Shown here in pieces: positions 1 through 64,000 of a stretch of DNA of 64,000 bases. The translations under genes and the position numbers were made by a program. Position 1 is the stretch's first letter. Each line of letters opens with the position of its first letter. The notes below the pieces were generated by a model. It was given only the letters and a program-made list of their open reading frames with translations, was not told the DNA's origin and ran no database searches. The stretch is from NCBI GenBank assembly GCA_900114885.1, contig FOUN01000012.1, positions 1-64,000 on the forward strand, in the 5' to 3' direction. The stretch is from Psychrobacillus psychrodurans. Lineage in GTDB: Bacteria > Bacillota > Bacilli > Bacillales_A > Planococcaceae.

Positions 1-92
1 ACGATAAGCACCTTGCGCTTCCTTAGTGGTTGGTCGATGTGTACCCCCACAGTGGACTTTCACCACCTAGATAGTTGCCATGCCTGGCACAC
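1..92 (-). mobile_element. Group II intron, 5' end (class C-like), cut by window edge
   Basis: On the minus strand the sequence starting at 92 begins GTGTGCC, which fits the GUGYG 5' end of bacterial group II introns. It continues with GGCATGG, AGGTGGTGAAAGTCCAC and GCGCAAGG, in the order and spacing of domain I of known class C introns such as the Oceanobacillus iheyensis one. The first intron base lies one base past the U-run of the pbp terminator, and class C introns characteristically insert directly downstream of terminator hairpins. The rest of the ribozyme and any reverse transcriptase lie left of the window. The match is from remembered intron sequences, not a search. Confidence 0.72.
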
Positions 93-93
93 T

Positions 94-121
94 AAAAAAA
101 GGAAGTGATCAGTTCACTTCC
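94..121 (-). terminator. Rho-independent terminator of the pbp gene
   Basis: A perfect 8-bp stem (GGAAGTGA/TCACTTCC, 101-108 and 114-121) with a 5-base loop is followed on the minus strand by seven U (100-94). It ends pbp transcription and is the apparent landing site of the adjacent group II intron. Confidence 0.9.
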
Positions 122-134
122 CTTCTACTAATAA

Positions 135-2336
135 TTATTCGGTTTCTTCTTCATCTATTTTGGCATTTGTAAATGCCGGTTTTATAAGAGGAGTTGAAGT
201 TGAGTCTCCTGCAGTTGTTGCATTATTTTTATTCTTAATCTCAAAATACTTATCGACAAGTCTTCTTGCTATTGGTGTAGAAAAGTTAGTTTTATATGTG
301 GATTCCAGAGAAGCATCTGGAATAACAAGGGCGTATGCTATTTCTGGATTGTCATATGGTATAAAACCGACATGAGTTAAATTTACAGTATGAATATTTG
401 TCCATAATTTTGCATCCCATTCGCTAGATTGAGCAGTACCTGTTTTTCCAGCACCAGTAAATGGAGCACCTCCAAATGCTTTAGCAGCCGTTCCATTGTC
501 ACCAAAATACACAAGTTTCATACCTTTACGTACTTGTTCTATTTCAGCACGTGTGTTATCTACTGTGTTTAATATGATTGGAGCCATTTCTTTTACTACT
601 TTACCTAGTTGTACACCATCCTCAGATGGCTCTCTTATTTCCTTGACTACATGAGGTTGAATTCTACTTCCTCCGTTAGCTAATGTAGCAACAAATTGGG
701 CTAGTTGCAATGTAGTGTACGTATCAAACTGTCCAATACTAAGATCTAGTAATTTACCATCTTCGAAATTTCCTGTCTCTCCACTTACTTCTCCAGGCAA
801 ATCAATACCAGTTAATGCTCCAAGTCCAAGCTGAGCATAACCACTTCTCATTTTAAGAAAGGCATCTTTCCCAAAGTTAATGGGCTGATTAGGCTTATAA
901 GTCCTACCAGCAACTCCGTAAGCTGTTTTGAACATATATACATTGGAAGAACGCTCTATAGCTTGTAAATCACTCATTCGAATACTTCCGTACCGATTAA
1001 ATACAGAGCTCTTTGATTCCGAACCTTTTATACGAATTGGTTCATCGACTAATGTACTTCCTATTGAATATACACCCTCGCGATAACCTGTAAGGATAGT
1101 TCCTGGCTTAACAGTAGAACCAACTTCATACGCATTAGTAAATGCACCAAATGCATAGTCATTGATTTCTTTTACCCCTGTTTCTTCATTTTTCCCAACT
1201 CGTTTACCTACTAGCGAAAGTACTTCACCTGAGTACGGATCCATCATAATAAAATAAGCATGTTCTAAATATTTCCCACCAGGGCTATTGCTATATTTAA
1301 GCAGTTCTTCTGCAAGAATTTCTTCTTGTGCTAATTGAATTTCACTATCCATTGTTAACACTAAATCTTTACCAGGCTCTCCTTCATAAACTGTCTGAAT
1401 ATCGAAAACTCTTCCTTTTCCATCCGTTATATTTTTGACGACACTCTTTTGACCCTGTAGTACTTCCTCATACTGTTGTTCAATATAACTTGTACCTACA
1501 CGATCATTACGAGAATAGTCTCGAGAAAGAAAATAATCTAATCGATCTTTTGGAATACCTACTTTTGGTAATGTTGTTGAGCCTAATATCGCTAGTGAAG
1601 AAGTTTTTATTCTTCTCCAATCAGTTGTAGTGTTTACACCTTCTAATTCACCTAGTCTTTCAGAGACTCGTGCAAATTCTTCAACTGTAACTTCTTCTTT
1701 CACATCATCTCCTTTAATAATTTGAGGAGATAATGCATACCCAGAGGCCATTACTCGATAAATCGCTATGACTTCTAGTTCTTCTGGAGTAAAGGAGTTC
1801 AATTGTTCCTCTGTTATTCTGTCTCTAGTCAAGCGGTCAATTGCTCTACTTCTATCCTTTTTTTCTAAGTCTTCATCTGCTTCTATAGCTTTACGCTCTT
1901 TATCTGTTACTAATTCAAGTGCTTCTTCGGGATATTTTTTTAACCAGAAATCCTGCAAATCACTCTTGGTGATGTCGTCTGGTTCCTTTTCTATTAAAAG
2001 ACTTAACTCTTCTGCAATTTCATACATCTCTTTGGATTTCGTTGTTTGCATTTTTGTATATGTTATAGCTCGTTGAGGAAGATTATCGACCATTATTCGA
2101 CCTTCGCTATCGAAAATTCGCCCTCTCGGTACACTAGTATTTACAGGAACTTCTTCTTTACGGGCTAAATAACTTGTATATTCTTCTCCCTTTACTATTT
2201 GTAAATAGCCTAAACGAAGAATTAGCATTGTAAAAAGTACAAAAATCGAGAAAAACAATATGTTCATACGAAAAGTAATATTTGCTCGTTGTTTAGCCTT
2301 CATACTTTGTGCACGTTTATTTGGAATTTTTCGCAT
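135..2336 (-). CDS. pbpA: Class B penicillin-binding protein (transpeptidase)
   Basis: The 733-residue protein is a membrane-anchored DD-transpeptidase that cross-links peptidoglycan. A basic cytoplasmic tail and one transmembrane helix (about residues 24-46) precede the PBP dimerization domain. The transpeptidase domain carries the active-site STVK near residue 407, the SSN motif near 463 and KTGTAQ near 631. The ATG at 2336 follows a GAAGGTGAT Shine-Dalgarno and gives the usual PBP2 start; an in-frame extension upstream has no such site. In B. subtilis the sodA-neighbouring PBP is PbpA (PBP2A, rod-shape cell-wall synthesis), so this assignment rests on position as well as motifs. It has its own terminator and sits downstream of sodA. 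Confidence 0.9.
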   Translation of the reverse strand: MRKIPNKRAQSMKAKQRANITFRMNILFFSIFVLFTMLILRLGYLQIVKGEEYTSYLARKEEVPVNTSVPRGRIFDSEGRIMVDNLPQRAITYTKMQTTKSKEMYEIAEELSLLIEKEPDDITKSDLQDFWLKKYPEEALELVTDKERKAIEADEDLEKKDRSRAIDRLTRDRITEEQLNSFTPEELEVIAIYRVMASGYALSPQIIKGDDVKEEVTVEEFARVSERLGELEGVNTTTDWRRIKTSSLAILGSTTLPKVGIPKDRLDYFLSRDYSRNDRVGTSYIEQQYEEVLQGQKSVVKNITDGKGRVFDIQTVYEGEPGKDLVLTMDSEIQLAQEEILAEELLKYSNSPGGKYLEHAYFIMMDPYSGEVLSLVGKRVGKNEETGVKEINDYAFGAFTNAYEVGSTVKPGTILTGYREGVYSIGSTLVDEPIRIKGSESKSSVFNRYGSIRMSDLQAIERSSNVYMFKTAYGVAGRTYKPNQPINFGKDAFLKMRSGYAQLGLGALTGIDLPGEVSGETGNFEDGKLLDLSIGQFDTYTTLQLAQFVATLANGGSRIQPHVVKEIREPSEDGVQLGKVVKEMAPIILNTVDNTRAEIEQVRKGMKLVYFGDNGTAAKAFGGAPFTGAGKTGTAQSSEWDAKLWTNIHTVNLTHVGFIPYDNPEIAYALVIPDASLESTYKTNFSTPIARRLVDKYFEIKNKNNATTAGDSTSTPLIKPAFTNAKIDEEETE

Positions 2337-2383
2337 GAGATCACCTTCTTTATTAAATAATTTACTTATATACAGTGTAACAC

Positions 2384-2418
2384 AAAAAGCACACACTTTT
2401 AGACGAAAAAGTGTGTGC
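2384..2418 (-). terminator. Terminator after sodA
   Basis: A 12-bp inverted repeat (GCACACACTTTT/AAAAGTGTGTGC at 2389-2400 and 2407-2418) is followed on the minus strand by UUUUU. It lies 45 bases past the sodA stop and overlaps the leader of the pbp gene. Confidence 0.85.
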
Positions 2419-2462
2419 TAAGTTTCAATTATTATACAAAATATACTGCTAAACCAAAATAA

Positions 2463-3071
2463 TTATTTTGCAGCTGCGAAACGTTTTGATACTTCATCCC
2501 AGTTTACTACATTCCAGAATGAACCGATGTAGTCTGGACGACGGTTTTGATAGTTTAGGTAGTAAGCATGTTCCCAAACATCTAAACCTAATAATGGAGT
2601 TTTACCTTCCATAATTGGTGAATCTTGATTTGCCGTAGAAGAAACTTCTATTTCTCCATTAGCTACTGATAACCAAGCCCAACCTGAACCAAAGCGAGTT
2701 GTAGCTGCTTTAGCAAACTCTTCTTTGAATGCATCGAAGCTACCGAATTTAGCATCGATTGCAGTAGCTAGTTCACCTGTTGGATTTCCGCCACCGTTTG
2801 GTGATAAGATTTGCCAAAATAGTGAGTGGTTAGCATGTCCGCCACCATTGTTGCGTACTGCCGTACGGATTGCTTCAGGAACAGCATCTAAATTAGCGAT
2901 TAACTCTTCCACTGATTTGCCTTGTAAATCAGTATAATCTGCAAGCGCATTATTTACGTTTGTCACGTAAGTATTGTGGTGTTTAGTGTGATGAATATTC
3001 ATCGTTTCTTTGTCGATATGTGGTTCTAGTGCATCATAAGCGTAAGGTAATTCTGGTAATTCGTATGCCAT
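2463..3071 (-). CDS. sodA: Superoxide dismutase [Mn/Fe]
   Basis: This 202-residue protein converts superoxide to hydrogen peroxide and oxygen in the cytoplasm. The N-terminal [19 protein letters not shown], the HHTKHH helix and the C-terminal [19 protein letters not shown], which supplies the metal-binding Asp and His, are typical of the Fe/Mn-SOD family at its usual length. Gly- and Gln-region residues ([11 protein letters not shown]) suggest the Mn form, but metal choice cannot be settled from sequence. The ATG follows AGGAGGAAACAAT. It lies between the DUF456 gene and pbp as in B. subtilis (yqgC-sodA-yqgE-pbpA), but no yqgE homologue is present. The 269 bases upstream hold no gene; I saw no clear peroxide-stress box there. 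Confidence 0.96.
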
Positions 3072-3340
3072 TATTGTTTCCTCCTAAAGAATATTTTAGA
3101 AAATTCTTTCCATGTATTAGCGTATCAAACTATGAACAATCGTTCAATTAAAATCGACTAAAATATTTATTATCATACTTTTGACTGAATTTATCCCGCA
3201 TTAACGGCAATAATGACTCCACATTAACACTTTGTCCAAGAATTGAGCATATGGTTTAGATAAACGCCCCTTAAACACCCGAATGGTTCAAATAACAATC
3301 AGTGTAGATAGAGATTGGCCCCACTGATTGAAGTTTCACT

Positions 3341-3823
3341 TTATACGAAGAAAACAAACACAATGAGCATAATAACTAAAACAATAACTTTTACTACAGA
3401 TGATGTTAAAAAACCAATTAAAGATCCTACACCTGACTTAATTGCTTGTTTTAAACCATGACGTGTAACGAATAATTCCGCAATTACAGCCCCAATAAAA
3501 GGTCCTATTAGAATACCCGCTACTGGAATAACAAAGGGACCAAAAAGCAACCCAATTGTACTTCCCCACATCCCTGCTTTGGTACCGCCGAACTTTTTCA
3601 CACCAAATGCATTTGCCGCCATATCTGCACTAAACAATAGAATAACAAATAGAATTTGAATTACCCAAAATAGTAATGTTAACTCTGTAAAGGAGAAAAA
3701 TAATCCATAAAGCACATACCCTAAGAGCATAAACACTACTGATGGGATGATTGGATAAAACGTTCCAACAAAAGCAACGATGAAACATAAGACGATTAAT
3801 ATCCAACCGATAGTTTCTATCAT
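3341..3823 (-). CDS. DUF456 family membrane protein (YqgC-like)
   Basis: This 160-residue protein is almost entirely hydrophobic, with about four or five membrane segments and glycine-rich stretches (GPFVIPVAGILIGPFIGAVIAEL) that are the hallmark of DUF456. No biochemical function is established for the family. Its ATG overlaps the stop of the Na/Pi cotransporter gene by four bases (ATGA), so the two are likely translated together from one mRNA. Position next to sodA matches B. subtilis yqgC. A weak imperfect inverted repeat (AATCAGTG/CACTGATT) lies at about 3298-3330, just past the stop, and may act as a terminator. Confidence 0.8.
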   Translation of the reverse strand: MIETIGWILIVLCFIVAFVGTFYPIIPSVVFMLLGYVLYGLFFSFTELTLLFWVIQILFVILLFSADMAANAFGVKKFGGTKAGMWGSTIGLLFGPFVIPVAGILIGPFIGAVIAELFVTRHGLKQAIKSGVGSLIGFLTSSVVKVIVLVIMLIVFVFFV

Positions 3824-5451
3824 ATTCTTTTACCTAAAACTGCTTCCGCTATATTTGATGCGTGATCACCAATACGTTCTAAGTTACTTAAAATATCTAC
3901 AAACATTATTCCAGCTTGTCCCGAGCATCGCCCTTCATTCACGCGAAGTATATGATTTTTTCTAAACTGACGTTCCATTTTATCAATCACATTTTCTTGT
4001 TCAGACACATTTTGCGCTAATTCGACATTGTTCGTATCTAATGCTTCTAATGCTTTCGAAACTGTTGTTATTGTAAGCTCAAACATCTCCGAAACATCTT
4101 TTAAAGCATCTTCTGTAAGAATTAAACGATTCACTTCTCTATACTCGATTAATTCAATTATATTTTCAAAATGATCCCCAATTCTTTCTACATCCCGTAC
4201 TGTATCCATTAAAATATTATGTCTAGCAGAGTCTTGAACTGACAATGATTGAGAAGAGATTTTTACTAGGTAATCTGTAATCTTATGGTCTAAATTATTT
4301 AAAGCATCCTCTATCTGATAACCTAAATCTGCTTCTTTTTTGTTATTCGTTTTTAAATAGGAATAAGTCGTTTCTAGTCCTTGAACACTTAATGCACCCA
4401 TGCGCAATATTTCCTCTTTAGCTTGTCCGATTGCAATAGATGGTGATTGCTCAATAAAATGAACATCTAAATGTTTCGGTTTATACTCGATCGACACATC
4501 TTCTCCAGGAATGAGTTTAGTTACCAGATATGCCCATGCTCCAATAAGTGGGAATTGAATAATTGTGTTCGCAACATTAAATGAACCGTGAGCAAATGCA
4601 ATTTGCATTTTACTCTCCAAATCAAGTACACCAGAAATCCATTCGATATACATCGTAAAAGGTGTTAATAGTATCAAAAATACAATGGAACCAATTACGT
4701 TAAACAATACATGAGTAGCAGCTGCACGTTTTGCAGCAACTGAAGCTCCTAAAGAAGCAAGTACTGCAGTAATAGTAGTACCGATATTATCTCCAAATAG
4801 AACTGGAAGAGAACCGTGGAGTGAAAGAAGGTTTTCCGCATAAAGTCCTTGCAGAATTGCTACTGTTGCACTTGAACTTTGAACGATTAATGTGAAAAGT
4901 GTTCCTGCAATTACTCCAAGAATAGGACTATCACTCATACTAAGTGTAAAATCAGTAAAAGCGGTCATTTCTCTAAGCGGCTTCATTCCACCACTCATTA
5001 GCTCTAGCCCCAGGAATAACCCTCCAAAACCAAATATTACTTCTCCTAAATTTTGAACTTTGTTTTTCTTAAAGAAGAACAAAAGAAATGCCCCAATTGC
5101 CATAATCGGCAATGCATATGCACCAACATCAAAACCAATGATAAAAGCAGTAATTGTTGTTCCAATATTGGCACCCATAATTACGCCAATTGCTTGTCTA
5201 AGCTTCATAAATCCTGCACTAACTAATCCAACTGTTATAACTGTTGTACCTGAACTAGATTGAATAAGAACTGTAACGATAATACCGACTAAAACACCCA
5301 TAAAAGGATTGGTCGTGTACTTATCTAAAATGTCACGAAGTCTATCCCCCGCAGCTTTTTGAAGTCCATCACCCATAAATTTGATGGCGAATAAGAAAAT
5401 ACCCAGTCCACCAAAAAATTGAAAGAGCATTTCCTGCCAATTTAATTCCAC
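3820..5451 (-). CDS. Na/Pi cotransporter family protein with PhoU-like tail
   Basis: The 543-residue protein is predicted to move phosphate with sodium across the membrane. Two inverted halves each contain the family's QSSS motif (VLIQSSSGTT and IVQSSSATV) among eight or more membrane helices. The last 200 or so residues form a soluble PhoU-like helical bundle (RDVERIGDHFENI and LSNLERIGDHASNI repeats). I choose a GTG start at 5451, preceded by GGGAG with 11-base spacing, giving MELNWQEMLFQFFGG, which matches how homologues begin. A TTG at 5478 gives nine more residues but has no visible Shine-Dalgarno. The transport substrate is inferred from family membership; members with PhoU tails may also have other roles. 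Confidence 0.85.
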   Translation of the reverse strand: MELNWQEMLFQFFGGLGIFLFAIKFMGDGLQKAAGDRLRDILDKYTTNPFMGVLVGIIVTVLIQSSSGTTVITVGLVSAGFMKLRQAIGVIMGANIGTTITAFIIGFDVGAYALPIMAIGAFLLFFFKKNKVQNLGEVIFGFGGLFLGLELMSGGMKPLREMTAFTDFTLSMSDSPILGVIAGTLFTLIVQSSSATVAILQGLYAENLLSLHGSLPVLFGDNIGTTITAVLASLGASVAAKRAAATHVLFNVIGSIVFLILLTPFTMYIEWISGVLDLESKMQIAFAHGSFNVANTIIQFPLIGAWAYLVTKLIPGEDVSIEYKPKHLDVHFIEQSPSIAIGQAKEEILRMGALSVQGLETTYSYLKTNNKKEADLGYQIEDALNNLDHKITDYLVKISSQSLSVQDSARHNILMDTVRDVERIGDHFENIIELIEYREVNRLILTEDALKDVSEMFELTITTVSKALEALDTNNVELAQNVSEQENVIDKMERQFRKNHILRVNEGRCSGQAGIMFVDILSNLERIGDHASNIAEAVLGKRI

Positions 5452-5624
5452 TCTATACTCAACTCCCGTTTTCGACAATTTTCACATACACATCTATTAT
5501 TCATCAATTATGAAGTCATTGTAAATAGATTCGGACATTCTTTACAATTTCTTAACAAAGCAAAATCTCCTTCTGTTTTCCCAGTTCCTTTGATGATAGA
5601 ATATAGATGAGAGGGTGACACCAT

Positions 5625-6125
5625 TTGAGTTTATTTCAATTATTTAAATCTAGTTTACATAGTCCCAAAAAAATGGCTGCATTTCGGCTTATTCCGATTG
5701 GTAAAGTGATGCAATATATATTTACTTACATATTTATTATGTCCATTATTTCTTTTATTTATTTTGTCAACGGGATTTCTAGTCAACATGAATCTATGGA
5801 GGGTTTACTGGAGTACTTTTCTCAGATTCAATGGCTTTTATACCCATTCTCCTTTTTGTTCTTATTTGTATTGAATACTTTATTTATATTTGTTCGGATT
5901 AGTATTTTTGCATACATAGGAAGTTTCATCCTTCTTTGTAGAAAAAGAAAAGGTGAATATCGTCATATTTGGAGAACTGCTCTATTTGCAAGCACGATTC
6001 CAATGTTGCTATCTATCATTGTTGCTATATTGCAGTTTTCGAATAATTATATTCAAGCTGTAATCTACATCTTGAGTTTCGTAATTATTGTTTTAGCAAC
6101 TAAATACTATCCAATCAAAAGATAA
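5625..6125 (+). CDS. DUF1189 family membrane protein (YqgB-like)
   Basis: This 166-residue integral membrane protein has five or so hydrophobic segments and the family's N-terminal cytoplasmic segment SLFQLFKSSLHSPKKMAAFRL. The function of DUF1189 is not known. The start is a TTG at 5625 preceded by GAGAGGGTGA. It is transcribed away from the Na/Pi cotransporter gene and towards the LysM-like gene, and ends in a terminator-like hairpin at 6135-6170. Its place near the DUF456 gene matches B. subtilis yqgB-yqgC, here separated by the transporter. Confidence 0.75.
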   Translation: MSLFQLFKSSLHSPKKMAAFRLIPIGKVMQYIFTYIFIMSIISFIYFVNGISSQHESMEGLLEYFSQIQWLLYPFSFLFLFVLNTLFIFVRISIFAYIGSFILLCRKRKGEYRHIWRTALFASTIPMLLSIIVAILQFSNNYIQAVIYILSFVIIVLATKYYPIKR

Positions 6126-6134
6126 TACATAGCA

Positions 6135-6171
6135 CCCCTTTATCCTGCATAGAGTAGGTTAAGGGGGTTTT
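6135..6171 (+). terminator. Terminator-like hairpin that carries the next gene's ribosome binding site
   Basis: CCCCTT (6135-6140) pairs with AAGGGG (6161-6166), with an inner CCT/AGG stem and an internal loop, followed by GTTTTT. The 3' arm AAGGGGG is also the only Shine-Dalgarno-like sequence for the ATG at 6175, so folding of the hairpin would hide it. Confidence 0.6.
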
Positions 6172-6174
6172 TAT

Positions 6175-6495
6175 ATGAAAATATTCGTAGCAACAATTCT
6201 ATTACTTATCTCTTTTTATATCGTAAAAGTAGATTTAATCGAAGGAACCATACCACTTGCCTACTCTTCCCAGCAAATTGAATGTGAAAAAAAACTAGAT
6301 TACATTACAGTAGAAGTTATGGCGGGAGATACACTACATTCACTATTCTCTCTATATCCTTCTGCTGAGTCTATCACTTATACAGAAAGACTCACTGACT
6401 TTTATAATCTAAATCCACATTTTATTAATCAGTCCTTCAAAGTAGGAGAAAATGTATTATTACCAGTTTATACACTGTCTGAAGAATGTAAATAA
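6175..6495 (+). CDS. Small secreted or membrane-anchored LysM-like protein (YqfZ-like)
   Basis: The 106-residue protein has an N-terminal hydrophobic segment (about residues 2-18) that acts as a signal or anchor. It is followed by a single LysM-like domain: YITVEVMAGDTLHSLFSLY, then a helix ending in NLNPHFI, then GENVLLPVY. LysM domains bind peptidoglycan N-acetylglucosamine, so a role at the cell wall is likely. The layout (a short anchor containing GTIP, then one LysM ending in PVY) recalls B. subtilis YqfZ, which also sits next to ispG. The ATG is seven bases after AAGGGGG. Two cysteines (residues 37 and 105) lie outside the core fold. Confidence 0.7.
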   Translation: MKIFVATILLLISFYIVKVDLIEGTIPLAYSSQQIECEKKLDYITVEVMAGDTLHSLFSLYPSAESITYTERLTDFYNLNPHFINQSFKVGENVLLPVYTLSEECK

Positions 6496-6516
6496 TGTAA
6501 AGAAGAGCTTTCTTTC

Positions 6517-6546
6517 TTGTCATTTCATTCATAAGACTGATAAAAT
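6517..6546 (+). promoter_or_regulatory. Sigma-A promoter for ispG
   Basis: TTGTCA (6517-6522) and TAAAAT (6541-6546) are separated by 18 bases and lie 43 bases upstream of the ispG start. The spacing and hexamers fit a vegetative promoter; no other control element is obvious. Confidence 0.6.
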
Positions 6547-6588
6547 GTAGGATAGTGATGGCATATGCCTCAAGAAGGAGAGAATTTC

Positions 6589-7713
6589 ATGAGCGGAATA
6601 ATTCATCGTTCTAAAACTCGTCCAGTACGAGTTGGAGACTTAACAATAGGTGGTAGCAATGAACTATTTATACAAAGTATGACAACAACAAAAACACATG
6701 ACGTAGAGGCAACAGTTGCTGAAATCCTACGATTAGAAGAAGCAGGTTGTCAAATCGTACGTGTCGCGTGCCCTGATGAACGGGCAGCTTATTCTATAGG
6801 AGAAATAAAAAAACGAATTAATATCCCATTAGTAGTAGATATACACTTTGACTATAAGTTAGCGCTTATTGCAATAGAGCAAGGTGCCGATAAAATACGT
6901 ATTAATCCGGGTAATATCGGTCGTAAAGAAAAAGTGGAAGCTGTTGTAAATGCAGCTAAAGCAAAAGGTATTCCAATCCGAATTGGGGTTAATGCTGGTT
7001 CTCTAGAAAGAAAAATTCTAGAAAAATATGGTTACCCCACTGCAGATGGAATGGTTGAAAGTGCGTTGCATCATATTAAAATACTAGAAGATTTAGACTT
7101 TCATGACATCATCGTCTCTATGAAAGCATCGGATGTTACACTAGCTGTTGAGGCTTACCGTAAAGCGTCAGAAGCATTTGATTACCCTCTTCACTTAGGG
7201 ATTACAGAGTCTGGTACATTGTTCTCAGGTTCTATCAAAAGTGCTGCTGGATTAGGAACACTACTAAGTATGGGAATCGGTAACACAATGCGTGTGTCTT
7301 TAAGCGCTGACCCGGTTGAAGAGATTAAAGTTGCTCGAGAACTATTAAAAGTTTTCGGTCTATCTTCTAATGCAGCTACATTAATCTCTTGTCCTACATG
7401 TGGACGCATTGAAATTGACTTAATAACAATTGCAAATGAAGTAGAAGAGTATATTTCACATATTAAAGCTCCTATTAAAGTGGCAGTACTTGGCTGTGCT
7501 GTAAATGGTCCTGGTGAAGCTCGAGAGGCTGATATTGGAATCGCAGGTGCACGTGGCGAAGGTTTGTTATTCATGAAGGGTAAAACGGTTCGCAAAGTTC
7601 CTGAGGAAACAATGGTCGAAGAACTTAAAGTAGAAATAGATAAAATTGCAGCAGAATATTTTGCTCAAAAAGAACTAGAAAAACAGCAGGATCAAGAAAA
7701 ACAACAAGCGTAA
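6589..7713 (+). CDS. ispG: 4-hydroxy-3-methylbut-2-en-1-yl diphosphate synthase (flavodoxin)
   Basis: IspG (GcpE) carries out the penultimate step of the MEP isoprenoid pathway, reducing methylerythritol cyclodiphosphate to HMBPP with a [4Fe-4S] cluster. The 374-residue protein has the TIM-barrel N-terminal half ([33 protein letters not shown]) and the reductase half with cluster ligands in SCPTCGR and GCAVNGPGE. The ATG at 6589 follows AAGAAGGAGAG; an ATG at 6565 lies before this Shine-Dalgarno and is unlikely to be used. A Glu/Gln/Lys-rich tail follows the catalytic core. The next enzyme, IspH, is encoded 7 kb away at 14600, so both last steps of the pathway are in this window. Confidence 0.96.
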
Positions 7714-7725
7714 GGACTGGTGCAA

Positions 7726-8304
7726 TTGACGAATATACGATTTGGTATCGATATAGACGGGACGGTAACCTCCCCTACTTCTCTGCTTCCTCATATTAAC
7801 GAAGCATTTAAATGTAATTTACAGTTAGAAGATATTAAAGAATACGATTTAACGAAGGCGTTTCCGGTAAGTGAAAAGGATTTCTACGAATGGTTTAAGA
7901 AAGCGGAGCCTATCATTTATGCAACATCCCCCATTCAACCTGATGCACATGCAGTATTATCTGCTTGGAAAGAAAAATACGAACTGTATTTCATTTCTGC
8001 TCGTGGAGATAACGTGATGGATGTTACGTTAGATTGGTTCAAGCAGCAAGAACTGTTATACGATCACATTGAGTTAATAGGCACACATAACAAAATCGAA
8101 ACTGCTCGTAGACATGGTGTTCACGCTTTTTTTGAAGATAAACATGACAATGCGGTTGAAATTAGTGAGGAACTTGATATTCCAGTGTTATTATTTAATA
8201 CTCCTTATAATCAATTGCCAGTCCCTTCACGCGTTATCCGAGTAAATAATTGGATTGAAGCAAATAACTGGATTGAAAAGGAATTTTCAATGTCCATTAA
8301 ATAA
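7726..8304 (+). CDS. HAD-type nucleotidase (YqfW-like)
   Basis: The 192-residue protein belongs to the HAD phosphatase superfamily close to 5'(3')-deoxyribonucleotidases. Motif I is DIDGT (near residue 8, two aspartates), motif II is FISARG, and the acidic motif is FFEDKHDNAVEI. It should release phosphate from a nucleotide or a similar small metabolite in the cytoplasm; the substrate is unknown. I choose the TTG at 7726 because AAGGA lies eight bases before it; the GTG at 7720 is too close to that site. It follows ispG by 12 bases and is probably co-transcribed, as in B. subtilis where yqfW is a near neighbour. The C-terminus repeats a short NNWIEAN-NWIEK segment. Confidence 0.8.
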   Translation: MTNIRFGIDIDGTVTSPTSLLPHINEAFKCNLQLEDIKEYDLTKAFPVSEKDFYEWFKKAEPIIYATSPIQPDAHAVLSAWKEKYELYFISARGDNVMDVTLDWFKQQELLYDHIELIGTHNKIETARRHGVHAFFEDKHDNAVEISEELDIPVLLFNTPYNQLPVPSRVIRVNNWIEANNWIEKEFSMSIK

Positions 8305-8341
8305 ATTAAAGGCGGCAGGGACAAAACCCTTCTCCAAATTA

Positions 8342-8391
8342 AAAGCAGTTCAAATTTTACTATGGAGTAAAATTTGAACTGCTTTATTTTT
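8342..8391 (+). terminator. Long terminator after ispG-yqfW
   Basis: A perfect 20-bp inverted repeat (8342-8361 and 8366-8385) around a four-base ATGG loop is followed by ATTTTTAT. The length and perfection of the stem are striking; it could also stop transcripts coming from the other strand. Confidence 0.88.
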
Positions 8392-8401
8392 ATATACACT
8401 T

Positions 8402-8508
8402 CGTAGCCGTTGTTTTCCGTTACGGCAGACGCTTTCCTGGGGGCACGGGTCGAGCCTGTAGTCTCTCCCACGCGCTTGTCCCCTAGGAGTCGTCGCCTTC
8501 ACTCCAAA
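8402..8508 (-). repeat. Dispersed intergenic repeat, family R1 (minus orientation)
   Basis: Read on the minus strand it begins GGAGTGAAGGCGACGACTCC and ends with GGAAAGCGTCTGCCG then TAACGGAAA. This is the same skeleton as the near-identical elements at 27130-27680 (GGCGACTCC...GGAAAGCGTCC...GAAACGGAAAT). It is much more GC-rich than its surroundings and has no coding potential that I trust. It abuts the 3' end of the membrane protein gene at 8524. Confidence 0.7.
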
Positions 8509-8523
8509 CAACTAATATCTCTT

Positions 8524-8811
8524 CTATATCAAGTAACCCCTGCACAATAAAAGTAAAGAACCAAATACAATTTGATGACTTAGATAGGCACTTTCCCGAA
8601 CTATTTTTTTGCCTAATTCGTCCTTTCTAACATCTTTTCGTGCATGCCAAGTAAAAAACTGTGCCCATCCAACAACTATGGCGATAATTAATAAAATCTC
8701 TGTAACCCCAAATTCAACATTCGGCATTACAACGTAACTAATTAAAGTAGCACCAAAATATAAAGTAACAATCAGCATTAGAATAAGACTTACAACCTCT
8801 TTTTTACTCAT
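8524..8811 (-). CDS. Small membrane protein paired with an XRE repressor
   Basis: I do not recognise a named family. The 95-residue protein has two clear membrane segments (about residues 7-28 and 38-52), a charged cytoplasmic stretch WHARKDVRKDELGKKIVRES, and a short final hydrophobic segment ending abruptly in LLLLCRGYLI. The charged motif resembles small membrane proteins commonly encoded beside XRE regulators in Firmicutes. Its ATG overlaps the regulator's stop codon (TAATG), so the pair is translationally coupled. The R1 repeat begins about 15 bases beyond the stop codon; the blunt C-terminus may mean the gene was shortened there. Function unknown. Confidence 0.65.
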   Translation of the reverse strand: MSKKEVVSLILMLIVTLYFGATLISYVVMPNVEFGVTEILLIIAIVVGWAQFFTWHARKDVRKDELGKKIVRESAYLSHQIVFGSLLLLCRGYLI

Positions 8812-9014
8812 TATTTATCCCCTCCGTTAAAAGTAAATAATTCATCGACAGTTAAACTTAAATTTTTTGCCAACTGAAAGGCTAAAACTAGACTCGGATC
8901 ATACTTGTTATTTTCTATTGCATTAATCGTCTGTCTCGAAACTCCACACAGCTTTGCTAACTCATCTTGGGAAACTTTTTTATCCTTACGTGCTCTTTTT
9001 ATTATATTTTCCAC
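8811..9014 (-). CDS. XRE/Cro-CI family transcriptional regulator
   Basis: This 67-residue protein is a single helix-turn-helix domain: KVSQDELAKLCGVSRQTINAIENNKYDPSLVLAFQLAKNL, where GVSRQTINAIE is the recognition helix. Small regulators of this type usually repress their own promoter together with a linked membrane protein gene, and that layout is seen here. I prefer the GTG at 9014, six bases after AGGTG, to a GTG at 9023. Two palindromes sharing the TGTCAAA half-site flank the -10 box of the promoter in front of it and are the obvious operator candidates. The signal sensed is unknown. Confidence 0.85.
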   Translation of the reverse strand: MENIIKRARKDKKVSQDELAKLCGVSRQTINAIENNKYDPSLVLAFQLAKNLSLTVDELFTFNGGDK

Positions 9015-9032
9015 CGAAAACACCTCACATCA

Positions 9033-9096
9033 TGTCAAATATGTTTGACATTTATATTATAAAAAATACCATTAAAAATGTCAAACATGTTTTACA
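9033..9096 (-). promoter_or_regulatory. Promoter with two palindromic operators for the XRE operon
   Basis: On the minus strand TTGACA (9084-9079) and TATAAT (9061-9056) are 17 bases apart, a near-perfect sigma-A promoter. TGTCAAATATGTTTGACA (9033-9050) is an exact palindrome covering the start site. TGTCAAACATGTTTTACA (9079-9096) is a one-mismatch copy covering the -35 box. Their centres are 46 bp apart. I infer autorepression by the XRE protein. Confidence 0.75.
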
Positions 9097-9151
9097 CATT
9101 TTTATATACAAAAAAATAGTGCAAACCATATGTTGGTTCACACTACTTTTA

Positions 9152-9562
9152 CTAATGACATGAAGGACAATTGCCGTAGATTTCAAACTTGTGATTTTCA
9201 ATCTCATAGCCAGGTATTGCATTTTGAAGCACTTCCATAGGGCAAAACGGAATTTCTTTAATATTGCCACAGGACATGCAGATAAAATGGTGATGATGAT
9301 GATCAGCCTCACACTGCATTCTAAAATGTTTTTCTCCAGTTAACTCAGTCTCTTCCAAAATCCCCAGATCCACAAATGTACTTAAATTTCTATAAATCGT
9401 ATCATAGCTCATCCCAGGATGTTCTTTTTTCATCACATTAAGAATGTCTTTAGCAGTTATATATTTTTCAGTCTCTGAAAAAATACTAAGAATTTGTTCA
9501 CGTTTATCTGTTTTTTTGAAACCTTTATTTTTTAGAATGTCCCATGCTTTTTCTATGTTCAT
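9152..9562 (-). CDS. zur: Fur-family zinc uptake regulator
   Basis: The 136-residue protein has the Fur fold: a winged helix (GFKKTDKREQILSIF, MSYDTIYRNLSTFVDLGILEE) and a metal-binding dimerization domain. The latter has a His-rich sensor stretch (CEADHHHHHFICMSCGNIKEIPFC) and a C-terminal NCPSC, which with CMSC supplies the structural zinc site. Linkage to a znuC-znuB transporter and to a Zur-like box at 11192 makes Zur more likely than PerR or Fur. B. subtilis zur (yqfV) also sits next to yqfW. Its start overlaps the znuB stop by four bases, so repressor and transporter form one operon. Confidence 0.9.
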   Translation of the reverse strand: MNIEKAWDILKNKGFKKTDKREQILSIFSETEKYITAKDILNVMKKEHPGMSYDTIYRNLSTFVDLGILEETELTGEKHFRMQCEADHHHHHFICMSCGNIKEIPFCPMEVLQNAIPGYEIENHKFEIYGNCPSCH

Positions 9563-10407
9563 CCTGAAACAGCTCCCTTGCTTCCAATCTTTTTCGAAAA
9601 AATAGTTAGAAGTAAAATAATAATCGATGTAACAACAATTGTTCCACCTGGTGCTAAATCTAAATAGAATGCACTAACAAGACCGATAACAACAGACAAC
9701 TCGCCGAATATTACAGATAGCAAAATCGCTTGTTTAAAGCTTTTGGATATACGCATAGCTGCAGCTACCGGCAATGTCATAAGCGACGATACAAGTAGGA
9801 TACCAACAATTCGCATGGATCCTGCAATAACTAATGCGGTCACAATCATAAACAAAACATGAATCCATTTTGCGGGAAGACCCGATGCTTTGGCATATTC
9901 CTCGTCAAAAGAAAGAACAAATAGTTCTTTAAAAAATAAACTTAAAAATATTATCACAATCAAAGCAATACCAATAATTATCCAAAGATCCTGACGACTT
10001 ACTGCAGATACAGAACCAAATAAATAACTAAATAGATCAGAACTAAATCCCTCTGCTAATGAGATAAAAATCGCACCAAATCCTAGACCAGCTGACATGA
10101 TAATTGGGATAGCAAGCTCTTCATAGTGTTTATACAATCTTCTTAATCTCTCAATAAACAATGAACCAGTTACAGATGCTACAATCCCCAAATATAATGG
10201 GTTTAATAAAGCAAGTGCCCCAATAGATTGACTTAAATATAGGCTACCAGCGATACCTGCTAACGTAACATGGCTCAATGCATCTGCTATTAACGAAAGC
10301 CTTCGCACGACGATAAATACACCTAATAGTGGAGCAATGAAACCGATGATTAAGCCCGAGGCAAAGGCATTTTGTAAAAACTCATACTGAAAAATAGACT
10401 CAATCAT
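9559..10407 (-). CDS. znuB: Zinc ABC transporter, membrane permease
   Basis: This 282-residue protein is an ABC-3 family permease with about eight membrane helices; FIAPLLGVFIVVRRLSLIADALSHVTLAGIA near the N-terminus contains the family's conserved segment. It forms the membrane channel for zinc (or manganese) brought by a solute-binding protein that is not encoded in this window. It overlaps the ATPase gene by four bases upstream and zur by four bases downstream. Zinc specificity is inferred from the linked zur gene and the Zur box. Confidence 0.9.
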   Translation of the reverse strand: MIESIFQYEFLQNAFASGLIIGFIAPLLGVFIVVRRLSLIADALSHVTLAGIAGSLYLSQSIGALALLNPLYLGIVASVTGSLFIERLRRLYKHYEELAIPIIMSAGLGFGAIFISLAEGFSSDLFSYLFGSVSAVSRQDLWIIIGIALIVIIFLSLFFKELFVLSFDEEYAKASGLPAKWIHVLFMIVTALVIAGSMRIVGILLVSSLMTLPVAAAMRISKSFKQAILLSVIFGELSVVIGLVSAFYLDLAPGGTIVVTSIIILLLTIFSKKIGSKGAVSG

Positions 10408-11171
10408 GATTTCACCTCACTTTGGTGATCGACTTTACGTACTGCATGTCCATACCACGCTTCCAATTGTTCGTCACTCATCTGATCCATATCATTTTTA
10501 AAGCCATGAAAATGAATGCGCTGATTCAAACAAGCCACGTGGCTAATACTCTTTGATACTGCATCAACGTCATGTGTAACTAAAACAATCGTAATATTAT
10601 GTTCCCGATTTAAATGGCTTAACATATTATAAAAAGATTTTACATTTTTGCTATCTACTCCTACTGTTGGCTCGTCTAGTATCAATATATTGGGATTACT
10701 AATTAATGCTCTGGCGATAAATACACGCTGTTGTTGCCCTCCAGAAAGGTCACCTATATTCTTCATAGAGAATTCGTCCATACCTACTGATTTTAATGCT
10801 TGCTTTACTAGTTTATCTACATTTGCTGGGTATCGGTGAAATAATCCAGTTTTCTTAACTAAACCGCTTCTTACAACCTCAGTTACAGTAGCAGGAAAAC
10901 CAGTATTAAACGAATTTGACTTTTGTGAAACATAACCAATGCGTTCTTTATCTTTAAACTGAGTTACTGGTTTCCCAAAAAGAAGTACTTCCCCTTTTGT
11001 CGGTTTTAAAAGCCCTAGGATTATTTTTAATAATGTAGATTTGCCAGAACCATTTGGTCCAATAATAGCTAAAAAGTCACCTTCTGCTATGGTTAAATTT
11101 ATATCTGTTAAAGCCTTGGTTTGTTCGTATTGATACGAAATATTATGTAGGTTGATCAATGGGGTTCCCAT
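10404..11171 (-). CDS. znuC: Zinc ABC transporter, ATP-binding protein
   Basis: The 255-residue ATPase powers metal uptake through ZnuB. The Walker A is GPNGSGKS (near residue 38), the Q-loop is in YVSQKSN, the signature is LSGGQQQR, the Walker B is ILILDEPT, and the switch histidine is in LVTHD. The ATG at 11171 follows GAGGAATAATA. It is the first gene of the znuC-znuB-zur operon and is preceded by a sigma-A promoter and a Zur-like box. No substrate-binding protein gene is next to it, so that component must be encoded elsewhere. Confidence 0.92.
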   Translation of the reverse strand: MGTPLINLHNISYQYEQTKALTDINLTIAEGDFLAIIGPNGSGKSTLLKIILGLLKPTKGEVLLFGKPVTQFKDKERIGYVSQKSNSFNTGFPATVTEVVRSGLVKKTGLFHRYPANVDKLVKQALKSVGMDEFSMKNIGDLSGGQQQRVFIARALISNPNILILDEPTVGVDSKNVKSFYNMLSHLNREHNITIVLVTHDVDAVSKSISHVACLNQRIHFHGFKNDMDQMSDEQLEAWYGHAVRKVDHQSEVKS

Positions 11172-11191
11172 TATTATTCCTCGATTCTAAT

Positions 11192-11206
11192 TAAGAATGA
11201 TTACGA
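11192..11206 (-). promoter_or_regulatory. Zur box in the znuC-yqfT intergenic region
   Basis: On the minus strand TCGTAATCATTCTTA matches the B. subtilis Zur/Fur-type box TCGTAATNATTACGA with the left half intact. It lies between the znuC start site and the znuC ribosome binding site, where a bound repressor would block the operon in zinc-replete cells. Confidence 0.7.
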
Positions 11207-11219
11207 TTTACAAAGTTAA

Positions 11220-11248
11220 AGTATAATCCAAAACGCGCCATGTGTAAA
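11220..11248 (-). promoter_or_regulatory. Sigma-A promoter of znuC-znuB-zur
   Basis: On the minus strand TTTACA (11248-11243) and TATACT (11225-11220) are 17 bases apart. A plus-strand TATAAT (11222-11227) overlaps the same -10 region and may serve yqfT, making a tightly overlapped divergent promoter pair. Confidence 0.6.
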
Positions 11249-11273
11249 TAAAATTGCTTGAAAGGATGTTTTT

Positions 11274-11534
11274 CTGGATATCCATAAATTTATTCAGCAG
11301 CTACAAACATGTACATTAAAGGAGTTTAAAACAATTGTAAAAGGTTTTGATATTCAAATATCAGATAAAGAATTGAAAAGTGTGCATCCACTATTAAAAG
11401 AAATTTCACTTTCCTGGGTTGTTTTCGGGGTTCCACTCGCTATTCAACAAAAATTGATACAAATACTTGGGGAACAACGTGCTATGGATCTTTATAAAGA
11501 AATAAAAGAAAAGGCACCATCTTCCTTTAGTTAA
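11274..11534 (+). CDS. DUF2624 family protein (YqfT-like), CTG start
   Basis: An open frame of 86 codons encodes a small soluble helical protein beginning (M)DIHKFIQQLQTCTLKEF. It has a central ISDKELKSVHPLLKEI stretch and a C-terminal helix around IQQKLIQILGEQRAMDLYKEI, which fits DUF2624 in length and layout. The frame contains no ATG, GTG or TTG near its 5' end after the in-frame TGA at 11259. The best start is CTG at 11274, seven bases after AAAGGA, so automated callers may miss it. Position between zur/znuC and nfo matches B. subtilis yqfT. Function unknown; the family call is from memory. Confidence 0.68.
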   Translation: MDIHKFIQQLQTCTLKEFKTIVKGFDIQISDKELKSVHPLLKEISLSWVVFGVPLAIQQKLIQILGEQRAMDLYKEIKEKAPSSFS

Positions 11535-11617
11535 AAGAAGATAATACCCTTCAGTTTCTGCTAATAACAAAGTATATAATTCTTATTATTTGATAATCTG
11601 TTCAAGTTCAGCGCCTA

Positions 11618-11725
11618 GCCCCACGAGTCCTTCGGTATTTCTGCAAAGTAAAAGAATACCTTTACACGTTAAATACTTTAGGCACTTGTCCGGGCTTACG
11701 GCTTACATAGACGCTTTCACTTACA
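11618..11725 (-). repeat. Dispersed intergenic repeat, family R2 (minus orientation)
   Basis: On the minus strand it runs from GAAAGCGTC through CCCGGACAAGTGCC to GGGGCTAGGCGCTGAA. A second copy, plus orientation, is at 32918-33042 (CCCTGACAATCG...GGGGCTGGTCGCTGAA). Both occupy gaps between genes and contain a central hairpin. The nearby 11535-11617 shows no gene. Confidence 0.5.
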
Positions 11726-11731
11726 GCTTTC

Positions 11732-12616
11732 TTAGCGTAACGCATCGATAGCTTCTGGATTAAACTGTTTGTTTCGAAGCATTTCAATCTCATACTTATA
11801 TGGGGCTTCCTTCGATTTAGCGTCTACACCAACAAATGGTGTTTCTAAAATTTTTGGAAGCTCCATCAATTGAGGATGGTGAACGATGTATTGTAATGTT
11901 TCAAATCCAATTTCACCAAAACCAATATTTTCATGTCTATCTTTTGCTGCTCCACATACATTTTTACTATCATTAATGTGAATTACTTTTAAACGATCAA
12001 TACCAATTATTTTATCAAACTCATTTAGGACTCCATCAAAATCGTCTACAATATTATAACCAGCATCATGAATATGACATGTGTCCATGCAAATGGATAA
12101 TCGATGATTGTTCACAACTCCGTTTATGATCTGTGCAAGCTCATCAAAAGAGCGACCACATTCTGACCCTTTTCCTGCCATAGTCTCTAAAGCTATTTGA
12201 ACTGGGAAGTCGGTTGCTAGTACTTCATTTAAACCTTCAATAATTCTAGCAATACCAGCATCTGCTCCAGCTCCCACATGGGCTCCTGGATGCAAGACAA
12301 TTTGAGTCGCACCAATATTTGCAGTTCGTTCTATTTCTTTTTGTAGAAACTCTACACCAAGGGCGAAAGTCTCCGGTTTTGTCGTATTTCCTAAATTGAT
12401 AATATAAGGAGCATGTACAACTATATTGGACATCCCATTTTCTTTCATATGTGCAATACCAGCTTCAATATTCAATTCTTCAATTGGTTTTCTTCTAGTA
12501 TTTTGTGGAGCACCAGTGTAAATCATAAAGGTATTTGCACCATATGATGCAGCTTCCTTACTTGAACCCAGCAGCATTTCTTTTCCACTCATAGAAACAT
12601 GTGAACCTAATAACAT
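11732..12616 (-). CDS. nfo: Endonuclease IV (AP endonuclease)
   Basis: The 294-residue TIM-barrel enzyme cuts DNA 5' of abasic sites in base excision repair and acts in spore DNA repair in B. subtilis. Metal-site segments are visible in order: [53 protein letters not shown] and [10 protein letters not shown], as expected for the trinuclear zinc site. The ATG at 12616 follows AAGGAGCTGCTGTC. It lies 12 bases downstream of cshB and is probably co-transcribed with it, as yqfR-yqfS are neighbours in B. subtilis. Confidence 0.95.
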
Positions 12617-12628
12617 GACAGCAGCTCC

Positions 12629-13927
12629 TTATTTCTTACGGTTTTTAATACGTCTCTCTCTTTTCTTTACTTTATCCATTTCCCATTTCATATTACGCTT
12701 GTAGCCAGGTTTAACTTTTTTAGGCTTACGTACTAGGGACTTAGCTTTTGCATCTATCTCATTTTCATTTTTTGTACGGTTTTTTCGTGCGTGGCGCTCC
12801 TTAAGCTCTGACCATTCTCCATCAATCACATCTTTATGCTCCAGAGGAATACCCATTTTTTCAAGACGTACTAGCGCATCTTCGTCCGATGGTTCATATA
12901 ATGAAATTGCAATGCCTGTCATTCCAGCACGTGCTGTTCTTCCTACACGATGAACGAAAAACTCTAAATCGTCTGGAAGTTCATAGTTAATAACATGGCT
13001 GACACCAGGAATATCAATTCCGCGTGCAGCTAAGTCTGTTGCTACAATATACTGAAATTCTAGGTCATGTATTTGTTTCATCACTCGTTTACGGTCACGT
13101 GGCGAAATATCCCCATGAACTATACCAACTTTTACACCATTTCCTTGTAAATAGTTAGCTACTTCATCTGCATGTTGTTTCGTATTTGCAAATATAATTG
13201 CTAGGTATGGATTAATACCTTCCATTACATCAAGTAAACGTTTCTTCCTAGATTTGCTTCGAACTGGAGTTACAATAAATTCAATACCCTCTGCTACTCG
13301 ACGTTTCTCGCCTATTTTAATATGAACAGGTGAATCCATATATTTTTTTAAGAAAGGTTGTAATTTCTCTGGAATTGTAGCAGAAAATACAAACATTTCT
13401 AGTTTCTCAGGCATGCGAGATGCAAACTGATCGATCTCATTGATAAAACCTAGATCGAAAGCTAAGTCAGCTTCATCAACAACTAAAACATTAGAGGTAT
13501 GAACAAGTAATGCTTGCTCTACTGTAAGATCACGTAGTCTACCTGGTGTTCCAACAACAATTTGTGGTTGTGTTTTAAGTTTTTCGATTGAACGGGCTTT
13601 GTCCGTTCCACCAATAAATAATTTTGTTTGGATTTCTGTTCCTTCTACTAGCTTGTTCAACTCATTATAAATTTGTGTTGCAAGCTCTCTTGTTGGTGAT
13701 GTAATAACTGCTTGTACTTCTATTTTACTAGCATCTATTTTTTCAACAATTGGGATCAAAAAACTATGTGTTTTTCCTGTTCCAGTATGTGCTTGGCCAA
13801 TCGCACTTTTCCCCTTTAAAACAAGTGGAATCATTTCTCTTTGAATTGGCGTTGGTTCTTGGAAGCCTAATTTTTCTATTGCGTCTAGTAAAAAAGGCTG
13901 AAAACTATAATCTGTATATTTGGACAT
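12629..13927 (-). CDS. cshB: DEAD-box ATP-dependent RNA helicase CshB
   Basis: The 432-residue helicase unwinds structured RNA and in B. subtilis helps at low temperature. Motifs in order are the Q motif (LGFQEPTPIQREMIP), motif I AHTGTGKT, Ia PTRELA, GTPGR, II VDEAD, III SAT, then HGDISPRDR, ATDLAARGID and HRVGRTARAG. A strongly basic C-terminal tail (about residues 375-432, Lys/Arg-rich) should bind RNA. Assignment to CshB rather than CshA rests on the position next to nfo and the yqf gene context. The ATG at 13927 has an AGGGAGTGACGTAGG-type leader. Confidence 0.92.
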   Translation of the reverse strand: MSKYTDYSFQPFLLDAIEKLGFQEPTPIQREMIPLVLKGKSAIGQAHTGTGKTHSFLIPIVEKIDASKIEVQAVITSPTRELATQIYNELNKLVEGTEIQTKLFIGGTDKARSIEKLKTQPQIVVGTPGRLRDLTVEQALLVHTSNVLVVDEADLAFDLGFINEIDQFASRMPEKLEMFVFSATIPEKLQPFLKKYMDSPVHIKIGEKRRVAEGIEFIVTPVRSKSRKKRLLDVMEGINPYLAIIFANTKQHADEVANYLQGNGVKVGIVHGDISPRDRKRVMKQIHDLEFQYIVATDLAARGIDIPGVSHVINYELPDDLEFFVHRVGRTARAGMTGIAISLYEPSDEDALVRLEKMGIPLEHKDVIDGEWSELKERHARKNRTKNENEIDAKAKSLVRKPKKVKPGYKRNMKWEMDKVKKRERRIKNRKK

Positions 13928-14031
13928 CCTACGTCACTCCCTCACATTTCTTTATTGTACCACGATTGTACATAAAACGTATAATTTGCATAGAATAGAA
14001 TAGTCTTTGTTGTTCGAAAGGAGATGAAAAA

Positions 14032-14532
14032 ATGCGCTACCAATCTTTTTATCCATTTGCTCAAAATCGGGGAAATGATTTTTTTGGCATGTCCAATCCT
14101 AGCCCTAACCCCCAAAATGTTCCGAATAATAATCCCTTTGGCTTTTTTGGAGGAGAACAGGCTTCTCCACCACCTCCCCCTGCAGGACCGGCTACTAATT
14201 TTTTTAATCAGTTTCAATCAGCTCCCACAGGAGGCATTCAACAAGGTCAACCAATGACCAAAACAATGAGTTATTTACAAACAGCAGACAAATTCTTAAA
14301 TACAGCTCAGCAGCTTACGCCTATGGTTAGACAATTTGCTCCTATGATACAAAATGTTCCAGCTTTGTTAAAACTATACCGTGGTTTTCAATCCGTCCCA
14401 GCTGCTACAACTGCCGCTGCTGCAGGTAATGTAACTGCTTCTGCTGCCTCGTCTGCCGCAAGAGCAGCTAGTACTGCAACATCTGTAACTAACGGAGCCT
14501 CGATACCTAGAATATTTCAGCCTCCAATTTAA
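14032..14532 (+). CDS. YqfQ/VrrA family protein
   Basis: This 166-residue, low-complexity protein starts MRYQSFYPFAQNRG and has an Asn/Pro/Gly/Phe-rich N-terminal half with a run of prolines (PPPPPAGP). A conserved-looking middle follows (TMSYLQTADKFLNTAQQLTPMVRQFAPMIQNVPALLKLYRGF), then an alanine/serine-rich tail. This matches the YqfQ family; its B. anthracis relative VrrA contains a variable-number repeat. Function is unknown and no membrane helix is evident. The ATG follows AAAGGAGATGAAAAA. It lies between cshB and ispH as in B. subtilis, and is transcribed divergently from cshB. Confidence 0.78.
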   Translation: MRYQSFYPFAQNRGNDFFGMSNPSPNPQNVPNNNPFGFFGGEQASPPPPPAGPATNFFNQFQSAPTGGIQQGQPMTKTMSYLQTADKFLNTAQQLTPMVRQFAPMIQNVPALLKLYRGFQSVPAATTAAAAGNVTASAASSAARAASTATSVTNGASIPRIFQPPI

Positions 14533-14536
14533 AGTT

Positions 14537-14565
14537 TTGTAATCATCCATGTGCTCCGTTATAAT
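14537..14565 (+). promoter_or_regulatory. Sigma-A promoter for ispH
   Basis: TTGTAA (14537-14542) and TATAAT (14560-14565) are separated by 17 bases, 34 bases upstream of the ispH start. It begins immediately after the yqfQ stop codon. Confidence 0.7.
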
Positions 14566-14599
14566 ATGAGTATGCTCGTATTGAAGGGAGTTACGTAAA

Positions 14600-15577
14600 A
14601 TGATTGTACAAAAAATTTCGCCTAGAGGATACTGTTACGGTGTAGTAGATGCAATGGTTATTGCTCGTAATGCTGCACTAGACACCTCTCTTCCAAGGCC
14701 TATATATATTTTAGGAATGATAGTCCATAATAAACATGTAACTGATGCATTTGAAATGGACGGAATAATTACTTTAGACGGAGAAAATCGTTTAGATATA
14801 TTATCGAAAGTTGAAACAGGTACAGTAATTTTCACTGCTCACGGCGTTTCTCCAGAGGTAAAAGAGTTAGCTCGTAAAAAAGGGCTTGTTTCAATAGATG
14901 CAACATGTCCAGATGTTACAGTTACTCATGACCTTATTAGAGAAAAAACAGCTGAAGGCTACGATATTATTTATATCGGCAAAAAAGGACATCCTGAGCC
15001 AGAAGGTGCAATTGGGGTAGCTCCTGACAAAGTTCATCTAGTTCAAACATTAGAGGATGTTGAAAATTTAACAATCTCTGTTGAAAAACTTCTTGTTACC
15101 AATCAAACAACAATGTCTCAGTGGGATGTTGTGGATTTAATGAAAAAATTAGAAGAGAAATTCCCTCACATTGAAGTTCATAAAGAAATTTGCTTGGCTA
15201 CTCAAGTTCGTCAAGAAGCAGTAGCTGAACAGGCTGGAGAAGCAGAACTTTTAATAGTAGTAGGCGATCCGATGAGTAATAATTCTAATAGACTGACACA
15301 AGTTTCAGAGGAAATCGCTGGGACGCCTTCTTATAGAATTGGAGACATCTCTGATTTAAAATTGGAATGGTTGAATAATATTTCACATGTAGCTGTAACT
15401 GCAGGTGCCTCCACACCTACTCCTATCGTAAAAGAAGTTATTCACTTTTTAGAAAAGTACGATCCAAACGATCCTACAACTCACGATATAACGAAAAAAA
15501 CAGTACCAGAAAAAATTCTTCCTAAAATCAAAATACCAAAACCGGTAAACCGGATTGAACCTTATACAGTTAAATAA
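14600..15577 (+). CDS. ispH: 4-hydroxy-3-methylbut-2-enyl diphosphate reductase
   Basis: IspH (LytB) performs the last MEP-pathway step, reducing HMBPP to isopentenyl and dimethylallyl diphosphate. The 325-residue protein has the three iron-sulfur cysteines in GYCYGV, DATCPDV and [10 protein letters not shown], with HNKHV and HGV histidine motifs and the TNQTTMS and SNSNR/ASTPTPI substrate-binding loops (here SNNSNRL and AGASTPTPI). The ATG follows AAGGGAGTTACGTAAA. The C-terminal 30 residues ([14 protein letters not shown]) extend past the core as in other Bacillales. It has its own promoter and terminator. Confidence 0.96.
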
Positions 15578-15605
15578 AAAAGCTGCTCAAATGGGCAGCT
15601 TTTTT
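15576..15605. terminator. Bidirectional terminator between ispH and yqfO
   Basis: AAAAAGCTGC (from 15576) pairs with GCAGCTTTTT (to 15605-ish) around an eight-base loop; U-runs occur on both strands. It serves ispH (+) and the converging yqfO gene (-). Confidence 0.88.
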
Positions 15606-15617
15606 ATATACTTCCTA

Positions 15618-16736
15618 TTAAATTAATTGAAAGGGATCAGTTGAAATTTTTGAGGAGATGAATTCAACTAAGAGATTGTTCTGAATGCAAACCTCTGTCA
15701 TATACTCCGCAACTCCGTGCTTCATGATTTGTTCTACATGATGCCCTGGATCAATAACCGATAATCCAATAGCCTCTGCATCTTGCGCAACATGGAAATA
15801 CAAATCACCTGTTATAAATACATCTGCTCCAGCTCTTTTTGCTGTTTGTATATATTTGTTACCGTCTCCACCAAGTACAGCAACTTTCTGAACTTCTTGC
15901 GTTAAATCCCCTACAACCCTAACAAAAGGTACATTTAATTGCTTTTTAACTACTTCAGCATATTCAGCTAATATTAGTTTTTTAGGCAGTTTCCCAATTC
16001 TTCCTAGACCCTTTTTGTTTACTTCAGATTCCAGTATTATTAAATCATATGCAGGCTCTTCATATGGATGATTTGTCAACAATGCTTTTAATACCTTATT
16101 TTTTATAGAAACAGGAAACACTACTTCGATTTTATCCTCTTCTACTACTTCTAATTCATTCGCTTGTCCAATATAGGGGTTTGCTAAGTCTGAAGGTTTA
16201 AACCTTCCTTCCCCCGCTGATGTATAGCTGCATGATTGATATTCTCCAATTTGACCTGCACCAGCAATATCTAATGCAGCTCTTACCACATTTGTAGACT
16301 CTTTTGGTGTAAAAACTGCTAACTTCATCAGTTGTTCTGAGTTAGTTTGCTCAAGGATTTCTATATTTTCTAACTGCAAAGCATTAGCTAGTAAATCATT
16401 AACTCCACCTGTGGCGATGTCTAAATTCGTATGTGCAGCATATACGGCTATATCATTTTTTATCAATTTCTCGATTAAAATTCCTTGAGGTAAATCTGTA
16501 CGCATATTTTTCATTCCTCTATAAATAGGAGGATGATGAGCAATAATAAGCTCGCAGCCATTTTTAATCGCTTCTTCTACTGTATCGAGATTCACGTCTA
16601 AGGTAACCAAAACTTTTGTAATAGTTTTATTGAGAGTACCAATTTGTAAGCCTACTGTATCTCCATCGACTGCCAAAGATTTTGGTGCCCATTGTTCGAA
16701 AAGGGAAATAAGATGTTGTCCATTTGTTTCCTTCAT
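15618..16736 (-). CDS. Nif3-like dinuclear metal centre protein (YqfO)
   Basis: The 372-residue protein belongs to the NIF3/YqfO family. The N-terminal half has metal-binding motifs IIAHHPPIYRG and AAHTNLD, and the C-terminal half has FITGDLYFHVAQDA and DPGHHVEQ. Between them lies a PII/CutA-like insert (about residues 130-240, KLAVFTPKESTNVVRAAL to NHPYEEPAYDLI), as in B. subtilis YqfO; many Gram-negative Nif3 proteins lack it. The true substrate is unknown; GTP cyclohydrolase-type naming seen in databases is unproven. Its ATG is four bases past the trmK stop, so both are in one operon. Confidence 0.9.
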   Translation of the reverse strand: MKETNGQHLISLFEQWAPKSLAVDGDTVGLQIGTLNKTITKVLVTLDVNLDTVEEAIKNGCELIIAHHPPIYRGMKNMRTDLPQGILIEKLIKNDIAVYAAHTNLDIATGGVNDLLANALQLENIEILEQTNSEQLMKLAVFTPKESTNVVRAALDIAGAGQIGEYQSCSYTSAGEGRFKPSDLANPYIGQANELEVVEEDKIEVVFPVSIKNKVLKALLTNHPYEEPAYDLIILESEVNKKGLGRIGKLPKKLILAEYAEVVKKQLNVPFVRVVGDLTQEVQKVAVLGGDGNKYIQTAKRAGADVFITGDLYFHVAQDAEAIGLSVIDPGHHVEQIMKHGVAEYMTEVCIQNNLLVEFISSKISTDPFQLI

Positions 16737-16739
16737 CGT

Positions 16740-17429
16740 TTATAAAGTCTCCTTCACTAAGGCAATTTTGTATTCTAGTTCTTCTTTCTTTTGATGTACC
16801 TCAGTTCCTGGTATTTTGTTTAACTCATTTACTATTCGTAGCCATTCATTTAATTCATTGTTCCACTTCTTTTGATAGATAGGAGATTTTTCTTTACTTA
16901 GAATTGGACCAACTAGCAACTCCTTTTCTGATAACTTCATGATTCCTTTTTTTAACACAAGAATCTCATAAATTTTATCGTGTTCTTCCAGAATTACTTC
17001 CTGTTCTATTTTCCATTGTTCTTGAATAGCCCATTCTCGTATTGCTTTGGCATGTATATTTGGTTGTAATATTAGAGTATCCACCTTAGAAAGCTTGTCT
17101 TTCCCTGATTCTAGAATTGAGGCTATAAGTGGACCACCCATTCCAGCTATAGTAACTGTCTGAACATTGTCTACATCCGAGAATACCTCTAACCCGTTAC
17201 CGAAACGGACATCAATATTATTTTGTAAGCCTTCACTTATTACTTGTTTTTTCGCAGATTCGAATGGACCTTTTACAACCTCTCCAGCAATAGCTTTCGT
17301 TATAACACCTTCATGTACTAAAAAACATGGCAAGTATGCGTGATCACTACCGATATCCGCTAAAATAGTATTTTCTTTGACAAAGGAAGCAACTGTTTTC
17401 AGTCTTTCCGATAATTTTTTTGCATTCAT
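16740..17429 (-). CDS. trmK: tRNA (adenine(22)-N(1))-methyltransferase
   Basis: TrmK (YqfN) methylates N1 of A22 in tRNA using S-adenosylmethionine. The 229-residue protein has the SAM-binding motif I LADIGSDHAYLPCFL near residue 21, motif IV TIAGMGG, which is diagnostic for TrmK, and LQPNIHAKAIREW. A coiled-coil-like C-terminal region (Lys/Glu-rich, 180-229) matches the family. It is followed by yqfO four bases later. The upstream gene cccA is separated by a terminator, so trmK-yqfO likely has its own promoter. Confidence 0.93.
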   Translation of the reverse strand: MNAKKLSERLKTVASFVKENTILADIGSDHAYLPCFLVHEGVITKAIAGEVVKGPFESAKKQVISEGLQNNIDVRFGNGLEVFSDVDNVQTVTIAGMGGPLIASILESGKDKLSKVDTLILQPNIHAKAIREWAIQEQWKIEQEVILEEHDKIYEILVLKKGIMKLSEKELLVGPILSKEKSPIYQKKWNNELNEWLRIVNELNKIPGTEVHQKKEELEYKIALVKETL

Positions 17430-17464
17430 TTTTTCAACACCTCTTCATTAACTATTATAGCAAA

Positions 17465-17504
17465 AAAGAAAAAAGACCTCGATTCTTTTACGAAATCGAA
17501 GGCC
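17465..17504 (-). terminator. Terminator after cccA
   Basis: On the minus strand GGCCTTCGATT (17504 leftwards) pairs with AATCGAGGTC, with one G-U pair and a bulge, and is followed by UUUUUUCUUUUUU. It separates cccA from trmK-yqfO. Confidence 0.82.
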
Positions 17505-17518
17505 TTCTTATTGAGTTA

Positions 17519-17893
17519 CTATTCTAACGATGTTATCCATGCCGCCATAGCGTCTAGATTTTCTTCAGGTACTAAACCAGCTGGCATTGCACCTTTACCA
17601 TTTGCTAATACATCTTTAATTTCGTCTTCAGATAGTTCAGTATCAACTAATGAAGGAAAAGCACCTTGTCCTTCATAACTATTACCGTGACAACCGATAC
17701 ATTTACCTTGAGCAAGAGCTTCTGGATCGAATTCTCCAGCTGACGCATCTTCTCCGCCTTCTGTTCCTTCTCCATGTTCTTCAGTTGCAGCCATTTCTTC
17801 TTTGTTACCTACGCCATCCATAGACAAGAAGAAAATTAAACCAATACCAAAAGCCATAATTAAGATAAATGGAATTATTGGATTTCTTTGCAT
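17519..17893 (-). CDS. cccA: Cytochrome c550, membrane-anchored
   Basis: The 124-residue protein has an N-terminal membrane anchor (about residues 8-25), an acidic linker (EEMAATEEHGEGTEGGEDASAGEFD), and a single heme domain. Heme is held by CIGCH (near residue 65) with axial methionine in AMPAG. It carries electrons on the outer face of the membrane to terminal oxidases. B. subtilis CccA has the same layout and lies next to trmK and sigA. Here an acyl-CoA dehydrogenase gene lies between cccA and the sigA region. The ATG follows AAGGGAGGGTTAACT. Confidence 0.92.
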   Translation of the reverse strand: MQRNPIIPFILIMAFGIGLIFFLSMDGVGNKEEMAATEEHGEGTEGGEDASAGEFDPEALAQGKCIGCHGNSYEGQGAFPSLVDTELSEDEIKDVLANGKGAMPAGLVPEENLDAMAAWITSLE

Positions 17894-18044
17894 AGTTAAC
17901 CCTCCCTTTTAATACAATCTTTTCTAATATAGAATTAGTCAACATTTACATTGTACTGCATTCTAGTTAAAACGAAAAGTCTTATGGGATAAGTTTTCTT
18001 ACATTGTGACAATTTGGACATAATTTTTCGTGTTTTTTCTACAT

Positions 18045-19184
18045 TTAGCAACCAATATGTCGAGCTATTACCATTCTCTGTACTTCGGAAGTTCCTTCTC
18101 CAATTTCCAGTAATTTAGCATCTCGCATATATCTTTCTACTTCATACTCTTTCATATACCCATAACCACCATGTATTTGAATAGCTTGATCTGCTACTTC
18201 CATTGCAATTTCAGATGCATATAATTTACACATAGACGCTTCTTTTCCAAATGCCCGTCCCTGATCTTTCAACCATGCTGCTTTGTGTACCATTGTGCGT
18301 GCAAGCTCAATTTTCATCGCCATATCTGCCAATTTAAATTGTGTTACCTGGAACTCAGAAAGTGTCTTTCCAAACTGCTTGCGCTCTTTAGAATAACGGA
18401 GAGCTCTGTCAAAAGCTGCTTGTGCAATCCCTACTGCCATTGCTCCTATACCAATTCGACCACCGTCAAGCGTTACAAGGAATTGTTTGAATCCATTTCC
18501 TTTCTCACCTAACAAGTTTTCCTGAGGCACACGTACATTTTCTAATACTAGCTCAGTTGTGTTAGATGCATTCAAACCCATTTTCTCGTAGTTATCGATA
18601 ATAGAGAAACCTTCTGAATCTGTAGGAACAATAATCGCCGAAATTTCTTTTTTTCCATCCTTCACATCAGTAATTGCTGTTAATGCTAAGTGTTTTGCAT
18701 AGCTAGCATTCGTTATAAAAGCTTTGTTTCCATTAATAACAAAATCATTGCCATCAACTTTTGCAGTTGTCTGCGTACCACCTGCATCTGACCCTGCGTT
18801 AGGCTCGGTTAAACCAAAGGCACCGAATGATTCTCCTGTACATACTGGAACCAAGTATTTTTGTTTTTGTTCTTCTGTACCAAATAGGTTAAGTGGAGCA
18901 CCGCCAAGAGATATATGTGCAGAATAGGTAATTCCTGTGGAAGCACATGCTCTACTCAATTCTTCTGTAACTATTGCAAAACTAACTGTATCTGCTCCTG
19001 ATCCACCATACTCTTCTGAAAACGGTAAGCCCATCATCCCCATGTCGGCTAACTGTTTAAAGATTTCTTTTGGGAACGCTTTCGTTTTATCGCGCTCAAT
19101 TGCTCCTGGTGCAACAACTTCATCCGAAAACTCACGAATTGTTTTACGGATCATGTTATGTTCCTGAGTTAAATCAAAATTCAT
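18045..19184 (-). CDS. Acyl-CoA dehydrogenase (short-chain/butyryl type)
   Basis: The 379-residue flavoenzyme oxidises acyl-CoA to trans-2-enoyl-CoA in fatty-acid degradation. Visible motifs are FGLTEPNAGSDAGG (FAD/substrate signature), VFITNA-type NKAFITNASYAK, the flavin segment ERKQFGK, QIHGGYGYMKEYEVERYMRDA, and the catalytic-glutamate region IGEGTSEVQR. I choose the ATG at 19184, because the AAAGGGG Shine-Dalgarno abuts an ATG at 19193. A cre-like site overlaps the transcription start, implying CcpA repression by good carbon sources. The gene is not part of the B. subtilis order here, so it is an insertion between cccA and rpoD. Chain-length preference cannot be told from sequence. Confidence 0.9.
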   Translation of the reverse strand: MNFDLTQEHNMIRKTIREFSDEVVAPGAIERDKTKAFPKEIFKQLADMGMMGLPFSEEYGGSGADTVSFAIVTEELSRACASTGITYSAHISLGGAPLNLFGTEEQKQKYLVPVCTGESFGAFGLTEPNAGSDAGGTQTTAKVDGNDFVINGNKAFITNASYAKHLALTAITDVKDGKKEISAIIVPTDSEGFSIIDNYEKMGLNASNTTELVLENVRVPQENLLGEKGNGFKQFLVTLDGGRIGIGAMAVGIAQAAFDRALRYSKERKQFGKTLSEFQVTQFKLADMAMKIELARTMVHKAAWLKDQGRAFGKEASMCKLYASEIAMEVADQAIQIHGGYGYMKEYEVERYMRDAKLLEIGEGTSEVQRMVIARHIGC

Positions 19185-19205
19185 TTCTTCCATCCCCTTT
19201 GTAAA

Positions 19206-19231
19206 TAAAAACGCTTACAATTACTATTATA
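19206..19231 (-). promoter_or_regulatory. cre-like CcpA site and -10 box of the acyl-CoA dehydrogenase gene
   Basis: On the minus strand TTGTAAGCGTTTTTA (19220-19206) fits the cre consensus WTGNAANCGNWNNCW with one mismatch. A TATAAT -10 box (19231-19226) lies just upstream, so the site covers the start of transcription. Catabolite repression of fatty-acid oxidation genes in this way is common in Bacillus. Confidence 0.6.
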
Positions 19232-19260
19232 CTAAAAATATTAGAAATTCAAAGATTTAT

Positions 19261-19439
19261 TATTAGAAAAGCACAAGCAACCTTTAAGACAAAAGCTAAG
19301 TAAGCCACCTGGCATTGCCTTCCTCCACGGAAAGTGTCCACTTGAAACGGAAATTGGTAGTGCTATTAGATATTTTATTCTTCAAAATACGTAGCTCATT
19401 GAGTTCAAGGCACAAAACTATAACTTTCTTCCCTATTAA
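19261..19439. other. Gene-free stretch with a decayed R1 repeat
   Basis: No gene is seen between the acyl-CoA dehydrogenase promoter and the terminator at 19440. At 19329-19357 the sequence CCACGGAAAGTGTCCACTTG then AAACGGAAAT matches the 3' end of the R1 repeats (CCGCGGAAAGCGTCCGCGTG then AAACGGAAAT) with several changes; the 5' part is hardly recognisable. Confidence 0.5.
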
Positions 19440-19486
19440 AAAATACCAACAATCAGTCACATTTAGTGAATAGTTGTTGGTATTTT
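19440..19486 (-). terminator. Terminator after the membrane protein gene
   Basis: A 13-bp stem (AAAATACCAACAA at 19440-19452 with TTGTTGGTATTTT at 19474-19486) is followed on the minus strand by further U residues. It lies 20 bases past the stop at 19507. Confidence 0.82.
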
Positions 19487-19506
19487 ATCGTTATATGTAA
19501 TAGTAA

Positions 19507-20064
19507 TTAATTGAATATAAAATAACCGATAATTAATAAAATCCCTAAAATCCCAGAAATACTAAAATATACTAACTTCATCAGTAATCCAGAGAAAAGC
19601 CATAACAAACAATTACCAAATATTAAACCAATTAATAATAATGGGTTATCTCCAAAGTAAATATCCCATACTTTAAAAGATAATGCTAATAATAATAAAG
19701 CAGAAAATACAAACAGGAGCGGTGCCATCACTGATTTATTTTTTACTAGTTTAATAGCTATGTATAAAAAAGAAAGAATAGCAATTGCAACAAGAATAAT
19801 GGGTATAAAGATTGCGGTTGTTGCAACAAACAAGGAAGCTAATAATATTGCGGTTAATAAACCGACTATAGTATACAATATTACTTTAGTTTTTTGTTTT
19901 TTAGCTAATACTGCCTTAGAGGCATTCTCCGTTTGTTCGTCCCCATTATTTTCACCTTGGGCGTATAAAGCGAGAAGAAAATCACAATAATGCTCGGGTA
20001 ATAACTTGTTTTTTTTCCAAAATGAAATTTCATTCATTATAATTTGCTTACGTTGCAGCGACAT
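19507..20064 (-). CDS. Multi-pass membrane protein of unknown function
   Basis: I do not recognise a named family. The 185-residue protein starts with about 50 cytoplasmic residues (SLQRKQIIMNEISFWKKNKLLPEHYCDFLLALYAQGE), an amphipathic N-terminus reminiscent of DUF2157-type proteins. Five or six hydrophobic helices fill the rest. The ATG at 20064 follows GAGGACTAGAT with good spacing, better than the upstream in-frame ATG at 20082. It lies directly downstream of rpoD with 86 bases between and has its own terminator, so it may be read from the rpoD transcript. Confidence 0.7.
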   Translation of the reverse strand: MSLQRKQIIMNEISFWKKNKLLPEHYCDFLLALYAQGENNGDEQTENASKAVLAKKQKTKVILYTIVGLLTAILLASLFVATTAIFIPIILVAIAILSFLYIAIKLVKNKSVMAPLLFVFSALLLLALSFKVWDIYFGDNPLLLIGLIFGNCLLWLFSGLLMKLVYFSISGILGILLIIGYFIFN

Positions 20065-20150
20065 ATCTAGTCCTCTTTTCATCTGGTAAAACCAGTATTG
20101 TAAGATTCATAGAACTTAGAAAAAGACACCCATAGTGGATGTCTTCCATT

Positions 20151-21275
20151 CTATTCTAAAAAGTCTTTAAGACGTTTACTTCTAGAAGGGTGACGCAGTT
20201 TTCGTAATGCTTTTGCCTCTATCTGACGAATACGCTCACGCGTAACTCCAAATACTTTTCCAACCTCTTCAAGTGTTCTCGTACGACCATCATCCAGACC
20301 GAAACGCAGGCGTAATACATTTTCTTCTCTGTCTGTTAGTGTATCCAAGACATCTTCCAATTGTTCTTTAAGAAGCTCATAAGCAGCGTGGTCAGAGGGA
20401 GACTGCGCATCTGCATCTTCAATAAAATCACCTAAATGAGAATCATCCTCTTCACCAATAGGTGTTTCTAAAGAAACCGGTTCTTGGGCAATTTTCAATA
20501 TTTCACGTACTTTTTCTGCAGGCAAGTCCATTTCTTCCCCAATTTCTTCAGGAGAAGGTTCACGACCTAAATCTTGCAATAATTGACGTTGAACACGAAT
20601 TAACTTATTTATAGTTTCTACCATATGCACAGGAATACGAATTGTTCTAGCTTGGTCAGCAATTGCACGTGTTATTGCTTGACGTATCCACCATGTAGCG
20701 TAAGTACTAAATTTGAACCCTTTACGATGATCAAATTTCTCTACAGCTTTGATAAGCCCCATATTACCTTCTTGAATAAGGTCTAAAAATAGCATACCAC
20801 GCCCAACATAACGTTTTGCAATACTTACAACTAATCGCAGGTTTGCTTCAGCTAAACGTTTTCTAGCTTCTTCATCGCCTTGCTCAATACGTTCTGCTAG
20901 AGCAACCTCTTCAGAAGCTTTTAGTAAGTCTACTCTCCCTATTTCCTTTAAGTACATACGAACAGGGTCATTGATCTTGACGCCAGGTGGAACACTTAAA
21001 TCATTTAAGTCAAAGGTTTCTTCTTTACCTTTCATTAAGCGATCCAAATCTTCTTCATCACCATCTTTACGACTAAGCTCAATATTTCTACCTTCAAGAT
21101 TATCAATGAACTCTTCGATTTGATCAGATTCAAGTTCAAAATGAGCTAATTTTTCTGCAATATCATGATATGTTAACTCACCATTTTTTTTACCTAATTC
21201 GATTAATTGTTTTTTTGCCTCTTCTAATGATAATTCAATATCTGTTTCTTTTGTACGTTCGGACTTGTCCGCCAT
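20151..21275 (-). CDS. rpoD: RNA polymerase primary sigma factor (SigA/RpoD)
   Basis: The 374-residue protein is the housekeeping sigma factor. It has region 1.1-like N-terminus, region 1.2 ([16 protein letters not shown]), region 2 ([62 protein letters not shown] contains 2.1-2.4), region 3, and region 4 with the -35 helix-turn-helix ([27 protein letters not shown]). Length and motifs are those of Bacillus SigA. The ATG follows AGGAGGAATTCTT. It is 28 bases downstream of dnaG, forming the conserved dnaG-rpoD macromolecular synthesis operon. Confidence 0.97.
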
Positions 21276-21303
21276 AAGAATTCCTCCTTTTACTACCGGA
21301 TAG

Positions 21304-23133
21304 TTACTCTAAAGTTTCCAAAGACTTTTTCAACTGAATAGCTTCTTGGGCCAGTTCCAATGCCTTGGAAATATCACTCATTTTTTCTGCTTCTTTTGCT
21401 TCATGTAACTTACGTGAAATACGTAGTTCAATCCGGTATTTTCGTATATGGCGCAAACAGTCCATGACTTCCTCTGTTTCATGCTCTGGATCACGTTCTG
21501 AGAGCGCTGCTTCCATTACTATTTTTCTTAACTGTGCATCATTTAATACTTCTAAAAAACGTTGAAAATCACCATCTGGATACTCTTCGTAAAATCCAGT
21601 TAATCGAACAAACACCACTTCATAAGCATCTCTGATAAAACATTGATCATCCAAATTCCTTCTTGCAATATCAATTACACTAGGATTGTGAAGCATATGG
21701 GAAAGTAATATTCGCTCTGCTCTTTCGTCTGCAGATATTGCTTTCTTTATCTTCGTCATTTCCGGTTTAATTGTTAAAGGAAGGGATGATTCCTGCTTAG
21801 ATTGTTTTGCTTGCTTTCCTTGAATTTTACGTAAATGTTGGTAAATAGCTTCTTCTGATACATTAGTTTCTTGTGAAAGCTGACGAATATACAAATCACG
21901 TTCAACTGATGAACTTCTATCACTCAGTATTTCCAATATTTCTTGGATATACTGTAAAGTATCATTTTCATTGTTAAAATTTTTATCTCTCTTTGAAACA
22001 ATCATCATAAATGATAAATATGAATGTGGCTTTTCAATAATCTTTGTTCGAAATGCTTCTTCCCCATAATTTTTAATGTAATCATCGGGATCCATTGCAT
22101 CTGGAATAATTGCAATCTCCGTTTGTATTTGATGGGCTTGTAAAGCAGTAGAAGCCTTTTTAGCTGCTTCCATACCTGCACGATCACCATCAAAACAAAG
22201 CGTGACATTTGAAGTGAGTCTATTTAGTTTGGTTATATGAGTTGACGTCAATGCTGTACCCATAGTTGCAATTCCATTGCCAATACCTGCCTTAGATGCA
22301 GCAATAACATCGAGAAAACCTTCAAAAACAATTACATTACGTTGTTTCCGAATATCTAATCTTGCTTTGTCTAAATTATAAAGTACATGGCTCTTTTGGA
22401 ATATAGGCGATTCTGGACTATTTAGGTACTTGACCTCATTTTCGTTCTTTTCCAGTATTCTACCAGAAAAGGCAATAACATACCCGGTTTCATCAAATAC
22501 CGGAAACATAATTCTTCCTCGAAACCGATCGAAATACTTTAATTCATTTTCTTTTCGGATAATGAGACCAGTTTTCTCAATTTCTTGTAAATCCATACCT
22601 TTACGTTCAAGTAACGTAGTTAAAGCATCCCATTTAGGAAGGGACCACCCTATCTTATACTTTTCGATAATCTCCTTAGAAAACCCTCTTTCCTCGAGGT
22701 AATGTAATGCATTTTCTCCTTCCTCGGTATGAAGCAGTAAATGATGGAAATAGTCACTAGCAAACTCATGAGCTTTTCTCATCATGGAAACCTCTTTTGA
22801 AACAGGTGCTTTCGACTCTGTATCCCCAGAAGAACTCTCTTCAATAGTCAATCCAATTCGACTACCAAGTTTACTAACAGCATCTTGAAAAGAAAGATTT
22901 TCAATATCCATTAAAAATGTAATTACATTTCCACCAGCTCCACAACCAAAGCAATGAAAAATTTGCTTTTCATGTGTTACTGAAAAAGATGGTGTCTGTT
23001 CACCATGAAAAGGGCATAAACCAAAATAGTTTCGACCTCTTTTGGTTAGTTGAACATATTCGCTTATGACGTCGACAATATCATTGTTATTTCTAACTTG
23101 TTCGATTACCTCTTCTTCTATACGACCCGACAC
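21304..23133 (-). CDS. dnaG: DNA primase
   Basis: The 609-residue protein makes RNA primers for replication. The N-terminal CHC2 zinc finger is visible ([13 protein letters not shown]...HCFGCGAGG). The TOPRIM core follows, with [16 protein letters not shown] and the metal-binding [17 protein letters not shown]. The C-terminal part (about 450-609) should bind the DnaB-type helicase. The start at 23133 encodes [17 protein letters not shown]. subtilis has yqxD between yqfL and dnaG; no such gene is present here, only 215 bases of AT-rich sequence. Confidence 0.96.
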
Positions 23134-23304
23134 TTTTTCACCATCTTTACTTGCTACTTTAATAATTCGTTAAATGAAAGAAAAATCCTGCAAGAATCGA
23201 CAAAAAAATCATATAAATAATTTTATAATAATTATTTTCCACAAATAACTATTATAAAACATTTTAAACTAATAATCTATTATTATCTATTCGATAGACA
23301 ATAG

Positions 23305-23335
23305 AAAAAACCTTTTCACTATCGTGAATCGGTTT
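23305..23335 (-). terminator. Terminator after yqfL
   Basis: On the minus strand AAACC...TTCAC-GATA-GTGAA...GGTTT forms a two-part stem with a small internal loop, followed by UUUCUAUUG. It separates ccpN-yqfL from dnaG-rpoD. Confidence 0.7.
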
Positions 23336-23348
23336 AAAATCTTCCAAA

Positions 23349-24158
23349 TTATTTTTGTTGTATGTGATTAATTACTACATTAGCAGTCTCTTCCACCGCT
23401 CTGTTCGTCACATCAATTACAATACAACCAATTTTTTTAGCGATTTTCTCAAAGTGATCAATTTCTTCATTGATTCTTTCTATTTTAGCATAACTTGCAT
23501 CATCATTTAAACCAATTGCTTTCAATCTTTCTTTTCTAATAGAATTTAGTTTTTCTGGAGTAATGACTAATCCTACACATTTTGCTGGATCAACTTGGAA
23601 AAGTTGCTCCGGTGGGTCTACTTCTGGTACAAGTGGAACGTTTGCTACTTTGAATCTTTTGTTCGCCAAATACTGTGATAATGGAGTTTTAGAAGTTCTA
23701 GATACCCCTATAAGTACTATATCCGCTTGAAGTAACCCTCTTGGATCTCTTCCATCGTCATATTTTACTGCAAATTCTATTGCTTCAATTTTTTTAAAAT
23801 AGTCTTCATCTAACTTTCTTACTAAACCAGGTTCTTCAAAAGGTTTTTCATCTAATTCTTTTTCAAATAGATTAATAACCGGTCCTATTAAATCGACAGA
23901 CTCTAAATTATATAAATTACAGTATTCTATTAATGCTTGACGCATTTTTGTTTGTACAAGTGTATACAAGATTATAGCACCTTGCTCTTTAGCAAGTTCT
24001 GTAATTTCTTTAATATGGTCTAAAGAATCAATATGAGTAAATCTCTTAAATTTAGTATGCTGTAGACCAGGTCTAAATTGACTTATTGCCGCTTTTGCTA
24101 CTAGTTCGCCCGTTTCTCCTATAGAATCCGAGACTATAAACAGGTTTAGCATTTTCAT
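23349..24158 (-). CDS. Pyruvate, phosphate dikinase regulatory protein (YqfL)
   Basis: The 269-residue protein belongs to the DUF299 family of bifunctional serine/threonine kinase and Pi-dependent phosphorylases that switch PPDK or PEP synthase off and on. Family features are the N-terminal [18 protein letters not shown] and the P-loop-like [15 protein letters not shown] near residue 150. In B. subtilis YqfL is encoded with CcpN and modulates it, affecting gluconeogenesis. The ATG follows AAGGAGTGAAACG. It lies 11 bases after ccpN in one operon. No PPDK gene is in the window, so the direct target is not known. Confidence 0.92.
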
Positions 24159-24169
24159 CGTTTCACTCC

Positions 24170-24808
24170 TTATAGATCATGGTCATCGGCTAATGATAAA
24201 AAGGCTCGAGTAATATTAGTCTTTGTAATTCTACCAATCACTTCTAACCCATTTTTCCCTTCTTTTACAACAGGTAGGGAATCAATTTGTCGACTCATTA
24301 ATTTTTTGGCCACTTCAATAAGTGTATCCTCTTTCAAACAATACGTTATGTTAGGCATCCTTGTCATAATCATATGTACTGGAATTTTGTTTAAATCTTG
24401 GTTGCCAATACTTGTTCGCAAAAAGTCTTTTCTTGAAAGAACTCCTGAAAGCAACGAATTTTTATCAAGGACAAATAATGACCCAACATCCTCTAAAAAC
24501 ATATGACATATAGCATCATATACCGTCATACTTTCATCAACAACTACTGGAATTGATTGAAAATCTTTCACTGTCATTTGTGCTATATTATCTGATATTG
24601 CTTGGCTTGTTTTTTTGCCAGAATAAAAGTACCCCACACGTGGACGAGCATCTAAAAAGCCTGCCATCGTTAATATAGCTAGATCTGGACGTAGCGTGGA
24701 TCTAGTTAATTTCAGTCTCTCCGCAATTTGTTCGCCAGTGATAGGACCGTTTCCTTTTACTATGTCCAAAATTTCATTTTGCCGTTTGTTGAGTTCGATT
24801 GGACTCAC
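24170..24808 (-). CDS. ccpN: Transcriptional repressor CcpN (HTH-CBS)
   Basis: The 212-residue repressor of gluconeogenic genes has an N-terminal winged helix ([57 protein letters not shown]) and two CBS domains (about residues 78-135 and 143-205) that bind ATP/ADP. The GTG at 24808 is the only start that gives the family's N-terminus (M-S-x-I-E-L-N-K-R-Q), although its GAGG lies unusually close (two bases). ccpN and yqfL form an operon. In other Bacillales ccpN follows glyS on the same strand; here glyS is divergent. Confidence 0.92.
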
Positions 24809-24862
24809 CGCCTCAAAGTGTTATACTTAATACTAAATAATTATATACTACTTTCTAGGTTA

Positions 24863-24891
24863 TTGCGAAGTAAAGTTGCTCATGATACAAT
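24863..24891 (+). promoter_or_regulatory. Sigma-A promoter for glyS
   Basis: TTGCGA (24863-24868) and TACAAT (24886-24891) are 17 bases apart. Transcription would begin near 24898, at the 5' edge of the T-box leader. Confidence 0.7.
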
Positions 24892-24897
24892 AGCAAC

Positions 24898-25095
24898 AAA
24901 TGATAAAGCGTTGAAGAGCATTATAAGTACTACATCCTAAGCGAGTGGGGTCAGTGAAAGCCCACATTGTAGGAAAACGGCAGCTTGGAGCTTATGCTTT
25001 TAAAGAGGATTGTTTTTTAACAATCAATCGGGGTGGAACCGCGGGTTAATAACTCGTCCCCGGGCACTTATTGCCCGGAGACGAGTTATTTTGTG
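24898..25095 (+). promoter_or_regulatory. T-box riboswitch (glycine) upstream of glyS
   Basis: The leader contains the T-box sequence GGGTGGAACCGCG (25031-25043), a preceding stem III region, and a long intrinsic terminator (25048-25095, stem of about 19 bp ending in TTTTG). Stem I spans roughly 24910-25000. The GGC followed by A at 24979-24981 is a plausible glycine specifier codon. Uncharged tRNA-Gly should stabilise the antiterminator and turn glyS on. The specifier assignment is an inference from position; the T-box itself is clear. Confidence 0.93.
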
Positions 25096-25134
25096 TTCCG
25101 GGATAAAGTGACAAAATTTAATGGAGGTTATCAA

Positions 25135-26517
25135 ATGACAATTACAATGGAAAACGTAGTTAGTTTAGCAAAACAAAGAGGTTTTGTATTTCCTGGATCT
25201 GAAATTTATGGTGGTTTAGCTAATACATGGGATTACGGCCCCCTTGGTGTGGAACTAAAAAATAACGTCAAAAAAGCTTGGTGGAAAAAATTTGTTCAAG
25301 AATCACCTTATAACGTAGGTTTAGATGCAGCTATTTTGATGAATCCTAAAACTTGGGTTGCATCTGGTCATATAGGTAACTTTAATGATCCAATGATTGA
25401 CTGTAAGAAATGTAAATCTCGTCATCGAGTAGATAAAATCATTGAAGATGCACTAGACAAAAAAGGTATTGAAATGGTAATAGACGGCCTTTCATTTGAG
25501 AAGATGGAAGAAATCATGAAAGAGCACAATGTTGTTTGTCCGTCATGTGGTGCTTTTGATTACACAGAGATTCGCCAATTCAACTTAATGTTCAAAACGT
25601 TCCAAGGTGTAACTGAAGCTTCTACAAATGAAATCTTCTTACGCCCTGAGACTGCACAAGGTATTTTCGTAAATTATAAAAACGTTCAACGCTCTATGCG
25701 CAAAAAAATGCCTTTCGGTATTGCACAGGTAGGTAAAAGTTTCCGTAACGAAATTACACCAGGAAATTTCACATTCCGTACAAGAGAGTTCGAACAAATG
25801 GAACTAGAATTCTTCTGCAAGCCCGGCGAAGATATGGAATGGTTTGAATTCTGGCGTAATTATTGTAAAGAATGGTTATTAAACTTAGGTGTGTCTGAGG
25901 ATACAATTCGTTTACGTGACCATTCAGAAGATGAACTTTCTCATTACTCTAACGCAACAACAGATATCGAATATAAATTCCCATTCGGTTGGGGTGAGCT
26001 GTGGGGTATTGCAGATAGAACTGATTTTGATTTAAAACAGCATATGGAGCATTCTGGAGAAGATTTCAATTATATTGACCCAGTAACAAACGAACGTTAT
26101 GTACCGTATTGTATCGAACCTTCTCTAGGAGCTGACCGTGTAACATTAGCATTCCTCTGTGAAGCATTTGATGAGGAAGAATTAGAAGGTGGCGATGTAC
26201 GTACTGTATTACGCTTCCACCCTGCATTAGCACCAGTTAAAGCAGCAATTTTACCACTTTCTAAAAAATTGTCTGAAGGAGCAACTTCTTTGTTTTCAGA
26301 TTTAAGCAAGCACTTCATGGTGGAGTATGATGAATCCCAATCTATTGGTAAACGTTACCGTCGACAAGATGAAATCGGTACTCCTTTCTGCATCACATAT
26401 GATTTCGATTCAGAAACAGATGGCCAAGTTACTGTACGTCACCGTGATTCGATGGAACAAACTAGAATGCCAATTGCAGATGTAATAGAATACATCGAAA
26501 ATCATTTGCAATTTTGA
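25135..26517 (+). CDS. glyS: Glycine--tRNA ligase, single-chain dimeric type
   Basis: The 460-residue class II synthetase charges tRNA-Gly. It is the homodimeric bacterial/archaeal/eukaryotic-like form: [28 protein letters not shown] near the N-terminus, motif 2 in [25 protein letters not shown], motif 3 in SLGADRV, and a C-terminal anticodon-binding domain with [16 protein letters not shown]. Staphylococcus uses this form, whereas B. subtilis uses the tetrameric GlyQ/GlyS at the same locus. The ATG at 25135 follows TGGAGGTTATCAA. It is controlled by the T-box and has a strong terminator. It is the only gene between ccpN and recO and is on the opposite strand from both. Confidence 0.95.
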
Positions 26518-26550
26518 TATTAAGTCACTATTGAGTGATTGTTAAAAATA

Positions 26551-26600
26551 AACGCAAGAATGTTGTTCGCCACCTTGAACAATATTCTTGCGTTTTGCTT
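26551..26600 (+). terminator. Terminator after glyS
   Basis: An 18-bp stem (26551-26568 with 26577-26594, one G-U pair) around an eight-base loop is followed by TTGCTTT. Left arm begins AACGCAAGAAT. Confidence 0.85.
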
Positions 26601-26644
26601 TGCCAATTTAAAAACGAGTAATGAATACATGTAGATGCTTCTAC

Positions 26645-26761
26645 ACGGATATGTGCTGCTGCACACTACGCATGAGCCCTCAAGGATGGTCGCTGACGCT
26701 CCTTCATCCTTTTTGAAGTCTCATTCTTCGCGCTCATGCGGCTTGGAAAGCTCACATCCTA
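26645..26761 (+). repeat. Dispersed structured repeat, family R3, copy 1
   Basis: The segment from ACGGATATGTG to CTCACATCC contains nested inverted repeats: GCATGAGC with GCTCATGC, and GGATG with CATCC, around CGCTGACGCTCCTTC. The first two-thirds recur at 39796-39890 with about three quarters identity (ACGCATGAGCC, TTCATCCTTTTTGAA). No coding potential is convincing. It lies in the 1.1-kb gene-free block after glyS (26601-27723). Confidence 0.65.
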
Positions 26762-26859
26762 GCTATCAGTGGTAATTCAGAAATCAGATTCTAAAATGAC
26801 ACGATAATGCATTTGAAATATATAAAACCTTTAAAATTAATGGTCAAGTTTTCCATTCC

Positions 26860-26985
26860 GCAAGTAAATCATCTCTAAGCGCAACTAACTAACTAATAAT
26901 CGCAAGTAACCTGTTTGGCAGCGCAAGTAAAATCCACATGAACGCAAGTATCCACCGATTCAAAGCAAGTAACTGTCAATTAAGA
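26860..26985 (+). repeat. Six-unit array of GCAAGTAA motifs with exact 21-bp period
   Basis: The motif GCAAGTAA (or GCAACTAA, GCAAGTAT) starts at 26860, 26881, 26902, 26923, 26944 and 26965, exactly 21 bases apart each time. Four of the six are preceded by C. The 13 bases between motifs differ in every unit. Two helical turns per unit would place all motifs on one face of the DNA. A single GCAAGTAA occurs at 39931 in the related block. It is not a CRISPR array, since both motif and spacer are far too short. Confidence 0.85.
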
Positions 26986-27114
26986 GATGCCTTCTACACG
27001 TCTGTTTGCTGCTGCTTAAGCTATGATTTATTCATCTATTTTGTGTTGCATAACTTTTGATTTATTTCATAGTACTTAAAACACTTACTTTGCTCTATCT
27101 TAAAGTTAAGATTA

Positions 27115-27690
27115 ACTCGCCTATTGATTGAAGTGTAACGCGGCGACTCCAGCGGGAACAGCGAGAAAGTCGAGACCCCACAGAGAGCGTAGCGAACGAG
27201 GAGGCTCGGCCTCGCCCGCGGAAAGCGTCCGCGTGAAACGGAAATCACAGTATTACTATCACTTAAAATACCTTCTGAATTCATCGTTCCTTTAATAATT
27301 ATCTCGATAAATCCTAAAGTTTAAATTTACTCGTCTATTGATGGAAGTGTAACTCGGCGACTCCAGCGGGAACAGCGAGAAAGTCGAGACCCCACAGAGA
27401 GCGTAGCGAACGAGGAGGCTCGGCCTCGCCCGCGGAAAGCGTCCGCGTGAAACGGAAATCACAGTATTACTATCACTTAAAAATACCTTCTGCAATCATC
27501 ATCCCTTTAATAATTATCTCGATAAATCTTAAAGTTTAAATTTACTCGCCTATTGATTGAAGTGTAACGCGGCGACTCCAGCTGGAACAGCGAGAAAGTC
27601 GAGACCCCACAGAGAGCGTAGCGAACGAGGAGGCTCGGCCTCGCCCGCGGAAAGCGTCCGCGTGAAACGGAAATCTTAGTGTCAATTCTC
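27115..27690 (+). repeat. Tandem array of three R1 repeats, 214/215-bp period
   Basis: The sequence GGCGACTCCAGC starts at 27142, 27356 and 27571, giving periods of 214 and 215 bases. Each unit has a GC-rich core of about 105 bases (GGCGACTCC, AGCGAGAAAGTCGAGACCCC, GGAGGCTCGGCCTCGCCCGC, GGAAAGCGTCC, GAAACGGAAAT) and an AT-rich link of about 110 bases (CTATTGATTGAAGTGTAAC at its end). The cores differ at only one or two positions, so duplication is recent. The third unit lacks the link on its right. Open frames on the minus strand across the cores are side-effects of the repeat. Confidence 0.9.
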
Positions 27691-27723
27691 CTCTGATACA
27701 CCATATTGCTTTTTTAGTACAAC

Positions 27724-27768
27724 AAAAAAATCCAAGTCCAAAGAATTAGTCTTCTTCGGGACTTGGAT
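27724..27768 (-). terminator. Terminator embedded in the end of recO
   Basis: On the minus strand ATCCAAGTCC (27768-27759), which codes the last residues of RecO, pairs with GGACTTGGAT (27739-27730) beyond the stop codon, and is followed by seven U. The 5' arm of the hairpin is therefore coding sequence. Confidence 0.85.
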
Positions 27769-28534
27769 CTTCTTTACGTGGTGTGAAAAACTCTGGGGTT
27801 TTCTCCATTTGATCTAAAAAGTGTTGCGACTTTAATCGTATTCCGACTTGTTCACTATAAATCGTTCGGACAATTTTTTTAATAAATCCTTTTGTCTCTT
27901 TTTTGAGTGTCAGCTTACCTACTTGATTAATAGGAACTGTATAAAAGGTCCGAATAAGCTTCACTTGAGAAGGAGAGAGTCTGATAATATAAGGGTCAAT
28001 CGAAAAACATCGATGGCAAAGAAATCCTATTTGTGAAAAAGAAAAAGCAAATTCTCCATCTGTTGCTCCGCAATTGGTACATTGATGAAGTGTTGGATAA
28101 ATACCTGCTGTCGGAAGAAGCTTCCATTCCACAAACAAACTAATTGCCTCTGGATCATATTCTTCTGATATAGCATGTAATGCCTGTTGTAATATTTCAA
28201 ATAACTGTGGCTTAGGTGCTTCATCATCAATTAATTTGTCCACTAATTCCATTATAAAACTTGCGTATGCAGTAGCAAATATATCTTCTCGAACAGATCT
28301 CATAGAGTCAATAATTTCACCTTGCTGCAAAGTCCCCATTCCTCTTCCTTGCTGTATCAAAAAATAGCCATACGTAAAAGGCTGAGAAATAGAAGCTAAA
28401 CGGCTAGTTGGTTTTTTTGCCCCCCGAGCCATAGCTGCTCGCTTCCCCAATTCACGTGAAAAAATGGTAACGATTTTATTAGATTCTCCATAAGAAGAAG
28501 CTCGTAAGACAATACCCTCTACTTTTTGTAGCAA
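27746..28534 (-). CDS. recO: DNA repair protein RecO
   Basis: The 262-residue RecO helps load RecA on gaps through the RecFOR pathway. It has the N-terminal OB-fold (MLQKVEGIVLRASSYGESNKIVTIF), a helical domain, and a zinc-binding module with CTNCGA and CHRCF (about residues 148-172). I choose TTG at 28534, after AAGGTGAGG, because it yields the family's MLxKxEGIV start; a GTG three codons earlier has no spaced Shine-Dalgarno. It follows era by 18 bases with no room for the small yqzL gene of B. subtilis. The terminator is partly inside its 3' coding end. Confidence 0.94.
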   Translation of the reverse strand: MLQKVEGIVLRASSYGESNKIVTIFSRELGKRAAMARGAKKPTSRLASISQPFTYGYFLIQQGRGMGTLQQGEIIDSMRSVREDIFATAYASFIMELVDKLIDDEAPKPQLFEILQQALHAISEEYDPEAISLFVEWKLLPTAGIYPTLHQCTNCGATDGEFAFSFSQIGFLCHRCFSIDPYIIRLSPSQVKLIRTFYTVPINQVGKLTLKKETKGFIKKIVRTIYSEQVGIRLKSQHFLDQMEKTPEFFTPRKEDPSPEED

Positions 28535-28552
28535 TTGCCTCACCTTCTTTCT

Positions 28553-30230
<1,678 letters not shown>

Positions 30231-30244
<14 letters not shown>

Positions 30245-30716
30245 GGCCTTCACGTTTCAACCCAAAAGCTTGTAGAATAGATTCTTGTAAACCAAACATC
30301 TCTTTTTCTTGTTCTTCCGTTTCATGATCATACCCTAATAAATGTAGAAAACCATGAACTGCTAAGAAGCATAACTCCCGCTCAAAAGAATGCATATAGG
30401 ATTCCGCTTGTTCCGTTGCACGTTGTACTGAAATGATAATATCTCCTAACATCGGCGGAATATCTGCGTTCATAATTTCTATTTCTCCTTCTCCCATTTC
30501 TTCCATTGCAAAGGAGATTACATCGGTTGCCACATCTTTGTTTCGATAAGTTTTATTAATTTCTTGGATAGCATCATTCGTTACAAATGTTACACTAACC
30601 TCACTGCCTTCTTTAACAGAAAGCTGTTCACCTGCTGACTGCAATACCTTTCCTACAAGAGCTAAGGTCTCCTCTGATACTGTGTTTGTCTCATCCATTA
30701 AATCTAGTTCTAACAT
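30231..30716 (-). CDS. ybeY: Endoribonuclease YbeY (rRNA maturation factor)
   Basis: The 161-residue metal-dependent RNase takes part in 16S rRNA 3' end processing and ribosome quality control. The zinc site is the motif HGFLHLLGYDHETEEQEKEM near residue 120, with the conserved NKTYRNKDVATDVISFAMEE upstream. The ATG at 30716 follows AAGGAGCTAATAAT. It is in an operon with pgpH (20 bases upstream) and dgkA (overlapping), matching B. subtilis yqfF-yqfG-dgkA. Confidence 0.95.
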
Positions 30717-30736
30717 ATTATTAGCTCCTTGCGTTA

Positions 30737-32839
30737 TTATTTGGGATATTCAATCCGCGAATGGAATGTTCCATTCATAGTTGTACAAAAACTCTCTTCC
30801 ATTTTCTTTATTTCCTTTAAAGACAGATCGCATTCATTGAATTGCCCATCTAATAATTTATCTTTAATAATAGACTGTATTAATTTTTGAATCTTATCAG
30901 CATCTGGTTCTTTCATCGATCGAACAGCTGCTTCTACACTATCGGCTACAGAAATAATTGCGATTTCTTTTGTTTGAGGTTTTGGACCAGGATAACGGTA
31001 GTCCTCTTCTTTCACATTACTATTTGTTTCTTTTTCTTTAAAATAAAAGAATTTCAACAAACTTGTACCATGATGTTGCGCCGCTACATCTACAATTTCT
31101 GTCGGTAATTTATGTTTCCGCAAAATCTTCGCTCCATCCACCGCATGTGCAATAATAATATCTCGGCTTGCCTCTGGAGACAAATTATCATGCGGATTAT
31201 AACCGTTTACTTGATTTTCGATAAAAAATCCAGGTCGATTTGTTTTCCCTATATCATGATAATAACAACCAACTCGTGCAAGCAATCCATTAGCTCCTAT
31301 CGCTTCACAAGCAGCTTCTGCTAAATTGGCCACCATTAAACTGTGATGATAAGTGCCGGGTGTCTCGGTTAATATTTTCTTCAACAAAGGATGGTTAGGA
31401 TTGGATAATTCAATAAGTCTCATAGTAGATAATATGCCAAAGAAAGATTCAAAGAAAGGTAGTATCCCAATAGTCATAGCACCAGATAATACTCCTGACA
31501 GCATAGCTGCTCCTACATAAAATAAAATATCTGTAAATTCATAGGAAGCCTTCGTCATTAATAAATAAAATAAAATAAACACAATATTAATAGAAGAAAC
31601 AATTAAACTGGAGCGCAATATTTGTGAATTCGTATGCATTCTTTGCATCGCAAAAATACCTGCAACTCCACCAAATAATATGTATAACGAGGCTTCCATT
31701 TGAAATACATTTGTATAGCCTTCTTGAAAAATGATACCTGCATATGCAGCAGACACAAAATTAGAAATATAAGCTGCACGTTCATTTACCAATAAATAAA
31801 CAAGCATTGCAACCATCGCTGTAGGGAATAAAAATGCTATAATTACATCAAAATTATATGCGACAGACTGTATCACCTTCATCATTAATACAGATAAAAT
31901 GACACTGAAAGCTACAACAATCAAATTCTTCGAGTTGTTTATAGTTTGCTCTTTTCTAATAATTGTTTGTCCAAATAACACCCACATCGTTAGTCCAACA
32001 AATAAAACTACTCCCAGATATGGTCTATAGGATGCTTTATTCGTCAACATACCCAGCAACTCAAGTTGTCGATAGACCTCTCTATCAATAATTTCACCCT
32101 TTTGAACGAGTATTTGTCCTTGAAGTATGCGAGTCGGCTCTACGCTTGCTTTCGCCTGTTCTATTCGTTCCTCGGTTAAACTCTCATTTACCACCTCTGT
32201 TGCGACAATGGAGGTTTTTGCAATACTAGAGAGTACATTTTTATAATCCTGGGAATAAACAAAATTGTTATTTATTTGCTGACCAATTTTCTCTCTTGAA
32301 ATAGATACATTTTCCATTCGAATTGGTTCACTTAATGTTGACTCCACTAGCTCGGATAATTTCGTCTTTGAATCGTCCAAAATAATATTATTCTGATTTA
32401 AAAGTATGATTAACATATCGTCATTAAGTGGTACATAGCTTGCGTTCTCTGCCAATTCTTCCATATCTTTTTTTAGCTTGTCTACTAAAGTAGCAGTTGT
32501 ATCTTCTGCATTTGCATTTTCTTTTACATGCAAGACACTATCAAAAATAGACTCTGTTATTGCCGCTTGGTTAGCAGCGGTCTCGTCTTGGAATTGGTAA
32601 ACAGCTGGAACTTCCTGCTCCGTTTTTTTGCGTTCTTCCTCTGTTTTCACGGAGTCTTCCATGGTTTTAACTGCTCTTATCGTATCAGGTGAAAGCTGGA
32701 ACAACTCAAAATCATACTTACTTTCCTTTACATTGCCGATTAACAAAAAAAACAGGCATATGGCTGTAATAATAATGACGATGAAAGGGAGATACTTATG
32801 ATTTCTCCATTCTCTCCACTTTTTTAGGATATTTTTCAT
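30737..32839 (-). CDS. pgpH: Cyclic-di-AMP phosphodiesterase PgpH (7TM-HD protein)
   Basis: The 700-residue membrane protein degrades c-di-AMP. It has an N-terminal helix (residues 17-36), a large extracellular 7TMR-HDED domain (about 40-280), seven membrane helices (about 280-470), and a cytoplasmic HD domain. The metal ligands are in PGTYHHSLMVANLAEAA, YYHDIGKTNRP, IIAHAVDGA and AAQHHGTS. B. subtilis PgpH (YqfF) has the same place between phoH and ybeY. The ATG lies 10 bases after GGGGGG. It begins the pgpH-ybeY-dgkA-cdd-era-recO cluster and is preceded by a 300-base gene-free gap. Confidence 0.94.
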   Translation of the reverse strand: MKNILKKWREWRNHKYLPFIVIIITAICLFFLLIGNVKESKYDFELFQLSPDTIRAVKTMEDSVKTEEERKKTEQEVPAVYQFQDETAANQAAITESIFDSVLHVKENANAEDTTATLVDKLKKDMEELAENASYVPLNDDMLIILLNQNNIILDDSKTKLSELVESTLSEPIRMENVSISREKIGQQINNNFVYSQDYKNVLSSIAKTSIVATEVVNESLTEERIEQAKASVEPTRILQGQILVQKGEIIDREVYRQLELLGMLTNKASYRPYLGVVLFVGLTMWVLFGQTIIRKEQTINNSKNLIVVAFSVILSVLMMKVIQSVAYNFDVIIAFLFPTAMVAMLVYLLVNERAAYISNFVSAAYAGIIFQEGYTNVFQMEASLYILFGGVAGIFAMQRMHTNSQILRSSLIVSSINIVFILFYLLMTKASYEFTDILFYVGAAMLSGVLSGAMTIGILPFFESFFGILSTMRLIELSNPNHPLLKKILTETPGTYHHSLMVANLAEAACEAIGANGLLARVGCYYHDIGKTNRPGFFIENQVNGYNPHDNLSPEASRDIIIAHAVDGAKILRKHKLPTEIVDVAAQHHGTSLLKFFYFKEKETNSNVKEEDYRYPGPKPQTKEIAIISVADSVEAAVRSMKEPDADKIQKLIQSIIKDKLLDGQFNECDLSLKEIKKMEESFCTTMNGTFHSRIEYPK

Positions 32840-32917
32840 TTATTCTCATCCCCCCACCAACTAGTTATTCCATTATACCTTATTTTTTTCACAATTCACT
32901 AATGTTTCCCTAATAAA

Positions 32918-33042
32918 CAAAAGCGCAAGCGCCTATCTCAGCCCTGACAATCGTTGGAGGAATTGCAATAAAGGCGTTTTTAACCTTTATTCATAAGAGC
33001 TATTCGAGGGGCTGGTCGCTGAATTCTTGACAGGGAACCACT
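32918..33042 (+). repeat. Dispersed intergenic repeat, family R2 (plus orientation)
   Basis: The element begins AAAAGCGCAAGCGCC and ends GGGGCTGGTCGCTGAATTC then TTGACAGG. It contains an inverted repeat around AAAGGCGTTTTTAACCTTT. Similar sequences are frequent between genes in Bacillales. It occupies most of the 303-base gap between pgpH and phoH; the remainder holds the phoH terminator. Confidence 0.6.
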
Positions 33043-33091
33043 TGTAAAAAGTTATCCACTTGCCAAAGATTTTATAATTTCCAAATGCAAC

Positions 33092-33129
33092 AAAGAAGCA
33101 ACTGTCTAAACATAGACCGTTGCTTCTTT
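33092..33129 (-). terminator. Terminator after phoH
   Basis: AAAGAAGCAAC (33092-33102) pairs with GTTGCTTCTTT (33119-33129), and GTCTA pairs with TAGAC inside it. The U residues on the minus strand are mostly inside the stem, so it may be weaker than others. Confidence 0.75.
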
Positions 33130-33142
33130 TGGGTTTAGGTTA

Positions 33143-34096
33143 TTATTGTTCTTCATATGCTTGTATAATTTTTGCAACTAGTGGATGACGGACTACATCT
33201 CCTTGCTCTAAATATTGAAAATGAATTCCGGCAACATTTTTTAATATTTTTTCCGTAACGATTAAACCTGATTCCGCACCCTTTGGTAAGTCAATTTGAG
33301 TTTTGTCACCAGTGATTACCATTTTAGAACCAAATCCTAATCGCGTTAAGAACATTTTCATTTGAGCTTTTGTTGTATTTTGAGCTTCATCTAAAATAAC
33401 AAAAGCATCATCTAATGTACGACCACGCATATAGGCTAAAGGTGCAATTTCAATCGTCCCACGTTCCATAAGACGATCTGTCTGTTCTGTACCCAACACA
33501 TCATGTAGCGCATCGTATAACGGTCTTAAATATGGGTCTACCTTTTCTTTTAAGTCACCAGGTAGAAAACCTAAGCTTTCTCCCGCCTCGACTGCTGGAC
33601 GTGTTAAAATGATTTTTTTCACATGTGCATTTTTAAGTGCCTGTGTTGCCATCACTACCGCTAAGTACGTTTTTCCAGTACCAGCAGGTCCAATACCAAA
33701 AGTAAGATCAGTGTGTCTTATTCCTTGGATATACTCTCGTTGCCCTATAGTTTTAGCTCGAATAGCTTTACCTTTTGTATTTCGTGCAATTTCCTCATCG
33801 TATAAGCTAGAAAAATATTCAATTGTACCATTCAAGCTCATCTCAATTGCAGAAGAAACATCACGCAGGTTAATATTAATACCTTTTCGAATTACTGCTA
33901 ATAGTTGTATCATTAGCTGTCTAGCGTCTTCTACATTTTTTTCTTCACCAATAATCTGAATTTGTTCACCTCTTGTAATGAGTTGAACTTTTAGCTCCGC
34001 TTCAATAAGTTTTACATTTTTATCCGAAATGCCAAGCAGCATTACCGCTTCGGCTGGATCTTGCAAATTAATATCTAATTGTTTAGTTTCGCTCAT
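33143..34096 (-). CDS. phoH: PhoH-like ATPase
   Basis: The 317-residue protein has an N-terminal KH-like region followed by the PhoH ATPase domain: Walker A GPAGTGKTYLAV near residue 138, LTRPAVEAGESLGFLPGD, and Walker B AFVILDEAQNTT. PhoH-like proteins are thought to act on RNA, linked here to YbeY, but the activity is not firmly known. The ATG overlaps the yqfD stop by four bases. The yqfC-yqfD-phoH order is conserved in sporulating Bacillales. Confidence 0.93.
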   Translation of the reverse strand: MSETKQLDINLQDPAEAVMLLGISDKNVKLIEAELKVQLITRGEQIQIIGEEKNVEDARQLMIQLLAVIRKGININLRDVSSAIEMSLNGTIEYFSSLYDEEIARNTKGKAIRAKTIGQREYIQGIRHTDLTFGIGPAGTGKTYLAVVMATQALKNAHVKKIILTRPAVEAGESLGFLPGDLKEKVDPYLRPLYDALHDVLGTEQTDRLMERGTIEIAPLAYMRGRTLDDAFVILDEAQNTTKAQMKMFLTRLGFGSKMVITGDKTQIDLPKGAESGLIVTEKILKNVAGIHFQYLEQGDVVRHPLVAKIIQAYEEQ

Positions 34097-35199
34097 GCTT
34101 CGTCTCCTTGGGGTATAACATGTGGTATTGCAATATTTTCATTTATTAGTAAAAGTATCTTCCCTTTTACTTTATCATCTTGTATTGATACCTGTAAAAC
34201 TTTATCCTCTAATAATTGTGTTCCTGTTGGTAATTCTTTAATAATTTTTTGAAATAGGAGCGGCCGTATGAGATGTTCAATGGATTCCTCAGTCAGGGAA
34301 TAGGTTATTTGATGTTTCTTTTGTACATAGCCTGCCTGAACGTATTTTTGGATAAAAGCAGGTAGCTGTATTTCCTTCCAAAACATCTGTTTATCGCCCA
34401 CTTTTTTTTGGATTACCAATTCTGTTGAGTTTGGATTAATGACAGCAACCTGTGTTGGAAGTTCAAATGATAACTCTATCCAATAATTGGCATACACTTT
34501 TCCTTCTGCACTCGTAATAATCCTTTTGTTCCCTTGGGTTACAAACCCATTTACGAGGACATCTCCTTTTTTCACTGCAATGTTTTTTTCAACTGCTCGC
34601 ACACCTTTTGTTAGTGTAAAATCTGTTATTACTCCACTTCTCTTTGCTATTAGATTGACAGCCGGTGCATCCTCAAGCTCTTTTTCTGTTTGCGGAGGTG
34701 CTAGCATCGGAGACACTGTAAAGGTAGAACCAGATTTTGAAAAATGAACCCAAGAATACTCTTTATGTTCTAGTAATATATTTTGACGTATTTCTTGCTC
34801 CTCTGGCAGTTTAGATGCAATCATTCTTGTTTTAATGCCCATTTCTTTTAATTGTTCAGTTAACAAAATATTACTTTCAGGAGAATCTGAATCAATTTGA
34901 ATAGACCAGATAAATTGAGCTAATAATACTGGGATTATTAAAAAAAAGAAGACCCCTATTACTGATGCTGAGTAAATAGAGATAGTACTCTCTTTTAGTT
35001 CATTTTCAAGATTTATCGAGAGTTTTAGTTTTTTTCTTACTTTCCGAAATGCTTTCAAATCTTTTGCTTGAATAGAAAAGTTTACATGATTCTCGTTTGT
35101 ATGAAGCTGGTACACTTCGATATTTTGTTCCTTTAAACTTTTATAGAGAGTAAATTGGTCTGTAGTAATTGGTGCTTGTATTTTAATAAGTCGCCTCAT
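34093..35199 (-). CDS. yqfD: Sporulation protein YqfD
   Basis: The 368-residue protein belongs to the YqfD family, made in the mother cell under sigma-E in B. subtilis. The soluble N-terminal part (about 1-85) precedes one membrane helix (STISIYSASVIGVFFFLIIPVLLAQFIWSIQID, about 89-117), and the C-terminal 250 residues face outside. Residues about 190-235 resemble a short beta-barrel (GVRAVEKNIAVKKGDVLVNGFV). Homologous to SpoIV-type stage IV proteins by fold only; the molecular function is unknown. Its start overlaps yqfC by four bases. Confidence 0.88.
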   Translation of the reverse strand: MRRLIKIQAPITTDQFTLYKSLKEQNIEVYQLHTNENHVNFSIQAKDLKAFRKVRKKLKLSINLENELKESTISIYSASVIGVFFFLIIPVLLAQFIWSIQIDSDSPESNILLTEQLKEMGIKTRMIASKLPEEQEIRQNILLEHKEYSWVHFSKSGSTFTVSPMLAPPQTEKELEDAPAVNLIAKRSGVITDFTLTKGVRAVEKNIAVKKGDVLVNGFVTQGNKRIITSAEGKVYANYWIELSFELPTQVAVINPNSTELVIQKKVGDKQMFWKEIQLPAFIQKYVQAGYVQKKHQITYSLTEESIEHLIRPLLFQKIIKELPTGTQLLEDKVLQVSIQDDKVKGKILLLINENIAIPHVIPQGDEA

Positions 35200-35438
35200 A
35201 CCGTTTTTTCCTTCCTAGTTAGATTAAAAAACTGAAGATTGTGCACATGAAGATGCAGCCTATCGCTAGACATGGATTTTATGTGCAAGCTTTCGGCATG
35301 AATTTCTAAAAGAAAGTGGTCATACGTACAGACTATACTGTTTTCTTTTAAACGAACTAATGAAAATTCATAATCCAATATAATATCATCAAAGCTATCT
35401 ACCATAATACTCGCGTGGAGTGGAAATAATTGCTTCAC
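35196..35438 (-). CDS. yqfC: Sporulation protein YqfC
   Basis: The 80-residue protein belongs to the YabP/YqfC family (beta-rich, MVDSFDDIILDYEFSLVRLKENSIVC then EIHAESLHIKSMSSDRLHLH). Members are under sigma-E and required or induced in spore formation; function unknown. I prefer the GTG at 35438, eight bases after AAAGGGG, to a GTG at 35447. That Shine-Dalgarno is the 3' arm of a strong terminator hairpin. It starts the yqfC-yqfD-phoH operon. The N-terminal basic segment of B. subtilis YqfC is shorter here. Confidence 0.8.
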   Translation of the reverse strand: MKQLFPLHASIMVDSFDDIILDYEFSLVRLKENSIVCTYDHFLLEIHAESLHIKSMSSDRLHLHVHNLQFFNLTRKEKTV

Positions 35439-35481
35439 AAAAAACACCCCTTTACATGAATTTATGCATGTAAAGGGGTGT
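35439..35481 (-). terminator. Strong terminator that contains the yqfC ribosome binding site
   Basis: On the minus strand ACACCCCTTTACATG (35481-35467) pairs perfectly with CATGTAAAGGGGTGT (35458-35444) around eight bases, followed by six U. The right arm includes AAAGGGG, the Shine-Dalgarno of yqfC, whose GTG begins right after the U-run. It ends the floA-side transcript and can hide the yqfC start. Confidence 0.88.
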
Positions 35482-35488
35482 TCATGAG

Positions 35489-35917
35489 TTATCTTTTGGA
35501 TTTTGGTGGGGCAAGTATTTCAGAAAAAATTATTCCTTTGATTAAGTCGTCCTGACTACTAGGTATTAAACTGTCAACTACTGGAGTAGGTATAGTTACA
35601 GGTACATTTTTCTGGTGTGCACTTAATCTACCTGAGCTCCTAGCTACTCCTTGATCACGTTTAACTTCCCGCTCCATTTTTTCTACTTTTACAGGTACTT
35701 CTTTTACTATAGGAGGCTTAGTTTTCATCTCCTGCTGTCTTTCACTCGTAAACTGTTTAGCAAAATCACCTAATTCTTTAAATGGATTTTCTGAAACAGT
35801 TTTACGCATTGGTGTGCTATTTACTGGTTTTTCTACAGATTTTTTGTCGGATTCTTTATTATTTTTGAAAAAAAGACTAAAAATCGCTGCGATGATTAAA
35901 GGAATGAAAGCTTCCAA
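35489..35917 (-). CDS. Small membrane-anchored protein downstream of floA (YqfB-position)
   Basis: I do not recognise a characterised family. The 142-residue protein has one N-terminal membrane helix (MEAFIPLIIAAIFSLFF), then a long charged, probably disordered stretch rich in Lys, Glu and Pro, and a compact C-terminal motif DDLIKGIIFSEILAPPKSKR. A similar GI-x-SEILGPP tail ends small proteins found after floA in other Bacillales, so the tail is likely the working part, perhaps as a docking peptide. It follows floA by 22 bases and is closed by the terminator at 35439-35481. Confidence 0.72.
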   Translation of the reverse strand: MEAFIPLIIAAIFSLFFKNNKESDKKSVEKPVNSTPMRKTVSENPFKELGDFAKQFTSERQQEMKTKPPIVKEVPVKVEKMEREVKRDQGVARSSGRLSAHQKNVPVTIPTPVVDSLIPSSQDDLIKGIIFSEILAPPKSKR

Positions 35918-35939
35918 GGAGATCGGCTCCTTTCCGCTA

Positions 35940-36938
35940 TTATTTTAGCTCGTCGGTTGAAGGTTTATCTCCGCCGACCTTACTAATAGAATCTCTCATA
36001 CCAGTATCTGCTTTGATATTATTATAATTCATGTAATCCATAACACCGATATTACCATCACGAAGTGCTTCAGCCATTGCTAATGGAACAGCCGCTTCCG
36101 CTTCTACAACTTTCGAACGCATCTCTACAACTTTTGCTTTCATCTCTTGTTCAGATGCTACAGCCATTGCACGACGTTCTTCTGCTTTTGCCTGGGCAAT
36201 TTTCTTATCTGCCTCTGCTTGCTCTGTTTGTAATTCTGCTCCGATGTTTTTACCGATATCAACATCCGCAATATCAATCGATAGAATTTCAAATGCAGTT
36301 CCGGAATCTAATCCTTTTCCTAAAACAGTTTGAGAAATTAAATCTGGATTTTCTAATACTCGTTCATGACTTACACTAGAACCAATTGTTGAAATGATCC
36401 CTTCCCCTACTCGGGCTACAATTGTTTCTTCACCAGCACCACCGACTAATCGGTCAATATTAGCACGAACTGTAATACGTGCTTTGGCTTTAACTTCAAT
36501 CCCATTCATCGCAACACCTGCAATGAATGGTGTTTCAATAACTTTTGGATTTACGGACATCTGAACCGCTTCTAAAACGTCACGACCAGCAAGATCGATT
36601 GCTGCTGCTCTTTCAAATGTTAGTTCGATATTAGCACGGTGTGCAGCAATTAATGCGTTAACAACACGGTCTACATTACCACCAGCCAAGTAATGACTTT
36701 CCAATTGGTTAATAGCAACTTCAAGTCCTGCTTTATGTGCTTTGATCAACGGATTAACGATACGAGAAGGAATAACTCGACGTAACCTCATCCCTACTAA
36801 TGTAAATATACTAATTTTTACCCCTGCTGCTAGTGCGGAAATCCATAGCGTAATTGGGAAAAATGTGAAAAATACTGACAGTACTATAAATGCAAGTACG
36901 ATAACGACGATTAATGTAATTGTTGAACCTGTAATCAT
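35940..36938 (-). CDS. floA: Flotillin-like protein FloA
   Basis: The 332-residue scaffold protein of functional membrane microdomains has one N-terminal hairpin or membrane segment (about residues 6-28), an SPFH-type domain (about 60-230, with [17 protein letters not shown] and [39 protein letters not shown]), and a coiled-coil EA-rich flotillin segment ([26 protein letters not shown]). It is the B. subtilis YqfA type. It overlaps nfeD by four bases, as is usual for this pair. Confidence 0.95.
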
Positions 36939-38266
36939 TCTGTTGCCTCCCCTTCTACTGCTTCTCGTACAACTATACGAGAGCCTTCTACTTTAATAAT
37001 TTTAACATGTTTGTCTTTTCCTATAAAACTTCCATCTGAAACTGCATCAATTCTTTCATTATCGATACGTATAGTTCCAGCAGGTCTAAGTGGTGTCATA
37101 GTTACAGCAACCTTCCCGACTAGTTCCACTCGATTTTTATTGGAAACATATCCTTTTTCTGTTGTTGTCGCATCCGACAAAATCACTTTATTCAACACTT
37201 TTAATTCTTTACCAAAGAACCTCATAATAATCACCATTCCCACTATAGCTACTGATAAAGCAATAATAACAGCGATAATCATTTGCTCAATATCGCCACC
37301 AGCTAATATTATACTAGCAATAATAGCTGCCGCCCCTAATATACCACTAATTCCTCCGGGCAGGAAGAACTCTCCAATAATAAGTAAGACTCCAATAACA
37401 AAAATAATTATTGTTTCATACCCAGCTAGACCTGCAACTAAATGTCCAAAAAAGAAAAGAACTAACGAGATAAGCCCCATTGTACCTGCAACACCAAACC
37501 CAGGTGAATAAAGCTCGACGATTAAACCCAAACTTGCTATAGATAATAAAATTGGTACTACGATTGGATTTGTTATAAAACGAGCAAGGGATTCCATAAA
37601 GGTTTCTTCTGTTTCTATCACTTTTGCTCCAGCAAGGTTAGTTGCTTTAAGTAGTTCATCAAATGAACTAACAGTTCCTTCTGAATATCCTACCTCTAAA
37701 GCCTCTGCTGAAGTAAGAGTCAATAATTTGCCAATAGGGGCTCTGTATTCAGGTAAGTCAATTGAATCGTCTGCCATTGCTTGAGCAAATAAAGGATTTT
37801 TTCTTGCTAACTCAGCAGCATTTTTCATTTTAGCTTTCCACGCACTGTTCGCCTTTTCATCAGCAGTGTTTCCACTACTGTCAATAACTGCAGCTGCACC
37901 GATTGTTCCACTCGGGGACATATAAATTTCATCCGTATGAAGCGCTAAATATGCTCCTGCAGATAATGCTTCTGAATTAATGTATGAAATTGTACGAATG
38001 GATGTAGAGTCCAATAAGTTAGCAATATCTTCTGCAGAATCTACAAAGCCACCAGGGGTATTGATTTCTAAAATAATTGCTTCTGCTCCAGCCTCTTCTG
38101 CATCATGGATAGAACGTTTCAGAAATGCATATAACCCTTTTTCCACTTCTTTGTACACAGGTATTTTATAAACTTCTGTAGAATTTGCAGTAAAAGTAGG
38201 GATTATCATTCCAAATGATAGGATTAACAAACAAAGAGAAATGGCATAACGAGAAAATTTCACCAC
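36935..38266 (-). CDS. NfeD family membrane serine protease (YqeZ-like)
   Basis: The 443-residue protein has a signal or anchor (residues 7-27), a ClpP-like periplasmic-side domain with nucleophile and oxyanion segments [18 protein letters not shown] and [26 protein letters not shown], four or five membrane helices (about 235-350), and a C-terminal OB-fold NfeD domain ([34 protein letters not shown]). It is thought to work with flotillin in the membrane; the substrate is unknown. The overlap with floA supports a functional pair. The small yqeY gene that precedes it in B. subtilis is absent here. Confidence 0.92.
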
Positions 38267-38330
38267 TTAACCTCCTTTCTTCTATATGTATACTCCTATT
38301 TACGATGGAGTTATCAAAAAGTTTCATAAA

Positions 38331-38366
38331 ATAAAAATAAACCGAGAAAATAAATTTTCTCGGTTT
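38331..38366 (-). terminator. Terminator between rpsU and nfeD
   Basis: AAACCGAGAAAAT (38339-38351) pairs with ATTTTCTCGGTTT (38354-38366). On the minus strand it is followed by UUUAUUUUUAUUUU. It closes the rpsU transcript after the rpsU-like fragment. Confidence 0.8.
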
Positions 38367-38430
38367 ACATAATTGTAAATTTTAATCATAAAGTACGTGT
38401 TTTGAACGTAGGGATGGTTGGGATAATATA

Positions 38431-38490
38431 CCACTTACGTTAACGTGCAGCTTCTGATTTCTTTTTACGTTTCCGCTCAGGTTTTAGAAA
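38431..38490 (-). pseudogene. Fragment of an rpsU paralogue (3' end only)
   Basis: On the minus strand this reads [16 protein letters not shown]-stop, almost the same as the C-terminus of the intact rpsU 50 bases upstream ([18 protein letters not shown]). The DNA match is high but not exact and includes synonymous changes, and a K codon has become TAA. No start codon or N-terminal part is found. It is a decayed duplicate of the S21 gene tail. Confidence 0.78.
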
Positions 38491-38523
38491 CCATAGCTTC
38501 GAAGCTTTGTAAATTTAAATTTA

Positions 38524-38697
38524 TTAGAATTTACGTTTACGGGCAGCTTCAGATTTCTTTTTACGCTTTACGCTTGGTTTTTCATAAAACTCGCGCTTTC
38601 TTACCTCTTGAATTGTACCACTTTTAGATACAGTACGTTTGAAGCGGCGAAGAGCATCTTCAAGCGATTCGTTTTTACGAACGACAGTTTTTGACAT
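38524..38697 (-). CDS. rpsU: Small ribosomal subunit protein bS21
   Basis: The 57-residue basic protein is S21: [29 protein letters not shown] and the C-terminal [14 protein letters not shown]. It helps base-pairing of the mRNA Shine-Dalgarno with 16S rRNA in the 30S subunit. The ATG at 38697 follows GGAGGGAAAAAGAG; an in-frame ATG at 38721 lies before this Shine-Dalgarno and is not likely. A strong promoter lies upstream. The conserved partner yqeY is absent, and a fragment of a second S21 gene lies downstream. Confidence 0.96.
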
Positions 38698-38757
38698 CTC
38701 TTTTTCCCTCCCTCCGAACACACGTCAAGTACATAACCAAGTGTTATGTACTAAAAA

Positions 38758-38786
38758 ATTATACCGTATTGAAGAGACTTGGTCAA
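38758..38786 (-). promoter_or_regulatory. Sigma-A promoter for rpsU
   Basis: On the minus strand TTGACC (38786-38781) and TATAAT (38763-38758) are 17 bases apart, about 60 bases before the rpsU start. Confidence 0.8.
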
Positions 38787-38991
38787 TACTTTGATATAAA
38801 TTTAACTTAATTTAGCTGAATGTTAAAACTTCCGGCTAATTCAACTAAATCCTTCAGAAGATCTGAAAGGTTTTATAACTAAAGATGTTAGCCCTAGGTA
38901 GGTCGTATCTTATCCGCCAATAGCCACCAGACCCTCATAACTCTGGTTAAAGCTCAGTTAAAAATCTTCAAGCAATACAGCAAGGAGTTAA

Positions 38992-39663
38992 TTAATAATC
39001 AGATTTACTTTCTAATCCTTTTACAATTTCTACTCCAGAACTTGCACCAATTCTTGTCGCTCCCACTTTAACCATCGCCTCAACATCAGCTAGATTTCGA
39101 ACACCACCAGAAGCTTTCACTCCTAAGTTTGGCCCAACAGTTTCGCGCATTAGTTTTACCGCTTCTATTGTTGCTCCTCCAGTTGAAAAACCGGTTGATG
39201 TTTTCACAAAGTCTGCACCTGCAGCTTTAGATAATTCACTAGCTTTAATAATTTCTTCATTTGTTAATAAACAAGTTTCTAAAATAACTTTAACAATTGC
39301 CTTGTCTTTTGCTGCAGTTACTACGGCTTCGATATCTTTTTGTACTAAGTTATAATCTTGGTCTTTCAATGCACCAACATTTAATACCATATCAATTTCA
39401 TCTGCACCATTTTCAATAGCATTAGTAGTTTCAAACGCTTTAACTGCTGATGTACTTGCACCTAAAGGGAATCCGATAACAGTACAAACCTTTACTGGAC
39501 TTTCTTTTAGTAGCGATGCACTTAAATTTACCCAAGTAGGGTTAACACATACCGATGCAAAATTATACGTTTTAGCTTCCTCACATAATTTTTCGATTTG
39601 GTTTTTAGTTGCGTCTTGTTTAAGTAAAGTATGATCTATTAATGCTGCAATATTTTCAGTCAT
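38992..39663 (-). CDS. deoC: Deoxyribose-phosphate aldolase
   Basis: The 223-residue class I aldolase cleaves 2-deoxyribose-5-phosphate to glyceraldehyde-3-phosphate and acetaldehyde in nucleoside catabolism. Motifs are [51 protein letters not shown] and the Schiff-base lysine in [14 protein letters not shown], then VKASGGVR. The ATG follows AAGGGGAATAACAA. It stands alone between rpsU and the repeat block, with no nupC or pdp gene next to it; cdd, another nucleoside salvage gene, is 9 kb away. The stop lies in a region without a clear terminator. Confidence 0.95.
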
Positions 39664-39795
39664 TTGTTATTCCCCTTTCAAGATGTACGTACCTCTTAAT
39701 AATACTCTTAATAAGATGAAAAGCGCAAGTAGATTACATTTTTTAAGAAAGAAATGATTCAAGATAAAGTAGTTATTAATAATGGTATTCTCTAG
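39664..39795. other. Gene-free leader of deoC (start of 608-base gap)
   Basis: No gene is seen from 39664 to the terminator at 40272. The first 130 bases are AT-rich and hold AAAAGCGCAAGTAG, the beginning of an R2-like motif; the rest of the gap is made of the R3, GCAAGTAA and R1 modules listed below. Confidence 0.5.
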
Positions 39796-39890
39796 ACGGA
39801 TGTGAGCTTGCCGCACGCTACGCATGAGCCTTCTAGGATGTGTCGCTATCGCTCTTCATCCTTTTTGAATCTCAATTACGGATCATTTGC
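39796..39890 (+). repeat. Dispersed structured repeat, family R3, copy 2
   Basis: ACGGATGTGAGC, ACGCATGAGCC, AGGATG, TCGCT and TTCATCCTTTTTGAA occur in the same order as in copy 1 at 26645. The right-hand GCTCATGC arm seen in copy 1 is missing, replaced by ATCTCAATTACGGATC. It is followed at 39931 by one GCAAGTAA motif. Confidence 0.6.
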
Positions 39891-40041
39891 ATTTTGGACT
39901 AGATGCATATTTGTAATAAGTTTCCTTTCTGCAAGTAAATGATTATGATATCTCGCATTATTTACCTATTTTATTTCATAATGTTTAGAATACTAATTAT
40001 GCCCAATCTTATAGTTAATAACTACTCACTAAATTGATTGG

Positions 40042-40205
40042 AGCGCAAGGCGGCGACTCAAGCCGGAAATAGCTTGAGCTGAAGAACCCGCAGGAAAGAC
40101 ATTGCTCGAACTTTCTTTGGCCAATGTCTTCCCGACGAGTAATCACAAGAGCATATGTTTTCGAAGCGACGAGGAGGCTGAAGCAAAGCTTGCGGAAATC
40201 TCAGC
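40042..40205 (+). repeat. R1-family repeat, long variant
   Basis: GGAGCGCAAGGCGGCGACTC opens the element and GCGACGAGGAGGCTGAAGC, GCTTGCGGAAATCTCAGC close it. The middle contains an inverted repeat (AAAGACATTG...CAATGTCTT) not found in the three tandem copies at 27115. The 75 bases before it (from TTTATTTCATA at 39970) also match those before 27142. Confidence 0.65.
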
Positions 40206-40271
40206 GGTATGATTTGTTTAATTATCAAGAAACCAGTAATCAAGTGAGAATTATTAACACTTTTTCTTCTT

Positions 40272-40303
40272 AAAAAAAACCGGTGAAATAATTTCACCGG
40301 TTT
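40272..40303 (-). terminator. Terminator of the hrcA-dnaK operon, after mtaB
   Basis: AAACCGGTGAAA and TTTCACCGGTTT (to 40303) pair around a three-base loop; eight U follow on the minus strand. It ends the seven-gene heat-shock operon. Confidence 0.9.
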
Positions 40304-40308
40304 CAGCT

Positions 40309-41649
40309 TTATACTAATTCTGCTACTTCATCTAGTATCCTTACGAATTGTCCTTCATTGTATGGATATCCAGCTTTTGTGATTTTCACGCGTACTAACT
40401 TCCCGATTAAATCCTCTGAACCTGGGATAACAACCTTTAAGTAATTGTCTGAATAACCTTCTACCATATTAGATGCTGAATCTAGCTTATAAGATTCTTC
40501 AGGAATAATTTCAAGTACTTCGCCTTCAAATTTAGAAGCATACTCTACAGCTAATTGATCATTTAAAGTGATTAAACGATGGACACGTTCATTCTTTACG
40601 TCCTCATCTACTTGGTTATCCATTCTTGCAGCTGGTGTTCCAGTACGTTTAGAGTATGGAAATACATGTAGCTCGGAGAATTTTTGGTCACGAATAAAGT
40701 TAAACGTCTCTACAAATTCTTCCTCTGTTTCACCTGGGAAGCCAACAATAACATCCGAAGTAATAGCAAGATCTGGCAACGCCTCTCTTAAACGATCTAA
40801 TCGATTCGCAAAAAACTCCATAGTATATTTTCTACGCATTCTTTTCAACACGGTATCTGAACCAGATTGAATAGGAATATGCAAATGTCTTACTACAATT
40901 TTAGAATCTCTTAAGACATCGATTACTTCGTCAGATAATTGGCTTGCTTCAATCGAACTAATGCGAAGTCTTTTTAAACCTTTGACGTTGTTTTCAATAT
41001 CTCTTAATAGTTGAGCTAGATTATAATCCTTTAAATCTTCACCGTATCCACCAGTATGGATACCAGTTAGAACTATTTCCAAATAACCTGCATCAACTAA
41101 TTGTTGTGCCTGTCTAACTACTTCTTCAGGATCTCTTGAACGCATAAGACCACGAGCCCAAGGGATAATACAAAAAGTACAGAAATTATTACAGCCTTCT
41201 TGAATTTTTAAGGATGCACGAGTTCTGTCTGTGAAAGTTGGTACATCTAATTCTTCATAAACTCGATTTTTCATAATATTTCCTACAGCATTGATCGGCT
41301 TACGTTCAGTTTTATACTGTTCAATATAATCTAACATTTTGGTACGTTCCTGTGTTCCCACGACAATATCTACTCCTGGTATTGCCATTATTTCTGCAGG
41401 AGAGGTTTGTGCATAACAACCAGTTACACAAATAACTGCATCTGGGTTTTGGCGAACGGCACGACGAATCACTTGACGACTTTTTTTGTCTCCAGTATTC
41501 GTTACAGTACACGTATTTATAACATAGACATCTGATTGTTTTTCAAATTCAGTACGACTATACCCATTTTCTTTAAATAATTGCCAAATAGCTTCAGTTT
41601 CATAGTGATTTACTTTACAACCTAACGTATGGAATGCAACGGATGACAA
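40309..41649 (-). CDS. mtaB: tRNA (N6-L-threonylcarbamoyladenosine(37)-C2)-methylthiotransferase
   Basis: MtaB (YqeV) is a radical-SAM enzyme that adds a methylthio group to t6A37 in ANN-decoding tRNAs. The 446-residue protein has an N-terminal MTTase domain with cluster cysteines (HTLGCKVNHYE, NTCTVTN, VTGCYAQ), the radical-SAM motif CNNFCTFCIIPWARG near residue 153, and a C-terminal TRAM domain (about 380-446). It is the last gene of the hrcA-dnaK operon, 15 bases after rsmE, as in B. subtilis. Confidence 0.94.
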   Translation of the reverse strand: MSSVAFHTLGCKVNHYETEAIWQLFKENGYSRTEFEKQSDVYVINTCTVTNTGDKKSRQVIRRAVRQNPDAVICVTGCYAQTSPAEIMAIPGVDIVVGTQERTKMLDYIEQYKTERKPINAVGNIMKNRVYEELDVPTFTDRTRASLKIQEGCNNFCTFCIIPWARGLMRSRDPEEVVRQAQQLVDAGYLEIVLTGIHTGGYGEDLKDYNLAQLLRDIENNVKGLKRLRISSIEASQLSDEVIDVLRDSKIVVRHLHIPIQSGSDTVLKRMRRKYTMEFFANRLDRLREALPDLAITSDVIVGFPGETEEEFVETFNFIRDQKFSELHVFPYSKRTGTPAARMDNQVDEDVKNERVHRLITLNDQLAVEYASKFEGEVLEIIPEESYKLDSASNMVEGYSDNYLKVVIPGSEDLIGKLVRVKITKAGYPYNEGQFVRILDEVAELV

Positions 41650-41664
41650 GTTCTCACACCTCTT

Positions 41665-42405
41665 TCATTCAAATTCATAAGAAATTGCTGACAGCGCATA
41701 TAACGGTGCAGTTTCAGTTCGAAGAATCCTAGGTCCTAGCGCAATTGTCTGAAAATCATTTTCTAATAATAGCTTTATCTCTGCTCGATCTAGTCCACCT
41801 TCCGGACCAAATACGATAAGTATCGATTGTTTATCATACACTTTTTTTAATTGTTCAGCAAACTTTTGTCGTTCCTGAATTTTTGCATCTTCTTCATCCG
41901 CTACAAATTTTACATCGAATGTTTTAGATATTTCTACCAACTCTTTTAAAGAGATTGGATTATGTATTTGTGGAATAGTAGAACGATGAGATTGCTCAGC
42001 TGCTTCCTTCGCAATCTTTTGTAATCTCGCTACCTTCTTCTCGTTTTTGGACTTATCCCATTTTACGATAGATCTTTTTGCTTCATATGGAAACAATTCA
42101 TACATACCCAGTTCCGTTGCCTTTTGAGTAATCAATTCTAGCTTGTCTCCTTTTGGAAGACCGCAAACAAGAGATACTTTCTTTGGCATTTCATTGGTAT
42201 TGGCTAACATTTCTTTTACTGTTAGATGGACTGATTTTGAAGTGCCTTCTATAATTTCCATCGTATACGTTTGGTTATTTGTAACAACAAAAACTTGATC
42301 ACCCGGTGACATGCGCATCACCTGAATCATATGATGCGCGTCATCTCCGGTAATTGTCACCGTATTATTCTCACTTATAGGTTCATTTGTAAAATAACGT
42401 TGCAT
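41665..42405 (-). CDS. rsmE: 16S rRNA (uracil(1498)-N(3))-methyltransferase
   Basis: RsmE (YqeU) methylates U1498 of 16S rRNA. The 246-residue protein has an N-terminal PUA-like domain (about 1-70; ITGDDAHHMIQVMRM) and a knotted SPOUT methyltransferase domain with QKATELGMYELFPYEAKRS, EAAEQSHRSTIPQI, IVFGPEGGLDRAEI and the C-terminal knot LGPRILRTETAPLYALSAI. The ATG at 42405 has GGAGATTGTC before it. It follows prmA by 11 bases in the dnaK operon. Confidence 0.95.
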   Translation of the reverse strand: MQRYFTNEPISENNTVTITGDDAHHMIQVMRMSPGDQVFVVTNNQTYTMEIIEGTSKSVHLTVKEMLANTNEMPKKVSLVCGLPKGDKLELITQKATELGMYELFPYEAKRSIVKWDKSKNEKKVARLQKIAKEAAEQSHRSTIPQIHNPISLKELVEISKTFDVKFVADEEDAKIQERQKFAEQLKKVYDKQSILIVFGPEGGLDRAEIKLLLENDFQTIALGPRILRTETAPLYALSAISYEFE

Positions 42406-42416
42406 GACAATCTCCT

Positions 42417-43370
42417 TTAGTTAACAGGTTTTCTAGAAATGATTGTAACCCAGTCTTCCATCATCATAACTTCTTCGATTTTAAATCCCGCTTGTTGTAA
42501 AGAATCTTTTACATCTTCCTTTTTCGTCGCAATAATTCCGGAAGTAATAAATAATCCACCTTCTTTTACAATCGTAAATGCATCATCGGTAAATGTCATG
42601 ATGATTTCTGCTAATATATTTGCCACTACAATATCCGCTTGTTCATTCACATTATCTAAAAGATTGCCATGTGTTACTTGAACAATATCGTCTACTTTGT
42701 TTAAGGAAATATTTTCAATAGCAGATCTAACAGCCACTTCATCTAAATCTAGAGCATGAATCTTAGAAGCTCCTAGTTTCGCAGCACCAATAGAAAGAAC
42801 TCCAGAGCCTGTTCCTACATCGATAACACTTGATGCTGTCTGGACAGTTTTCTCTAATGCTTGAAGACACATAACTGTTGTTGGATGAGTTCCTGTTCCA
42901 AACGCCATTCCAGGATCAAGTTCGATGATCAATTCGTCAGTGGTCACCCGTTCATAATCTTCCCAAGTCGGCACAATAGTAAATCGATTAGAAATTTTCA
43001 CAGGATGGTAATACTTTTTCCAAGCAGTAGCCCAATCCTCTTCGTCGACTTCTTGAACCGTTATAACGTTATGACCTAGATCTATATTGAATTTTGTTAA
43101 ATTGTTGATAGCAAGTTTGATCTCTTCCATTGTTTCTAATAAAAAACTCGTTTCAGCTAAATAAGCTTTTACGCGTACGCCATCTACCGGAAAATCATTT
43201 GGGTTTAAGCTGTAAATTTCACCAAATACATCTTCTCGTTCTCTTCCTAATTCTTCCGAGTCTTCGATAACTACACCACTTGCACCAGCTTCATGCAAAA
43301 TATTACTTACCGCTTCAACCGCTTCATTTGTAGTATGGATGGATAGTTCAGACCATATCACTTGCGCCAA
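42417..43370 (-). CDS. prmA: Ribosomal protein L11 methyltransferase
   Basis: PrmA (YqeT) trimethylates ribosomal protein L11. The 317-residue protein has an N-terminal substrate-recognition domain (1-110) and a SAM-dependent methyltransferase domain with [44 protein letters not shown] and the NPPY-like VANILAEII. It follows dnaJ by five bases, and its start at 43370 has a AAGGAGTTGGCGCAAGTG-type leader. Heat-shock operon membership is conserved in Bacillus. Confidence 0.95.
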
Positions 43371-43375
43371 CTCCT

Positions 43376-44500
43376 TTATTCGCCTTTTAATGTCTTTTTG
43401 ATCTTATCAAATAATGAACTGCCTTGCTCTTCTGGAATATCTCCACTAATTTCAGCAAATTCACGTAATAATTGCTTTTGTTTTTCTGTTAACTTTTTCG
43501 GAGTAACCACTTTAACTATTACATGCTGATCTCCAACACCATAGCCATGAACATTTTTTATACCCTTTCCTTTTAAACGGAAATTCGCTTGCGATTGAGT
43601 TCCAGCTGGGATCTTAAGTTTTACTTTACCTTGTACTGTTGGAACTTCAATTTCATCACCTAGAGCTGCTTGGGCGTATGTTAAAGGTAATTCGTAATAA
43701 ATATCGTCGCCGTCGCGTTCAAAACGTGGATCTGCTTTTACACGGAAGACGATATATAAATCACCTGCTGGTCCACCGTTTACTCCAGGTTCACCTTGGC
43801 CGCTTACACGTAGCTGTTGACCATCATCAACACCAGCTGGAATTGTAACTTTAATTTTTTTGCGTTTATTAACTGTTCCTTTACCGTGACAAGTAGCACA
43901 TTTATCTTTAATAATGTTACCTGTTCCTTGACAGTGATTACATGCCCGTTTTGTTTGTACTCGACCAAATGGAGTATCTTGGGTAACATTCACTTGACCA
44001 AGTCCGTTACAATGTGAACATTTTTCTGGTTTTGTACCAGGTTTTGCACCTGATCCAGAACATGTTTCACAATTTTCTTCTTTAGAAACTTCAATTTCTT
44101 TTTCTTTTCCAAACACTGCTTCTTCAAACTCAATAGTCATAGAATACTGAAGATCATTCCCTTTTCTTGGGGCGTTAGGATCACGTCGCCTAGAACCTCC
44201 GCCACCACCAAAGAATGAACTAAAGATATCTTCAAATCCGAATCCATCAGCACTTCCACCGAAGCCGCCAAACCCTTGGTTAGGACCAGCATGACCAAAC
44301 TGATCATAAGATGAACGTTTTTGCTCATCACTTAGTACTTCATATGCTTCGGAAATTTCTTTAAACTTATCCTCTGCACCAGCTTCTTTGTTAATATCTG
44401 GGTGAAATTGTTTCGAAAGCTTACGATATGCTTTTTTTATCTCGTCTTGAGTTGCGCTCTTAGAAATACCAAGAACCTCATAATAATCACGTTTATTCAT
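43376..44500 (-). CDS. dnaJ: Chaperone protein DnaJ
   Basis: The 374-residue co-chaperone stimulates DnaK ATPase. The J domain has the HPD motif ([11 protein letters not shown]), then a Gly/Phe-rich linker (GQFG..GFGGFGG), then four zinc-finger repeats [24 protein letters not shown] and CATCHGKG, and the C-terminal substrate-binding domains. The ATG follows GAGAGTGAAAG. It lies 229 bases downstream of dnaK with a terminator hairpin between them, so part of dnaJ expression may depend on read-through. Confidence 0.97.
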
Positions 44501-44672
44501 CTTTCACTCTCCTGCTCTGTTAACTTGCACATAGAAATAATTGTACCATGTTCAAATTCCTAATAGCAAAACTTTGAAAATTTAATCATTCAAATTAATT
44601 TATGTTTATTTCTACTTCAATGCACTTTCATTTTTCGAAGTTAGTGCAGCATTCATTTTTCCTATACAGTAA

Positions 44673-44702
44673 GAAAAGCCAAAGCCGGAACCGGTCTTTG
44701 AC
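44673..44702 (-). terminator. Hairpin between dnaK and dnaJ
   Basis: On the minus strand GTCAAAGACCGG pairs with CCGGCTTTGGC, with one bulged A and a G-U pair, and UUUUC follows. It can act as a partial terminator reducing dnaJ and downstream genes relative to dnaK. Confidence 0.72.
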
Positions 44703-44729
44703 TTTTTGCTTACCGACACTTAAACAATC

Positions 44730-46556
<1,827 letters not shown>

Positions 46557-46597
46557 TTAGTTTTCCTCCTAATAAATAACTGGAATATTTATATCAT

Positions 46598-47137
46598 TTA
46601 TTCATTTACTTTGACCATTGAAGGTCTTAATACGCGATCTTTTAACTTGTACCCTTTTTGCAACTCTTGAAGCACAATTCCTGATTCTTTTGAGTCATCT
46701 TGTTCTTGCATAACTGCTTGGTGGAAGTTCGGGTCAAATGCAACACCTTCTGCTTCAATTTGTTCCAAACCTTCTTTTTTAACAGCCTCTAGTAAAGTGC
46801 GGTAAACCATATCCACTCCTTTAACTAATGAAGTTGCTTCCTCTGAAGTTGTTTCAACTGCAAGAGCTCTTTCAAAGTTATCAAGCACTGGTAATATATC
46901 CATTAAAACAGATTGTGCTCGGTATTTGTGATCAGACGCTTTATCTAACTGTACTCGACGTTTATAATTCTCGAAGTCTGCTCTTAATCGAATTAGTTTA
47001 TCTTGTTCTTCTTCTACTTGCTGTTTAGCTAGTGTTAGTTCGTCCACTTCTTCAACTACTTCTTCAACCTGTTCAGGCTCTTCAGAGGTATTTTCTACTT
47101 CTTGCTCTTCTAATTTTTCATCTTTGATTTCCGACAC
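46598..47137 (-). CDS. grpE: Nucleotide exchange factor GrpE
   Basis: The 179-residue GrpE releases ADP from DnaK. An acidic N-terminus (EEQEVENTSEEPEQVEEVVEE) leads to a long coiled coil, and the beta-wing domain contains AVMQEQDDSKESGIVLQELQKGYKLKDRVLRPSMVKV. I choose the GTG at 47137, giving MSEIKDEK like other GrpE proteins, 11 bases after AAGGAG; a TTG at 47146 is only two bases from that Shine-Dalgarno. It follows hrcA by 15 bases. Confidence 0.94.
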   Translation of the reverse strand: MSEIKDEKLEEQEVENTSEEPEQVEEVVEEVDELTLAKQQVEEEQDKLIRLRADFENYKRRVQLDKASDHKYRAQSVLMDILPVLDNFERALAVETTSEEATSLVKGVDMVYRTLLEAVKKEGLEQIEAEGVAFDPNFHQAVMQEQDDSKESGIVLQELQKGYKLKDRVLRPSMVKVNE

Positions 47138-47152
47138 GGTATGCAACTCTCC

Positions 47153-48190
47153 TTATCCATGATGTCCATGTAATATCCTAGATAATTCTCTAGATAAATC
47201 ACCACTCATAATATCTAGCAATGATACGACTCTCCGATAGTCCATCCGGGTTGGACCAATAATTGCAATCGAACCCATCTGTTCTTTACCGATGCCATAT
47301 GATGCAGTAATAACACTACAACTTTCCATGGCAAGGTCATTATTTTCTGAGCCAATCCTAATTTGAATGCCTTTTTTATCTAAATGAAAAATACCTGGAA
47401 TTTGGTTTACATGATCCATCCAATTCATAATACTTCGTGCTTTTTCTACATCATTGAATTCTGGTTGGTTTAATATTTGCAGCTTACCACCATAATACAC
47501 TTTGTCTTCATGCTCAATAGTCAATGCTTGGTTAAGCGATCCAAAAAGATGATTTAGACGACCGTTGTTTTGATGCAAAACTGTCGTAGTGACTGTCTCA
47601 AGCATTGCAGGTAGCTCATGCAAATATACGCCAACCAACCGTTCGTTGATCAAATTGATCATACGTTCGATATCTGATGCATGAAAATTTTCAGGAATAG
47701 AAAATATACGATTTTCTACATGACCACTGTCAGTAACAATTATAGCTACTGCAGAATCGCTTGATAGTGGTACAATGGAAAAACGTTTAACACGATGTTT
47801 CCTCACATCTAAACCTAACATAATAGAGGTATAATTCGTTAGTTCCGATATTATTTCAGCGGATTTACGAATTATTTGCTCCGTCTCCACCTTTCGTTCT
47901 TCAAAAATAGAACGAATTTGTTTTATCTCATTTTGCGAAATTCTTTGTGGAGTTAACATATTATCGACATAATAACGGTAGCCTTTTTGTGAAGGCACGC
48001 GACCAGACGAAGTATGCGTTTTTTCTAAAAAGCCCATTTCTTCTAAATCTGCCATTTCGTTTCGAATAGTAGCAGGACTAAATGGTACTTCCTCCTTTTT
48101 CGAAAGCTGACGAGATCCAACTGGTTGAGCGGTTTCGATAAAATCATCTACCGTTACTTGCAATATTAATAATTGCCTGTTTGTTAGCAT
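47153..48190 (-). CDS. hrcA: Heat-inducible transcription repressor HrcA
   Basis: The 345-residue repressor binds CIRCE and holds down class I heat-shock genes. It has the N-terminal winged helix (LTNRQLLILQVTVDDFIETAQPVGSRQLSKK, SPATIRNEMADLEEMGFLEKTHTSSGRVPSQKGYRYYVD), a GAF-like dimerization part and an inserted domain. The ATG at 48190 follows GAGGTGATAATC. A perfect CIRCE lies 15 bases upstream, so the operon is autoregulated. Confidence 0.96.
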   Translation of the reverse strand: MLTNRQLLILQVTVDDFIETAQPVGSRQLSKKEEVPFSPATIRNEMADLEEMGFLEKTHTSSGRVPSQKGYRYYVDNMLTPQRISQNEIKQIRSIFEERKVETEQIIRKSAEIISELTNYTSIMLGLDVRKHRVKRFSIVPLSSDSAVAIIVTDSGHVENRIFSIPENFHASDIERMINLINERLVGVYLHELPAMLETVTTTVLHQNNGRLNHLFGSLNQALTIEHEDKVYYGGKLQILNQPEFNDVEKARSIMNWMDHVNQIPGIFHLDKKGIQIRIGSENNDLAMESCSVITASYGIGKEQMGSIAIIGPTRMDYRRVVSLLDIMSGDLSRELSRILHGHHG

Positions 48191-48204
48191 GATTATCACC
48201 TCTG

Positions 48205-48231
48205 TTAGCACTCACTCAAAGAGAGTGCTAA
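48205..48231 (-). promoter_or_regulatory. CIRCE operator
   Basis: TTAGCACTC, nine bases, then GAGTGCTAA: an exact match to the CIRCE inverted repeat bound by HrcA. It lies between the promoter and the hrcA start. Confidence 0.98.
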
Positions 48232-48242
48232 TACTCATATAA

Positions 48243-48271
48243 AACTTATCAAATCTACAGAAAACTGTCAA
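48243..48271 (-). promoter_or_regulatory. Sigma-A promoter of the hrcA operon
   Basis: On the minus strand TTGACA (48271-48266) is followed after 17 bases by TAAGTT (48248-48243), a weak -10, then the CIRCE. The -35 is perfect; the -10 assignment is less sure. Confidence 0.6.
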
Positions 48272-48285
48272 CGATTTAGCTTTAA

Positions 48286-49419
48286 TTATTTCAGGAAATA
48301 TTGAAACACTTCATTTCCAATAAATCTTCCCCGTGTAGTAAGCCTCACAAAATTATCTTGAATGATTATTAATTCCTTTTGAAGTAATTCATCTAGTTCT
48401 TTTCCGTAAATATCATGAAGTGTGATACCATATCTTCCCTCAAACTTTTCTAGTGATACTCCCTCATTCTTTCTTAAACCAAGAAACATTTCTTCTTCCA
48501 TTTTTTCCACTTTTGTTACTTCTTTTTGCATCATAAGAGGTTTTTCCCCTAAATCGATTGTTTGCATATACTTTTTTAACGGTCCATGATTTGAATATCT
48601 TACACCGTTCACATATCCATGAGCACCAGCACCTAAACCTATATATTCATCATTGTTCCAATACAGTAAATTATGCTTCGATTCTTTCCCCTCATATGCG
48701 AAGTTACTAATTTCATATTGAGTATAACCATGATTTTTCATTTCTTCTAATAAATAGCTATACATTTCTGCCTCTAAGTCTTCACCAGGAAGAGATAGCT
48801 TACCTTTGGATAGTAAATTATAAAAAATCGTTTTTGGTTCTACTAAAAGTGAATAGGCAGATATATGGGGTATTTTTAAGCGGAACGCTTCCTGTAAGGA
48901 TGCTTTCCATTGTTCCATCGTTTGGTTGGGAAGACCATACATCAAATCAATACTAATTGATGGGAATTCAGTTTGTTTGGCATATTCTATAACTTCATAA
49001 ACATGATCATTAGAATGAGTTCTTCCTAAAACTTTTAATAGATCTTGATCAAAGGTTTGAACACCCATACTTAAACGATTTACGCCATATTTACGCATTA
49101 ACTGCATTTTTTCAAGTGTTAATTCATCCGGATTTGCCTCAGACGTAAACTCCGTTACATGTTCCATTGGTATATGTTTATGAATTAATGATAGTAATCG
49201 ATCTAATTGCTCTACCGTTAAAGAAGTCGGAGTTCCACCACCAATAAATATTGTATCAATTTTAGCTGGTTCTGCATCGTTTTGCCATAACGACATTTCT
49301 TTTCCAAGAGACTCAATATATTCATCTACAGGTTGATTTTGAAAGAAAAATTTATTGAAATCGCAGTAATTACATATTTGATGACAAAAAGGAATATGTA
49401 TATATACGCCTCGTACCAT
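48286..49419 (-). CDS. hemW: Radical SAM heme chaperone HemW
   Basis: The 377-residue protein belongs to the HemN-like radical-SAM family. The cluster motif is CHQICNYCDFNKFF (CxxxCxxCxF) near residue 11, with IFIGGGTPTSL, EANPDELT, RLSMGVQTFDQDLLKVLGR, and the C-terminal HemW domain. It lacks the extra N-terminal cysteine motif of true coproporphyrinogen oxidase, and members like this (B. subtilis YqeR) act as heme chaperones. It lies between lepA and hrcA as in other Bacillales. Confidence 0.92.
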   Translation of the reverse strand: MVRGVYIHIPFCHQICNYCDFNKFFFQNQPVDEYIESLGKEMSLWQNDAEPAKIDTIFIGGGTPTSLTVEQLDRLLSLIHKHIPMEHVTEFTSEANPDELTLEKMQLMRKYGVNRLSMGVQTFDQDLLKVLGRTHSNDHVYEVIEYAKQTEFPSISIDLMYGLPNQTMEQWKASLQEAFRLKIPHISAYSLLVEPKTIFYNLLSKGKLSLPGEDLEAEMYSYLLEEMKNHGYTQYEISNFAYEGKESKHNLLYWNNDEYIGLGAGAHGYVNGVRYSNHGPLKKYMQTIDLGEKPLMMQKEVTKVEKMEEEMFLGLRKNEGVSLEKFEGRYGITLHDIYGKELDELLQKELIIIQDNFVRLTTRGRFIGNEVFQYFLK

Positions 49420-49447
49420 AACTATCCCTACTTTCTTTCCATAAAGG

Positions 49448-49477
49448 AAAAAGGAGGCTACTAGTGCCCCCTCTTTT
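49448..49477 (-). terminator. Terminator after lepA
   Basis: On the minus strand AGGGGGC pairs with GCCTCCT around CACTAGTA-type loop bases, followed by UUUUU. It sits between lepA and hemW. Confidence 0.7.
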
Positions 49478-49481
49478 ACTT

Positions 49482-51311
49482 TTATTTATTTGGCTCATCC
49501 ATTTTAAGAACGGCCATAAATGCTTCCTGAGGAACTTCTACAGAACCTACTTGCTTCATGCGTTTTTTTCCTTCTTTTTGTTTATCAAGAAGTTTGCGTT
49601 TACGAGATATATCTCCGCCGTAACATTTCGCCAAGACATTTTTACCGATAGACTTAATAGTAGACCTAGCGACGATTTTTTGTCCAATAGCAGCTTGTAC
49701 TGGAACTTCAAATTGTTGTCTAGGGATTAGAGCTTTTAGCTTTTCAACTATAACCTTCCCACGTTCGTACGCGAAATCACGGTGAACAATAAAGCTAAGA
49801 GCATCCACTTTCTCACTGTTAAGTAAAATATCCATTTTCACTAACTTAGATTCCTTATATCCAATTAAGTCGTAATCAAAAGAAGCATAGCCTTTTGTAC
49901 TCGACTTTAAAGCATCAAAGAAGTCATAAACAACTTCTGATAAAGGAATTTCATAAATAATATTAACACGTGATTTCGATAAGAAATCCATCGTGATAAA
50001 GTTCCCGCGTTTACGTTGACAAAGTTCCATAACTGAACCTACATAATCTTCTGGAACCATAATAGATGCTTTTACATATGGTTCTTCGATTGTATCTACT
50101 TTTTGGACGTCCGGCATCATTGATGGGTTGTCCACTTTTAGAGTATCTCCGTTTGTAAGCTTTACATCATATATAACACTAGGTGCCGTAGTAATTAAAT
50201 CAATCTTAAATTCACGTTCTATACGCTCCTGAATTATCTCCATATGTAATAATCCAAGGAAACCACAACGATATCCAAAACCTAATGCTTGGGAAGTTTC
50301 CGGTTCGAACTCTAATGCTGAATCATTCAGTTGAAGTTTTTCTAAAGCCTCACGTAAATCAACGTATTTCGTATTGTCAATTGGATATAACCCACAGAAA
50401 ACCATTGGATTCATTTTTTTATATCCAGCTAAAGGTTCCAAAGCAGGATTGTTAGCTAAAGTAATCGTATCACCGACACTTGAGTCACCTACGTTTTTCA
50501 TGGAAGCAGTTAAAAATCCAACGTCACCAACAGTCAATTCAGAACGCTGTGTCGTTCTAGGAGTAAATACCCCCGTCTCTACTACTTCGAATTCCTTGCC
50601 AGAAGACATCATTTTAATCGTATCGCCTGGTTTAACTGTACCTTCCACAATACGAATATAAACGATTACTCCACGATAAGGATCAAATAATGAGTCAAAT
50701 ATCAATGCCTTTAAAGGTGCATTTGGATCTCCAGATGGTGCAGGTACTTTTTCTACAATTTGTTCTAGGATTTCTTCGATACCAATACCAGCTTTTGCAG
50801 ATGCTAAAACAGCTTCTGAAGCATCCAAACCAATAACGTCTTCAACCTCTGCTCTTACACGCTCTGGATCTGCAGCTGGAAGATCTATTTTATTGATAAC
50901 TGGAAGTATTTCAAGATCATTATCTAAAGCCAAATAAACATTTGCAAGTGTCTGTGCTTCAATTCCCTGTGCTGCATCTACAACTAAAATAGCGCCTTCA
51001 CAGGCAGCTAAGCTACGAGACACCTCATAGGTGAAATCGACATGACCTGGAGTATCAATAAGATGGAAGATGTACTCTTCACCGTCTTTTGCATTATAAG
51101 TCAATTGAACAGCATTCAATTTTATAGTAATACCACGTTCACGTTCAAGATCCATTGAATCGAGTAATTGGCTCTGCATTTCTCGAGATGTTACCGTTTG
51201 CGTTTTTTCTAAGATACGATCCGCAAGTGTCGATTTCCCATGATCAATATGGGCAATAATCGAAAAATTACGTATTTTCTTCTGTCGTGCTAGTCTCTCA
51301 TCATTATTCAT
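49482..51311 (-). CDS. lepA: Elongation factor 4 (LepA)
   Basis: The 609-residue ribosome-bound GTPase is thought to remobilise stalled ribosomes or assist initiation. Motifs are [14 protein letters not shown] (G1), [10 protein letters not shown] (G2), DTPGHVDF (G3) and [10 protein letters not shown] (G4), followed by EF-G-like domains and the LepA-specific C-terminal domain with [32 protein letters not shown]. The ATG follows AGGAGTGAACAAGT. It has its own terminator. Confidence 0.97.
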
Positions 51312-51576
51312 ACTTGTTCACTCCTAATTAAACTACTTGCATTATAACAGATAAAGGATTGTTTAAAAGATATTACTGTATCATTGTATGTACATTCTAG
51401 ATTGTTTAAATTGAGTTGAACCCATAATTAATTGATGTCGTGCTGAGTGGATATCAACGTTGTTCGGATTTCACTATTTAATATACTTTTATGTATTTTA
51501 AAATAAATAATTTTTCGCCAGACTTTAATCTTATCAAAAACCTCTTAATAACACAATCTACGAGTATATATTCCTT
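51312..51576. other. Gene-free gap between lepA and spoIIP
   Basis: About 265 bases of AT-rich sequence without a convincing open frame, repeat or hairpin. It holds the lepA leader and, near 51577, the spoIIP terminator. I see nothing else in it. Confidence 0.4.
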
Positions 51577-51611
51577 ATGAAAAGAGATGAAGCATAATTG
51601 CTTCATCTCTT
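51577..51611 (-). terminator. Terminator after spoIIP
   Basis: AAGAGATGAAGCA (51582-51594) pairs with TGCTTCATCTCTT (51599-51611) around TAAT, and UUUCAU follows on the minus strand. Confidence 0.85.
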
Positions 51612-51620
51612 ATTGTTTAC

Positions 51621-52439
51621 TTATATTGGTAAATCTTCATTTAACATATTAGATATTGCTTTTGCTAAAACTGCAATAGAACGATTTAATTCCTGTTCAT
51701 TATTATCAATGCCACCCAATTCTACATTGAGTAAAATTTTGGAAAGGTCTTGATTGTATACACCGTCTACTCCCTTTCCTTCTCGTGGTAGAATTCCTCG
51801 TGAAATTCCAGGAACTAATTTATTAAGTTGATCAGAGAGATTTTGTGCGAGTTGTTCATTCCATTTATAATTGGGGTGCTCTCGGCCAATAACAAATATA
51901 AATTTAGCATAGCGTTCTTCTCCATTTATAAGCGTCGTCACATTTGCTTTTGCGGAATCCCTATGAATATCTAAAATAATATCATATTCTTTCTGCCCAA
52001 TTGCTTGTTGAACAAAAGGTCTTATTGAATCATATTGTTTCGCATCTCCAGTAATCTCTGGTCCCAAAATATCGGTTTCTAATTGATGAACTGCAAATTG
52101 AGCAGTTATTTGCTCTTGGAAGGACGTAATATTGTTTTCTGAATGGTACGTTGCAATTTTCTCACCCTTAGCAGCTAGTATAGGCTTATAGGCTTCTTGA
52201 GAATGGGTAAAATAAACAAATGCTTTTTTAGGTTCTAAAATTTCGGGAGCAGCAGTTTTTGTTTCTAACTGCGCGGCGTAGACGACTGCAGTGGTACTCT
52301 CCTCTTTTGGTGTTACTTCTTTTGTTGCGGTTTGTTGCTTTTGTTGCGGGAAAAGAGGCGTTTGGACGGTTGCAATAATAATTGGTGCTAAAAATAAAAG
52401 TAATAAAATGCTAACTACATTCTTTAAGGACTTAGCCAT
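51621..52439 (-). CDS. spoIIP: Stage II sporulation protein P
   Basis: SpoIIP is an amidase/endopeptidase that cuts peptidoglycan with SpoIID and SpoIIM during engulfment of the forespore. The 272-residue protein has a membrane anchor (about residues 8-28) and a C-terminal amidase-3-like domain. The anchor precedes a Lys/Thr/Glu linker; the domain has YFTHSQEAYKP (zinc His), DIILDIHRDSA and LLNVELGGIDNNEQEL. It is short compared with the roughly 400-residue B. subtilis protein, mainly in the N-terminal linker. The ATG at 52439 follows AGGAGAGTGGAAATT. It follows gpr by 54 bases. Confidence 0.92.
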   Translation of the reverse strand: MAKSLKNVVSILLLLFLAPIIIATVQTPLFPQQKQQTATKEVTPKEESTTAVVYAAQLETKTAAPEILEPKKAFVYFTHSQEAYKPILAAKGEKIATYHSENNITSFQEQITAQFAVHQLETDILGPEITGDAKQYDSIRPFVQQAIGQKEYDIILDIHRDSAKANVTTLINGEERYAKFIFVIGREHPNYKWNEQLAQNLSDQLNKLVPGISRGILPREGKGVDGVYNQDLSKILLNVELGGIDNNEQELNRSIAVLAKAISNMLNEDLPI

Positions 52440-52493
52440 AATTTCCACTCTCCTCACACAATCGTATGAAGAGAGCGGCAATTTTAGAACACT

Positions 52494-53510
52494 TTATCTA
52501 GTTGTAATCCAACTTTCTATCCCATTAGACAATATATATGCATAGTGTTCAACCCAAGCATCCGTTTCTTTAGGGGTTACAAATAGGGATGGGTTTTTAC
52601 CGACAAATACTTCTTCAAACAACTTTCTTTTTTCTTCCGTAGACCACGTAACCCATTCTCCAAAAATTGGTTGAAGTACAGATTTGTCGATGTTCGGTTT
52701 TTTATTAGAAACCATCGGCGTTACCGCTAATGCAGAGGAAGGTCGCCCTTTTTCCTCCACCTTAGAAGCAATATAATGAATGACTTGCTCCATTGCATCA
52801 GCATATAAAACTGGTCCATCCACAACCATCGGAATACCTATAGCTGTTACTGGCACCCCATATACTTCTTCCGATATTTCTTTTCGTTGATTTCCTACAC
52901 CTGATCCTGGATGTATTCCTGTATTTGTCAGCTGAATAGTTTTACATAGGCGTTCGCTATTTCTAGCTGCTAAAGCATCTAACACAATGATTAGATCTGG
53001 TTTATATGCTTTACTAATTGCTTCTACAAAATCACTTGTCTCAAAACCTGTTTGTCCAGTTACCCCTGGAGCATACATCACTACTTTTACCCGTTCAGCA
53101 CTTTCAGTCAATGAAGAACTTTGTAAATACTCAATTGCCTTTGGACCAATGGCATCAGGAGTTATAGTTGCATTACCTAATCCAATGATTAATATTTTTG
53201 AGTCCTTCGATAGATTTAAATCATGATGCATCTCTCTAAGTTTTTCGATAAATATTTTTTCTAAGGGTTTGAAACTATCCTCTTGGTCCGGACTCACCGT
53301 CAAATCCGTTAAAGTAATATATTTACCTTTTTTCTTTCCTAATTTCTTTTCTCCTTCTTCATTGACTTCAATTGATGTCACAAGTACTGCACCTTCACGA
53401 TTTTCTTCGAATGTAATTCCTTCGGAGTTTTTAAGTTTATTTTTCTCCTCGCCTGTACGATGCTTTACCATTTCATCTGATTCATCTAATAAATCAGTTC
53501 TTCCCCACAT
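52494..53510 (-). CDS. gpr: Germination protease (GPR)
   Basis: The 338-residue aspartic-type protease degrades small acid-soluble spore proteins in germination. It is made as a zymogen in the forespore. Family features include RTDLLDESDEMV near the autocleavage region, ITLTDLTVSP, IIGLGNATITPDAIGPKAIEYL, YAPGVTGQTGFETSDFVEAI, LIIVLDALAARNSERLCKTIQL and GIHPGSGVGNQRKEIS. The ATG follows AGGTGATATT. A sigma-G-like promoter lies upstream, and spoIIP follows, the same order as in B. subtilis. Confidence 0.96.
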   Translation of the reverse strand: MWGRTDLLDESDEMVKHRTGEEKNKLKNSEGITFEENREGAVLVTSIEVNEEGEKKLGKKKGKYITLTDLTVSPDQEDSFKPLEKIFIEKLREMHHDLNLSKDSKILIIGLGNATITPDAIGPKAIEYLQSSSLTESAERVKVVMYAPGVTGQTGFETSDFVEAISKAYKPDLIIVLDALAARNSERLCKTIQLTNTGIHPGSGVGNQRKEISEEVYGVPVTAIGIPMVVDGPVLYADAMEQVIHYIASKVEEKGRPSSALAVTPMVSNKKPNIDKSVLQPIFGEWVTWSTEEKRKLFEEVFVGKNPSLFVTPKETDAWVEHYAYILSNGIESWITTR

Positions 53511-53526
53511 AATATCACCTCTTATT

Positions 53527-53557
53527 TAGTGTGGTCGATGTGTCAAGTAAATATTCT
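53527..53557 (-). promoter_or_regulatory. Candidate sigma-F/sigma-G promoter for gpr
   Basis: On the minus strand AGAATA (53557-53552) and CACACTA (53533-53527) are 18 bases apart, each one base off the forespore sigma-G consensus TGAATA / CATACTA. This agrees with gpr being a forespore gene in B. subtilis. No test was run. Confidence 0.5.
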
Positions 53558-53570
53558 TTGCATTTATATA

Positions 53571-53599
53571 TTGCAATTTGTTTTTGTGTTTGTTAAAAT
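53571..53599 (+). promoter_or_regulatory. Sigma-A promoter for rpsT
   Basis: TTGCAA (53571-53576) and TAAAAT (53594-53599) are 17 bases apart, 60 bases before the rpsT ATG. It stands back-to-back with the gpr promoter. Confidence 0.7.
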
Positions 53600-53658
53600 A
53601 ATGCTTGTTGTATTAGAAAGAAATGTATCATCTCAGACCTTATTAGGAGGTGAAAGGT

Positions 53659-53907
53659 ATGCCAAACATTAAATCTGCTATTAAACGTGTTAAGACAAAT
53701 GAGAGATTAAACACTCAAAACGCAAAAGCAAAATCAGCAATGCGTACTGCTGTGAAAAAAGCTGATACTGCTGCTCTTAATAACGACGAAAACGCAAAAG
53801 ATCTAATTAAAACTGCTATTCAACAACTTGAAAAAGCAGCTTCAAAAGGATTAATTCATAAAAACGCAGCTTCTCGTAAGAAGTCTCAATTAATGAAAAA
53901 AGCGTAA
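53659..53907 (+). CDS. rpsT: Small ribosomal subunit protein bS20
   Basis: The 82-residue, Lys/Ala-rich protein is S20, which binds 16S rRNA early in 30S assembly: [34 protein letters not shown] and [18 protein letters not shown]. The ATG at 53659 follows TTAGGAGGTGAAAGGT; a GTG at 53650 lies within that Shine-Dalgarno. It is transcribed alone, between gpr and holA, as in B. subtilis. It is one of the few plus-strand genes in this half of the window. Confidence 0.97.
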
Positions 53908-53912
53908 TAAAA

Positions 53913-53950
53913 AAAGACTATCCGATTATTTCGGATAGTCTTTATTTTTT
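53913..53950 (+). terminator. Terminator after rpsT
   Basis: AAAGACTATCCGA (53913-53925) pairs with TCGGATAGTCTTT (53931-53943) around five bases, followed by ATTTTTTT. A-runs on the left make it usable from both sides. Confidence 0.9.
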
Positions 53951-54330
53951 TCAAAAAATAGTTTTCCCCTTAAGGGCATGGTGGAAATTCGGTAAAAGCA
54001 TTTTTGACTTCACATAAAAGAAACTATTTTTAAAAAAACATTGCACAAAAGGTTTCTCGTTGATTATTACTACTTTTAGGTTCTAATACAGAATATCAAA
54101 TCGCGCTATCCCCCCTAAAGTGTAGGATTTAAAGAAAGAATCATGAACATATCTTGGAATCCTGTTATTAACATAAATGCCCGTAAAAACACCATCACGA
54201 ATGCAATGACTCGAAATTTCTGCTTAACAGACTATAACTTGGAAAAACCATCTTTAATCACGTATTTATTGGTGGATTAACATACTTAAATCCAAAGATT
54301 ATAGAGTGAACTTAATAACGATTAAGCCCC
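53951..54330. other. Gene-free gap between rpsT and holA
   Basis: This 380-base stretch holds no convincing gene. On the minus strand short stretches look protein-like in two frames (one ends F-M-L-I-T-G-F-Q-D-M-F-M-I-L-S-L then a stop at about 54118), broken by stops, with no start and Shine-Dalgarno. It could be the remains of a decayed gene. Confidence 0.4.
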
Positions 54331-55335
54331 TTACTTCAGCAAAAACATCTCTAAAATTCTATCTCGATTTATATTTAGTGTTTTTAACTGTAAATCGACT
54401 GTCGCAAGATCATTCAATGTTTGCAGCAGTTTTTGTTCATTGTGAAGCATAGGGTGATCTATTAATAACTTTACTCGGTATGGATGGACCTTAAGCTGAT
54501 TGGCAATTTGCTGAGCATGATAGCCTTTTTTCTTTAAGTGGCTTACCTGGACCATTAATCTAACTTGTGTTGCTATTAAAGCATTTAGCTTTAATGGATC
54601 CTCTTTTCTCTTCAATAAATCGTGATAAATTTCAATCGCTTCACTTTTATGCCCCGAAAGATAAGCATTTCCTAATGTAAAAACATCTTGCTCTAGAGTA
54701 CGTACAAGCAACTTCTTTATTGTGTCACTATCGATCTCTTGCTCTTCGCCAACGAAAGTTGCTATTTTCGCTAACTCTGTCTGCAGATGAACAAGATCCG
54801 TTCCACCAAGTTCAATTAGGCAATCTATAGACTCATCAGACATCGTTTTCCCATGTGTAGAAAGTTCATGTAAAATCCATCCCTTTAAATCATGGACCTG
54901 TAAGCTAACTGACTCAATAACATTGGCTGTCTGTTTCATAGCTTTTGTAATTTTCTTACGTTCGTCTAGTTTTTCATAAGGTGCTATAAAAACAGTGATT
55001 GCTGATGGTGAAGGAGATTTCAACCACTCTTCTAGACTAACCGTATCATGGACTATTTTTTCTTTTCCCTTTTCAGTCGCTTTTAGAAAGAATGCATTTT
55101 TTGCTATAACCAGTTTCTTATCTGAAAAAAAAGGAATAGTATCTGCCTCATACATAACCTCGTCTACTTTACTTTCCTCCATATCGAAGGTGATAACTTC
55201 TAATTCCCCTTGATCATTTAATTGTCTTTTAATTCTTTTTAATGTTTCTTCGATAAAATATGCTTCATTTCCATATAATAAATACACAGAAGAAATGTTA
55301 TTATTAGATATCTGCATCCACTTTTCTGAAATCAT
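54331..55335 (-). CDS. holA: DNA polymerase III subunit delta
   Basis: HolA (YqeN) is the delta subunit that opens the sliding clamp in the clamp loader. The 334-residue protein has the N-terminal AAA-like fold without Walker A (SVYLLYGNEAYFIEETLKRI), DTIPFFSDKKLVIAKNAFFL, a lid domain (DSIDCLIELGGTDLVHLQTELAKI) and a C-terminal collar domain (LLKRKEDPLKLNALIATQVRLMVQV). The ATG at 55335 follows AAGGAGCACTTAAC. It is next to comEC in the usual Bacillales order, with yqzM divergent between them. Confidence 0.93.
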   Translation of the reverse strand: MISEKWMQISNNNISSVYLLYGNEAYFIEETLKRIKRQLNDQGELEVITFDMEESKVDEVMYEADTIPFFSDKKLVIAKNAFFLKATEKGKEKIVHDTVSLEEWLKSPSPSAITVFIAPYEKLDERKKITKAMKQTANVIESVSLQVHDLKGWILHELSTHGKTMSDESIDCLIELGGTDLVHLQTELAKIATFVGEEQEIDSDTIKKLLVRTLEQDVFTLGNAYLSGHKSEAIEIYHDLLKRKEDPLKLNALIATQVRLMVQVSHLKKKGYHAQQIANQLKVHPYRVKLLIDHPMLHNEQKLLQTLNDLATVDLQLKTLNINRDRILEMFLLK

Positions 55336-55490
55336 GTTAAGTGCTCCTTGCTATGTATAGTTATATTTCATTATATCGTAAATACGTGTATAAATTGTGA
55401 CATTATATGCCTTACTAGAAAAAGAAAAGTTTGTATATAGATTTTTTATAGGCAATCCTTTATAATTAGGTGGAAATAGGAGGGGTAACA

Positions 55491-55625
55491 ATGAATGAGT
55501 TTGAACAAAATGTCCAGTCGAAACGTAACGACGCGATCGACTCTGGTGTAGGTTTTGTAGTCTCCTTTGGTTTTTTTGCAATAATGTTTGTCATTGCAAC
55601 CGTTATTGAGTTCGTAGCTCGATAA
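55491..55625 (+). CDS. YqzM family small membrane protein
   Basis: A 44-residue frame reads MNEFEQNVQSKRNDAIDSG then VGFVVSFGFFAIMFVIATVIEFVAR. It has a polar N-terminus and one membrane helix (about residues 21-42), and closely resembles B. subtilis YqzM, encoded at the same place between yqeN and comEC. The ATG follows AATAGGAGGGGTAACA, a strong Shine-Dalgarno. Function unknown. It is too short for many gene callers. A terminator follows at 55676. Confidence 0.88.
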   Translation: MNEFEQNVQSKRNDAIDSGVGFVVSFGFFAIMFVIATVIEFVAR

Positions 55626-55675
55626 AATGAAAATTCAATTAGTGAGATATTCTTCAATCGTACTGATTGAAAACT

Positions 55676-55712
55676 AAAAGGGTTTTGCCTCGTGGAGGTA
55701 AAACCCTTTTTT
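55676..55712 (+). terminator. Terminator after yqzM
   Basis: AAAAGGGTTTTGCCTC pairs with GAGGTAAAACCCTTTT (one mismatch) around GTG, then TT. It may also stop comEC transcripts from the other strand, which meet it after the 150-base gap holding the short TGCACTTTCAT repeat. Confidence 0.85.
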
Positions 55713-55862
55713 CACTGCACTTTCATATTTCGAAGCTAATATAATATAGCAAGCGGAAACATTCTAAGCATCTGGGGCACAGCTTCATTCTCCTTTTGCC
55801 ACAGGATGTTAGTCAGACGTGGCCACACAATATGGCTTATTAAGCCTTTGTCCTTTAAATAC

Positions 55863-58058
55863 TTATGGAATTGTAACAGTCATATCCCCACTTTTATTAA
55901 TCTCGACTTCAATAGTACCGTCCGTCCCTGTCTGTAAATAAGGAATTCGCAATTCTTCTAGACGCTCGACCACCTCTGGATGTGGATGACCATAGCGATT
56001 TTCAACGCCTGCTTGTATTATCGCTACACTAGGCTGAACCAAATTCAAAAACTGCTCAGTGCTAGAGGTTTTACTGCCATGATGACCTACTTTCAATACA
56101 TCAATTTGTTGTATTGCTCGTGAATAATACTCCACTAGATCTAACTCACCTCGTTCCTCTAAATCTCCAATGAATAATCCATGAAAATTATTATTTCTCA
56201 TTGATAATACAAGAGAATCATCATTCCCCTCATATATTTCATCCATTGGATATAAGTATTGAAAATGATAGTAATCTGAAAAGATAATGTCCCCAGCAAT
56301 CTTTTCATAAACCGGGATTCGTTGCTTATCAATCTCCACCCTTAAATCATCCATTACTTCTTTCTCCCAAGAACCAGGAGTAATATGAATCTCCTTTACT
56401 TTTACTCCTCTTAGAACTTCTTCTGCACCTTCCATATGATCAGCATCTGCATGGGTAATGATAAGTATATCGATTGCATTTATACCCTTTCCTTTTAACA
56501 AAGGCAAAACAACCTGTCTACCAATTTCGTAAGGTTCATTTGTTTGTTTCCAAGTTTCTTGATCGAACCTTAGTAATCCACCTGTATCTATCATTATTAC
56601 TTGTTTTCGGTAAGGCATTTCAATTAGTATACAATCACCTTGTCCAACATTTACAAAGGTAATTCGGGTTGTTGAATCCGTAAGAGGAGCTAATTGAATA
56701 ACTAATAGAGTGATTAAGAAATAAAGGGTACATCCAAATACCTTCTTTTTTCTTTCTATGGAGATAAGTATTGCAATCACGCTAGTGTAGGCAAGAAGTA
56801 TCATCCAGTTCTCCGGCCTCATAGGATTCCACATCTGGTATGGTAATGTACCTAACTTTAGAATGAGAATATCAATTAAGCCTCGAATAGGTTCATACAC
56901 GAGAAACAAAGCTTCAGAGATAGAAGGCACTACAAATGTTAGCAACAGAAACAAAAGATTAAGAGGTAAAACGAGAAACGTAAATAAGGGAACAAATATT
57001 AAATTTGCGAGGAAAGAAGAAATAGAAATTTCATAAAAGTGATAGAGAAGAATAGGATAAACGATAACTTGACAAACTGCAGTTAGAATAAACGATTGTA
57101 ATAAATAGGAATGAGTTGATTTTAATAAAATCGAGGAATAAATAAGTGAAAATGCAGCTAAATAGGAGAGTTGAAAACCAATTTGGAATATAATCCAAGG
57201 TGTTAGAAAGACAAATCCCATAAAACTTAATGAAAAAGCGTCTTCTATTGCTATTTTTCTTTGAAAAAGTACTGAGATTAAAACAATCTCTGTTACAGAA
57301 ACAGATCTCCATACGGAAGGCGCCCCTCCAGCAAGCAAAGCATATAAAGGTAGTGCAATTATTAACAACCAGTTTGCGGTTTCCCTTCTTACACCTAAAC
57401 GAATCATTATTTCAAAAATTAACCAAACGATGAGCGCAACATGTAGACCAGAAATAGCAAATAGATGCGTTATACCGAGTGTCTGGTAGGCACTTTGCAT
57501 ATCGGAAGGCATTTGCTCCCTACTACCTATTAAAAGTGCTTCTGCCTCTGCTTGGAGCGATAATGGAAAGCGATCCCGTATATGCCGTTTCACCTTAAAA
57601 CGCTGCCCTGCCATAAAAGTTATAAAATCTGTATTTTTTCCAATGAGCTCATACTGAGTAACTTGAAGTTGTCCGACAGAGCCATTACTTTTTAAATAAT
57701 TTTCCATATTAAATGCATACATATGTGATTTTGGTCCATTAGAAGTTTCTTCCGAGCGTATATTCATAGTTATTCCTGCAAGGGAATGTTTTTTGAACGC
57801 TTCCTTATGTTGTTCACTTTCCAATTTTAATTGAACATACCACTTATCCTTGTTCTCTGATATAGCAAAACCACGTAGAGTGCTTCCATTAATGCGATAT
57901 GTGTCTGTCCAAGTAATTTGGGTGACATTTTGAGCTAGTGAAGGAATAGGCATTCTCTGCAAAGTATAAAAGTAGCAACTTATTCCTAAACATAAAATAA
58001 TTACTATAAATGACACTGAAAACTGTTTATATAAAAGCAAAAAAAGAATTACAAACAA
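55863..58058 (-). CDS. comEC: DNA internalization competence protein ComEC/Rec2
   Basis: The roughly 731-residue channel protein moves single-stranded DNA across the membrane. It has N-terminal helices, an OB-like segment (about 50-150), the competence domain (EALLIGSREQMPSDMQSAYQTLGITHLFAISGLHVALI, about 165-205) with further membrane helices, and a C-terminal metallo-beta-lactamase domain (FVNVGQGDCILIEMP, MIDTGG, ITHADADHMEGAEEV, KVGHHGSKTSS). The start is unclear: TTG at 58058 has no Shine-Dalgarno. The frame stays open for 24 more codons into the comEB end (Y-I-A-I-A-V-I-V-G-V-I-A-A-Y), which look like a natural first helix but contain no ATG, GTG or TTG. Confidence 0.9.
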   Translation of the reverse strand: MFVILFLLLYKQFSVSFIVIILCLGISCYFYTLQRMPIPSLAQNVTQITWTDTYRINGSTLRGFAISENKDKWYVQLKLESEQHKEAFKKHSLAGITMNIRSEETSNGPKSHMYAFNMENYLKSNGSVGQLQVTQYELIGKNTDFITFMAGQRFKVKRHIRDRFPLSLQAEAEALLIGSREQMPSDMQSAYQTLGITHLFAISGLHVALIVWLIFEIMIRLGVRRETANWLLIIALPLYALLAGGAPSVWRSVSVTEIVLISVLFQRKIAIEDAFSLSFMGFVFLTPWIIFQIGFQLSYLAAFSLIYSSILLKSTHSYLLQSFILTAVCQVIVYPILLYHFYEISISSFLANLIFVPLFTFLVLPLNLLFLLLTFVVPSISEALFLVYEPIRGLIDILILKLGTLPYQMWNPMRPENWMILLAYTSVIAILISIERKKKVFGCTLYFLITLLVIQLAPLTDSTTRITFVNVGQGDCILIEMPYRKQVIMIDTGGLLRFDQETWKQTNEPYEIGRQVVLPLLKGKGINAIDILIITHADADHMEGAEEVLRGVKVKEIHITPGSWEKEVMDDLRVEIDKQRIPVYEKIAGDIIFSDYYHFQYLYPMDEIYEGNDDSLVLSMRNNNFHGLFIGDLEERGELDLVEYYSRAIQQIDVLKVGHHGSKTSSTEQFLNLVQPSVAIIQAGVENRYGHPHPEVVERLEELRIPYLQTGTDGTIEVEINKSGDMTVTIP

Positions 58059-58126
58059 GAAGAACAGGATAATGGTAGATTCGTAAGCTGCTATTACACC
58101 TACTATAACTGCTATAGCGATATATA

Positions 58127-58708
58127 TTAAATTTCCGCGGATGTTGTTAATCCAAATAGTTCTGCCACCTTCATTTCATATGGTGCTAATTCTTCAACAC
58201 TTGCTCCTTTTTCTTTCAGCTTTGATATTAGTTCTGTGTACAACGCAACTTTTTCATCACTCAAGAAATCTATCTTTCGTTCATCGAAAGGCACATGAAT
58301 AACTTCGACTCCCGCCTTATTTAACAATTCAATGGCATAAGAGTTGTTTTTATAGTCTTGAGCATAGTACAGACGACTAATCCCAGCTTGAATGATTGAT
58401 TTCGTACACGGTAAGCATGGGAAATGAGTTACATATAGGTCAGCACCACTCACTGTAATCCCGTATTTAGCACATTGTAAAAGAGCATTCATCTCTGCAT
58501 GTATAGTTCTCACACAATGGTTATCCACGACATAACATCCATGATCAATACAATGGTCACCACCTGAGATAGATCCATTATATCCTCCTGCCATAATTCG
58601 GCGATCACGCACAATCGTAGCGCCAACTGCAAGACGTGTACATGTGCTTCTAAGTGCAAGTAAATGGCTCTGAGCCAAGAAAAATTGATCCCATGTTATT
58701 CTCTCCAT
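58127..58708 (-). CDS. comEB: ComE operon protein 2 (dCMP deaminase family)
   Basis: The 193-residue protein is a CMP/dCMP deaminase-fold protein: zinc site HAEMNALLQCAKYG (near residue 71) and FPCLPCTKSIIQAGI, with the N-terminal MERITWDQFFLAQSHLLALRSTCTRLAVGATIVRD. A 50-residue C-terminal extension follows the deaminase domain. B. subtilis ComEB is not needed for transformation under laboratory conditions, and dCMP deaminase activity is inferred from the family. The ATG follows GGAGGTAATTAT. It lies between comEA and comEC. Confidence 0.93.
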   Translation of the reverse strand: MERITWDQFFLAQSHLLALRSTCTRLAVGATIVRDRRIMAGGYNGSISGGDHCIDHGCYVVDNHCVRTIHAEMNALLQCAKYGITVSGADLYVTHFPCLPCTKSIIQAGISRLYYAQDYKNNSYAIELLNKAGVEVIHVPFDERKIDFLSDEKVALYTELISKLKEKGASVEELAPYEMKVAELFGLTTSAEI

Positions 58709-58778
58709 ATAATTACCTCCAAAATATACGTTTATCTAAGTGTAGTAGTTTGTGTAAGAAACTTCAATAATTCGTTTG

Positions 58779-59396
58779 TTATTTTACGGATATTAATGGT
58801 TCCAGTTTCTCATATGTTTTTTGTCCAATACCAGTTACTTTCTTTAAATCCTGTTTTTCTTTGAAGGCTCCAGATTGCTCGCGATGAGAAATAATTGCCT
58901 CGGCTTTAGCTGCTCCAATGCCTGGTAAAGTAGACAAAACTGTAGAATCAGCATTATTTATATTTACTAACGACGATTGTGAACTGCTAGTAGGTAACAG
59001 CACTTCTTCTACTTCTTCGCCCTCTTCAGGAACATAGATTACCATCTCATCTTTCACACGCTCTGCATGATTAATATGTTTTGAGTTACTAGACTCTAAA
59101 TAGCCGCCAGCCATTTCAATCGCATTTAATACACGATCTCCTTCTAAAAGTTCATAAACACCCGGTTTCATTACAGCACCTTTTACTTCCACAAAAACAA
59201 GGGGAGTTTCTACATATTCAATTATTTCTTCTTCTGGAAAATTTTCTTTTAATGGGATAGTTGGGATTGAATCAGCTTTGGGGGTAGCCGATTTTAGAAA
59301 GGATTGAATACTGATGAACAGTATTATTCCTATTACTACTACTGGGAGTAATAGCTTTTTCTTATATTTCTGGACGAACTGTTGAATCAGAATCAT
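58779..59396 (-). CDS. comEA: Competence DNA receptor ComEA
   Basis: The 205-residue protein binds incoming double-stranded DNA at the cell surface. It has a membrane anchor (about residues 15-33), a SLBB domain (FVEVKGAVMKPGVYELLEGDRVLNAIEMAGG, about 67-125), an acidic and Ser-rich linker, and tandem helix-hairpin-helix motifs (VNINNADSTVLSTLPGIGAAKAEAIISHREQSGAF, LKKVTGIGQKTYEKL). The ATG at 59396 has AAAGAGG only three bases before it. It heads the comEA-comEB-comEC operon. The divergent comER found here in B. subtilis is absent. Confidence 0.94.
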   Translation of the reverse strand: MILIQQFVQKYKKKLLLPVVVIGIILFISIQSFLKSATPKADSIPTIPLKENFPEEEIIEYVETPLVFVEVKGAVMKPGVYELLEGDRVLNAIEMAGGYLESSNSKHINHAERVKDEMVIYVPEEGEEVEEVLLPTSSSQSSLVNINNADSTVLSTLPGIGAAKAEAIISHREQSGAFKEKQDLKKVTGIGQKTYEKLEPLISVK

Positions 59397-59635
59397 CAGC
59401 CTCTTTCATAAGAGGTAAATTATATGGAGTTATAAAAACTATACTAAATTTACGTGTAGATGAAAAGGGTTATTTTAAAAGTCATAACGGTAACTAGGAA
59501 AAGAAAGATCTGTCACTAACGAAGAAGGAAGATTTAGCGAGTGGAAATAGAGAAGTTAAATAACTAAAGAAATTGCATTTTCAAGAGTTTCCTCTACAAA
59601 AACACATACAAGTATCTTAGAGTAGCAAGACGACT
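59397..59635. other. Gene-free gap upstream of comEA (no comER)
   Basis: In B. subtilis comER is divergent from comEA at this place. Here the roughly 400 bases between comEA and yqeM contain no open frame that resembles it, only the comEA leader and the terminator at 59636. I saw no ComK-box pair that I would defend. Confidence 0.45.
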
Positions 59636-59682
59636 AAAAAAGATGCTTGTTGGTTGTGACTGTCGTCACACTAACAAGCATC
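59636..59682 (-). terminator. Terminator of the yqeH-to-yqeM operon
   Basis: On the minus strand GATGCTTGTTAGTGTGAC pairs with GTCACAACCAACAAGCATC (one bulge, one mismatch) and is followed by six U. It lies 112 bases beyond the yqeM stop. Confidence 0.88.
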
Positions 59683-59793
59683 CCTAAAAATTCACTCGAT
59701 ATAAATATAGCAAAATGTATGTCCAAACATCTTCTAAACGATAGAAACAGATTTGGACCCTAGATGATTGATACGTCTCTCACCCAGTATACC

Positions 59794-60528
59794 TTATTTT
59801 ACAGCATGGATAAACCATCTATCCACTTCTCCTATAGGCTTTCCAAAAATATCATCACGGACATTCACGGAAGAAAAGCCTACTGTTTCTAGAAGAGTCT
59901 TGAATGTTTCCACAGAATACGTACGTTGGTAATGGGATTCTTCAAATCGTTCATAATAACCTGATTCATCACGTACAAAAAAAGTTATATCGTGGTAAAT
60001 TGAATGATTTTCTTCACCTGGTTCTGTATGCCAAATATAAGCAACTTCCTCATCTTCATACGTAAAAGGTCCATTTGGGTATATAACTTCCATCTTATAA
60101 AGAGAATGGACATCAAAAAATAACTGTCCACTTGGATTTAAAGCTTCAAACAAGCGTTTGAATGTCTGCTCTACTTCTTCTAACGTCTCTAGATAGTTTA
60201 TAGAATCTATAGCAATAACCGCTACATCTACCTCATTTACACCTTCAAGTTCTGCCATTGATTGACATATAAAAGAAATATTCGTTCCATTTTCAAAGCT
60301 TCGATTTTGAGCTACTGTAAGCATAGAATCGGATAAATCTACACCTGTTACCTCATACCCCGCTTTTGCAAAATGGTTGCTAAGAACTCCTGTACCACAG
60401 CCAATATCGACTAGTTTTTTTGATGTAGTCACAGGTGCATACTGTCGTACCCATTCCGCATATTTGTTATATGGTATGTCTGACATTAATGAATCATAAA
60501 TATAAGCAAATTGTTCATACGTGGACAT
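59794..60528 (-). CDS. Class I SAM-dependent methyltransferase YqeM
   Basis: The 244-residue protein has a SAM-binding Rossmann fold: MSTYEQFAYIYDSLMSDIPYNKYAEWV at the N-terminus, motif I LVDIGCGTGVLSNHFAKAG (near residue 38), VTGVDLSDSMLTVA, and SINYLETLEEVEQTFKRLFEALNPSGQLFFDVHS. The substrate is unknown. Its ATG overlaps the rsfS stop (TAATG), so it is coupled to the ribosome-silencing factor gene. This matches B. subtilis yqeL-yqeM. Confidence 0.88.
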   Translation of the reverse strand: MSTYEQFAYIYDSLMSDIPYNKYAEWVRQYAPVTTSKKLVDIGCGTGVLSNHFAKAGYEVTGVDLSDSMLTVAQNRSFENGTNISFICQSMAELEGVNEVDVAVIAIDSINYLETLEEVEQTFKRLFEALNPSGQLFFDVHSLYKMEVIYPNGPFTYEDEEVAYIWHTEPGEENHSIYHDITFFVRDESGYYERFEESHYQRTYSVETFKTLLETVGFSSVNVRDDIFGKPIGEVDRWFIHAVK

Positions 60529-60881
60529 TAAGCATCTAGCCCAACTTGAATCATTGGTGCGTCTCCCCAAAGTCTCTCTAAATTATAATAAGCACGCTCA
60601 TCCTTATGGAATACATGTGCTACGACGTCACCCATATCAACTAAAATCCATCTTGCTTCATCAAAACCTTCTAATCTTTTCACATTAAAACCTGCTTTGA
60701 AGGCTTGGTCCTCTAGTTCTTTTGCAATTGCTTGAACCTGGCGATCCGAGTTTGCATGGCAGATTAAAAAGTAATCAGCAAGTAATGAAACCCCCTGCAT
60801 ATTTAATACTACAATATCCTCTGCTCTTTTATCGTCCGCTGCTTTATAAGCGATTTCTACTAATGAATTTGAAGATGTCAT
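60528..60881 (-). CDS. rsfS: Ribosomal silencing factor RsfS
   Basis: The 117-residue protein binds L14 on the 50S subunit and blocks subunit joining when nutrients are short. Family features are DIVVLNMQGVSLLADYFLICHANSDRQVQAIA, and EGFDEARWILVDMGDVVAHVFHKDERAYYNLERLWGDAP. The start overlaps yqeK by four bases (ATGA) and the stop overlaps yqeM. The operon is thus tightly packed. Confidence 0.95.
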   Translation of the reverse strand: MTSSNSLVEIAYKAADDKRAEDIVVLNMQGVSLLADYFLICHANSDRQVQAIAKELEDQAFKAGFNVKRLEGFDEARWILVDMGDVVAHVFHKDERAYYNLERLWGDAPMIQVGLDA

Positions 60882-61453
60882 TCTTTCACTGTTCCTCTCT
60901 GTTGTATCATATCATTGTAACAATGAAATGAATCCGGAAATACCGGTTGTTTTTTTTCTATTAAAAATGAAATACTATGCCTTATACAACTTGTCATTGC
61001 ATCTTCTAAATCGACCTTTGCTTTTTCACGTAAAAGTTCGACTCCTGAAAATTTCCGACTAGGCTCTATCATATCAGAAACATAAATGATCTTTTCAAGT
61101 TTCGACATGCCAGCCCGACCCGTTGTATGAAACTCGATAGCTTGCAAAATATCCTGATCCGAGATTTGAAATTCTGTTCTCGCTACATAACTACCAACAG
61201 GAGCATGCCATAATTCATGATTAAAATTTAATAATAATGGATTCATTTTTTCTGAAACAATTATGGATCTTAGCCATTCTTGATTGGCATACTTTACACT
61301 GTCATGCAAAATTCCCGCAATCTCTGCTTTTTCAAAATCTTCTCCATACATTTTAGCCAGTGTAATAGCTGTTTCAGCTACACCTTTTGTATGTATAAAT
61401 CGCTTTTCGGGCATCCGATTTTTCATCTGCGCAAGTAAATGTTCATGTTTCAT
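60878..61453 (-). CDS. HD-domain phosphohydrolase YqeK (symmetrical Ap4A hydrolase type)
   Basis: The 191-residue HD-domain protein has metal ligands in FIHTKGVAETAITLAKMYG, GILHDSVKY (the HD pair), HELWHAPVGSYVA and EFHTTGRAGMSKLEKIIYVSDMIEPSR. Members are bis(5'-nucleosyl)-tetraphosphatases that split Ap4A into two ADP, limiting alarmone build-up in stress. The ATG at 61453 follows AAAGGAGAAGCTGT and overlaps the nadD end by 11 bases. Confidence 0.92.
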   Translation of the reverse strand: MKHEHLLAQMKNRMPEKRFIHTKGVAETAITLAKMYGEDFEKAEIAGILHDSVKYANQEWLRSIIVSEKMNPLLLNFNHELWHAPVGSYVARTEFQISDQDILQAIEFHTTGRAGMSKLEKIIYVSDMIEPSRKFSGVELLREKAKVDLEDAMTSCIRHSISFLIEKKQPVFPDSFHCYNDMIQQRGTVKE

Positions 61454-62015
61454 ACAGCTTCTCCTTTCGGATAAAGTCCCGAACACCATCACTAATAAGA
61501 AACTGAGTAGTTTCTCCATTTGTTATTCGATTTCGAATGGTAGTAGAAGATAAATCGATTTGAGGTATATCTAAAGTTACTATAGGATATGCAGTTTTGA
61601 GCAATTTATTTGGTCTAGGAACTCCTACTAAATGCACATTTTGTATAAGTTCTTCGATTCTATACCACTTAGGTAGATCTTCTACCTGATCACCACCGAT
61701 AATAAAGTAAAAATCAGTTAGCGGTTCACGTTTACTAAGTAGCTCCATCGTATCAAAAGTGTAAGAAGTTCCTCCCTGCTCAATTTCAATATTTTCTATT
61801 TTCAACATGGGAATCTCTCTTATAGATATTTCCACCATAGTCAGTCGTTGTGCAGCTGTAACTCTATTTTTTATTTCTTTATGAGGAGGGTTAGCATTTG
61901 GCATTAAACGCACTTCGTCTAATTTCAACGCATGTAGTACTTCATTTGCAATTATCAAATGACCAATATGCGGCGGGTTAAAAGTCCCACCTAAAATCCC
62001 TACTTTTTTTCTCAT
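61443..62015 (-). CDS. nadD: Nicotinate-nucleotide adenylyltransferase
   Basis: NadD joins nicotinate mononucleotide with ATP to make deamido-NAD, a key step in NAD synthesis. The 190-residue protein has the nucleotidyltransferase signature GILGGTFNPPHIGHLIIANE, PNANPPHK, FIIGGDQVEDLPKWYRIEEL and the ISSTxIR motif (here IDLSSTTIRNRI). The ATG overlaps the yhbY stop by four bases. It is in the conserved yqeH-aroE-yhbY-nadD-yqeK-rsfS operon. Confidence 0.96.
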   Translation of the reverse strand: MRKKVGILGGTFNPPHIGHLIIANEVLHALKLDEVRLMPNANPPHKEIKNRVTAAQRLTMVEISIREIPMLKIENIEIEQGGTSYTFDTMELLSKREPLTDFYFIIGGDQVEDLPKWYRIEELIQNVHLVGVPRPNKLLKTAYPIVTLDIPQIDLSSTTIRNRITNGETTQFLISDGVRDFIRKEKLYET

Positions 62016-62317
62016 GCACGACTCGCTTTTGGAAGCTCGATTCGTTTATTATTTTTAGACGGTTTGTACAGTACTACTGTTAAACCGATTAGTTGCACTA
62101 ACTCTGATCTCGTACCTTTTGCAAGGGCCTCTGCAACTTCATGCTTATCGTCTTCACAATTTTGTAAAATACTAATTTTGATTAATTCTCGAACTTCAAG
62201 TGCTTCTCCGATTTGTTTAATCATCGCATCATTTACTCCACCTTTACCGACTTGGAAAATCGGAGATAGATTGTGTGCTTGACTACGTAAAAATCTTTTT
62301 TGTTTACCTGTTAACAT
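62012..62317 (-). CDS. yhbY: Ribosome assembly RNA-binding protein YhbY
   Basis: The 101-residue CRM-domain protein (YqeI in B. subtilis) is linked to 50S assembly. It has KRFLRSQAHNLSPIFQVGKGGVNDAMIKQIGEALEVRELIKI and the family GxxG-like VGKGG loop, followed by NCEDDKHEVAEALAKGTRSELVQLIGLTVVLYKPS. Its start overlaps aroE by 14 bases and its stop overlaps nadD by four. Confidence 0.94.
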   Translation of the reverse strand: MLTGKQKRFLRSQAHNLSPIFQVGKGGVNDAMIKQIGEALEVRELIKISILQNCEDDKHEVAEALAKGTRSELVQLIGLTVVLYKPSKNNKRIELPKASRA

Positions 62318-63134
62318 AATTTCCTCCTAATTGATCTATCAATTGTTGGATCATCCCATCAGTATCGGGATTAACTCCATTCCAATATGAAAAGGCTAGT
62401 GCGCCTTGATGTACAAGCATCCCTAGACCATTAATTGTTCGAACATTGTATTTCTTCGCTTCCTCTATTAAAGGGGTGACTAAAGGATTATATACGATAT
62501 CTGCAACAATTGCATTCTCTTTTAACTGATGTAACTGAATTGGCAATGATGCATCGCTATTTTTCATACCTAATGGCGTTGTTTGGACGATGACATCAAA
62601 CTTGATTAATGTATTTTCAGCTACCTCAAGAGTAACTGCCTGTCCTGCCTTTAGTTCCTCCACTAATACTCTTGCCTTTTCTACTGTTCTATTCGCTATT
62701 GTCAGATGCGTAAAACCTTGTGTTTTGAGAGCATGAGCTATACCACGTGCAGCTCCTCCTGCACCAATTATCAATATGTTGTATTCAGGTAAAATACGGC
62801 CAAGGGAGTTGATAAAACCCAATCCATCGGTATTATACCCAACATATTTGTTGTCCAATGTTTTTACAACTGTATTTACTGCTCCAATTCCTTTTGCAGA
62901 ATCGTCCACTTCATCAAGATAAGGAATAATCGCTTCTTTAAAAGGAACAGTCACATTCCAGCCACTGCATCCTAGAAGTTTTAACGATTCTACTGCTTGC
63001 TCAAGATGATCTAGTTCAACATGTATAGGGATATAAGTTGCATCAACATTCATTTGTTTTAACCATGTCTCGTGCATTTCAGGTGATAAGGAATGGGATA
63101 TTGGATTTCCTATCACAGCAAACCATTTTTTCAA
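62304..63134 (-). CDS. aroE: Shikimate dehydrogenase (NADP+)
   Basis: AroE (called AroD in B. subtilis) reduces 3-dehydroshikimate to shikimate with NADPH. The 276-residue protein has the substrate-binding IGNPISHSLSPEMHE, GWNVTVPFKEAIIPYLD with the catalytic lysine, NTVVK, the NADP-binding LIIGAGGAARGIAHAL and IANRTVEKA, and GLGMLVHQGALAF. It is 10 bases downstream of yqeH. Overlap with yhbY suggests coupled translation. Confidence 0.96.
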   Translation of the reverse strand: MKKWFAVIGNPISHSLSPEMHETWLKQMNVDATYIPIHVELDHLEQAVESLKLLGCSGWNVTVPFKEAIIPYLDEVDDSAKGIGAVNTVVKTLDNKYVGYNTDGLGFINSLGRILPEYNILIIGAGGAARGIAHALKTQGFTHLTIANRTVEKARVLVEELKAGQAVTLEVAENTLIKFDVIVQTTPLGMKNSDASLPIQLHQLKENAIVADIVYNPLVTPLIEEAKKYNVRTINGLGMLVHQGALAFSYWNGVNPDTDGMIQQLIDQLGGNYVNR

Positions 63135-63144
63135 TATATCCCTC

Positions 63145-64000
63145 CTATATTAACGATGGACGAATTGAAATTTCTACACCCGCTGGAGCATGAGCTGCTA
63201 CAATTACTCCTCCACGCTGTACAGTAATCCACCCTAATCCAGAAAATACGATATCTGTTTTATCATCTTTAATTTTAAATTCATGACGAACTAAAGGTGG
63301 TAATAGATCCGCAAACTCTTCGCTAGGTGGAGATAATAATTTACCTTTATGTTCTTTATATAAATTATCCGCATTCTCTAATTTTGTGCGATGAATTGGA
63401 ATATCATTTGCTATATGACAAGTAAAAGCTGCACGTTCACCTTTAATAAAGTCAAAACGAGATAAACCACCAAGATATAATGTTTGTTCACTATTTAACT
63501 GAAATACTTTCGGTTTAATTTCTTTTTTTGGTGTAATATATTTCAATTCCGTTGGATCTAAATAATGCGCCATTTGATGGTGATTAATAATCCCAGGAGT
63601 GTCAAATAATGATTTTTTATCGTCTAATGGAATTTCAATCATATCTAATGTAGTACCAGGGAAATGTGAAGTAGTAATAATCGCATCTTCTCCAGTTGCT
63701 TGTTTAATAATACGGTTAATAAATGTGGACTTTCCAACATTTGTACAACCAACGACATAAACGTTTTCGCCTTTTCTATAATGCTCAATTGCTTCCATCG
63801 CTTCTGGCATGCCTGTCCCTTTATGTGCACTAACAAATAATACGTCTATTGGAGACAAACCAAGTTTTTTAGCTTCTTGCTTCATCCAATTAATGACTTT
63901 ATTTTTTTTCACTGATTTTGGTAGTAAGTCTGCTTTATTAGCAATCAACAAAATAGGGTTGTTGCCGACAAAACGATGCAAACCAGGTAACCAACTACCA
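63145..64000 (-). CDS. yqeH: Ribosome biogenesis GTPase YqeH, partial (5' end outside window)
   Basis: The visible 285 codons encode the C-terminal three quarters of YqeH, needed for 30S assembly. The G motifs are circularly permuted as expected: G4 IANKADLLP, G5 FVSAHKGTG, then G1 GCTNVGKSTFINRI, and G3 FDTPGI. The frame stays open past 63981 to the window edge with G-S-W-L-P-G-L-H-R-F, normal YqeH sequence. The true start and the N-terminal zinc finger therefore lie to the right of 64000. Confidence 0.95.
   Translation of the reverse strand, partial: GSWLPGLHRFVGNNPILLIANKADLLPKSVKKNKVINWMKQEAKKLGLSPIDVLFVSAHKGTGMPEAMEAIEHYRKGENVYVVGCTNVGKSTFINRIIKQATGEDAIITTSHFPGTTLDMIEIPLDDKKSLFDTPGIINHHQMAHYLDPTELKYITPKKEIKPKVFQLNSEQTLYLGGLSRFDFIKGERAAFTCHIANDIPIHRTKLENADNLYKEHKGKLLSPPSEEFADLLPPLVRHEFKIKDDKTDIVFSGLGWITVQRGGVIVAAHAPAGVEISIRPSLI

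Follow-up and report, generated by a model that had tools for sequence, protein, structure and literature searches.

The six GCAAGTA-type words in the window (the whole stretch of 64,000 nucleotides that was analysed) are best explained as one copy of a discrete intergenic element, a protein-binding platform which has been spread in short non-autonomous repeats, although belief and doubt in this explanation are for us evenly balanced. The fixed anatomy of the element, its limit of six units, its occurrence at dozens of loci, the conservation of its words over its spacers and the lineage-specific nature of those words are established, and the way in which the sequence behaves suggests that a protein assembles on the array.

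The array in the window

The words lie at 26860-26972 in the gap between glyS and recO, and each step between them is exactly 21 bp. The original prediction had placed the word starts at 26860, 26881, 26902, 26923, 26944 and 26965 on a rigid 21-bp step, which is correct; it had also taken the six motifs to be identical, whereas four are exact copies of GCAAGTAA and those at 26881 and 26944 are GCAACTAA and GCAAGTAT, respectively. The features of the region are as follows.

25033..26517, + strand: glyS (glycyl-tRNA synthetase), an ORF named by reading its sequence; upstream of the array and in the same direction
26551..26597, + strand: likely intrinsic terminator of glyS, an inverted repeat AACGCAAGAATgTTGTTC / GAACAAtATTCTTGCGTT followed by TTTT
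26842..26854, + strand: leader palindrome GGTCAAGTTTTCC, at -18 to -6 from the first word; an exact match to the family leader
26860..26867, + strand: unit 1, GCAAGTAA
26881..26888, + strand: unit 2, GCAACTAA, one difference; likewise GCAACTAA in the orthologous array of congener G004
26902..26909, + strand: unit 3, GCAAGTAA
26923..26930, + strand: unit 4, GCAAGTAA
26944..26951, + strand: unit 5, GCAAGTAT, one difference
26965..26972, + strand: unit 6, GCAAGTAA, the last; there is no seventh unit
27746..28543, - strand: recO, an ORF, convergent, on the other side of the array

The likely glyS terminator ends about 250 bp ahead of the leader, no credible ORF was found within the array, and recO is present in all 19 of 19 genomes of the genus. 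The T at word position 8 in unit 5 is common within the element family. The 13-base spacers have a mean identity of 34%, and Tandem Repeats Finder did not call the array because they fail to align. No plasmid relatives of the array were found.

Two other repeats occur in the same gap. A 215-bp GC-rich repeat, with a motif beginning CGGCGACTCCAGCGGGAACAGCGAG, is present in 2.7 tandem copies at 27097-27675, between the array and recO, where the counterpart gap in G004 is about 200 bp shorter. Positions 26640-26807 form a further dispersed repeat, with partial matches (about 81%) near the C8:329115 arrays and at locus L093 of congener G014.

Recurrence and the 21-bp step

The genome to which the window belongs (G000, 4.0 Mb) contains 147 GCAASTAW triplets at 21-bp steps, against 0 for a reversed-word control, and 342 GCAAGTA pairs with a step anywhere in the range 8-37, against 1 for the control, an excess which excludes chance at the genome scale. 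Every step among the approximately 100 GCAAGTA pairs listed was either 21 or 20, and in the first 400 kb read same-strand pairs less than 38 bp apart were spaced at 21 in 111 cases, at 20 in 10 and elsewhere in 0. A total of 1.24 Mb of G000 was read, part of it picked for its arrays so that their density is not to be extrapolated, and this yielded 87 arrays at 47 loci, with steps of 21 bp (371), 20 bp (30), 19 bp (1) and 22 bp (1) and a mean step of 20.92 bp, equal to 10.46 bp per turn. The check proposed beforehand, a search for 21-bp pairs elsewhere in the genome, thus found many intergenic arrays with the same period and unrelated spacers; of the two outcomes named as refuting, an absence of 21-bp enrichment and spacers that align as a degenerate tandem duplication, neither was seen.

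An exact four-unit search for any array with a conserved core and variable spacers, at periods of 13-63, recovered 21-bp arrays in G000 (7), G004 (14) and congener G009 (5), and only five arrays with another period, all in G004; two of these have a period of 42 bp, twice 21, and the other three come from a simple TAAG repeat. In G000 a relaxed six-unit search over periods of 14-42 gave 42 arrays at 21 bp and a single one at 42 bp; in G004 it gave 30 at 21 bp and a single one at 16 bp. Among the periods scanned, such arrays occur essentially only at 21 bp. A replichore-polar motif (KOPS- or Ter-like) would follow the replication arm in its orientation; along the single-contig chromosome of congener G008, read by contig position, array strands were mixed.

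Anatomy of the element

The core of the element is GCAAGTAWAY at a 21-bp step, and 65 of the 87 arrays have six units, the others having five (12), four (4), three (5) or nine (1). The positions of would-be units 0 and 7 match the word at chance level only, and six is therefore a real limit. A partial palindrome, e.g., GGATAATTATCC, precedes the arrays at a fixed distance as a leader with the family consensus TGGAWAAWTTWYCC-NTTYC. In 26 unrelated six-unit loci, from which the large dispersed subfamily was left out, CC occupies -7/-6 in 26 of 26, T occupies -19 in 96% and GG is found at -18/-17 in 81/73%, and the leader has an AT-rich middle, is TT-rich at -4/-3 and mostly has C at -1. The original prediction held the 13-base spacers to be free, and this is borne out for their inner parts, in which identity within arrays is 26.0% against 26.4% expected from composition. 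The spacers are not wholly free, however, because base choice shows a bias on either side of the word (at -3, -1 and +7 to +9), with A or C before it, W-A-Y after it and A three bases before it. Spacers are also G-poor.

An element may stand alone or be repeated whole in tandem, with periods of, for example, 156-177, 186, 217-238, 226 and 326 bp. At C8:302461 there are eight elements in G000 and one in G004, and at C12:55480 about eight or nine in G000 and two in G004. Subfamily A comprises 16 recognised dispersed copies, in which the spacers and flanks (approximately -120 to +170) are alike at about 80%, and the closest pair of dispersed copies matches at 86%, which leaves no recent dispersal visible. 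A near-clean 203-bp element is present in G004 and absent in G000 directly 3' of a terminator; no terminal inverted repeats or target duplication were obvious at this indel or in the subfamily A alignment, in both of which the ends of the element are approximate. The six-word element at C8:286375-286487 is inverted in place between G000 and G004:C1 (stretches L107/L108) with its words intact. Several loci are occupied in just one of the two species, and no single array site can therefore be indispensable.

It had been supposed that the array might be a mobile sequence which grows in 21-bp steps. Past dispersal is real, as seen in the 16 copies with spacers shared at about 80%, but such growth is contradicted by the limit of six units, and size changes by whole elements (about 156-326 bp).

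Genomic context

Long ORFs contain none of the arrays at the 47 loci in the 1.24 Mb. With the array taken as the forward direction, the neighbouring genes at the 45 loci which could be classified are arranged as ++ (18), +- (16), -- (9) and -+ (2), against a background for gaps of at least 250 bp of ++ (126), +- (55), -- (60) and -+ (35), counts which are approximate as the gene calls are simple longest ORFs; arrays are over-represented in convergent gaps and under-represented in divergent ones. The upstream gene is co-directional with the array at 34 of 45 loci. At 18 of 47 loci the 150 nt upstream of the leader contain a terminator-like hairpin on the sense strand, compared with 5 for downstream antisense and 4 for downstream sense controls over the same 47 loci and with 6.75% of random windows. 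Several of the genes upstream of arrays in G000 read as genes with roles in translation (glyS, argS, leuS, gatB) or as other core genes (pyrG, murA, ftsZ).

Conservation of words and spacers

The window array is kept at the same place in G004, with four differences within the array, all of which fall outside the words. Across eight orthologous arrays of G000 and G004, 19 of 322 word positions (5.9%) and 87 of 535 spacer positions (16.3%) have changed (Fisher p = 5e-6), so that words change about three times less than spacers between the two species, in a comparison biased by the fact that arrays with lost words are harder to detect, which depresses the word rate to some extent; with one decayed pair (C8:314633) included from a hand reading, that rate would be about 6.7%. 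A similar picture is given by subfamily A, in which agreement with the consensus is 96% in word columns and 81% in spacer columns.

Relatives and variant words

Arrays of GCAAGTAA are plentiful in the congeners G004, G007 and G008, and an array of G007 is also found on Psychrobacillus antarcticus contig L215. In other congeners the word differs, being GCAACTAA in G009 and GMGAGTAA in G005. At C16:47224-47508 of G009, about 100 bp separate a LytTR-domain match from a GCAACTAA array, the only such adjacency noticed. Planococcus (genus g7) carries GCAACTAA arrays, several of them directly 3' of terminator-like T-runs, and its L190 array is identical to an array of G144. Fictibacillus has six-unit GCAASTAA arrays, found with a pattern which demanded five exact units so that only the upper limit on units is informative, with their own fixed leader, ATGAAAATGAYGTG-N-T, and with five contexts between divergent genes by crude ORF calls. 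A sample drawn from across the class gave matches in 9 of 398 genomes. Most of those pattern-scan hits outside Bacillales which were examined proved to be simple or tandem repeats and not this element, and a viral origin was rejected as the only IMG/VR match (L311) reads as a coding Ala-Ser-Asn repeat matching by chance; TATACGAGAG arrays had no viral match.

Other core words, TATACGAGAG, ACCACATAAA and AATCGCAAG, occur at the same 21-bp step in congeners, in longer arrays whose step shortens to 19 bp once in every four or five units. There are 42 TATACGAGAG pairs in G004 and 0 in G000, and at least four core words share the 21-bp step in G004. Arrays with a different core (TATACGAGAG, ACCACATAAA, AATCGCAAG, AACCTTGC and TTCCAACTAAA) were seen at L099-L111, L117 and L118 of G004, and further at L260-L263 of G008, L257 of G012 and L098 of G009; in the long ones the 19-bp step every 4-5 units creates super-periods of 103 or 82 bp. 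In G032, which belongs to another genus of the family, contig C1 carries GCAAGTAA arrays with a 103-bp super-period near 444365 (locus L002), 472768 and 1175385, of which those near 444365 and 472768 are long, and all G032 matches are on one strand.

A proposed binding platform and its alternatives

A palindrome followed by six direct words of 8-10 bp at a two-turn step would place all of the words on one side of the helix, where a host protein would recognise them. A dimer of this protein may occupy the palindrome as a nucleating site, with six further subunits lining one face of the DNA, and the product would be a defined nucleoprotein block of about 130 bp. Such a block would more probably be a boundary, a roadblock or a structural mark on the chromosome than a promoter operator, because the arrays are mostly behind genes, often after terminators and rarely between divergent promoters; this bias in location could simply be a matter of which places tolerate insertions. 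That one array has been inverted between species with its words intact favours an action of the DNA itself over that of a strand-specific RNA. The element would have spread in the past inside short non-autonomous repeats and then have been retained at many loci. A protein-binding array was among the possibilities raised by the original prediction and would seem to fit best, judging from the conservation of the words, the leader, the 10.46 bp per turn and the lineage-specific words, all of them properties of sequence.

The main rival of the binding platform is a selfish, non-autonomous MITE-like element in which the palindrome and six repeats form the end recognised by a transposase or recombinase whose gene lies elsewhere, insertion being tolerated or targeted behind terminators. 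The resemblance of the 16 subfamily A copies across the genome, the 203-bp presence/absence polymorphism right behind a terminator, the excess of upstream sense terminators over controls, the tandem copies of whole elements and the copy inverted in place would all be accounted for in this way. We nevertheless regard it as unlikely to be the whole explanation: neither terminal inverted repeats nor a clear target duplication were seen at the approximate ends of the element, the absence of any dispersed pair more than 86% identical argues against recent transposition, no transposase-like gene was recognised by eye among the neighbours, and the words would not be spared if decay after insertion were neutral. 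The two readings are compatible, with spread first and retention later.

It is quite improbable that the element acts as RNA, with the six GCAAGUA words of read-through transcripts recognised by an RNA-binding protein in 3' UTRs. The co-directional upstream genes, the enriched upstream sense terminators and the G-poor spacers are in its favour, but nine loci are antisense to both neighbours and two lie between divergent genes, five contexts in Fictibacillus (by crude ORF calls) are divergent too, words were kept when one array was inverted between species, region 26400-27800 has no Rfam family match up to E = 1, and a helical period is not expected of single-stranded RNA. Still less probable is an array operator for a LytTR-type transcription factor. 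It would explain the shared geometry of a conserved word and a free spacer, usually at 21 bp and occasionally at 20 bp (PMC6193735), but the sites described are pairs just upstream of promoters whereas these arrays have six units and are mostly behind genes, the numbers of LytTR genes (2-6 per genome, with four matches in G000) do not follow array presence within the genus, and the core words TATACGAGAG and ACCACATAAA are unlike LytTR sites. We give least credence of all to an ordinary degenerate minisatellite, formed by tandem duplication of a 21-mer and subsequent decay. The tandem 21-bp layout is what this would leave behind and minisatellites inside mobile repeats are known (BrickBuilt, PMC4596501), yet the inner spacers are at the composition expectation, six units is the maximum across two families, the leader is fixed and Tandem Repeats Finder made no call on the window array.

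Several other candidates were rejected. A coding repeat (21 bp being seven codons) is contradicted by stops in the forward frames of the window array and in its Leu-Leu-Ala reverse frame, and by the 20- and 19-bp steps, which break the frame. Slippage of a microsatellite is at odds with spacers at chance identity, growth in 21-bp steps with the six-unit limit, and a variable-number minisatellite with both the chance identity of the inner spacers and that limit. In CRISPR arrays the repeats measure about 23-50 bp, the unique spacers are of similar length and cas genes lie alongside; here the repeat is 8-10 bp, the spacer 13 bp and no cas-like gene was recognised by eye among the neighbours.

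To return to the binding platform, a wider proposal may be offered tentatively, and is in our view more probably wrong than right: that Bacillales chromosomes carry a class of sites at which a protein with lineage-specific recognition assembles as six subunits, a fixed number, on words phased at two turns, with paralogous words coexisting in one genome, as in G004, and turning over between species in the manner of fast-evolving docking or boundary sites.

Comparison with known systems

The usual intergenic repeats of bacteria are palindromes, transposon remnants and variable-number minisatellites. The constant number of units, their helical phasing, the invariant leader and words which diverge in at least three genera of Bacillales point instead to a new candidate DNA-binding system with dozens of sites per genome, and the words, leaders and species variants listed here open direct tests of the candidate binding. 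Searches of the open-licence literature on GCAAGTAA, on TATACGAGAG, on 21-bp repeats and on repeats in these genera gave no description of the element. Iteron origins and the centromere-like partition sites of plasmids also have phased direct repeats with one binding protein and a nearby palindrome, and there is usually one per replicon beside the gene of the binding protein; the arrays differ in that dozens are found per chromosome without such a gene.

The original prediction knew of no named element of this form, which holds for the element as a whole, but a word with a free spacer at 21 bp is the geometry of paired LytTR operators. These consist of two 9-bp direct repeats with 11-13 bp (usually 12) free between them, a step of 20-22 bp, and sit upstream of the -35 of regulated promoters (PMC6193735). 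The arrays resemble them in the length of the direct repeat, about 9 bp, and in the step of 20-22 bp, and differ in having six repeats and a palindrome and in lying mostly behind genes, with only 2 of 45 loci between divergent genes.

The STAR elements of staphylococci are dispersed intergenic direct repeats at 32-39 loci in S. aureus, with loci that differ per species, and are suspected to be under purifying selection with no known function; their 14-bp, GC-rich motif, T(G/A/T)TGTTG(G/T)GGCCC(C/A), occurs in copies at least 40 bp apart, mostly singly, with 1-7 per locus (PMC3532100). The arrays resemble them in being dispersed at many intergenic sites, tens of loci per genome, with a short conserved motif and spacers, but their 8-10 bp word, strict 21-bp step, six units and leader palindrome do not fit the STAR motif definition. 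BrickBuilt, a minisatellite-in-MITE of Porphyromonas gingivalis, has a leader and 23-bp tandem repeats with conserved and variable sites, and is found at multiple loci with one example behind a terminator; its terminal inverted repeats match insertion sequences, and its 1 to 22.8 repeats follow one another without spacers (PMC4596501). It is likewise intergenic and shares a leader, a tandem repeat close to two turns in length and dispersed homologous copies, whereas the arrays have random spacers, a fixed count and no terminal inverted repeats seen at their approximate ends. STAR and BrickBuilt are the nearest repeat families, and the element described here differs from both in their defining features.
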